This document shows positions 1 through 40,182 of a stretch of 40,182 nucleotides of DNA, piece after piece. This DNA is from Candidatus Roizmanbacteria bacterium RIFCSPHIGHO2_12_FULL_38_13. Lineage in GTDB: Bacteria > Patescibacteriota > Microgenomatia > UBA1406 > GWC2-37-13. The DNA lies in NCBI GenBank assembly GCA_001789555.1, contig MFZZ01000001.1, forward strand, positions 1-40,182. Direction: 5' to 3'. The translations under genes were made by a program, and so were the position numbers. Numbering within the stretch: position 1 is the stretch's first letter; each line of letters begins with the position of its first letter. Under the pieces are notes generated by a model, which had not been told where the DNA came from, made no database searches, and saw nothing but the letters and a program-made list of their open reading frames with translations.

Positions 1-268
1 AATATACTAAAGTTAATTACTTTTTTATGCGTTGCTAAATCATAGCAAAGACCATCAATTTCTAGATTACAATGACATACTTGACTTTACACTTATTAAG
101 TATAAAGACGCATCATAGCTGCGATGGAAAATGCGGTTGGTGATTCTCATAGAGATGAGAGTAGCATGAAAAGGGCAAAATAATGAAAAATAAAAGCAAT
201 GAAGCAATTATTAAATATTAACCTAAGTTATAATATTGCAGATTTCTTAGATGTAATAAAATTACAAC

Positions 269-1267
269 ATGGAATATAAAACGAGTCTTGTAACAGGAGG
301 GGCAGGATTTATCGGATCGCATGTTGCCGATCATTTATTAAAAATGGGTCACCGAGTTGTTGTTTTTGACGATCTTAGTGGAGGATTTAAAAAAAATATA
401 CCTACTAAGTCAATTTTTATTCGAGGTTCAATTAACAATCAGAAATTACTTGACAAATTATTTAATAAATATCAATTTGATTATGTTTATCATTTAGCAG
501 CCTATGCTGCAGAAGGATTGAGCCATTATATAAGAAGATTTAATTATGAGAATAATTTGATCGGCTCAATAAATCTTATCAATCTGTCGATTAAATATAA
601 TATAAAACATTTTGTATTCACTTCTTCAATTGCGGTCTATGGAACAAATCAACTTCCCATGCATGAAGACCTCTTCCCGCAACCTGAAGATCCGTATGGA
701 ATTGCTAAACTCGCTGTTGAACAAGATTTAAAAGCAGCAAATAAAGTCTTTGGATTGACCTATACTATTTTCCGTCCTCACAACGTTTATGGCGAAAGAC
801 AAAACCTATCAGATCCCTATAGGAATGTTGTTGGTATTTTTATTAAAAACATCTTAGCAGACAAACCGATGACAATTTATGGAAACGGGAAACAAAAGCG
901 AGCATTCTCATATATCTCTGACGTAGCTCCATATATATCTGAATGTACAGATATTACTAAAGCTAAAAATTCAATTTTTAATATCGGAGCTGAAACACCA
1001 TATTCTGTTCTTACATTGGCACACATAATTGCGAAAGCCTTTAATATTCAACCAAAAATTGAATTTCTCCCCCCACGCAAAGAGGTAAAGCATGCTTATT
1101 CTGATCATAAAAAAGTAAAAAAGGTATTTAAAATAAATAGCACTATAACTCTAGAAGAAGGTTTAAAGAAAATGGTTCTGTGGGTAAAGCAAAATGTACC
1201 AAACACTACAAAAAAATTTAAGGACATAGAAATTTATAAAAAAATACCTACTAATTGGAGACTCTGA
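269..1267 (+). CDS. NAD-dependent epimerase/dehydratase (UDP-glucose 4-epimerase-like, extended SDR)
   Basis: N-terminal Rossmann motif TGGAGFIGSHVADHLL; catalytic SDR residues S(SIAVYG) and YxxxK (YGIAK); RPHNVYGERQ segment typical of GalE-like SDRs. Confidence 0.9.
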   Translation: MEYKTSLVTGGAGFIGSHVADHLLKMGHRVVVFDDLSGGFKKNIPTKSIFIRGSINNQKLLDKLFNKYQFDYVYHLAAYAAEGLSHYIRRFNYENNLIGSINLINLSIKYNIKHFVFTSSIAVYGTNQLPMHEDLFPQPEDPYGIAKLAVEQDLKAANKVFGLTYTIFRPHNVYGERQNLSDPYRNVVGIFIKNILADKPMTIYGNGKQKRAFSYISDVAPYISECTDITKAKNSIFNIGAETPYSVLTLAHIIAKAFNIQPKIEFLPPRKEVKHAYSDHKKVKKVFKINSTITLEEGLKKMVLWVKQNVPNTTKKFKDIEIYKKIPTNWRL

Positions 1268-1279
1268 TTAAAAGATACA

Positions 1280-1876
1280 ATGAAATCAAACTATATCTTG
1301 TCAAATTTAATTGACCAAGTTATTGCTTTAATCATACTGTTACTATTATTGCCTTTGTTAGGTATATTGTATGTTTTAGTGAAATTGACTTCTCGAGGTT
1401 GTTTTATCTTTAAACAAAAAAGAATGGGTAAAGATATGAAGATATTTACTATTTATAAGATTAGAACGATGATTGAAGGAGCCGAAAGGTTACAAAATAA
1501 ATACAAAGAACTAAATCAGTATAATGATCCCATTTTTAAAATCCACGAAGATCCTCGTTATACAACTGTAGGGAAATTTTTAGCAAAAGCAGGTCTCGAC
1601 GAAATTCCCCAATTAATAAATATCCTCAAGGGCGATATGACAATTGTCGGCCCAAGACCGCTTCCTATTTCGGAGGGAAAAAAAGTACCTAAAAGATATA
1701 TTAAAAGATTTAAGGTCTTACCTGGAATAATACCTCCTTGGCTACGCGTCGGAAGTGAATCTCTCACTACAAATTTATGGCTCGAAGAAGATCTAAAATA
1801 TGTAAAAAACAAATCCTTGAAATACGATTCTGTTCTTTTTTTAAAAGGTATGATGCATTTAATAAAAGTATTATGA
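1280..1876 (+). CDS. Bacterial sugar transferase (undecaprenyl-phosphate sugar phosphotransferase, PF02397-like)
   Basis: N-terminal TM helix, then FKQKRMGKDMKIFTIYKIRTM, LDEIPQLINILKGDMTIVGPRP and LPGIIPPWLRVG motifs. Confidence 0.9.
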   Translation: MKSNYILSNLIDQVIALIILLLLLPLLGILYVLVKLTSRGCFIFKQKRMGKDMKIFTIYKIRTMIEGAERLQNKYKELNQYNDPIFKIHEDPRYTTVGKFLAKAGLDEIPQLINILKGDMTIVGPRPLPISEGKKVPKRYIKRFKVLPGIIPPWLRVGSESLTTNLWLEEDLKYVKNKSLKYDSVLFLKGMMHLIKVL

Positions 1877-2970
1877 AAAAAATAGCGATTTTTGGAATTA
1901 GAGGATATCAGATTATTTATAGTGGATATGAGATTTTCACTGAAAAATTAGTTAATCTATCAAATAAGACTGATTTTTTTTACATACTCTACACTCGCTC
2001 AAAATATCAAAAAAAAACAAATAATTCAGCAAATAATTTTCAAATATCCATTATGCCAACAGTGAGGGGTAAATATTTAGAAACCCCTTTTTATGCCTTT
2101 TTTACTACTCTTAATAGCTTGGTCAAGCCTATAAATATTATTCTATATCTAGGCACTGCAAATACTTTGTTTATCTTTCTACAAAAACTATTGAATAGAA
2201 AAACAATAGTGAATACCGCGGGGATTGATTGGGGAAAAAAACGTTGGTCACTTTTTGGAAGATGGTATCTTTTCTTTTGTGAAAAACTAACTGTATGGTT
2301 TGCTGATATAATAGTTTGCGATTCACAATCAGTCTTAAATTATTACAAAAAAAAATATCATCTTAAAAATCTAATCTTCATCCCATATGGTACTGACGTG
2401 AAATCAAGAAAATCTGGAAAAACTTTAAAAAAATTAAAACTAGAATCTAATAAGTACATATATGTTGTAGGTAGATTTTCTCCGGAAAATTGTCAAGAAG
2501 ATGTAATAAATGCATTTAAAAAAATTAAAACGAATTTTAAATGTGTAATAATCGGTGATAGTTTTTATGAAGATAAATATAAATCTTATTTGTATAAATT
2601 AGCCAAAAATGATAAACGTATTGTTTTTACAGGGATTCTTAATAGAAATCAATATGAAGAAATCGCCTCTAACTCTTACGCTTATGTTGAAACCAAAAGT
2701 ATTGGCGGAACACATCCTTCACTATTAGAGGCTATGGCTTTTGGAAAACCGGTAATTGCAAAAGATATTGAGGAAAATAAAGAAGTTGTTGATAAAAATG
2801 GATATCTTTATAGTAGAGCAAAGCCTTCCAGTTTAACAAATCAACTTGAATACTTACTGATTAATGTAAATAACGCTCAAAAAAAGGCATTAGATGGAAA
2901 AAAAAGAGTAAAGACACTTTATAATTGGCAATTAGTAATACGTAACTATGAATATATATTTAATAGTTAA
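1873..2970 (+). CDS. Glycosyltransferase (GT4-like with DUF1972-type N-terminus)
   Basis: MKKIAIFGIRGYQIIYSGYEIFTEKLV N-terminus; GTHPSLLEAMAFGKPVIAKDIEENKEV C-terminal GT4 motif. ATG at 1873 overlaps the preceding stop (ATGA); the ORF-track start at 1777 is inside the upstream gene. Confidence 0.85.
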   Translation: MKKIAIFGIRGYQIIYSGYEIFTEKLVNLSNKTDFFYILYTRSKYQKKTNNSANNFQISIMPTVRGKYLETPFYAFFTTLNSLVKPINIILYLGTANTLFIFLQKLLNRKTIVNTAGIDWGKKRWSLFGRWYLFFCEKLTVWFADIIVCDSQSVLNYYKKKYHLKNLIFIPYGTDVKSRKSGKTLKKLKLESNKYIYVVGRFSPENCQEDVINAFKKIKTNFKCVIIGDSFYEDKYKSYLYKLAKNDKRIVFTGILNRNQYEEIASNSYAYVETKSIGGTHPSLLEAMAFGKPVIAKDIEENKEVVDKNGYLYSRAKPSSLTNQLEYLLINVNNAQKKALDGKKRVKTLYNWQLVIRNYEYIFNS

Positions 2971-2990
2971 TATAACTTATTCTGTCGGTA

Positions 2991-4064
2991 ATGAAACCTA
3001 CTATTTCAATAATTACTCCAACATTTAACTTTGAAAGGTATATCGATAAATGCATTGAGTCTGTTCAACGTCAAACATTCTCTAACTGGGAGATGATTAT
3101 TGTAGATGATGGATCGTCAGATAATACTGTAAAAGTAGTAAAAAAATACTTATCTCTTGATCCTAGAATCAAATTAATTACTCATAAAAAAAACTGGGGA
3201 GTTAAGCAACTTAAAAAGACATACAATCAAGCTTTATTAAAATCAAAAGGTAAATATATTGCTATTCTTGAGGGTGACGACTTCTGGCCAGAATACAAAC
3301 TTGATAAACAGGTGAAAGATTTTGACAATAATAAAGTTGTTTTATCTTTCGGCGATAGTGTTTTTACAGATGGAAGCGGGAGAGGTTTCGACATATTAAC
3401 TTATAATCAAGACCGAGAAAAATTGAGCAACAATCCCATTAGCTCAATTTTGTACCTCTTTACTGATCTTAATTTTTATCTAAGCCCCGTCACTGTTCTA
3501 ATACGAAAAAGTGCGTTGTCTCATATTGGTGGATTTAAAAATAGTTCCGATTACTATTTTGTTGATTTCCCAACTTGGCTTCATTTATCTCTTGAAGGCA
3601 CTTTTGTATATAAAAAAGATATATTAGGTTTTTATAGGAGACATGAAAAGTCATCTTGGCTTGATTTTGCAAAACAAACTAGAGCTATGACAAGACAAGA
3701 GATGCAAACTACACTTTTATATTTTTTGAGTAAGAAAAGAATAAAATTTAAAAGAAAGTACACTTATAATAATTTTCAGAATATTATCAAAACGCAAAAA
3801 AAAATTATATCAAAAAAATATCAAAATCGAGAATTAAGTTTTCTTTTACATAATATGGCTTATGGAAAAGATAAATCGGTAATAAAGCACGTCTTTGTTA
3901 TATTTTCACAAAAAAATATTACAAATAAAATTAAATTTATTAGTTTTTTAGCCTTATTAATAATACCATTGCGTAAATGGATAATGTCTATTCTATTTTT
4001 AATTAAATTGAATTTTTATAGATATAACCAATTTAAAAATGCCCCCAATTCTATTAACGGCTAA
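2991..4064 (+). CDS. Family 2 glycosyltransferase
   Basis: ISIITPTFNFERYIDKCIESVQRQTFSNWEMIIVDDGSSDNT and ILEGDDFW (DxD-like) motifs. Confidence 0.92.
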   Translation: MKPTISIITPTFNFERYIDKCIESVQRQTFSNWEMIIVDDGSSDNTVKVVKKYLSLDPRIKLITHKKNWGVKQLKKTYNQALLKSKGKYIAILEGDDFWPEYKLDKQVKDFDNNKVVLSFGDSVFTDGSGRGFDILTYNQDREKLSNNPISSILYLFTDLNFYLSPVTVLIRKSALSHIGGFKNSSDYYFVDFPTWLHLSLEGTFVYKKDILGFYRRHEKSSWLDFAKQTRAMTRQEMQTTLLYFLSKKRIKFKRKYTYNNFQNIIKTQKKIISKKYQNRELSFLLHNMAYGKDKSVIKHVFVIFSQKNITNKIKFISFLALLIIPLRKWIMSILFLIKLNFYRYNQFKNAPNSING

Positions 4065-5358
4065 AAGCAAATTCTGAAAATCCTCCCCACCCTAACTGTT
4101 TTATATACTCTAACCTTTCTAGTAACACTTCTTTATTTGGATATACACTGTATAAACATGTTGAATCGACTCTATAATAATAATCTAAACAGTATTTTAT
4201 TTTTGACATTTCAGAGTAATATTTTTTAATATAATCAACACCTTTCAGATAGTTTTGTCCAATTGAAAATATTAATACAAAGCTAAATAGCAATATAAAA
4301 AGATCGTGGGAAAAAAATTTTATTTTGTAGTTTCCAACTAGATAATAAAAAACTTCAATTGTCGATATAAACATTAAAGATGAGTATACGATATACCTGC
4401 TTGATAATGCTTGAGTTGTACCAAATCCCGCTCTAGCAACTGCTATTGCTAAAATAGATAATAAAGAAAAAAGAAATATCATTAACCATGGAATACAGCT
4501 TTTGATCAAACTTCGTTTCTTTAGTAACGAATTTAAATTAAATAGTGCAATCAAAAAAATCATAATGCCAATTAGTGCAGAAATCCCAATTTCACTAATA
4601 AATAGCACACTTCCAATTTGGCCAAAAAAATAAGTTAAAAAATCCAATGGGTTTTGAAAAAAATACATTAGTGAAGGATGATATATCGGTTTAGAATAAT
4701 TAATAAAATAGATGAGATAAGTCATCAACGATAACAACATCCAAAATATTAAAAAAAGAAATTGACGGCGATAAAAAATCAAAATACCTCCAACAATCCA
4801 GATTAATAAACCGTTAATATGAGAATAGGAGCCGATAATTGACAAAAATACTGCGAATATCTTCGAAAGAGTAGCTGTCGTACCAAGTAAAGGCAAATTT
4901 AATAAATATATTGTCATCAGCATAGCTAATATGGTAAGATGAAACTCATTCATACCTGTAAACCAACCTTCGTACTGAATAGGAGAAAAAACAATCCATG
5001 AAAGCATAAACTGTAAATATATGCAAAAATACTTATTTTTACATATATTTTGCATGAACAAAGCAAGAAAAAAATAAATTGCGCACAATAATATAAAACT
5101 TATCCAATAAATATTTTTAATATTCCAGTTCGTCAAAAAGGCTAAACTGATTTGAATAAGTCTTGGAAATAAAATTCTATGTTCATTGTGTTGAGCAATC
5201 AGATCAAATATCGAAATTTCTGCATGAATAACCTTTTGAAATAATGGCACCATTTCCCACTGATCTTGATATGGAACATTTATGGAATAATTTTTTATGA
5301 AAAAAATGGTCAAGATTATTGGGAAAAGAGAACCCAGTTGTATAATTCGTTTTATCAT
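4054..5358 (-). CDS. Polytopic membrane protein, unknown function (glycosyltransferase/polymer-assembly-like)
   Basis: 434-aa ORF with many hydrophobic segments inside a polysaccharide cluster; 11-bp convergent overlap with the GT2 gene. Confidence 0.7.
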   Translation of the reverse strand: MIKRIIQLGSLFPIILTIFFIKNYSINVPYQDQWEMVPLFQKVIHAEISIFDLIAQHNEHRILFPRLIQISLAFLTNWNIKNIYWISFILLCAIYFFLALFMQNICKNKYFCIYLQFMLSWIVFSPIQYEGWFTGMNEFHLTILAMLMTIYLLNLPLLGTTATLSKIFAVFLSIIGSYSHINGLLIWIVGGILIFYRRQFLFLIFWMLLSLMTYLIYFINYSKPIYHPSLMYFFQNPLDFLTYFFGQIGSVLFISEIGISALIGIMIFLIALFNLNSLLKKRSLIKSCIPWLMIFLFSLLSILAIAVARAGFGTTQALSSRYIVYSSLMFISTIEVFYYLVGNYKIKFFSHDLFILLFSFVLIFSIGQNYLKGVDYIKKYYSEMSKIKYCLDYYYRVDSTCLYSVYPNKEVLLERLEYIKQLGWGGFSEFAFSR

Positions 5359-5456
5359 ATATTATGATAAGTAAATAATTCCTCTTACAAAAATTTGAGT
5401 TTTTTTAATTCTTTAGAATTGTATTATTTACGATACCTATTTCAAAATTAGTTGAT

Positions 5457-6698
5457 ATGAATAGCATAATATACAATTTATTCCTCCTTGCTATTTTTTT
5501 TCAATTAATTCCTAATGTAAATATATTTGGAACAAATCATTTATTTTTTACCACTAACTTTTTTAGTCTTTCAATAATAATTTTGCTTGGAATCTATTTA
5601 TTTTCTAAGCCCAATTCTAATTCAAAACTTAAACCGAGATATGAAATATTGCTTGTACTGATTTTTTTAGCTACTCAAGCGATTTCTTTTATTAATGCGT
5701 TAAATATCCAAGCTTTTATATTAATATTTATTAGCTTGAGTGCAGGAGTATTAATTTTTTTTATTTCAAAATTAATTTTGAATGAGGATGAAAAAAATGT
5801 CTATGATGTGAAGTTGCAAAGGCTTAACACCGTGGTTATATTCGCCTGCATTGTTAATATTATTTTCCAATCACTATTATTAGTTTATCCCGATCTGATA
5901 ATCCCATTTATTCGACAGTATTTATCATTTAATTTATCCGAAGTTATATTCTTACATTTTAGTAAAAATAAATTGTATACAAATTTTTCTGTCGAATTAA
6001 TCCTTCCTTTACTTTTTGTTTTTATTATAAATCATAAAGGTTTAAAGTTAAAACTATTTTCATTTTTTTTATTAATAATAATTTTTACACTTTCTTTTTT
6101 ATCTAACTTTAGATATAGAATATTGGGTTATTTTTTTGCATTTTTTTCGTCAATTTTTTTATACTGGAATAGTGTAAAAAATATACACAAGCATATTTTT
6201 ATCTACGGTATTTTCTCTATCATTGTTGTTTCTATTATTTCTTCAATATTTAATTCTAAAACTGTCATTAATCGCTTTACTGACATAGAAGAGTATCAAA
6301 AATACAGCACAATCCAATTTAGATTACATATGTATACTATTGCCTTTGAGCTGGGATCATCAAATCTATTTGGTGTCGGGTTAGGTAATATGTATGATTA
6401 TCTTCAAAAAAAAACTCTTAATGAAATAAGTAATAATCCAACAAATTATGCTTTAACTGGTGGAGCTCATAACATTTTTTTTCAAACGTTTGCCGAAACA
6501 GGATTAATTGGTTTACTTAGTCTTGTAATACTGATAATTTTTTGGCTTCTAAAAGATATTAGAACACTCAATATAGCTACCGGTAGGAACAAAGTCTATA
6601 TCCCAATGTTTTGGACACTTATTGTAATTAGCCAATTTATCTCATCTTATAATACGACTTTTTATATTTTTTTCTTTTTATTAAGAGGATTGATTTGA
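5457..6698 (+). CDS. O-antigen ligase/polymerase (Wzy/WaaL-like) membrane protein
   Basis: Polytopic; FRLHMYTIAFELGSSNLFGVGLGNMYDYL ... GGAHNIFFQTFAETGLIGLL matches the H-N-x(n)-E-x-G-L/I-G-L pattern of O-antigen ligase domains. Confidence 0.85.
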   Translation: MNSIIYNLFLLAIFFQLIPNVNIFGTNHLFFTTNFFSLSIIILLGIYLFSKPNSNSKLKPRYEILLVLIFLATQAISFINALNIQAFILIFISLSAGVLIFFISKLILNEDEKNVYDVKLQRLNTVVIFACIVNIIFQSLLLVYPDLIIPFIRQYLSFNLSEVIFLHFSKNKLYTNFSVELILPLLFVFIINHKGLKLKLFSFFLLIIIFTLSFLSNFRYRILGYFFAFFSSIFLYWNSVKNIHKHIFIYGIFSIIVVSIISSIFNSKTVINRFTDIEEYQKYSTIQFRLHMYTIAFELGSSNLFGVGLGNMYDYLQKKTLNEISNNPTNYALTGGAHNIFFQTFAETGLIGLLSLVILIIFWLLKDIRTLNIATGRNKVYIPMFWTLIVISQFISSYNTTFYIFFFLLRGLI

Positions 6699-6699
6699 C

Positions 6700-9225
6700 C
6701 TAGCTATTATAAATCGCTGTATTTGCTGCAAAATAGGACGGCGTAGGATTTTGAAATGAGTCAAACATTGGTTGATTCTTTTCCCCCGGTGTGCCAAAAA
6801 ATGTAAAATCTTCTACTCCCTCTTCAAACGATGCTTCCAGAATTGACTTTGTAATTTTTGCTTTTAATTCTGGTTGCATATTAAGATCGACACCTTCGGG
6901 AGAAAGATCAAATTCTGTTATATTAACTTTAATGCCAGCAGATATATATTTCTTAAGTTGCGTGCGATAATTTTCAATTAACTGTTTAAATTTTGTTGGA
7001 TCAGAAAAATCAGATAAATGGAGATGCAACTGAAATCCTGCCTCAACAGGCATACCTTCATCATGAATTTGCTTTACAATTCTAAAAAATTTAGGTTCTT
7101 TTTCTCCATTCCACCATCGAGTTCCTGGTATTTCTATTCCAAAATCGTTTAATATCAATTTAGCATTGGGGTCCGTTTGATAAGCCGTTCGAAACATCTC
7201 CAGAACCCATTGAGATGGATCTCCTAATTTATCTTGCCAAAATCTACTTTTTGTATCCCAAGGATTACCCCAAGCCTCATTAACTACAACATATTTATTA
7301 ATTTGTCCAGCATAGTGCTCCATTACTTCTTTTATATGATCTGTAGCTAGCGTTCTATATTCTTGTGAGGTAAAATCTCCATTTATCAACCAAGCTGGAA
7401 GGGCGTATTGTAAGCCCCAAATTATATGATAAAATTGAATATCTTCTATTCCTTCTGCTTTTAAGCGCTTTAATTCTTTGTCGTAAACTGAAAAATTAAA
7501 TCGGTCGCTGCTTGGACGAAATGCTACGCTATAATTTGGATCCTCCCAATGTCCGTCAGGTAGTGAATAACCATTAAAGTCTTTAATAGCATTAATATAT
7601 CTAGATATCATATGAACATTACCAGCCAGTCTAGTCATTTTGCCTTTTATATCAGCCATTTTACCAATTGTCGCCGTTTCCCATTTTATATTTTCCCCAG
7701 AGTTAATATTGCCAATAAGTAAAGGCACATTTCCATATAAGGCAATTGCCAATACTGAGCCATGTTTGTCTGTAATTGAACTAAATCTAATGTTATCCTC
7801 TACCGCTTTTGCATCCACTCCCAGAGATGAGGCAAATACATTAATATTTGCTTTTAAAATTGCGCTATCTGGTAGCTCCAACCACTCCCCACCTTGCGCT
7901 ACATTTGGCAAATACAACCTTTTCTCAACAACAACTTCTTCTCCATCAGCTTCTTGACCATCCAGGGCTGCAAAATAATTATTGCCTTCTCGATAATATC
8001 TCCAATCATCTGCTGGCGTTGTTCCCGTTGAAATTAGCTGGACTTTTTCTTCTTGTGATGGGGGTGGAATTTTTGGAGCAAACTGATTTTCAGATTCCAA
8101 GCTTGGGAGACATACTTTTGTTTTTAACAATTTGTTAATTTCTCCAGCAAGCTCTGAAGTACCTTTGCCTGCGACCGCTGTTATGGCGCCGGCCATATCT
8201 TCTGCTTCTTGACCATACATTGTTCCCAGTCCTTCTGGAGTTACAAATCCAACTCCTTTTACTTTTATTCCTGCTTCGTCGTTCGAAAATCTTGTTATTG
8301 TAAAAATTTCAGGTCTTTTTTTATCTTGTGGATTCAGAAATCTACAAATTATATCTATGTCGCCAGTTGTTTTATCAACACGACGATAAAAGTTACATAC
8401 GGAAGTTCCACCTACAAGACTGCAGATGTTTATGTTTTGTGTACTTTGCTCTTCAGCATCCAGACCATAAAAGGCCGTCATTGTTATTGCTCTTTGCCAA
8501 GCATCTAATGGAGATTCATCAAATATTGGCTTTCCTTCCTTAATTGGTTTGTTCCAAGCTTCTGCAAGTGTTTCTTCACCTCCAACACCTCTTGAAAATA
8601 ATTCTACTAATGAATCTATTGGGTATTCTGTAAAAGCTACTGGTAACCCTTTTGGTTCTGTAACATAAGTTGGTTTAAGTCTATCAGGAACTTCGTTTGG
8701 ATCTGTGATAAAGACAGTACGACCTTCAATATTTGTTGCAACCCAATCGTTTATTGTTGCATCATTTGGATTTTCAGCTATCGCTTTAGGAATAATATTT
8801 TTACCGTCATCAACAATTTCACCTCCTGCCCATGTGTTTGGGTCTCCATTTCGTCCCTCCACATCTCTTGTGTCAACTCTTAATACACTTCCTATCGGTG
8901 TTTTTCGTGCCCTACCTGTAGCTTCGGGTTGATCACGAACGTTAATATCCTCAATAAAACGAAGCAATGTTTTGTTTATATAAGGATTCAGATCAAGAAC
9001 TTCTCCCTCAACTATTGGAAGATTACCAAAACCTGATGCGGCTGGTTCAATTTCTTGAGTCGCGGTAGATCCTTGTGCGCCATCCTGTGCCAATGCCGCT
9101 AGAGCAAAACCAGTTGCAGTAGCTCCTGCAAGCCTTAAAAAACCTCTTCTGCTCAAGATTGGTCCTTGTTGTGTTGATTTTCCCGTTGGGTTTGGTTCTG
9201 GTCGTGGACTTAAAATTTCTGCCAT
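6700..9225 (-). CDS. Tat-targeted glycoside hydrolase family 10 (endo-beta-1,4-xylanase-like) with SH3b-like and unassigned N-terminal regions
   Basis: LSRRGFLRLAGATATGFALAALAQ twin-arginine signal; SH3b-like NVRDQPEATGRARKTPIGSVLRV; C-terminal GH10 features YHIIWG..., acid/base KYVVVNEAWG, nucleophile KVNITEFDLS. Confidence 0.85.
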   Translation of the reverse strand: MAEILSPRPEPNPTGKSTQQGPILSRRGFLRLAGATATGFALAALAQDGAQGSTATQEIEPAASGFGNLPIVEGEVLDLNPYINKTLLRFIEDINVRDQPEATGRARKTPIGSVLRVDTRDVEGRNGDPNTWAGGEIVDDGKNIIPKAIAENPNDATINDWVATNIEGRTVFITDPNEVPDRLKPTYVTEPKGLPVAFTEYPIDSLVELFSRGVGGEETLAEAWNKPIKEGKPIFDESPLDAWQRAITMTAFYGLDAEEQSTQNINICSLVGGTSVCNFYRRVDKTTGDIDIICRFLNPQDKKRPEIFTITRFSNDEAGIKVKGVGFVTPEGLGTMYGQEAEDMAGAITAVAGKGTSELAGEINKLLKTKVCLPSLESENQFAPKIPPPSQEEKVQLISTGTTPADDWRYYREGNNYFAALDGQEADGEEVVVEKRLYLPNVAQGGEWLELPDSAILKANINVFASSLGVDAKAVEDNIRFSSITDKHGSVLAIALYGNVPLLIGNINSGENIKWETATIGKMADIKGKMTRLAGNVHMISRYINAIKDFNGYSLPDGHWEDPNYSVAFRPSSDRFNFSVYDKELKRLKAEGIEDIQFYHIIWGLQYALPAWLINGDFTSQEYRTLATDHIKEVMEHYAGQINKYVVVNEAWGNPWDTKSRFWQDKLGDPSQWVLEMFRTAYQTDPNAKLILNDFGIEIPGTRWWNGEKEPKFFRIVKQIHDEGMPVEAGFQLHLHLSDFSDPTKFKQLIENYRTQLKKYISAGIKVNITEFDLSPEGVDLNMQPELKAKITKSILEASFEEGVEDFTFFGTPGEKNQPMFDSFQNPTPSYFAANTAIYNS

Positions 9226-9404
9226 AATTGTATATACGATGTAAGTGTGTAACCTATAGTATAGAACACAGTATATAATATATCAATCTCCATCAAACCA
9301 TAAAACAACTAAATATGTATATTTAATGCGTATAAAATATCCTGTAGAAATATGGGAGTTGTTTATTTTATATGTAGAATTTTTGGTACGTACTCTAAAC
9401 TCAA

Positions 9405-10154
9405 CTACACAACCAACTTATGTTTTTTATTCAAAAAACAATAAAATTCCGGATCTACGTTTAATGGATTTACAAAAACGGGGACATAATCCTCGTTTTT
9501 TTTGAGATTTAAAACTTTCTTTTCACGCTCATTCAAGGAACGAAAGTCTGAAAAATTCAGTTTATATTTTGATTGTTCAATTTGGGTTACCGGTTTATCA
9601 GCCTTATATAAAAACTTAGGAAAAACTTCAGATTTGTGAGTGCGGACAATATTGTAGAAATCCGACATTATCCGATTTACGTCCTCGAGATAGTCACCTG
9701 ATTTTTGGTACTCAAGAGTCACTCCAACAGGATGATGGCCCGTCAAATACTGTTTATTATATTGGGAATCGCTGTCCCAGATTATATGTTTTGCGGATAC
9801 ATAGCTACATGCTGTAATAGCCTTGTCGTCAATAGTATTGATAAACATGCAGTCGTCAAGAAGTTTAGTTTGCATAACTTGAGTAGTATGAATATCATAA
9901 ACAACATCATATCCATTAAAACGTTTTTTCAGGATTGCGGCTCTTTTTTCTTCGTAAGATTTTGCCCATTTAGCATTAAAGGACCGATTAAGATCAGATT
10001 CTATAAATCTTTGATTCAACATCATGGCTTCGGGATTACCAATAACAACCTCCCATTCCGTATTTCTCAATCTGCCATAAGGTTGGGTCAAAAAAAGATG
10101 TAATCCAGCAAGCTCATTGCCGTGAGTGCATACTACAAAAAGGATTTTTTTCAT
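9405..10154 (-). CDS. Succinylglutamate desuccinylase/aspartoacylase (AstE/AspA) family metallocarboxypeptidase-like protein
   Basis: VVCTHGNELAG (HxxE zinc motif), IGNPEAMMLNQRFIESDLNRSF, DVVYDIHTT (zinc His). Confidence 0.85.
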   Translation of the reverse strand: MKKILFVVCTHGNELAGLHLFLTQPYGRLRNTEWEVVIGNPEAMMLNQRFIESDLNRSFNAKWAKSYEEKRAAILKKRFNGYDVVYDIHTTQVMQTKLLDDCMFINTIDDKAITACSYVSAKHIIWDSDSQYNKQYLTGHHPVGVTLEYQKSGDYLEDVNRIMSDFYNIVRTHKSEVFPKFLYKADKPVTQIEQSKYKLNFSDFRSLNEREKKVLNLKKNEDYVPVFVNPLNVDPEFYCFLNKKHKLVV

Positions 10155-10234
10155 TCAATGAATAGAGTATAGAAAGGAAAATCCTTAAATAGAATGACAA
10201 AAATGACAGGAAAGTTGACTAAAGAAGTTTTAAA

Positions 10235-10807
10235 CTATTGGATACTTCTTTTTCTCATATGCTCCACTATCAAGTCGCGAAGTATTTTTGATTTGGTGAC
10301 ACCTTGCGCATTACTAACATCCTCAAGATAGCCTAGAAGCTTTGGACTCAAGAAAAAGTTGAAACGTTTGTCGCGTTTTTCACGAGCTAAGGATAAAGCA
10401 TTTTTAAGAACCTTTTTATAATTTTTTTCATCGTAACTTTTAACGATAAGTTTTTCATCTTCTGCTCCCTGCAAAAAGTAAGGGACATTGTCTTTATAAT
10501 ATAAAACGATAGTGGGCTTTCCCATCTCGAGAGACTTTTGAACCATAAAACCTAATCCCAGACTATGAGCGCTTGTTTCCAAGATACATATGTCTGCCTT
10601 TTTTATAAAGTTCATTTTTTTCTCATAATTATTAAGCTGGGCAGATCTTCCTTTTTTCATCCACTTAACATAATCTATGTAATTCATTTTAATTGCGTCA
10701 TCATCAAGTTGTTCATAACCCAATCTTTTCACTTCATCATAAATAGCTTTATAAAATTTACCAAACTCATCTTCTCCTTGATATGTAGCTGTATAAAAAA
10801 CTTTCAT
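10235..10807 (-). CDS. Nucleoside 2-deoxyribosyltransferase-like domain fused to a C-terminal ribbon-helix-helix domain
   Basis: N-terminal MKVFYTATYQGEDEFGKFYKAIYDEVKRLG and KKADICILETSAHSLGLGFMVQKSLEMGKPTIVLYYKD (NDT-like Rossmannoid pattern); C-terminal RFNFFLSPKLLGYLEDVSNAQGVTKSKILRDLIVEHMRK (CopG-like RHH). Confidence 0.65.
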   Translation of the reverse strand: MKVFYTATYQGEDEFGKFYKAIYDEVKRLGYEQLDDDAIKMNYIDYVKWMKKGRSAQLNNYEKKMNFIKKADICILETSAHSLGLGFMVQKSLEMGKPTIVLYYKDNVPYFLQGAEDEKLIVKSYDEKNYKKVLKNALSLAREKRDKRFNFFLSPKLLGYLEDVSNAQGVTKSKILRDLIVEHMRKRSIQ

Positions 10808-10860
10808 ATGTTTAATTAATTAAAATTCCACACCAATCATAATACATACTCCAGTTTATT

Positions 10861-12945
10861 TCAATATGGTCGCCTATATCTCGTTTCAAAACGTTCTTTC
10901 CATGGATAAGGAACATCGTTTTTCATGACATAAGTAATACATGCTTGCATAGTATCAAAAACATTTCCTATTATTGCTATGATCTTTCGTTCCTTCTCGT
11001 CCCTTGTTGTTTTTAAATCTTGTTCAATACTTACTATATCGAGATAGGCATCTCTGATTGAAGGAATGAAAAGAAGCTGTTTCATATAAGAGACAAAAAG
11101 ATTGTCGACTAAAGGTAATATGTTAACATGATTTGTAAGATAGCTTATCCTTTGTTTTAATATATATTCTGAAATGCTACTTGAATATTTCTTTATCATA
11201 TTTTTGATTTCTTTGAACTCTTGATTGTATTTTTTTGACCTGACAATATCTTCACGACTATCTCTTTTGAGTAAAGTTAGCCAGCTTTTCATCAGGGTCG
11301 AGAACTTCAAGTTGATACTTACTTTACCTTTATCGAAAATGAGAGCTGAAATAAAAAGATTTTCCGACAATTTTTCCTGACTCATTTTTTTAGGAAAACT
11401 ATCAATAACGACTTGATAGCTCATGTACCGGCGTCCTAGAAAGGTTAATATCTTAATTATGTTTTTTTTCTTGTAAACAGTTAATGGTGCTTGTTTTTTT
11501 TTATTAAGATATGGAAGTATTGAAATAAAATATTTTGAATATTCAATAAACTTATCAAGTACAGCAATCTTTTTCTTGAATTTTTCTGCTTTTGCATTAA
11601 GTGTTTTTAAATTTATAACAAGCTGTTTAGAGAAGTTTACTGAATAAGGACTTTTAAAAAGTTCTAAAAATTTAAAAAAATCAGGTAGATTTTTGCAATG
11701 TAATCTAAGGGGTGAATCCAATAATAATTTGATTAGTTGCGATCGATTTAAATGCTCAATCTCATGTGGCTCAAAAATTTCATCCTCAAACAAAAATTTG
11801 CCTTTATACTGTAGATCGATAAAACCAGCTGCTCCAATCGACGACTGTTCTTCTAAATGATCTCTAACCCACATATACATGGCCACTCCATATCTATGCA
11901 TGGGTTTTTGTAGTATTCGTTGAAGTCGCTTACTCTTGTAATCATCTTTGTTTAAAAGTAATTTGTGTATCCAGTCATTATGGCGATCGACATCAAAGTG
12001 CTCAATCTGTTTACCTCGAACATGTATCGTATAACGATCCATATTATTATTTTGATATAGTTCAGGATAGTTTCTCTTTATTAAATTTAGAGTAATGGGT
12101 AAAATTTCTGGTCCATTGTAAGTATAGTCTAGCCAAGACTTTTCATTTAAATTTGGTTTAAATTGATATTTTTTTAATTTGTAACCAGACTCCATCTGTT
12201 TTATATATTTTTGAAAAACTTTATACCAGTTTTTTAATTGCCCATTATTGACAAGATTGAGCTGTGTAAATGGTATCCGTATCAGAATATTTTGAGGATT
12301 TTGCAACTTTATAAACCTATGTACAAAGGAATAAATGTGGTCGTAAATACGCTGTGTGATTAGTTGAGAATCAGTTACTCCATACTGACTTATCTTGAGC
12401 CACCAAGGATATGTCTCATCGTAAAATACATTGACTCCATTAGATGGTATGATAGCACCTGAAATCTGAGTAAATGTAGGATATCTTAATAACATACCAT
12501 CCAAATATTGCCTCATCAAAGAGTCTTCTTCTGTTATTCGTAGTAACTTATCAATACGTTTTAAATCTATAGACTCCAGGGCGCATGCTCCTCCTACACT
12601 AAGTAACATCTCATCTTTTTTTGCTGACTCTAACCATTTTTTTAAATTACTGTCAATAAAAGATAGTTTAAGAACGGATAAACCGTAGTTTTTTAAAAGA
12701 CTATCATAAATTTTTTTATTGAGTTCTGTGCTGTGATATGGTTTTACAACTCTAGAAAGATATGCTTGTATTTGCAATGTTGATGGTTTTCTACCTTTTG
12801 CCCACGCTTGATAAGCCCTCCGACCTAATTTAGAACGATAATAGTCAAAGTAAGCATGACTGTCGCTACGTTTTGAAAGTACTTCATCAATTGACTTTTG
12901 TATTAACTGAAATACTTTGTAGCTAGGGAGAGCATCATCCTGCAT
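10861..12945 (-). CDS. Hypothetical protein, 694 aa, no recognised family
   Basis: Long uninterrupted ORF starting 49 bp after the PBP2 stop, same strand; no motif recognised beyond a possible N-terminal HTH-like segment (RRAYQAWAKGRKPSTLQIQAYLS). Confidence 0.75.
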   Translation of the reverse strand: MQDDALPSYKVFQLIQKSIDEVLSKRSDSHAYFDYYRSKLGRRAYQAWAKGRKPSTLQIQAYLSRVVKPYHSTELNKKIYDSLLKNYGLSVLKLSFIDSNLKKWLESAKKDEMLLSVGGACALESIDLKRIDKLLRITEEDSLMRQYLDGMLLRYPTFTQISGAIIPSNGVNVFYDETYPWWLKISQYGVTDSQLITQRIYDHIYSFVHRFIKLQNPQNILIRIPFTQLNLVNNGQLKNWYKVFQKYIKQMESGYKLKKYQFKPNLNEKSWLDYTYNGPEILPITLNLIKRNYPELYQNNNMDRYTIHVRGKQIEHFDVDRHNDWIHKLLLNKDDYKSKRLQRILQKPMHRYGVAMYMWVRDHLEEQSSIGAAGFIDLQYKGKFLFEDEIFEPHEIEHLNRSQLIKLLLDSPLRLHCKNLPDFFKFLELFKSPYSVNFSKQLVINLKTLNAKAEKFKKKIAVLDKFIEYSKYFISILPYLNKKKQAPLTVYKKKNIIKILTFLGRRYMSYQVVIDSFPKKMSQEKLSENLFISALIFDKGKVSINLKFSTLMKSWLTLLKRDSREDIVRSKKYNQEFKEIKNMIKKYSSSISEYILKQRISYLTNHVNILPLVDNLFVSYMKQLLFIPSIRDAYLDIVSIEQDLKTTRDEKERKIIAIIGNVFDTMQACITYVMKNDVPYPWKERFETRYRRPY

Positions 12946-12993
12946 AATAGTTCGTCATTAATAAACTCATATTGTATCATAGGAATAATAAAA

Positions 12994-14694
12994 TCATTCC
13001 ATTCGTTCGAAATAAGCCGATAATATTTCCTTTGCTACTGGCGCTGCTTCGTCCGAACCCTGTCCGCCCTCCTCAATAAGAACCGTGAGAACGATCTCCG
13101 GATTTTCAAAAGGCGCAAAAACAGTAAACCACGCATGGGGTTTTCCTGATATTGCATGTGATTCTGCTGTGCCTGTCTTACAACCAACTTTAACAGTCTT
13201 TTTTGGGAAACGTGTAAGCTTTGCACTTTCAGAGGAATCCTTATCCAGTTTGGCAAGCTGTGCAGAAATTGTCGCCTCCTGAACTGCAAAATCGAAAAAT
13301 GGATAGCCTGTTCCTCCAGTTTCACAAGCACGTTTCATCCCTTCTCGTATTACGTTGTAGGTATTTTGTGACATTGGTACCTTTTCGCAGTGAGGGATCT
13401 GTTTTGGGCTTGATCCTGACTTTAAAAGCATTGGAGTACAACGTTGACCTCCATTTGCAAATACCGAAGTTGCCATAGCGACCTGAAGTGGAGTCACCGA
13501 AACATAACCCTGGCCGATTGATAAATTGTAGGTGTCACCTAAATACCAGTTTTCACCAAGCGTGTCTTCTTTCCAAAATGCGGTCGGGATGATGCCCTCT
13601 TTTTCCGCAACTCCTATACCCGTACGATTTTGGAATCCAAAAAGTTCCGCCCAGCGTTTGATTTTTTCGGGCCCAAGTTTTGCGCCAAGCTGATAGAAAT
13701 AAATGTCATTTGAACGCTGCAAAGCTTTGTAAATATCTACATCACCCTCTGTGCGACCATACTCTAAAAAATACCAGTTGTGAAACTTCAGTGGACCCGC
13801 CTCCAAAAATCCTTTATCTTCAAATAATGTTTTAGTGGTTACGGCTTTTTCTTCAAGTCCGGCTACTGCTACAAAGGGCTTGAATACCGATCCCGGTGGA
13901 TAGACGCCTTCTGTTGCTCGATTGTATAGAGGTTTCTCCGGATCTTTAAAGTAATTTTCAGCTATCTTGACGTCTCCGTCTTCAAAAACCTGCGGGTCAA
14001 AACCCGGATTTGAAACAAGCACCAACACCTCGCCTGTTCCGGGTTTAATACCAACAACTGCTCCTTTTCTATTTTGCATCAAGTCATATGCTTTCTCTTG
14101 TAAAAAAATATCAACGGCAAGCTGAAGCTCTGCACCTGATTGTGGAGGTAGAATATCAATAGTTTGTTTATAATTATCCGAAGCATCAACCTCAATCAGC
14201 TTTTTTCCATGCTCTCCCCGTAGTTCACATTCGAATGTTTTTTCAACTCCGGATTTGCCAGTTTTATCTCCGAGTATGAGACCATATAAACACCGATCTT
14301 TATTGATATCTGATTGGTCCGCAGTCTGCACATAACCGAGAAGATGACTTACGGAAACGGCATTATAATAAATACGTTCCGACACAACGCGTTTGAGTGA
14401 TTGAGCCTCATCTTCGGGTTTGTGATTTGCAGCCAAAGTGACTCCTTTTCGATCTTTAATAGTTCCTCTAAGTGGCTCGATGACTACCTCGCGTACGCGG
14501 TTGTGTTCTGCGAGAACTCCATAATAAGCTCCCTTAACGACTGTTATTTGAAATAGACGGGCGATCGCAATGAGAAAAAACACAAAAACAGAAATAATAT
14601 ACACCCAATAAACAAAACCCAAACCGTGTACCTGTTTTTTTTGGAAATTGATCGAGCCCGCGCGGCCCTTCTCAATAAATGGTAGATTGTTCAT
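12994..14694 (-). CDS. mrdA: Penicillin-binding protein 2-type peptidoglycan D,D-transpeptidase
   Basis: SxxK (GSVFKPF), SxN (RSND), KTG (GCKTGTAESH) motifs; N-terminal TM; VREVVIEPLRGTIKDRKGVTLA dimerisation-domain start. Confidence 0.93.
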   Translation of the reverse strand: MNNLPFIEKGRAGSINFQKKQVHGLGFVYWVYIISVFVFFLIAIARLFQITVVKGAYYGVLAEHNRVREVVIEPLRGTIKDRKGVTLAANHKPEDEAQSLKRVVSERIYYNAVSVSHLLGYVQTADQSDINKDRCLYGLILGDKTGKSGVEKTFECELRGEHGKKLIEVDASDNYKQTIDILPPQSGAELQLAVDIFLQEKAYDLMQNRKGAVVGIKPGTGEVLVLVSNPGFDPQVFEDGDVKIAENYFKDPEKPLYNRATEGVYPPGSVFKPFVAVAGLEEKAVTTKTLFEDKGFLEAGPLKFHNWYFLEYGRTEGDVDIYKALQRSNDIYFYQLGAKLGPEKIKRWAELFGFQNRTGIGVAEKEGIIPTAFWKEDTLGENWYLGDTYNLSIGQGYVSVTPLQVAMATSVFANGGQRCTPMLLKSGSSPKQIPHCEKVPMSQNTYNVIREGMKRACETGGTGYPFFDFAVQEATISAQLAKLDKDSSESAKLTRFPKKTVKVGCKTGTAESHAISGKPHAWFTVFAPFENPEIVLTVLIEEGGQGSDEAAPVAKEILSAYFERME

Positions 14695-14709
14695 AAGCCG
14701 ATGTAGGAA

Positions 14710-16467
14710 TCATTCTATCAGACTTTTTTCTGACTCCGAAGCTATTACCTGAAATCCGACATGTGACTGACCTGCAAAGAAAAGTCCTTCTCCAACACCA
14801 GCGGAAAGCAAAAAGTGTTTTTCTCCACCTGTGAGATAAAAAGTTTTTGTGATCTTGTCAACCGCGGCCGTAGACTGTTTGAGAATGATCTGCAGACTGG
14901 AGTTGGTGATGATTGCCCGTCCTTCATCTGTTGCCAGAAAATCTTCGACGTCTTGGGTTATAGTTGTCATGCCAAGCTTGTATTTACGTGCCCGCTTGGC
15001 GAAGTTGTGAAGATAGGTGCCGGAATCCTTGTTTTTAATCAAATACCAGGCTTCGTCAACAACGAGTACCCTTTTGCGTGGATCACCACGTCGCACGCGG
15101 TGCCAGATGTAGTCAAGGACTATGTACATAGCAACTGGGCGTAAGTCTTCTTCAAGATCGCGGATTCCAAAGACGGTCATTCTATTTTTAATATCAAAGT
15201 TTGATTTACTGTTTAATATTCCAGCAGCTGACCCTTGGACATATTTTTCTAACCTATCTGCCAGATCTCGAGCGTCAGCAGACTCCATACCAATAAGTAT
15301 TTTGTAAAGATCTTCAAGAAGAGGTGGCTCAAACTTGAAAGTTTCCGGATCTTGAGTAATGCCTTTTGCACGGTAGGTCAAAACGAGTGCTCGGTCCAAA
15401 AGAGCGTCTTGAGAAGGCGAAATGTCACCCATTATTACTTTCATGAGCGAGTGTAAATCCAGTATCTTGTTTGAAAGTTCGTCTGGTTCTGGACTTTCTG
15501 CGTTAAGATCAAATGGATTTAGTTTATACTTTGATTTTGTCGAGAATTCGACAAACTCCCCATCAATATTATTGCATAATGTTTTATATTCGTTCTCGGG
15601 ATCGACGATGATGACGTCAACTCCGAGCATGAGCAATCTTGCCGCTTCAAGCTTGACCAAAAAACTTTTTCCTCCGCCTGATTTTCCCAAAATAACTGAA
15701 TTGGCATTTTCGAGAGTAAAGCGATCGAAAATGATCAGGCTGCCATCATGCTGATTAATGCCATATAATATCCCTTCGTTGCGGGTAAGGGAGGCCGTTG
15801 AAAAAGGAAAAGTCATTGCAAGTGAGGTAGTATCCATATTGCGCCAGACACCAAGTTTGTCGTAAAACATGGGTAATGTCGATTTAAATCCCTCTTCTTG
15901 TTCCAGAGTAGCCTGTTTGGCGATTATAAGTAAAGAAGAAAGCGTCGAATCAATCTCTTTGGTCACCGAGTCGAGTTCTTCTTTAGTGTCTGCGGGTATG
16001 GTAATATAAAGTCCGAACTGGAAAAAACGTTCGGCTCCTTTGGCGAGCTCTGCCTGTAAAGCAAGTGCATCGTCAAGCGCAACTTGAACAGTTGGATCAA
16101 CTACTTTACCGGATTTGATATCGCCTTCAATCGTGGCCTGCATTTCGGCGATCTTTCGTTTAAGCTCATTTAAAATTGCCTTTGATTCTGAAGGATAAAT
16201 AAACATTGAAATATTGAGAGGATGATCGTATGTTATAAGAGAGTAGAGCCAGTTTGCAGATACATACCTCGGATAACCTACTACATAAAGAGTACGATAA
16301 TATTTGGAATCAATTTTAATGTGATTGAAATCCACTTCAACATACGATGGCGCAATTATGTCCAGGACTTCCACCGTTCCTTTTGCGAGGATGTCGGCAA
16401 CATTTTTTGCTTCCTTTGGCATCGTTGCTTTCTTGTCTTGTTTTTTTTTGTTTCCGAATAAACCCAT
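14710..16467 (-). CDS. VirB4-like type IV secretion ATPase (conjugal transfer ATPase)
   Basis: Walker A LGKSGGGKSFLVKLEAARLL; Walker B VLVVDEAWYLI; VIIVDPENEY; TTITQDVEDFL. Confidence 0.93.
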   Translation of the reverse strand: MGLFGNKKKQDKKATMPKEAKNVADILAKGTVEVLDIIAPSYVEVDFNHIKIDSKYYRTLYVVGYPRYVSANWLYSLITYDHPLNISMFIYPSESKAILNELKRKIAEMQATIEGDIKSGKVVDPTVQVALDDALALQAELAKGAERFFQFGLYITIPADTKEELDSVTKEIDSTLSSLLIIAKQATLEQEEGFKSTLPMFYDKLGVWRNMDTTSLAMTFPFSTASLTRNEGILYGINQHDGSLIIFDRFTLENANSVILGKSGGGKSFLVKLEAARLLMLGVDVIIVDPENEYKTLCNNIDGEFVEFSTKSKYKLNPFDLNAESPEPDELSNKILDLHSLMKVIMGDISPSQDALLDRALVLTYRAKGITQDPETFKFEPPLLEDLYKILIGMESADARDLADRLEKYVQGSAAGILNSKSNFDIKNRMTVFGIRDLEEDLRPVAMYIVLDYIWHRVRRGDPRKRVLVVDEAWYLIKNKDSGTYLHNFAKRARKYKLGMTTITQDVEDFLATDEGRAIITNSSLQIILKQSTAAVDKITKTFYLTGGEKHFLLSAGVGEGLFFAGQSHVGFQVIASESEKSLIE

Positions 16468-16529
16468 TATTTTATACTTAAACTTACTTCAAACTTCTAA
16501 CATCAAACAAATTTTTTAACCACTACAAA

Positions 16530-17186
16530 CTACCCGCTTGTCAATACAACATCAGTATAAGTGTCAACAGGTGCAAGCTGTCTGCCTGTTGCAGAGGGAT
16601 TATAAATGTTATAAAAAAGTTCTGTCAGTTCTTGTTTTTGTAATACCGTCGGTTTCAGTCCTACTTTTGATAGCAACCGCAACAGATGGTCACGTTTCGG
16701 GTAAAGCGAGGTCTTAGCTCGGCTGTAAATATATTCTTTACCAAAACCTTTTGCTTTGATACCCGTAACGCCCAGCTCTAGTGGATTAAACGGGATACAA
16801 AAAAAGAAACGTTTTTCAAGCACGGTATTTTTTTTCACCGTACCCTTGATATATTCTCGATAGTCTTCCAGTCGTGCCTTCATGCGCTCATCTTTTTGAG
16901 TCGAAATCAAAGATTCTACGTAATCTAAATATAATGATATATTCATCATCTTTGACACGATCACAATCTGAACAGGAAAAGATAAAGAATTCAGCAAGCT
17001 CGCATAACTATAGATCATTGCCGTCTGATCTTCGGCCGACAACAGCCAGAAGTTGACAGCTCCGATCTCGATTACCGTCACTGCCGAAAAGTCCTTCATG
17101 AGCATGACGTCGTCACGAACATCTTCGATGCCGATAAAAGATTGGGTTGTTGCTTTTTTGGGAGAAGTTGGTTTTGTTTTCGTCAT
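16530..17186 (-). CDS. TraC-like/VirB4 N-terminal-like protein associated with the T4SS
   Basis: Located between PrgI and VirB4; FSAVTVIEIGAVNFWLLSAEDQTAMIYSYASLLNSLSFPVQIVIVSK resembles VirB4/TraC N-terminal regions; start overlaps the PrgI stop. Confidence 0.75.
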   Translation of the reverse strand: MTKTKPTSPKKATTQSFIGIEDVRDDVMLMKDFSAVTVIEIGAVNFWLLSAEDQTAMIYSYASLLNSLSFPVQIVIVSKMMNISLYLDYVESLISTQKDERMKARLEDYREYIKGTVKKNTVLEKRFFFCIPFNPLELGVTGIKAKGFGKEYIYSRAKTSLYPKRDHLLRLLSKVGLKPTVLQKQELTELFYNIYNPSATGRQLAPVDTYTDVVLTSG

Positions 17187-18001
17187 AAAATTTCTTTTGA
17201 ATAAAACACAAGCGGACGATTTTGATCGCGGCCTAAATGTATTTTCATTGTATCAAAAAAGTAGTTGCCGTTTGGGTCGCCGATCTCAAGCAAATATTCC
17301 CCATCGGGTAACGGACTGTAGGTTGCAAATACTCCATACGGATTTGTCTTAAGGAGTCGTTGGTCGCGACCGGACTCATCTTTGATCGTAACAATAATTC
17401 CTGGAATAGGGATTTGTTTTCTGTTTTTTACAACCCCGGTAACGAACGGTTGATGTACGATCGACCCATCAGACTTAAACGGAGTACTGCCGCGATGTGA
17501 TCTTAATGTCGCCCCAGCGGTCGATGGTACTTGTAAATTCTGGCGGAGTAAATCTTGAATGTGCATTTTTTGCTTGTCTTGCTGCTGTGTAGTTTTTTCA
17601 GCTACTTGTTTTTTTTGTAAATATTCCGCAAGTTTTTCTTTTGATTCAACATGGGCTAGGACGATATGAGGATCGTTCATAAAAAATAAGTTTTTGATGA
17701 AATATATGGACTCATTCTTTTTCTGATAAATATATTGTGTTGGTGAATTTATGCGCCTGATAAAATTTTTGATCCAAATATCAAGCGAGCGTTCGTTAAA
17801 TCGTAAAAAAGCAAATAATAATCCTATTGCTCCTACGAGAATGCCCAAAATTATATTCAAATATGGCACAGGAATAACGGCATAGATGATATATCCTATG
17901 GAACAAAAAACCGCCAAATACAAAAACTGACGCAGGGTCAGAAATCCAATCAGCTTAAACTCAAAAGTGGTTATTTGGCGCGGTATCGGATGTTGCTCCA
18001 T
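17183..18001 (-). CDS. PrgI-family membrane protein with C-terminal carboxypeptidase-regulatory-like domain
   Basis: EQHPIPRQITTFEFKLIGFLTLRQFLYLAVFCSIGYIIY PrgI-type N-terminus; C-terminal VTGVVKNRKQIPIPGIIVTIKDESGRDQRLLKTNPYGVFATYSPLPDGEYLLEI beta-sandwich repeat. Confidence 0.85.
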   Translation of the reverse strand: MEQHPIPRQITTFEFKLIGFLTLRQFLYLAVFCSIGYIIYAVIPVPYLNIILGILVGAIGLLFAFLRFNERSLDIWIKNFIRRINSPTQYIYQKKNESIYFIKNLFFMNDPHIVLAHVESKEKLAEYLQKKQVAEKTTQQQDKQKMHIQDLLRQNLQVPSTAGATLRSHRGSTPFKSDGSIVHQPFVTGVVKNRKQIPIPGIIVTIKDESGRDQRLLKTNPYGVFATYSPLPDGEYLLEIGDPNGNYFFDTMKIHLGRDQNRPLVFYSKEIL

Positions 18002-18019
18002 GTATTTTAGTATAGCAAG

Positions 18020-18442
18020 TTACAGAGAAGTAAGCGCTTCTTTCACGAGGGCATCGGCTTCCTGATTTTTCTCTCGAAGTACATGAGTATATAAAATGGG
18101 CAGTCCGATTTGCATTTCAAGCATTTTCACTTGGGAATGAAGCGGCTTGATATTGGCATGTTTTACTTTATAAACTCCATTTACTTGAGAAACTAAGAGA
18201 AGAGAATCGGAAACGACGTCTAAACTCGTAACTCGTAACTCGTAACTCGTAACTTTATCTCTAACATAAGTTAATGCTTGAATAAGCGCTGTATATTCTG
18301 CAACATTGTTTGAGGCAATGCCAATTCTTTCTTTATGTTTATGCAGTAATTTTCCGTCTTTATAAATGAGAAACGCGCTCGCTGCCTTTCCCGGATTATT
18401 TAGCGATCCGCCGTCGGTGAAGACTACTATCTTGGAACTCAT
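18020..18442 (-). CDS. Ribonuclease H-like protein (RNase HI family)
   Basis: IVVFTDGGSLNNPGKAASAFLIY, ASNNVAEYTALIQAL, VVSDSLLLVSQVNG, REKNQEADALV. Confidence 0.9.
   Translation of the reverse strand: MSSKIVVFTDGGSLNNPGKAASAFLIYKDGKLLHKHKERIGIASNNVAEYTALIQALTYVRDKVTSYELRVTSLDVVSDSLLLVSQVNGVYKVKHANIKPLHSQVKMLEMQIGLPILYTHVLREKNQEADALVKEALTSL
18223..18254. repeat. Heptanucleotide tandem repeat (AACTCGT x4 + AACT) within the RNase H gene
   Basis: Direct reading: aactcgt aactcgt aactcgt aactcgt aact. Confidence 0.95.
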
Positions 18443-18507
18443 AGCTTGTAACTTTTATACTTGTTTTCTAAGTTTAAAGTTATAAGTTACGAGTTTCAAG
18501 TTACAGA

Positions 18508-19371
18508 TTAAAGCTCGCCTAATTTCTCTTTTCTCTCTGCTTCCTGTTTTACCAAATTCAGAAAGCGCTCCGTTGAAGATATGCGACGGTGTCCGACGAT
18601 TTTTGCGATGTATTCGAGTGTTGCTCCGTTGGTCAATTGATGAGCGATAAATGTGTTTCGTAAATCATTAACCGTGGCATTTTCAATCCCAACCTCCTGA
18701 AAACAACGATCAATTATCTGTCTTATATTTCTGATAAGAAGTTGATTGCCTGTGCGTGTAATAAAAATACTGTCATTACTGCCGTGGTTACCACGCATAT
18801 CTAAGTACTTATCAAGCGCTTTTTTTGCCGCATTGTTGAGCGGGACATTGCGCTCGATATTTTTGCCGTATTTACGGATATACAGCACGTCTTTTTTTAT
18901 ATCCTCAAGTTTTAATACCGCAAGCTCACCGATCTTTATTCCGGTCTGAAGAAGTACTTCAACCAACGCGTATGTTCGGGGATCTTCTTTGGCGACATCA
19001 CGCAAAGCCCGATACTCCATCTTGCTTAAAATTCGTGGTGGTGTTTGAGTATATTTTGGATGAGCAATGTCAAAGGCCGGATTGGCAGTAATGATATTTT
19101 CATGTTTAAGAAAACGGAAAAAAGTTCTTATCGAATTGAGCTTGCGTGAGGCCGACTTTTTAGTGTAATTTTTTCCAAGCAAACTCTGGATAAAACCTTC
19201 AATGTCTTCTTTTTTTACATCACGGATATCATTTTTTTCCTTTGAGGCCAAGAAGCCAATAAACTGCTCGATATCTTTTTTATACGCAACAATTGTAAAT
19301 TTTGATTTTCCTTGCTCTTCTAAAAAGGCTATGAAACGCTCTAAAAGCTTCGGTAGAAAGTATTCATCCAT
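18508..19371 (-). CDS. Tyrosine recombinase/integrase-family protein (XerC/D-like) with substituted catalytic residues
   Basis: SAM-like N-terminal domain; LLQTGIKIGELAVLKLEDI, YGKNIERNVPLN, VNDLRNTFIAHQLTNGATLEYIAKIVGHRRISSTERFLNLV. Confidence 0.88.
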   Translation of the reverse strand: MDEYFLPKLLERFIAFLEEQGKSKFTIVAYKKDIEQFIGFLASKEKNDIRDVKKEDIEGFIQSLLGKNYTKKSASRKLNSIRTFFRFLKHENIITANPAFDIAHPKYTQTPPRILSKMEYRALRDVAKEDPRTYALVEVLLQTGIKIGELAVLKLEDIKKDVLYIRKYGKNIERNVPLNNAAKKALDKYLDMRGNHGSNDSIFITRTGNQLLIRNIRQIIDRCFQEVGIENATVNDLRNTFIAHQLTNGATLEYIAKIVGHRRISSTERFLNLVKQEAERKEKLGEL

Positions 19372-19568
19372 ATGAGCCTATAATATACCACACCTATAAT
19401 AAAAATACAATGTAACTAATTTTTTAATTTCTTTGGTTTTTTGTGTAATAAATAAGTATATGAAAACATAAATAAAATGACAAAAGGAAAAAATCATAAA
19501 AATAAACTGGTAATTTTTTTGGATCTGCGCTACAATGGTTACCTATTACAAATCATTTCTAGTATTTT

Positions 19569-19892
19569 ATGGCAACAGTAAAAATTGATAATAGCGCATT
19601 CCAAAAGGAAATTCTCGATCATAAAGGAGTTGCGGTCGTCGATTTTTATGCCGATTGGTGTGGACCATGCAAAGTCACCGAACCTATTCTTGAAGAACTT
19701 TCTGAAAAAATGAAAGATGTAAAGTTTGTAAAAATCAATGTCGACGAAAATCAAGAGCTTTCAACTAAATATTCTATCTTTTCTATACCCACTTTTCTCA
19801 TCATGAAAGACGGTACCATAAAAAATCAGATTGTTGGAGCCCATAGTAAAGAAGATTTTGAAAAAGAAATCAACAAAGTCGTTACCTCTTAA
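19569..19892 (+). CDS. trxA: Thioredoxin
   Basis: VAVVDFYADWCGPCKVTEPILEEL active site; KINVDENQELSTKYSIFSIPTFLIMKDG cis-Pro loop. Confidence 0.96.
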   Translation: MATVKIDNSAFQKEILDHKGVAVVDFYADWCGPCKVTEPILEELSEKMKDVKFVKINVDENQELSTKYSIFSIPTFLIMKDGTIKNQIVGAHSKEDFEKEINKVVTS

Positions 19893-20328
19893 TCACCCTC
19901 ACTACTTTTCCGTGAATTGTTTTTAGGATGATATGTGCCTGGCCAAGTATAAATACCGCAAGTTCTGAAAGCCAGCGCCAGGATGTATTAATCGGTTTAT
20001 GAAGACCTTCAACCACCTTTTCATCAGATATGGGCAGCCCTAAATTCTGAAATGGCGATAGTTTTGAGCTGTCGACATATTGCAAACCGGCTTTTTTTAA
20101 TTCGGGATGCAGTTTTGGTTCCTGATCAACTTCGGTAACATATTCTTTTATTTCTTTTCGCTCTGCTTTAGGTTCGTTTTCGGATCTGGCATACTCAACT
20201 TTTTCTGCCGCCTCTTTTGACTCGATAAAAATTGGTACCGACTCTCCTTCTTTGGAAAACGAAACTGAAGCTAGCTTGGTTTTTTTATGTTTTTTCAACA
20301 AATCGTCAATAGGAGTATAGTTTTTCAT
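19882..20328 (-). CDS. Conserved-looking hypothetical protein
   Basis: 148-aa ORF, charged N-terminus, hydrophobic C-terminal segment; 11-bp convergent overlap with thioredoxin. Confidence 0.65.
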   Translation of the reverse strand: MKNYTPIDDLLKKHKKTKLASVSFSKEGESVPIFIESKEAAEKVEYARSENEPKAERKEIKEYVTEVDQEPKLHPELKKAGLQYVDSSKLSPFQNLGLPISDEKVVEGLHKPINTSWRWLSELAVFILGQAHIILKTIHGKVVRVIKR

Positions 20329-20351
20329 AAATTGGCCTTAATATCAGTGTA

Positions 20352-20873
20352 TCATGTCAGTTTTTCTTCTTTTGACTCGTTTCGCGCCAGCACAAAAAGC
20401 AGGTCAGACAGACGATTTATGTAGCAAAGTACTGCATTGTCTTCATCTTTTTTTTCTTTTTTATTATGAATAAATTCTCCAATGCGTCGTTCGGCATTGC
20501 GCACAGATGTTCGAGCAAGGTGTAATCGCGCTGTCACTTCGCTTCCTTGGGGTAGGATAAATCGGACAAGTCTTGGTAGTTTTTTTTCTAAAATATCAAT
20601 ATTTTTTTCTAGAGATAAAACTTGACTATTAATTTTTCCATGATCAAGCTTGGCGCCGGAAAGATAAGCCATGATATTGTAAAGCGTCATCTGGATATTA
20701 CTTAGCAATTCTTGGGTTTTTGAGTCATTTATAGATTCCAGAGCAAAACCGATAAATGAAGTCGCCTCGTCAATCGCGCCATATGCTTCGATCTGCAAAT
20801 CATACTTTAAGACGCGTTTTCCCCCAAACAATGAAGTTTTCCCGCGATCTCCTGTTTTTGTGTAGATTGGCAT
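20352..20873 (-). CDS. Cob(I)alamin adenosyltransferase, PduO type
   Basis: MPIYTKTGDRGKTSLFGGKRVLKYDLQIEAYGAIDEATSFIGFA; ILPQGSEVTARLHLARTSVRNAERR; YINRLSDLLFVLAR. Confidence 0.96.
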   Translation of the reverse strand: MPIYTKTGDRGKTSLFGGKRVLKYDLQIEAYGAIDEATSFIGFALESINDSKTQELLSNIQMTLYNIMAYLSGAKLDHGKINSQVLSLEKNIDILEKKLPRLVRFILPQGSEVTARLHLARTSVRNAERRIGEFIHNKKEKKDEDNAVLCYINRLSDLLFVLARNESKEEKLT

Positions 20874-20903
20874 GTAATATTATACCCAATTTATAGCGTC
20901 AAA

Positions 20904-20932
20904 TTGACAATAGTTTAAAAACGCGCTATAGT
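20904..20932 (+). promoter_or_regulatory. Candidate promoter: TTGACA (20904-20909), 17-nt spacer, TATAGT (20927-20932)
   Basis: Near-consensus -35/-10 boxes with optimal spacing; -10 ends 8 nt before ATG at 20941. Confidence 0.75.
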
Positions 20933-20940
20933 GAAACGAT

Positions 20941-21972
20941 ATGTGGAATAAGGTTCGCATAAAAGAGATTGCATCTTTATTAGTCTTTTTTGCGTTAGTC
21001 CTTGGAGTAGGGATATCTTCTTCAATTATTGATAATAAATCAGCAAAAAGAACTACACGTACCTATGCTGCAGAATTGGCTAATGTTAGTTTAGAACCGT
21101 ATTGTAAAGATGGGTATTATAGTATTCCTGGAGAACCTGAAAAATGTAGTAGGGCGCCTGGCTGTGGCGGATATGATTATGACGAATTAAATGTTATAAA
21201 CAAAATGCCAAACCCGCAAAGCTGTACCACCAATCCACACGCCTGTGGAGGAAAACCACCACTTTGTTGTTACGAAATGGCAAGAACCGGTGATTTTACC
21301 AAATGTATTGGGTATTGGGAGCGCTTATGGTGTCCGAAACAATTATGTGACGAAGCGCGTGCAAATGGAGCTTCTGATGGGCAATGCGGTGGGAGCTGCC
21401 AATGTAATCATGCTTTTGGACACTATTGTGGAGATAATGTAAAGATTATATCAATTGCAGAACGACTCGGGCAAACCGCACCCACTTCAACACCAAACAC
21501 ACCTACCCCAACAAGCACACAAGCCCCCCAACCTCCCACCGCATCACCAACTACACCCAGACCTGTAAACACCGCAACTACCATCCCGTCACCGACAAGA
21601 CCAAATACAACCCAAGCACCGGCGGTCACCACGGCCGGGCAGCCCACACTAACTTCACCAGCACAAATCCCAACACCCACCACCCAAACACAAGCCCAAC
21701 AACCCACGACAGCAACCTCTCAATCTCAAGACGACGACACGGTCCTACCAACATTTGAGCCACCCAGATTTGAACTACCAAAAATTGCTATAAAAGACGT
21801 TGTCAAGCCTGAAAACATTGAAAAAATGAATAAGGCCACCGACCCACCGCTTACAGCGGTCAAGGATGGTTTTGAGACTATACAAAAATATGACCAAAAA
21901 TTGGAGTCATTCGTTGAGCGCTATGTGAAATTTTTTTATGAGGCAATAAAAAATACTGTTAGGAGTTTGTAA
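20941..21972 (+). CDS. Secreted/anchored Cys-rich protein with long Thr/Pro-rich linker
   Basis: N-terminal hydrophobic segment, 14 cysteines by eye between the TM and linker, then TPTSTPNTPTPTSTQAPQPP... low-complexity linker and a C-terminal amphipathic region. Confidence 0.8.
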   Translation: MWNKVRIKEIASLLVFFALVLGVGISSSIIDNKSAKRTTRTYAAELANVSLEPYCKDGYYSIPGEPEKCSRAPGCGGYDYDELNVINKMPNPQSCTTNPHACGGKPPLCCYEMARTGDFTKCIGYWERLWCPKQLCDEARANGASDGQCGGSCQCNHAFGHYCGDNVKIISIAERLGQTAPTSTPNTPTPTSTQAPQPPTASPTTPRPVNTATTIPSPTRPNTTQAPAVTTAGQPTLTSPAQIPTPTTQTQAQQPTTATSQSQDDDTVLPTFEPPRFELPKIAIKDVVKPENIEKMNKATDPPLTAVKDGFETIQKYDQKLESFVERYVKFFYEAIKNTVRSL

Positions 21973-22004
21973 GTTACAAGTTACAAGTTATAAGTTATAA
22001 GTTA
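21971..22004. repeat. Heptamer tandem repeat AAGTTA(C/T), about 5 units
   Basis: aagttac aagttac aagttat aagttat aagtta between convergent genes. Confidence 0.95.
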
Positions 22005-22008
22005 AAAT

Positions 22009-25000
22009 CTAACACTCCGAATGTCCACAGCCGTAACATTTGGCACATCCCTCTTCACGCGCAAGTAGCGCCTGTCCGCAGTCAGGACAAATATCATAGT
22101 GTTTTTCTTGAGTCGTCTGCGCGGCAACAATAGGACTAGTGGTGTCGTTTTCGATGAGGGTTGGCTGTTCTACCTGTCCTACTAATTCAACTTCATGGGC
22201 TTTTCCGTTGCCATTGCCATTTCCATCTGCATTTACGACTTGTTGTTTTTGCAGGTGCTCGAAATGCATTGTCAATACTTTTGCCACTGCGTCAGGCAGA
22301 CTACGAATACGATCCTTACCAAATCCGAGCGCTCGACCGCCGCCGATGCCCTGCAGTTCATCAATGACTTTATTGATACGCTCTTCTGTTGGTAAATGAG
22401 CAGTACTTCTAAAATACATTGAAATCATTCTTCCTAATCCTTCTGCCATTGCAAATACATCAGTTCCTGCCTTACCGACAGTAATAAATACTTCATGTGG
22501 TTCATTGTCGCCATTGGTATTTATAGTGATATAAGCTCGACCTACAGGCGTATTGATACGGTATGTTGATCCGTGTACCACCATCGGCCTAGGTTTGACG
22601 GCAGGTGAAACTGGTCGTGGTAGATTTTTTTCATCTTCCTTCTTGCCCTTCATAGCTTTTCCGCCAGAGGCGGATCGGCCTATGGCCGAAGCGTCGGAGG
22701 GGCGTGTCAGTACTCCCATTCGCGAACCTTCTCGCATATAGGCAATACCTTTAAGCCCATGATCATAAGCGAGAGTATAAAGTTTTTTGACATCTTCAAC
22801 GGTATGGTTGTTTGGAGCATTAACAGTTTTGGAGATTGAAGCATCGACATATTTTTGGATCACGGCCTGCACCATCACATGGTCCTCGGGCGAAAGATCG
22901 TTGGCCGAAACAAACCAATCTGGTCTTTGCAATTTTCCGGATTTAATTTCTTTTTCGTGTTCTTTATACCATTTTTCATATAAATAATGACGCATCGTGT
23001 GTTGCCCCAATCTATCTCGACGGATAAACTCAAACTCATACACGGGTTCTATCCCCGATGTCGTACCTGCCATGAGTGAAGTGGAGCCGGTTGGCGCCTG
23101 CATGAGAAGCACCGAATTGCGAATACCTTTTGATTTCACGATATTTCTAATAGCTGCAGGCATCTTGCGCATAAAACCACTTTTTATAAATTTTTTGCCG
23201 TCAAATTTTGGGAAAGCTCCTTTTTCAGAGGCCAAATTAGCAGAAGCTTTATAAGCCTCATGACAGATCATTTTATACACTTTATCGATAAATTTTAACG
23301 ACTCTTTAGAACCATAGCGAATGTGAAGCTTAATAAGCGCATCACCTAAACCCATGGTGCCAAGACCGACACGCCTCTCTCCTTCAAGTTGAGTTTTTCT
23401 GATGCCCGGGAAAACATACGGATCCATGTCGACAACATTGTCTTGGAAACGAACCGCCATATGGACCACTTGCTTTAAATTACGAAAGTCGAATTTGCCG
23501 GGTTTATTAACATCATTCCCTTTTACAAGCGCGGAAAGATTTATCGATCCTAAATTACAGACTCCCCAAGCCGGAAGTCCTTCTTCACCGCAATTTGAAA
23601 CAATCAATCCATTTGCAGAAAAACGATGAACGTCAGCAACTGTTATATCAAACACTTCTTCAATACCATCTTTCTCCAAAGATTCAAATGTGGCCATAAA
23701 TATTTCTTTATACGGGCCACGTTGGTATAAGGATAAAAAGGATTGAAGTTTATTCTGCTTTACTTCTTGGAGAAATCCGATTAGACCTGAAAACTTGATT
23801 AGACTTTCTTTGGAAATAACAAGCTCGTGATATGACTTACAGTGATACAATTTATTCCCACCGTGACCATCAGGTAAATATCGTTCCCCTTCTAAACGAC
23901 GATTTTTGTAAATTTTGCTAAAAATCCCAAAATTTAATAAAAGTTCTTGTACCTGGCCAAGAAGAGTAGAACTAACTGAAGTGAGTCGTACACTCACACC
24001 TTTTTCAAGCGTACCAATAACGGTGCCGTCACTAGAAAAAAGTCCTTGCAAAAATCCTCGTTGCAATGATTCAGAACCTTCAAATACCGCCGATGGAACG
24101 ATATATTTATTTCCGTGAGTCAATCCTAATTCTGCTGCCATCCTCCACAGTCGTACAGACTCAACAACCGCTTTATCTTCTTGGTCAATATATTGTGGTT
24201 TTACAGGATAACTTCTGGCTATCAACTGCTTTCCCTCAACCATCTGATCGACCATATATGCAAACTGGGGCGCGAGTTCCTTTTTCTCATCACGATAAAA
24301 ATATAATGTTGCAACGTCTTTTTTTAAAGAACCATCACCTACAAGCCAACCCCACACTCGTCCTTCTTCTAAGCTCCCTCTGACGCCAAAATAACCCCCC
24401 GTTGAAACAAGTATCTTGTCTCCTTTTCGAAGTTTTCCCGCCTCCTTTTTCCCTATCGAAGTATATACTTTATGCTCTTCTGTTAATCTTAGCTGATAAC
24501 CCTCCTTTGTAGCAAGCTTATATACCTGTTTTATACCTGTGCGTTTTACAGGCGTAGAGAGATAATTTTTCCCATTTACTACAACCTGAAAGGGTAATCC
24601 TATTTTATATAATTGGCTTATTGTTTTTATCCCATTTGTCGTGGCTACACGAGTATCACCTGTGACACAAGGATTTACACATATGATGCGATTCCAGTAA
24701 TAGTTGTTGTGCATTTTATTATAGCGTTCCATAAAAACAACTCCAGGCTCTGCCGAGCGCCAAGCAGCTTCTCCAATGAGATCCCAAATTTTTCTGGCTT
24801 TAACGACTTTAAAGACCTTAATTTTCTTACCTCTGGCTTTCCATGCTTCTATATCTCCATCCCAAACCTCATCATATTCCGGATCGTTTTTGTCGGGGAA
24901 AATAAGCGGCCAATCAGCGTCTTTCTTAACTGCCTCCATAAAACTGTCTGAAACACAGACCGAAAGATTGGCTCCATTGATTCGTGAAAGATCTTGCTTC

Positions 25001-25545
25001 ACAGTGATAAACTCTTCAATATCCGGATGCCAATCCCACAACATGAGCATGAGTGCGCCTCGTCTTGTGCCTCCTTGCTGAATAATATCTTTAGTTGCAA
25101 GCGAGAAGATTTCGGCCCAGTTACAAGGTCCGGATGAAAATCCGTTCACTTTTTCTACACGAGCACCTTTTGGCCTCAAAGAAGAAATATTTATACCTAC
25201 TCCGCCACCTCGCGCCATAATCTCGATCATCTCACCAAGGGTTTTCAAGATACCTTGACGCGAATCGGCAGGAGAGGGAATGACAAAACAATTGTAAAAA
25301 GTCACCGCATATCCTGTCCCCGCACCAGCGAGAATGCGCCCTCCCGGGACATATTTAAAATCTTCCATGGCTTCGTAAAATGCTTTTTCCCATTTTTTAC
25401 GAACTGATGATTTTTCTTGCTTAGACACCGCACCAGCAATCCGGCGCCACATCTCATTTGGGGTTTTTTCAATTGGATCACCTTTTTTACTTTTAAGAGA
25501 ATATCTATCAAGAAATACTTTTTCTGAGACACCGGATAGTTTCAT
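22009..25545 (-). CDS. nrdJ: Adenosylcobalamin-dependent (class II) ribonucleoside-diphosphate reductase containing an intein
   Basis: GGVGINISSLRPKG, spliced extein junction VNP/CGEEGLPAWGVCNLGSINL, LMQAPTGSTSLMAGTTSGIEPVYEF; TSCPD-like region; C-terminal CPDCG...CAKCYGCGHSEC zinc-ribbon/redox tail. Confidence 0.95.
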   Translation of the reverse strand: MKLSGVSEKVFLDRYSLKSKKGDPIEKTPNEMWRRIAGAVSKQEKSSVRKKWEKAFYEAMEDFKYVPGGRILAGAGTGYAVTFYNCFVIPSPADSRQGILKTLGEMIEIMARGGGVGINISSLRPKGARVEKVNGFSSGPCNWAEIFSLATKDIIQQGGTRRGALMLMLWDWHPDIEEFITVKQDLSRINGANLSVCVSDSFMEAVKKDADWPLIFPDKNDPEYDEVWDGDIEAWKARGKKIKVFKVVKARKIWDLIGEAAWRSAEPGVVFMERYNKMHNNYYWNRIICVNPCVTGDTRVATTNGIKTISQLYKIGLPFQVVVNGKNYLSTPVKRTGIKQVYKLATKEGYQLRLTEEHKVYTSIGKKEAGKLRKGDKILVSTGGYFGVRGSLEEGRVWGWLVGDGSLKKDVATLYFYRDEKKELAPQFAYMVDQMVEGKQLIARSYPVKPQYIDQEDKAVVESVRLWRMAAELGLTHGNKYIVPSAVFEGSESLQRGFLQGLFSSDGTVIGTLEKGVSVRLTSVSSTLLGQVQELLLNFGIFSKIYKNRRLEGERYLPDGHGGNKLYHCKSYHELVISKESLIKFSGLIGFLQEVKQNKLQSFLSLYQRGPYKEIFMATFESLEKDGIEEVFDITVADVHRFSANGLIVSNCGEEGLPAWGVCNLGSINLSALVKGNDVNKPGKFDFRNLKQVVHMAVRFQDNVVDMDPYVFPGIRKTQLEGERRVGLGTMGLGDALIKLHIRYGSKESLKFIDKVYKMICHEAYKASANLASEKGAFPKFDGKKFIKSGFMRKMPAAIRNIVKSKGIRNSVLLMQAPTGSTSLMAGTTSGIEPVYEFEFIRRDRLGQHTMRHYLYEKWYKEHEKEIKSGKLQRPDWFVSANDLSPEDHVMVQAVIQKYVDASISKTVNAPNNHTVEDVKKLYTLAYDHGLKGIAYMREGSRMGVLTRPSDASAIGRSASGGKAMKGKKEDEKNLPRPVSPAVKPRPMVVHGSTYRINTPVGRAYITINTNGDNEPHEVFITVGKAGTDVFAMAEGLGRMISMYFRSTAHLPTEERINKVIDELQGIGGGRALGFGKDRIRSLPDAVAKVLTMHFEHLQKQQVVNADGNGNGNGKAHEVELVGQVEQPTLIENDTTSPIVAAQTTQEKHYDICPDCGQALLAREEGCAKCYGCGHSEC
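23593..24669 (-). mobile_element. Intein (359 aa, protein residues 293-651) with LAGLIDADG homing endonuclease domain
   Basis: N-terminal CVTGDTRVATTNGIKTISQL; LTEEHKVYTSIGKKEAGKLRKGDKILV; LAGLIDADG motifs VWGWLVGDGSL and LQGLFSSDGTV; C-terminal IEEVFDITVADVHRFSANGLIVSN|C. Confidence 0.95.
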
Positions 25546-25608
25546 AATAGTTATAGAGAAACAGAAAATTAATAATTAGGTGTAAATCTTTTCCAGAGAA
25601 CCCGTAAG

Positions 25609-25676
25609 AAATTAGCTTCTTAGCGTCGTAGCTTTTTAGATTTTAATTTCTAAGAAGCTAAGTAGCTAAAAAGCTA
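25609..25676. repeat. Two opposed arrays of about 8-nt CTAARAAG-type units between nrdJ and nrdR
   Basis: TTAGCTTCTTAG (25612-25623) and TAGCTTTTTAG (25629-25639) complementary to CTAAGAAGCTAA (25650-25661) and CTAAAAAGCTA (25666-25676). Confidence 0.9.
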
Positions 25677-26123
25677 TTACAACAACTTCTTCAACTCGTG
25701 CTCAAACTCCTCAACGTCAACAAATCTGCGAAATACCGAGGCGAACCGAATATAGGCTACTTTATCAATATCCTTAAGTCGTAAAGCCACTGCGTTACCT
25801 ATATCCTGACTTTCTACCTCTTGTTTCCCCAAATGCATTATTTGCTGCTCTACTTGGTTGATGATGTTTTCGACTTGATCTGCGGTCACGGTTGTCTTGC
25901 CGACTGCTTTAAATATTCCTTGTCTTAGCTTGTCACGATCAAAACGCTCTCTCTTTTTATCTCTTTTTATGACAAGTAAAGGTAACTCCTCTACTCGCTC
26001 ATAAGTCGTAAATCTATGCTTGCACTTAGGACATGATCGGCGGCGGCGTATCGTGCTCTTGTTATCCGAAACGCGTGTTTCAATAACCTCCGTATTTTCA
26101 TGCTGGCAAAAAAAACACTTCAT
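25677..26123 (-). CDS. nrdR: Transcriptional repressor NrdR
   Basis: MKCFFCQHENTEVIETRVSDNKSTIRRRRSCPKCKHRFTTYERVE zinc ribbon plus ATP-cone (VIKRDKKRERFDRDKLRQGIFKA). Confidence 0.97.
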   Translation of the reverse strand: MKCFFCQHENTEVIETRVSDNKSTIRRRRSCPKCKHRFTTYERVEELPLLVIKRDKKRERFDRDKLRQGIFKAVGKTTVTADQVENIINQVEQQIMHLGKQEVESQDIGNAVALRLKDIDKVAYIRFASVFRRFVDVEEFEHELKKLL

Positions 26124-26430
26124 ATCTTGGGTGCATTTTAACTGTATACCACTAATTGTAGGATTTCAATAGTACTTATTATATCAAAACGCATCAATAA
26201 TTTCCACCAGTTTTTACTACTTTAGCCTGTAATAAAATACCATCGTAGCTCTATCTTTTTTGAACATAAACCTAAAATTAGCTTGTTAATTAAGGTAAAA
26301 ATGGATGGGAATCGTTTTACTACTTTGAAGCTTTCAAAAATATTAGGATTACTATAGTAATCAAATTTAAAGAATTTCTTACATTTATATTTTAATAATA
26401 CTTTTTTAAATTTTTGAGTTATAAGAAAGC

Positions 26431-26446
26431 CCCACTAATAAGTGGG
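26431..26446 (-). terminator. Candidate hairpin terminator downstream of the cupin gene
   Basis: CCCACT-AATA-AGTGGG hairpin; minus-strand reading continues GCTTTCTTAT (weak U-tract). Confidence 0.4.
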
Positions 26447-26509
26447 ATACCGTAGTTGAATTGTTCTAAAGCCAGAATCGAATTTAGTACTGTACTTTGC
26501 CATCAGTTA

Positions 26510-26878
26510 TCAGACTAAAATATGATCTTCAAATGTCCAACCAGGTTCTGAATACGTTAAAAACCAGGCTTCATTGCCTTCAGCATAATGGACAACGTTC
26601 GGTTCTATTGTTAATTTCTCACCTTCTTTGAGAATGTATTTTTTTCCATCTTTATAAACAGTTAATATTCCTTTTACTGCTTCATAAATTTCAGTCGATT
26701 TTTTATGAAAATGCGATTTAGATTTACCTACAATCGCCAATGCAATACTTTTTTCAGGATGATCTGACGTAGATTCTAATTCACAAATAATTTCCGTTGG
26801 ATTTTCCGGTGGGTCAAGAATAACTTTTTTCCCTGGATATCCTTTTTTTATTTGTTTAATGATTCTTTGAGTATTCAT
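26510..26878 (-). CDS. Cupin-domain protein
   Basis: KSHFHKKSTEIYEAVKGILTVYKDGKKYILKEGEKLTIEPNVVHYAEG cupin motifs 1 and 2. Confidence 0.88.
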   Translation of the reverse strand: MNTQRIIKQIKKGYPGKKVILDPPENPTEIICELESTSDHPEKSIALAIVGKSKSHFHKKSTEIYEAVKGILTVYKDGKKYILKEGEKLTIEPNVVHYAEGNEAWFLTYSEPGWTFEDHILV

Positions 26879-26916
26879 TTAAATGGATTATATTAACCTT
26901 GATGTAGTGCGTTTTT

Positions 26917-27354
26917 TTACTTAACCAGAATATTATCAGGTTCTCTAATACAAATATAAAATCCGAATGGATCAGTTAAACGGAAATCCTTTCTTCCCCA
27001 CGGTTTCAGTTCCAACTTCTGCGCAAAGTGACTACTGGGTAAAATTTTTAAAAGAGAATTATAATAATCTTCTATCTTCTGATCAGATATATAAATACAA
27101 ACTTCAACTCCATACCCTCTTGGTGTCTTTTTAGAAAATCTTTTAAAAAACGGATGCTTATAAACTTGTTCGTTTCCACAATAAAACGCCAGTATACTTT
27201 TTTCTCTACACATAACTAGATAACCACTTTCATCTTTAGGAAGGTACTCCCATATTTTTTTAAAACCTAATTTCCCATAAAAGTCTTTTACAAGATTAAA
27301 ATTTGGTACATGGAGCTCAAGAATGATATCTGTAAAAGCTACATTTGTTTTCAT
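26917..27354 (-). CDS. Glyoxalase/bleomycin-resistance (VOC) superfamily protein
   Basis: ILELHVPNFNLVKDFYGKLGFKKIWEY ... GVEVCIYI ... KPWGRKDFRLTDPFGFYICI. Confidence 0.85.
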   Translation of the reverse strand: MKTNVAFTDIILELHVPNFNLVKDFYGKLGFKKIWEYLPKDESGYLVMCREKSILAFYCGNEQVYKHPFFKRFSKKTPRGYGVEVCIYISDQKIEDYYNSLLKILPSSHFAQKLELKPWGRKDFRLTDPFGFYICIREPDNILVK

Positions 27355-27462
27355 CAGAATTGATTATAGCAAAAGTCTAAAATATGAATTAACATGCTGT
27401 AACTAGTCCATTGTGTATACAACTGCTGTAAATTTTGTTTTAAAACCAATCTGGTATAAAAA

Positions 27463-27714
27463 TTATTTATAAATAGTTAAACGATGACCAGCAGTTAAAA
27501 TAAAAATAATTTTATCTTTTGCATTAATACTATAAATAAGTCTATAGACTCCGATTTTATAAGAATATTTTCCTGTTAATTCACGAGTTAATGGTTTTCC
27601 TAATCGAGGGTTTTCTTTCAAATCTTCAAAAACTGCGTCAATTGCTTTTTGATGAAGTAACTTTATTTTTTTAAGTTCTTTTTTTGCTTGAGCGGTAAGC
27701 TTTATTTGATACAT
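27463..27714 (-). CDS. RelE/ParE-family toxin
   Basis: MYQIKLTAQAKKELKKI ... LGKPLTRELTGKYSYKIGVYRLIYSINAKDKIIFILTAGHR. Confidence 0.9.
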   Translation of the reverse strand: MYQIKLTAQAKKELKKIKLLHQKAIDAVFEDLKENPRLGKPLTRELTGKYSYKIGVYRLIYSINAKDKIIFILTAGHRLTIYK

Positions 27715-27994
27715 CGTGCGAAGTAGGAAGTTTTAATTCTTTTTTTACATCTTCCCAGTCATAAACTTTTCCTTTTTGTACGTCTTTCTCACCTTGTTTG
27801 ATAGCTTTAACAAGCTGGGAATCAGCAAGAATTTCATTCGTTTCTTTCCAAGATTCATATTCAACGGCAGAGATTAAAACGGCAGCCGGTGATCCATTTA
27901 CCGTAATAACAAAGTGGCTTAATTTATTTTTTGCGCTTTCCACCAAAGAAGTAAGTTCTTCTCTCGCTTTGGTGATAGGTAATATATTTGCCAT
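27671..27994 (-). CDS. Phd/YefM-family antitoxin
   Basis: MANILPITKAREELTSLVESAKNKLSHFVITVNGSPAAVLISAVEYESWKET; immediately upstream of and overlapping the toxin. Confidence 0.9.
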   Translation of the reverse strand: MANILPITKAREELTSLVESAKNKLSHFVITVNGSPAAVLISAVEYESWKETNEILADSQLVKAIKQGEKDVQKGKVYDWEDVKKELKLPTSHDVSNKAYRSSKKRT

Positions 27995-28000
27995 AAATAA

Positions 28001-28029
28001 ATCTTACATAATTTTGTACAGATTGTCAA
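28001..28029 (-). promoter_or_regulatory. Candidate antitoxin promoter: TTGACA, 17-nt spacer, TAAGAT, 6 nt to ATG
   Basis: Minus-strand reading TTGACA-ATCTGTACAAAATTATG-TAAGAT-TTATTT-ATG. Confidence 0.75.
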
Positions 28030-28068
28030 TCAAAATATTGACAAATACGGTTGACTCTTACTCTCTGC

Positions 28069-28074
28069 TATAAT
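28069..28074 (+). promoter_or_regulatory. Extended -10 box (TGC-TATAAT) for the PIN/HARP-like gene
   Basis: tgcTATAAT, 8 nt before ATG at 28083. Confidence 0.65.
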
Positions 28075-28082
28075 AATCCAAT

Positions 28083-28700
28083 ATGGACAAATATGTCATC
28101 GACACAAATCTTTTGTTTAATATGGAAGGCCGGATGGGAATTGGAGACAAAACAGAAACCATCATTAAAAATCTTCATCAGGCTTTCGGACGGGCCAAAG
28201 AAAAAATCTTAATTTATATGCCTCCTAGCATCAAAGAAGAGATAGAAAGTTTTTTTGAAAACCCGAGACAACCTTTTTTACATGATTTTTTTACCGCAGT
28301 GACTATCAAAACCCCCAATTTATCGGAGATTATGGTGTCGTCGTCTGTAATGGCCGAATTTATCGATGAGTGTCGTACTCGAGCCTATCGAGGCATGAAT
28401 GTTGCCGAAGAGAATATCACAAAAGCAGCAACCGATTTTATGGGCCATGAAGAACTGCCAAAAAAAGAGTTTCAAATTGCCGTTGGATCAATAATTAAAT
28501 CCTTCAGAGAACGTTACCGCAATGCGACAAGAACGAACTTTATCGATAGTCAAAGTGATTTTGAAGTCATCATGCTTGCGCGGGAACAAGAAGCCTATCT
28601 TGTTAGTACCGACGAGGGTGTTATTCGTTGGGGACGACGCTTTGGCGTGCAGGAGATGAGTTCTGTCGTTTTTGGAAAAAAGATGCAAGAGTATCTTTGA
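28083..28700 (+). CDS. PIN-domain ribonuclease of the UPF0278/'RNA ligase partner' type; candidate HARP (RNA-free RNase P)
   Basis: MDKYVIDTNLLFN N-terminal PIN Asp; YRGMNVAEENITKAATDF ... IIKSFRERYRNATRTNFIDSQSDFEVIMLAREQEAYLVSTDEGVIRWGRRFGVQEM matches the remembered family pattern (GMRVAEE..., IIRxFREKYRxAxRxxxxDSxxDxxxLLLAxExxAxxVxxDxGIxxWAxxxG). Confidence 0.8.
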   Translation: MDKYVIDTNLLFNMEGRMGIGDKTETIIKNLHQAFGRAKEKILIYMPPSIKEEIESFFENPRQPFLHDFFTAVTIKTPNLSEIMVSSSVMAEFIDECRTRAYRGMNVAEENITKAATDFMGHEELPKKEFQIAVGSIIKSFRERYRNATRTNFIDSQSDFEVIMLAREQEAYLVSTDEGVIRWGRRFGVQEMSSVVFGKKMQEYL

Positions 28701-29298
28701 TGCCAGCGATCTGCCTGTCTTCCTTATCGTTTTTAGAACCTGTTTCACTGCCTGCTGGACTTTCATCATCTGGCATAAGGTATGAAAGCCATTTAATGAT
28801 GTGGTCGGTAAGAGTCAAAGTTGGCTTTTCCTGATAAACGATATGTTCGGCAAGGATTTTCATTACTTGTTTTTTTGTACTGTCTCTTGGAATAACCAAA
28901 TAGGCATGAAAGTAATAAGGTCCATGGGTCACTATGGTAAGAATCTCAAACCCAAAACGAGAAGTAAAATAAAAATGTGAGAGAGCTTCCCAACGAAGAG
29001 TGATGCCGGCAGTCTCCAAGCCAAACTTTGTGATCCTGTTTTCGATCTCTGGTGGCGGAGTAATAGTCAAGACATAAAATAAAAATAATACTGACCAGAT
29101 AGGAATAATAAGTATATGATCACCCAAAAAAAATATTATGACTGAAAGTAGTAGCGCGACAGTAATATAAAAACGCAAAATGTATTTGCTCCTCTTTTTA
29201 TATGCGCGAAGCGGCGCCTTCCACGAATATAAAATCTGTGGATTAAGCGAAGGTGGTAGTGGAGTTGCAGATTGTGATAAAAGATTTTCTTGCGTCAT
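28621..29298 (-). CDS. Two-TM membrane protein, conserved-looking hypothetical
   Basis: 225-aa ORF with central TM hairpin YILRFYITVALLLSVIIFFLGDHILIIPIWSVLFLFYVL; 80-bp convergent overlap with the PIN gene. Confidence 0.65.
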   Translation of the reverse strand: MTQENLLSQSATPLPPSLNPQILYSWKAPLRAYKKRSKYILRFYITVALLLSVIIFFLGDHILIIPIWSVLFLFYVLTITPPPEIENRITKFGLETAGITLRWEALSHFYFTSRFGFEILTIVTHGPYYFHAYLVIPRDSTKKQVMKILAEHIVYQEKPTLTLTDHIIKWLSYLMPDDESPAGSETGSKNDKEDRQIAGIKDTLASFFQKRQNSSPARQSVVPNE

Positions 29299-29396
29299 AC
29301 TATCATTTTCTCTTTTTTTAAGTGAAAGTCAACCCTGCCTAAACTTGATAATTAAACAAGCTTAGTTTATACTGTTCTTTCATAAACTTAACCTTT

Positions 29397-29795
29397 ATGT
29401 TAAAAAACGCGCTGCAGCGACTTATCGGTTCTAAAAAAACAATTAAAACTTATGATCTTCTTAGACTTAAGGCCAAGTCGTACCGTTTACTGAAAAATAA
29501 AGTTGACGACTATCTAAAAGCCTATAAAATTTCTGCGGTCGACTGGATGGTTTTGGGATTACTTCACAAAAGTATTGAAGGGTTAAAATTCGGTGAAATT
29601 GCAACCGAACTTGGTGTTGAGCCTCCATTTGTTACAGAGCTTGTTAACGGGCTTGAAAAAGGAAAGTTTATTGCTGTTAAGGAAAGCCCTCTTGATAAGA
29701 GAAGTAAAATAGTTAAGTTAACGAATAAAGCTACAAAGTTACTATCTGAAGCAGAAAAAAATATGCAATCAAAACTTGCTGATCGACTCGTTTAA
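29397..29795 (+). CDS. MarR-family winged-helix transcriptional regulator
   Basis: DWMVLGLLHKSIEGLKFGEIATELGVEPPFVTELVNGLEKGKFIAVKESPLDKRSKIVKLTNKATKLL. Confidence 0.88.
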   Translation: MLKNALQRLIGSKKTIKTYDLLRLKAKSYRLLKNKVDDYLKAYKISAVDWMVLGLLHKSIEGLKFGEIATELGVEPPFVTELVNGLEKGKFIAVKESPLDKRSKIVKLTNKATKLLSEAEKNMQSKLADRLV

Positions 29796-31136
29796 CCTAT
29801 CGGCAATATCATTTTGTTCTTTTGTAAGTTCTTGATCTTGATCTATCCATTGATCTTCTTCATCATTAAACCACTCATTTGCTTCCATTCTCTTTACAAT
29901 TTGCTCCATACGCGAAATACGCACGTCAATAATCTCATTCACACGATCAATTTCGGTTTTATACTGATTGTAAAACTCCTCTGTTTTTTTAAGATCCCGC
30001 CAACCCGGCTGGATGTTTTTTAATCTCACCAGTCCTTCTTTCCAACTTGCGATTTCACCTGTCCCGTAGTTTGGTGGAACAAAGCCAGCTAGGTGTTGGA
30101 TGACAACCTGTACCGGGCAACCATTTAGAGAACCAACAAAAGTACTGACCCCGATATCATCGTAATCCGGATTTAATAAAAAATCGTGTGCTCCTGGCCT
30201 TTCCAAAAAGGCCTCAAAAAGCTCTTTTGCAGTGTAATAACCTGTCATCGGGAACTCACCAAAAATAATGTTTGAGTAACCTACGTCACCCATTGCCTGT
30301 TCCATTGTATATCTGCTTTTTTTAGCCTCAAAAGAAAAATCGTCATATTTGAGCATCACCTCTGCTCTCAACCTTGCAGATTGTTCAAGCTTGGGATCAT
30401 AGCTTAGCGGGTCTAACTTGTTTTTTCTTCGTTCCTCATTTAGCAATGATAGATACTCGGACGAGTCAAACAACGATTCAAACTCTGTATCAAGATCATG
30501 TGTTGGGTCTCGCCATTTGTTAGAAAATTTTTTTTCCTGTTTTTCAAATGGGATATAATACTCAATATCATTGTAAGAAACCATTCCTATCTGACGAGAA
30601 TCCATACTGATCTTTCTGTTATCGCCGAGCACAAATAACTTGTTCTGCGGCACCTTGAGTTCTTGACAGTCTTTTACTTCGGTGCTGCCAAATGTAGAGC
30701 GCGGTTGTAATATATATGGCTCTTCGATTGACTTACCGTTAACAGAAACAAATCCGTTTCGAATTGAGACTGTGTCACCGGGCAATCCAATCACTCGCTT
30801 AACAAAACCCGACTCATCTTTTTCCTGTTTTTGCAGTTCTTTGGCTGTTTTTTCATTCTCAAAAACAACTATGTCGCCCTTTTCTATTCTTTGCGGCAAG
30901 ACTGTCTGTATTCGCGGATCAGAAACATATCTTTGAAACTCGACAAGTCCTTCCTCGGGAAGCGTAGGCAACATCGAAGCACCGGACACCGGAACTTGCA
31001 CCGGCAATATACCAAACATTTGGAAGATAAACCAACCGCCGATGATAAAGGCGGCAAAGATGACCGTTTTTAGAAGAAAAATTATCAACTTCACCGGCCA
31101 CAATAAAACTTCTATGATGGGATTTCGTTTTGACAT
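29769..31136 (-). CDS. lepB: Signal peptidase I fused to a C-terminal CAP/SCP-like domain
   Basis: SGASMLPTLP (catalytic Ser), VKRVIGLPGDTV (catalytic Lys), LFVLGDNRKISMDSRQIG; then LSLLNEERRKNKLDPLSYDPKLEQSARLRAEVML...YDDIGVSTFVG CAP-like. Confidence 0.88.
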   Translation of the reverse strand: MSKRNPIIEVLLWPVKLIIFLLKTVIFAAFIIGGWFIFQMFGILPVQVPVSGASMLPTLPEEGLVEFQRYVSDPRIQTVLPQRIEKGDIVVFENEKTAKELQKQEKDESGFVKRVIGLPGDTVSIRNGFVSVNGKSIEEPYILQPRSTFGSTEVKDCQELKVPQNKLFVLGDNRKISMDSRQIGMVSYNDIEYYIPFEKQEKKFSNKWRDPTHDLDTEFESLFDSSEYLSLLNEERRKNKLDPLSYDPKLEQSARLRAEVMLKYDDFSFEAKKSRYTMEQAMGDVGYSNIIFGEFPMTGYYTAKELFEAFLERPGAHDFLLNPDYDDIGVSTFVGSLNGCPVQVVIQHLAGFVPPNYGTGEIASWKEGLVRLKNIQPGWRDLKKTEEFYNQYKTEIDRVNEIIDVRISRMEQIVKRMEANEWFNDEEDQWIDQDQELTKEQNDIADRLNESISKF

Positions 31137-31250
31137 GGATATATTATATCGCGCATCGTGTAACGTGTAACGCGAAACGTCACACGAACAAATGATTTGA
31201 GCGAGCGAAAGTTACTCCACGGGGGGATTAAGACTTATTATAATAAGTGA

Positions 31251-32231
31251 ATGACGGAAAGAAACACCACGATCGATTTCTTACGCGGATTTGCAATGCT
31301 CGTCATGGTCGTCATTCACGTCAGCGCTTTCTATTTATCTGACAAAACCACTTATCTAATCTGGGATTATGCTCATTTTGTCGTACCAATATTTACTTTT
31401 TGTTCCGCATATTTATATTTTGAAAAAAAATCAGACGCGCCATTTAACTTCAGCTATATTTTCAAACGCATAAAAAGACTTCTTGTTCCCTACTACATTT
31501 ATCTACTGGTTTATTTTTTATACTTGTTAATTTTTAAAAATCAACCTTTAAATTTTACTTCCGTTTTAAAACAAGTATTGCTTTTTGGCGGCCGAGACCT
31601 AAACTGGCTAGTTGTTTTATTTTTATATTATCTTTTGCTTTTGCCTTTTATTCGTTTTTTAAGTAGAAAATCAATATATCTGTGGATCTTTACGTCAATC
31701 TCTTTTTTATCTACGGTGTTGTTATTGTTTATTAAATTCCCTTTTCATTTTCGTCTCATTATGTGGCTGCCTTGGAGCGCGGTTCTTTTATTTACATATT
31801 TTCTTGTTACCTTAAAAAACAAAATGAGATTTTTAACCATTTCGGCAATATCATGGATATTGATATATTTTATCGGCATATACCTTTTGTTAGGACAAGA
31901 TAAAACACTTGTTTTCACGGAAAACAAATATCCTCCAAACATCTATTATCTTGCTTATGGAATGTTTTGGATCACAGTTTTATATGTATTTCATAACTTG
32001 TTATCGAAATTTATAAAACCTATGCAGCCTTTTTTTGATTTTATGAGCAGATATTCATATTCACTCTTTTTCATCCATTTTTTTTATTTATCAGTCGTCA
32101 TTGGGACATTTAACTACAAAGCGATACCGTGGTGGCTGTTGAGTATCGTTTTGTTGATAGTTTCACTAATTACGCAGTTAGGAATAAATTATCTTCTTAA
32201 ATTTAAAAAACCTACCTTCGCTCAACGTTGA
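31251..32231 (+). CDS. Acyltransferase 3 family membrane protein
   Basis: RNTTIDFLRGFAMLVMVVIHVSAFYLS N-terminus and about 10 TM helices. Confidence 0.87.
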   Translation: MTERNTTIDFLRGFAMLVMVVIHVSAFYLSDKTTYLIWDYAHFVVPIFTFCSAYLYFEKKSDAPFNFSYIFKRIKRLLVPYYIYLLVYFLYLLIFKNQPLNFTSVLKQVLLFGGRDLNWLVVLFLYYLLLLPFIRFLSRKSIYLWIFTSISFLSTVLLLFIKFPFHFRLIMWLPWSAVLLFTYFLVTLKNKMRFLTISAISWILIYFIGIYLLLGQDKTLVFTENKYPPNIYYLAYGMFWITVLYVFHNLLSKFIKPMQPFFDFMSRYSYSLFFIHFFYLSVVIGTFNYKAIPWWLLSIVLLIVSLITQLGINYLLKFKKPTFAQR

Positions 32232-33906
32232 AAAGCGGGCCGACTATTTGTAGATTAGCAGGTGCTCGAAGATTAAATCTATCTTTAAACTCCGACCCGC
32301 CAAATGAGATGCCGTTAATTGTAACTGTAGACGTTCTGCCCGAACCAAAATCTGCGCTTACCGAAATATCGTTTACAGTGGTGATCGCCGAGCTACCAAG
32401 CTCGGATCTTACTTTCTCCGCACTCCAAGTCTCTTTTCCGGCAGGATTAGGTTTATCGGTTTGATACAAATTTTCAGCAGTTGACGAATCTTTTTTAACC
32501 AATAAAAGCGTATTTACAATATCGGCAACCTCCTCTGATTTAAGCCATGCAGATTTATCATACTCATCGCGCCAGCCTTGAGCGGCGTACATACATGGAG
32601 AGTCGCGATCATAAGCGTTGCTGATGACGTCTTGAAAACCGTTGTAAGGACCAGCTCCGTCCTGTAAATTTTTTGTCCAACTTCGCTGTGATCCGCCCCA
32701 CACGACATCATTTGTAAAAGTATATCCACCGGCAGTTGATGCATACCAAGCAGTTATTGGTTGTCCATCTGCGACCATTACTTTTCCCGCTGTTTCTTTT
32801 ACCGCTTGCTCCCATGTACCGCCCTTATTGCCGCCTTTATAAACTTGACATGATTGGGTAGTACAGATCTCATTTGCGCCGTTATTTGTGTATGCAAGAG
32901 CATAAGAACGAGCGGCTACTGCTTGGGATTTGAGCGCTTCGATATGGAAACTATTTGGCATCTCATAAATACCCAACATATACTCTTCAAGATCCATCTC
33001 TCCAAATCCCTGAACTTTAATACGCGCATTGCGGTTCTCAAATGAAATGTTGTTAAAATAAGCGCGTAAAATATCTTCATGACTTTGTCCGGCATTGGCT
33101 CTACCATTTGCGCCATATTGACTCATTCCGATCCTGTGAGGAATGCCGAATGTGAAAAAAGCAATGGCATTGCCAAATCCGGGATTACGATTACGATCAT
33201 CTGTACAAATCAACGGTCCTGCTCCTAAACTTTGAGGTAAATTCAAACTTGCCAGACGCTGTGAAAGTATTTCTTGCTGCTTGGCGGATAACTGAACTAT
33301 CTGTTGTTGTAAATGTCCTTCATACTCTTTTGCACTAGCGACTTCCCCGTACAGAAAATCCGATTGTTTGGCCACTGCTTCTTTGATCGGTATCAATCTT
33401 TCTTTCTCCTCTTCAAGCGCCAGCTTTCGCTCTTCCAGGTCTTTTACCAGAAAAACAACACGAACAATAGACCTGCGGTCACTGTCAAGCAGGGTTTGTT
33501 GGTAAGTGAATTGCTTGAGAAATATCGAAAGATTGTCAGTGACCAAAAGCTGCAACAAAGCATCCTGTTGTTTACCGCGGTTCTTATAAAGAGAAGCGAT
33601 GCGTTGGTCCAAAAGCTTCTTTTGTTCTTTTAACTTATTGTCGCCGGCACGTATGTCAAGCTCTTTTTTTTTGATATCGGTTTCGATTTGGACGACCTGT
33701 GATTTGATGGCGTCAAGCTGCGAGTTTAACTTCGCAAGCTCCTGTTCATTGAGTGCGGTTGCCACTTTTGATGATGACAATGACTTATTTAGTTCGTCAA
33801 GTTGTTTGTTTATATCATCAAGCTCATCTGCCTGCACAAAAAAAACAGTAGCGATGAAAAATAAAGACAAAAAAATGGTAAAAATTATGCTGACAAATCC
33901 TTTCAT
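32212..33906 (-). CDS. Secreted SpoIID/LytB-domain protein with N-terminal coiled coil
   Basis: Signal peptide MKGFVSIIFTIFLSLFFIATVFFVQA, long coiled coil, then FGEMDLEEYMLGIYEMPNSFHIEALKSQAVAARSYALAYTNN. Start chosen at M23 of the ORF track, 6 nt after a TATAAT. Confidence 0.9.
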   Translation of the reverse strand: MKGFVSIIFTIFLSLFFIATVFFVQADELDDINKQLDELNKSLSSSKVATALNEQELAKLNSQLDAIKSQVVQIETDIKKKELDIRAGDNKLKEQKKLLDQRIASLYKNRGKQQDALLQLLVTDNLSIFLKQFTYQQTLLDSDRRSIVRVVFLVKDLEERKLALEEEKERLIPIKEAVAKQSDFLYGEVASAKEYEGHLQQQIVQLSAKQQEILSQRLASLNLPQSLGAGPLICTDDRNRNPGFGNAIAFFTFGIPHRIGMSQYGANGRANAGQSHEDILRAYFNNISFENRNARIKVQGFGEMDLEEYMLGIYEMPNSFHIEALKSQAVAARSYALAYTNNGANEICTTQSCQVYKGGNKGGTWEQAVKETAGKVMVADGQPITAWYASTAGGYTFTNDVVWGGSQRSWTKNLQDGAGPYNGFQDVISNAYDRDSPCMYAAQGWRDEYDKSAWLKSEEVADIVNTLLLVKKDSSTAENLYQTDKPNPAGKETWSAEKVRSELGSSAITTVNDISVSADFGSGRTSTVTINGISFGGSEFKDRFNLRAPANLQIVGPLFNVERR

Positions 33907-33977
33907 AGTATCATTATAAACCACTGGAGAACAGTGACAAACTGGAGGTTGAATTTTATGTATAATGAGCATAAACT

Positions 33978-35003
33978 ATGAAGCGATTTGTAATTGTTTT
34001 GACATTTTTTTTTGTTCTCCTCTCTCCTTCATTTGTATTATCTGAAGAACGTCTAGCAGAATGTGATGAATGTGGATACTGTCAAAGCCAACACCCTCAA
34101 GTAATATCAGAAGGCTGGATAAAAAACTGGAAAAAATGTCGTGATTGTCTATATCCTGATGTCACAAAAGGTGAACCAAGTGCAAATCATACTTTGAAGG
34201 TAGTTGAACCAACAGGCAACTTGTCTCCCGAGGAAAAAAAGGAACTGGCAAGACCAGTGCAACCAATCCCGGGTAAATACTATACCCAGCTTGGCTGTAT
34301 TGATACTACTTTAAGCACATTTAAAGATCCTGGAGCAGCAGGTGGATTACTCAATTTTTTACTGACTAAGCTTATCTTTCCTGTCACCGGAGTACTTGGG
34401 TTTCTTGCCTTGCTTTATGGAGCATTTCTTCTCATCACGGCGCAGGGCAACTCGATGCAGATACAGATAGGCAGAAGTTATATAGTCGGATCTATAATCG
34501 GACTCATATTTGTATTTTCTTCGATCTTACTGGTTTCACTCATAGGACGGGATATATTGAGGATACCTGGGTTTAATAAATACGATACTAATATCGTAAT
34601 AAATGCCAGCAACCATTCAAATGGCCCGGATGTTGACAAAGTTGACGCTCCTATTATGAAAATAACAATTAACAATGATCCAGCAAAAACCAAATTAATA
34701 ACTTTGGATCGAAATCTTTATAGTCTGAAGGATCATACTGCTTTTTTTTCCAGCGCTGTTGTGTCTGATGTTGACAAGATTAAAGTCGAGTTCATAAATG
34801 ACTACTGCAAGAAGCACACAGCTGATCCGACAGACCCACTTAATTGGTGTGGCGAAATTGTTCCCCCTGCTGAACCGGCGGCTGATGTTAATATCTACGT
34901 TCAGTCGATAAAGATTAACGACACACCCTGTAGTGAGTATTCTGTGCCGATGCCCACACCACTCTACTCTAATGGACATTCGGTTACATGTAAGAAGTGG
35001 TGA
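33978..35003 (+). CDS. Secreted membrane protein with VirB2/TrbC pilin-like two-TM core
   Basis: Signal peptide, CxxC motifs (CDECGYC, CRDC), GGLLNFLLTKLIFPVTGVLGFLALLYGAFLLITAQGNSMQIQIGRSYIVGSIIGLIFVFSSILLVSLIG. Confidence 0.7.
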   Translation: MKRFVIVLTFFFVLLSPSFVLSEERLAECDECGYCQSQHPQVISEGWIKNWKKCRDCLYPDVTKGEPSANHTLKVVEPTGNLSPEEKKELARPVQPIPGKYYTQLGCIDTTLSTFKDPGAAGGLLNFLLTKLIFPVTGVLGFLALLYGAFLLITAQGNSMQIQIGRSYIVGSIIGLIFVFSSILLVSLIGRDILRIPGFNKYDTNIVINASNHSNGPDVDKVDAPIMKITINNDPAKTKLITLDRNLYSLKDHTAFFSSAVVSDVDKIKVEFINDYCKKHTADPTDPLNWCGEIVPPAEPAADVNIYVQSIKINDTPCSEYSVPMPTPLYSNGHSVTCKKW

Positions 35004-35009
35004 GCAGGA

Positions 35010-36002
35010 TCAAAGTATATAAATCAATAGGACAATCGCAGTAGTCCACAAGAAGATCGTTGCTAACAAAGGTTTGTCCGTAGTAATGATCTTTTCCGGC
35101 CTCTCCCCTTCTTCACGCTCGTATAATAGCTGGGCATAACGTGCAATTCCGTAGACAACAAACGGTATGGTGATCATCATGAGCTTACGAGCCTCCAGGT
35201 TCGGGAATAGTTCGGGAATTATGCGGATAATATCTTGCTCCTCACATTCATCCACATCCTCTGCCGACATATAAAGACGATCGCAAACCGAATTGTCCCG
35301 AAAAATAGTTTGCTGCGATGGGTCAATATAGAGCGTGTATGTATACATAGCATAAGAGACGATGGTCAGGGAAGCGAATGTGGTTGCCATAAAATACAAA
35401 AGATGATTTTTGTATCGATAAAGAGATATACGAGTACCTTCTCCTTGGGTCACAAGCTCCGCGTGACGTTTGATAGTTGCCATAAAAAGTGAGATAAAAA
35501 ATATTGTCATGATAAGCCATATCGGTACATGGTACCCGGTTGCGACTACGCCGCCCCAGGTTCGAAGTACGAAGGAGAGAGAGATTGTAAAAATATCAAC
35601 TACTGGATAACGCTTCAAATAAAGAGAATAAAAAAAATGAAGAAGTAAAAAAATAACAGCCAGGAAAAAGAATGAGATCGAAAACGAAAGTGAAATAAGT
35701 AGCGAAATCACAGTTAATATAAAAACAATAAAAGTGGCTTGAGGTATAGTAATAGCGCCCGACGCGATAGGGCGATATTTCTTCATCGGATGTTTTTTAT
35801 CATAGTTGTAGTCGATGATGTCATTTAAGATGTATGACGTAGATGAAAGAAGACAAAATATCAAAAAAGCATATGTTGATTGAGTAAAAAGTCGTGGATC
35901 AAACAGTTTTCCGGTAAACAAAATCGGTGCAAAAACTATGAGATTTTTTATCCATTGGTTGACTCTCAAAGCCCGGGCATAAACCAGAAGTTTTTTTTTC
36001 AT
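35010..36002 (-). CDS. UbiA-family prenyltransferase (decaprenyl-phosphate phosphoribosyltransferase-like)
   Basis: LRVNQWIKNLIVFAPILF, SSTSYILNDIIDYNYDKKHPMKKYRPIASGAI (NDxxDxxxD), polytopic. Confidence 0.9.
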   Translation of the reverse strand: MKKKLLVYARALRVNQWIKNLIVFAPILFTGKLFDPRLFTQSTYAFLIFCLLSSTSYILNDIIDYNYDKKHPMKKYRPIASGAITIPQATFIVFILTVISLLISLSFSISFFFLAVIFLLLHFFYSLYLKRYPVVDIFTISLSFVLRTWGGVVATGYHVPIWLIMTIFFISLFMATIKRHAELVTQGEGTRISLYRYKNHLLYFMATTFASLTIVSYAMYTYTLYIDPSQQTIFRDNSVCDRLYMSAEDVDECEEQDIIRIIPELFPNLEARKLMMITIPFVVYGIARYAQLLYEREEGERPEKIITTDKPLLATIFLWTTAIVLLIYIL

Positions 36003-36028
36003 GTTTGGTCATTATTATACCATTATGA

Positions 36029-36325
36029 CTAGATCACACGAAGCAGCCTGAAAAACATAAAGGCGATAAGATAGAATAAGATTACCTGGAAAATTGGCAT
36101 ATATAGTGTTAAAAAAATCGTTATCAAAGCAAGGATAAAATATGCTTCGTTGTGAATTGCCGGCAATAAACCTTTAGTTACAAGCATGAGAATTGTGATT
36201 GTCAGCAATGTTTGTTTATCAAACCACCAAATTGGCCAATCAAATAAGAGCGCCAATCCAAGTAATAATGTAGCGATTATAAGAAATATTTCTTTGGTGT
36301 CAAAATAAAAAGGTCCAAAATACAT
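36029..36325 (-). CDS. Small hydrophobic membrane protein
   Basis: 98-aa ORF with 3-4 hydrophobic segments. Confidence 0.6.
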   Translation of the reverse strand: MYFGPFYFDTKEIFLIIATLLLGLALLFDWPIWWFDKQTLLTITILMLVTKGLLPAIHNEAYFILALITIFLTLYMPIFQVILFYLIAFMFFRLLRVI

Positions 36326-36366
36326 ATGTTTTTATACTACCTAACTATTTATGTTGGGGCAAGAGG

Positions 36367-36771
36367 TCACTTGATAGGAACAAAAATTTTTAACGTTTGA
36401 CCGTTGTTTAATGTGATTGTTTTTGCTTCAAGTTGTGTTCTTGACTCGACTTTTACATGAACCATTTCTGTGGTTTCGTCCTCTGCGGCATATACTCCTT
36501 TTGAAATCTGTCTGTAAGACAGGTCTTTGTTTAAAGGAAGTTGTTGCATGAAGGCTAGTTCGATTGCTTTGTCCCTTGCCTGTGAGTCAAACGGATATCT
36601 AATATAAGCATACATAGTGTAAGGAACAATTTTTAATACTGCCTGGACTTTTGGTTTCATTGCCGAAGTATCCCTCACAAAAATTTGTGGTGCAACAAAG
36701 TTTACAATTAAAAAAGAGAGTATAAGTGACGATAGTATTTTTAATCTAAATAACAATTTTTTATTTCTCAT
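36367..36771 (-). CDS. Hypothetical secreted/anchored protein
   Basis: Start moved to MRNKKLLFRLKILSSLILSFLIVNF (TM/signal), 1 nt after the upstream gene's stop. Confidence 0.65.
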   Translation of the reverse strand: MRNKKLLFRLKILSSLILSFLIVNFVAPQIFVRDTSAMKPKVQAVLKIVPYTMYAYIRYPFDSQARDKAIELAFMQQLPLNKDLSYRQISKGVYAAEDETTEMVHVKVESRTQLEAKTITLNNGQTLKIFVPIK

Positions 36772-36772
36772 A

Positions 36773-37507
36773 TTAATTTGAATAAAAACCATAAATATCA
36801 ATACATCCATAATCTGTACTTGGATCGCCCAAACATGCTTTGCCCTGAATAGTATTGTCAATGGTTATCGTTTTTATTGAGTCGACGTTACCACGCGTCT
36901 TATCAGATATCGAAACTGGCGTTGGCGTAACGTTTTCACGTGTTTTATCTGAAATTGAAACTTGGGTTGGGGTGGAAGTGGGTGCTGATGTTGGGATTGG
37001 AGTGACATTGTCACGAGTTAGATCAGATGTTGATCTTGTTGTTGGCGTCGGTATTTTTGTGAATGTAGGTGTAGGCGGGACGGTTGATGTTGGTTTTGGT
37101 GTCGCCGTTGGAATTGAGGTTGAGATAAGTGTTGGCGTGGGAGCTGTCGGAGTACTAGTTGAGGTTGGAGCGGCAACTCCTGTCTTTCGTAGCTTAAGAC
37201 AATGGTTAACCAATCCATCTGCCTCAACAAACTGATAACACCAATTGCTTGTCTCTGGGTTAACATTGTTTGGATCAAATGTGTTTTGTGCGCATTCTGT
37301 ATTATCTTTACAAGTCTTGGTACAGTCTGCAACCCAAATATAACCATCGGTCGGCGGCACTGGATTGTCCCTACATGATCCCGCCGAGGCACGAGTATCT
37401 GTGGTGTTTCTTTGCCGAGTCGCATTATTTAAAAATACCGCTAAAATAATAACCAAAAAAGTCCCAAGTATGACAACGGTCGACACTTCTCCGCGTTTGT
37501 TTTTCAT
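36773..37507 (-). CDS. Anchored Cys-containing protein with Thr/Pro-rich linker and SDxTRxNV repeats
   Basis: N-terminal TM VVILGTFLVIILAVFL; Cys-rich segment; TPTLISTSIPTATPKPTSTVPPTPT linker; three SDxTRxNV units. Confidence 0.75.
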   Translation of the reverse strand: MKNKRGEVSTVVILGTFLVIILAVFLNNATRQRNTTDTRASAGSCRDNPVPPTDGYIWVADCTKTCKDNTECAQNTFDPNNVNPETSNWCYQFVEADGLVNHCLKLRKTGVAAPTSTSTPTAPTPTLISTSIPTATPKPTSTVPPTPTFTKIPTPTTRSTSDLTRDNVTPIPTSAPTSTPTQVSISDKTRENVTPTPVSISDKTRGNVDSIKTITIDNTIQGKACLGDPSTDYGCIDIYGFYSN

Positions 37508-37594
37508 GATATTAATTTCATTATAATAGTTTTCATTCTAAAATTGCATTGGCGCAAGGTATAATATAGAGATAGTGTCATTTAAAAATAAAAG

Positions 37595-38722
37595 ATGAAT
37601 ATTTTACGCCCTTTTCTCATTCTTCCACAGTTCATCGAACAACCAACTTGGGGTGGTGATTATATACCCAATCTAAAAAACTGGAAACATAAAATGACCA
37701 ACCCAACAGCCAAAATAGGTCAAAGTTATGAATTGAGCGGCGAATCCAAACTTATCACACAAATAACTAATTCAGATGATAGTAATTTTTCTCCGGCGCT
37801 AGCGCAGGATCCAAATACAGTCTCTTTAGCTGATCTTATTGCGGCCGGATCAGAACAAGTGCTTGGAAAAAAAATTGCTGATAAAGACGACAGAATGCCT
37901 CTTCTTATCAAGTTAAATCAAGCAAAGGGCAACTCTTTTCAATTACATTTAAAACCCGGTCAAGCGCACCCACGCTGGAAACCAAAACCCGAATCATGGT
38001 ATTTTCTTGAAGACGGTTACATTTCATGCGGTGTTAACACACAAGCGGATATGCATAAATACAAGGAAACATGCCAGGAAATAGAAAAATTTATGCACGC
38101 TCTTAGCCTTCAAATTTCAAGTGGAGCTAAACCCGTAAATTATGCTCGTCAGGAGGCGGAAAATTTTATTATTAGTAAAGACCCTTGGAAGTTTGTCAAC
38201 CTTCATCATGTAAAAAAATACGATCTCATCGATCTTTCGGCAGGGGGCATCCATCATTCATGGGAAGAAAAAATAAATGAGTACCCTCGTGGGAATATCA
38301 TTTTCGAAGTACAACTTGATGTTAAAGATGAGTTTTGTACAATTCGCAGTTTTGATCAGGGAAAAATCAAAGATGACGGTACACTGCGGGAAATCCACAT
38401 CGAAGACTATTTCCATTTTCTTGACACCAATCCTCAAAACAATGATATTAGTATGTTAACACGTAAAAAACAGGGGTCGTCGCTCGTAAAAACCCCGTAT
38501 TATACTATTGATATTTTTGAAAACTTTGAAGATGTTGATGACCAAACAAATGATTCATTTGTACATTTATATGTCCGCGATGGGGGAGCGGACATCCAGT
38601 CTGGTAACACCTTGATAAATGTCTCAAAGGGTCATTCTTGCCTAATTCCGGCCGGAGTCCAAAAATATAAAATACATGCAAAAACCATGGACACAGCTTT
38701 ATTAAAAACATACATTAGCTAA
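37595..38722 (+). CDS. manA: Mannose-6-phosphate isomerase, class I-like
   Basis: EQPTWGGDYIPNLKNW, MPLLIKLNQAKGNSFQLHLKPGQAHPRWKPKPESWYFLE, cupin-like C-terminal half. Confidence 0.8.
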   Translation: MNILRPFLILPQFIEQPTWGGDYIPNLKNWKHKMTNPTAKIGQSYELSGESKLITQITNSDDSNFSPALAQDPNTVSLADLIAAGSEQVLGKKIADKDDRMPLLIKLNQAKGNSFQLHLKPGQAHPRWKPKPESWYFLEDGYISCGVNTQADMHKYKETCQEIEKFMHALSLQISSGAKPVNYARQEAENFIISKDPWKFVNLHHVKKYDLIDLSAGGIHHSWEEKINEYPRGNIIFEVQLDVKDEFCTIRSFDQGKIKDDGTLREIHIEDYFHFLDTNPQNNDISMLTRKKQGSSLVKTPYYTIDIFENFEDVDDQTNDSFVHLYVRDGGADIQSGNTLINVSKGHSCLIPAGVQKYKIHAKTMDTALLKTYIS

Positions 38723-38728
38723 AACCAT

Positions 38729-40009
38729 ATGAATTTTTTTTATAAAAATACGGTTCTTATTGATGAAAAAACTTTGATTCAGACCTCGCAGAAATTAAAT
38801 AATTACATAGACCATCTCCGTGAAGTTGCCAAAAAAAATAACTACGAGAGTGATGAAGCGTCTATAAATCTTCCTTTTGATGAAGGACTTGTAAAAAAAA
38901 TACGAAGTTTAAAGGATAAAAAAATTGCCAACAACCTTAAATATTTAATTCTTATTGGCATAGGCGGATCAAATTTAGGTACAAAGGCAATATACGATGC
39001 TATTTACGGCTATTATGATGTTTTGGAACCGCAACGTTTTCCAAAAATCATTTTTCTTGACACTCAAGACGAAAGCGTTCTAACAAAGACCACAAGTCTC
39101 ATAAATAGTCTGTCCTCAAAAGACCAAGTTCTCGTCAACGCAATAAGCAAATCCGGAAGTACCACTGAAACTGCAGCGAACTTGGAAGTTGTTTACGATG
39201 TTTTACAAAATAAATTTGGTGATATAAATGATCGCATTGTTATTACAACAGACTCTGGCTCAAAACTGCAAACCGCAGCAGAGGAAAAACAGATAGATGT
39301 CCTCATCATTCCTAAAAAGGTGGGTGGTAGATACTCGGTATTTTCGGCAGTTGGTTTATTTCCACTTGCGGTCGCCGGCATCGATATCGATCAACTGATA
39401 CTTGGAGCTAGGAATATGCGCGATTTTTGTTTAAAAAAAACCACTGAAGACAATCCAGCTGTTAACTCTGCGATCGTACTTTATCTTCATAATAAACAAG
39501 GAAAAAATATCAATGATAATTTTATTTTCTTACCGCAAATTGAGTCTTTGGGAAAATGGTATCGACAGCTGCAAGGGGAGAGAATAGGTAAAAATGGCAA
39601 AGGTCTGACCCCAACTGTATCTATAGGTTCTACCGATCTACACTCCGTTGGACAGCTTTATCTTGGCGGGCCAAGGGATAAAATTACCACTTTTATATAC
39701 GCAGACGGTCTGAAAGAAAAGATTTTAGTACGACAAAAAATGATCTTTAACACTGTTGGCGCTATTTCAGGAAAATCGATTCAAAAAATAATGGACGCAA
39801 TTACTCAAGGAGTGAAAAAAGCCTATCAAAATCAAGAACTGCCTTTTACTGAAATTGTTTTTGAAGATATCACAGAAAAAACGCTTGGTGAATTTTTACA
39901 GTTCAAGATGATAGAAATTATGTTCCTTGGGAAACTTATGGACGTAAACGCCTTCGATCAACCCCAGGTTGAATTATATAAAACAGAAACAAAAAAAATA
40001 TTATCTTGA
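38729..40009 (+). CDS. pgi: Glucose-6-phosphate isomerase
   Basis: LIGIGGSNLGTKAIYDA, AISKSGSTTETAANLEVV, GGRYSVFSAVGLFPLAVAGID, GKNGKGLTPTVSIGSTDLHSVGQLYLGGP. Confidence 0.93.
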   Translation: MNFFYKNTVLIDEKTLIQTSQKLNNYIDHLREVAKKNNYESDEASINLPFDEGLVKKIRSLKDKKIANNLKYLILIGIGGSNLGTKAIYDAIYGYYDVLEPQRFPKIIFLDTQDESVLTKTTSLINSLSSKDQVLVNAISKSGSTTETAANLEVVYDVLQNKFGDINDRIVITTDSGSKLQTAAEEKQIDVLIIPKKVGGRYSVFSAVGLFPLAVAGIDIDQLILGARNMRDFCLKKTTEDNPAVNSAIVLYLHNKQGKNINDNFIFLPQIESLGKWYRQLQGERIGKNGKGLTPTVSIGSTDLHSVGQLYLGGPRDKITTFIYADGLKEKILVRQKMIFNTVGAISGKSIQKIMDAITQGVKKAYQNQELPFTEIVFEDITEKTLGEFLQFKMIEIMFLGKLMDVNAFDQPQVELYKTETKKILS

Positions 40010-40017
40010 GTGAAGTT

Positions 40018-40182
40018 TCAAATATCTCCATAGTAAAAGAAGTCTGCTGGCGTCGGGTACATCATAACCTCGATCGCCTCCTCGCTTTTCATCTCGAGAT
40101 AACTTTCCTGAGTTTCCCACTTTTTCATTCCAAAATTAAATAGGTATTTTGACAGTATATTTGTTGTTAAAAAGTAGTGTGA
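40018..40182 (-). CDS. 3' end of an unidentified protein running off the window edge
   Basis: Minus-strand open frame ...SKYLFNFGMKKWETQESYLEMKSEEAIEVMMYPTPADFFYYGDI* ending at TGA (40018-40020). Confidence 0.5.
   Translation of the reverse strand, partial: SHYFLTTNILSKYLFNFGMKKWETQESYLEMKSEEAIEVMMYPTPADFFYYGDI

Follow-up and report, generated by a model that had tools for sequence, protein, structure and literature searches.

A probable protein-only RNase P gene in Candidatus Roizmanbacteria

The 40,182-nucleotide stretch of DNA analysed here (the window) comes from a Candidatus Roizmanbacteria genome of 1.2 Mb in 46 contigs that is approximately 89% complete. At positions 28083–28700 of the forward strand it carries an open reading frame that begins with ATG, contains its stop codon within these coordinates and encodes a 205 aa protein. 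The original prediction had described this protein as a candidate member of the HARP/UPF0278 family of protein-only RNase P with an N-terminal PIN aspartate in the motif VIDTN, and both claims held. The Pfam family PIN_5 (PF08745) matched residues 3–205 (E = 4.4e-46; 157.3 bits against a cut-off of 27) and was the only Pfam family to match at E ≤ 0.001, while TIGR03875, "RNA ligase partner", matched over the full length with 157 bits (cut-off 95.3). The motif VIDTN occupies residues 5–9 and contains the catalytic Asp7. All seven matches in a sequence search of the PDB were RNA-free RNase P proteins (best E = 5.4e-23).

An AlphaFold model built from 68 aligned sequences (pLDDT 94.2, pTM 0.87) showed a PIN core with two long inserted helices. 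Foldseek comparison of this model placed the Aquifex HARP/pre-tRNA complex (8kd9) at the top of the list (E = 1.9e-14, TM 0.83/0.89), with HARPs filling the first 34 places, and the fold match included the protruding two-helix spike. A better match to VapC toxins, which would have refuted the prediction, was not found; a VapC toxin appeared only at E = 0.018 with a TM of 0.44. In the named genome collection, the closest proteins came from Candidatus Roizmanbacteria (CPR, Microgenomates) and were mostly 45–57% identical, and the presence of full-length copies at this level of identity in other Roizmanbacteria genera excludes a chance open reading frame. The window protein fell inside the Candidatus Roizmanbacteria clade of a HARP tree. 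The tree is unrooted and its archaeal rows comprise a single Heimdall sequence; as it cannot be rooted on that one row, the donor of the gene and the number of gains remain unresolved. In its family, fold and active-site residues, the gene at 28083–28700 thus encodes a full-length HARP, homologous to the Aquifex RNase P.

Catalytic aspartates, elbow arginines and an extended spike

The four catalytic aspartates of the Aquifex protein Aq880 are all present in the window protein, and all are invariant in 68 of 68 aligned HARPs: Asp7 (28101–28103, forward strand as for all features of this gene) corresponds to Aq880 D7, Asp155 and Asp159 (28545–28559) to D138 and D142, and Asp177 (28611–28613) to D160/D161. 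The corresponding Aq880 residues were reported to be indispensable, D7 being essential (PMC8266387). Two arginines that contact the tRNA elbow in Aq880 (R125 and R129) are matched by Arg142 and Arg146 (28506–28520), identified from the alignment and the Aq880 mutants, of which R129A was inactive and R125A nearly so (PMC8266387). Arg142 was conserved in 68/68 sequences and Arg146 in 67/68, the one exception being a lysine; Arg150 was also invariant in the 68 HARPs.

According to the secondary structure of the AlphaFold model, the spike consists of a first helix at residues 87–119 (28341–28439) and a second at residues 127–150 (28461–28532), with block pLDDT values of 87–96. The segment containing the spike hairpin (residues 109–142) spanned 33–36 aa in the Roizmanbacteria-clade rows of the alignment, including the window protein, against 19–24 aa for the equivalent span in every other HARP row, including those of a second HARP-bearing family of the class (f15). 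The hairpin of the Roizmanbacteria clade (the second helix and the loop before it) is therefore 10–15 residues longer than in HARPs from outside the order.

Genomic neighbourhood and promoter

The original prediction also noted that the HARP gene adjoins a divergently transcribed toxin-antitoxin pair. This held, as a Phd/YefM antitoxin (PF02604; 27671–27994) and a ParE toxin (PF05016; 27463–27714) are both encoded on the reverse strand. None of the relatives compared had this pair next to HARP, which marks it as a real but incidental neighbour without functional meaning for HARP. On the other side, a convergent reverse-strand gene (28621–29298) encodes a predicted membrane protein of approximately 200 aa without a Pfam family, and its 3′ part shares 80 nt with HARP. 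In 45 loci, each with a HARP of the order-type clade, a homolog adjoins HARP in a convergent and mostly overlapping arrangement. It was considered as a HARP partner and rejected, because 202 of the 233 class genomes encode it, with or without HARP. Genes for NrdR and ribonucleotide reductase were found near HARP in many relatives, and dnaA-dnaN directly 5′ of HARP in others.

Two further genes of the window were noted in passing. The ribonucleotide reductase (22009–25545, reverse strand; 1178 aa) is interrupted by a LAGLIDADG-containing intein, and no intein was seen in its 801 aa counterpart in a close relative (L052). A gene at 29769–31136 (reverse strand) encodes an unusual combination of an S26 signal peptidase fused to a CAP (SCP-like) domain, with a homolog of nearly equal length in the same place in L052.

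A TATAAT hexamer (28069–28074, forward strand), part of an extended −10 sequence (TGCTATAAT), lies 8 nt 5′ of the HARP start codon, and the region 28066–28083 shows no obvious ribosome-binding site. The hexamer was not called by a consensus promoter scan; a similar −10-like box lies shortly 5′ of the HARP ATG in many relatives. The proximity of the box to the start codon, here and in these relatives, suggests leaderless HARP mRNAs, an inference from sequence alone.

Probable replacement of rnpB and rnpA by HARP at the genome level

To place the gene in context, one set of 233 genomes of the class was searched for HARP, the RNase P RNA gene rnpB (RF00010) and the RNase P protein gene rnpA (PF00825). 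HARP scored above the cut-off in 27 genomes, comprising 21 of the window's family, three of two other families of the order and three of f15; every sampled member of the order (24/24) carried it. Across the phylum, a search of 380 genomes found HARP above the cut-off only in the window genome and one other genome of its family (G005). As far as sampled, the trait is confined within the CPR to the Roizmanbacteria order and f15.

Neither rnpB nor rnpA was found in any of the 27 HARP genomes, compared with 185 (rnpB) and 186 (rnpA) of the 206 HARP-negative genomes of the class, 201 of which carried one or both. The exclusion is formally strong (Fisher p < 1e-21), but the test ignores kinship, and by kinship the 27 genomes represent about two lineages rather than independent cases, so we give the value little weight. 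HARP, rnpA and rnpB were all missing from five class genomes (G024, G035, G148, G151 and G182). One of these, G035, is an approximately 92% complete member of f15, the family of the three HARP-only genomes, and may reflect an assembly gap or a further variant.

The detection of rnpB in approximately 90% of HARP-negative class mates indicates that the Rfam model is sensitive in this class. With lax filters, the 27 HARP genomes gave only stray rnpB matches, the best at 12.3 bits, and the type-B RNase P RNA model (RF00011) reached at most 17.4 bits; by comparison, an rnpB gene missed under the strict filter in one genome (G049) scored 79 bits under the lax filters. The data cannot exclude outright that an RNase P RNA has diverged too strongly for the Rfam models, but this is unlikely because rnpA is missing too and because two of the HARP-only genomes (G121 and G140) are each a single contig. 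The original prediction left it undecided whether rnpB was replaced or complemented by HARP, or whether HARP had some other RNA-processing role, and proposed a search for rnpB and rnpA. Neither gene was present in the window genome (approximately 89% complete) or in any sampled relative from the order, which favours replacement at the genome level.

Excision of rnpA from the rpmH operon

In class mates that carry rnpA the gene order is rpmH-rnpA-yidD-yidC. In contrast, in 12 Roizmanbacteria loci rpmH is followed after 1–100 nt by yidC and then by a gene for a KH/R3H (Jag-like) protein, both rnpA and yidD being gone, whereas in the HARP genomes of f15 only rnpA is gone, leaving rpmH-yidD-yidC. 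Domain identities in the operon were checked on examples. In G179 (family f3) a GTPase-like open reading frame follows rpmH, and in the window's own, approximately 89% complete genome the rpmH locus was not found. These arrangements show that rnpA has been cleanly excised from the rpmH operon in HARP genomes, and the unlike scars (rpmH-yidC and rpmH-yidD-yidC) suggest that the two lineages lost the gene separately.

tRNA genes and the need for 5′ cleavage

The HARP genomes encode 44–46 tRNA genes each. Many of these genes stand in tandem, only 0–13 nt apart: in G121 and G140, for instance, Arg(ccg) and Ala(cgc) genes abut directly, and the window's genome has a Leu-Thr-Arg cluster. Such close spacing means that leaderless transcription cannot supply all of the tRNA 5′ ends. 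The idea that a lack of encoded CCA ends is a special adaptation of HARP genomes found no support, as encoded CCA is uncommon in HARP and rnpB genomes alike (6/49 and 11/59, respectively, by a rough count). The HARP of Hydrogenobacter cleaves CCA-less precursors about 10 times faster (PMC10652100), and it is conceivable, though only an inference, that uncommon encoded CCA predisposed the class to accept HARP.

Comparison with known HARP systems

The closest known parallel is the HARP of the Aquificaceae (Aquifex aeolicus Aq_880; 7f3e, 8kd9), which shares family, fold, catalytic aspartates and elbow arginines with the window protein at approximately 28–31% identity. The Aquificaceae have likewise lost both rnpA and rnpB, and their rpmH operon is likewise shortened by rnpA; a review gives the Aquifex arrangement as rpmH-yidD-yidC (PMC10941002), whereas the Roizmanbacteria operon has lost yidD as well. 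The spike hairpin of the window protein is also approximately 10–12 residues longer than in the Aquificaceae copies compared, and the organisms differ, the Aquificaceae being hyperthermophiles and the HARP-bearing order described here consisting of CPR bacteria with genomes of approximately 0.7–1.5 Mb, many from groundwater. The HARPs of gammaproteobacteria and archaea (for example Halorhodospira 7og5, Thermococcus 7e8j) share the family, fold and active site, but their hosts have kept RNA-based RNase P and usually encode the RNA ligase Rnl3, in many cases adjacent to HARP; the HARP genomes studied here have neither. The ligase adjoins proteobacterial and Heimdall HARPs, but all 27 HARP genomes of the class lack it (PF18330).

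Genome mining in 2025 reported bacterial HARPs from other orders only, with 89% co-occurrence with the ligase; a lack of pre-tRNA cleavage in vitro is reported there for four recombinant HARPs taken from other bacteria (PMC12153264). HARP and the RNP enzyme occur together in archaea and many bacteria, and HARP proved dispensable in those cases that were tested (PMC12153264, PMC10941002). HARP without RnpA has been recorded in unclassified bacteria by Daniels et al. 2019 (PMC6380272), as here; unlike the present analysis, that study did not name the groups in its text, did not search for RNase P RNA and made no clade-level analysis. In the literature searched, which included few subscription papers and no preprints, we found no report of HARP or RNase P in Patescibacteria, Roizmanbacteria or Microgenomates, and no order-wide replacement by HARP outside the thermophilic Aquificaceae.

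HARP as the probable sole RNase P

Taken together, these data make it very likely that HARP is the sole RNase P, responsible for tRNA 5′-end maturation, of this Roizmanbacteria lineage. Its activity, oligomerisation and essentiality are inferred, and activity cannot be assumed from family membership alone because four other bacterial HARPs failed in vitro. By homology, HARP dimers would form through their two-helix spikes and then assemble further, the spike arginines of one dimer would hold the pre-tRNA elbow, and the 5′ leader would be cut at the metal site that four aspartates form in a neighbouring dimer. HARP may have been gained in the ancestor of the order, with rnpB and rnpA lost afterwards, although this order of events is inferred.

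Among the alternatives, the most serious is that HARP is an accessory nuclease, acting for example with an RNA ligase to repair RNA, and that a divergent RNA-based RNase P missed by the models processes the tRNAs. The coexistence of HARP with the RNP enzyme elsewhere, its dispensability where tested (PMC12153264, PMC10941002) and the lack of pre-tRNA cleavage by some HARPs in vitro (PMC12153264) speak for this reading. We nevertheless consider it unlikely, given that rnpA is missing too, having been cut out of its operon, that Rfam detects rnpB in approximately 90% of HARP-negative class mates, and that the partner RNA ligase is present in 0/27 HARP genomes.

Two other explanations have less in their favour. 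The PIN fold and the neighbouring antitoxin gene would fit a VapC-type PIN toxin, possibly linked to the toxin-antitoxin genes next to it. However, the antitoxin already has ParE as its toxin and relatives do not keep these two genes next to HARP, the structural match to VapC is weak (E = 0.018, TM 0.44) relative to that to HARP (E = 1.9e-14), PIN_5 is the sole Pfam match, PADLOC gave no match, and the presence of HARP in every sampled genome of the order is not toxin-like, all of which make this reading highly improbable. It is equally hard to sustain that the tRNAs are leaderless as in Nanoarchaeum, with no need for RNase P and some other function for HARP. This would account for the missing RNP enzyme but has no direct support, and tandem tRNA genes 0–13 nt apart, among them Arg(ccg)-Ala(cgc) and the Leu-Thr-Arg clusters, cannot all be leaderless.

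With HARP as the sole RNase P remaining the preferred reading, a bolder one is also likely: that the whole Roizmanbacteria order and, by a separate loss, apparently a second family have replaced RNA-based RNase P with a ligase-free HARP, which in the order bears an extended spike. The absence of the ligase makes the RNase P role of HARP separable here from its proposed role with RNA ligase. RNase P is a near-universal relic ribozyme. If the bolder reading is true, the loss of this ribozyme would not depend on heat, nor would it be an accident that happened only once. A large HARP-only clade with small genomes and close rnpB-bearing class mates lends itself naturally to comparing why and how the ribozyme can be lost.
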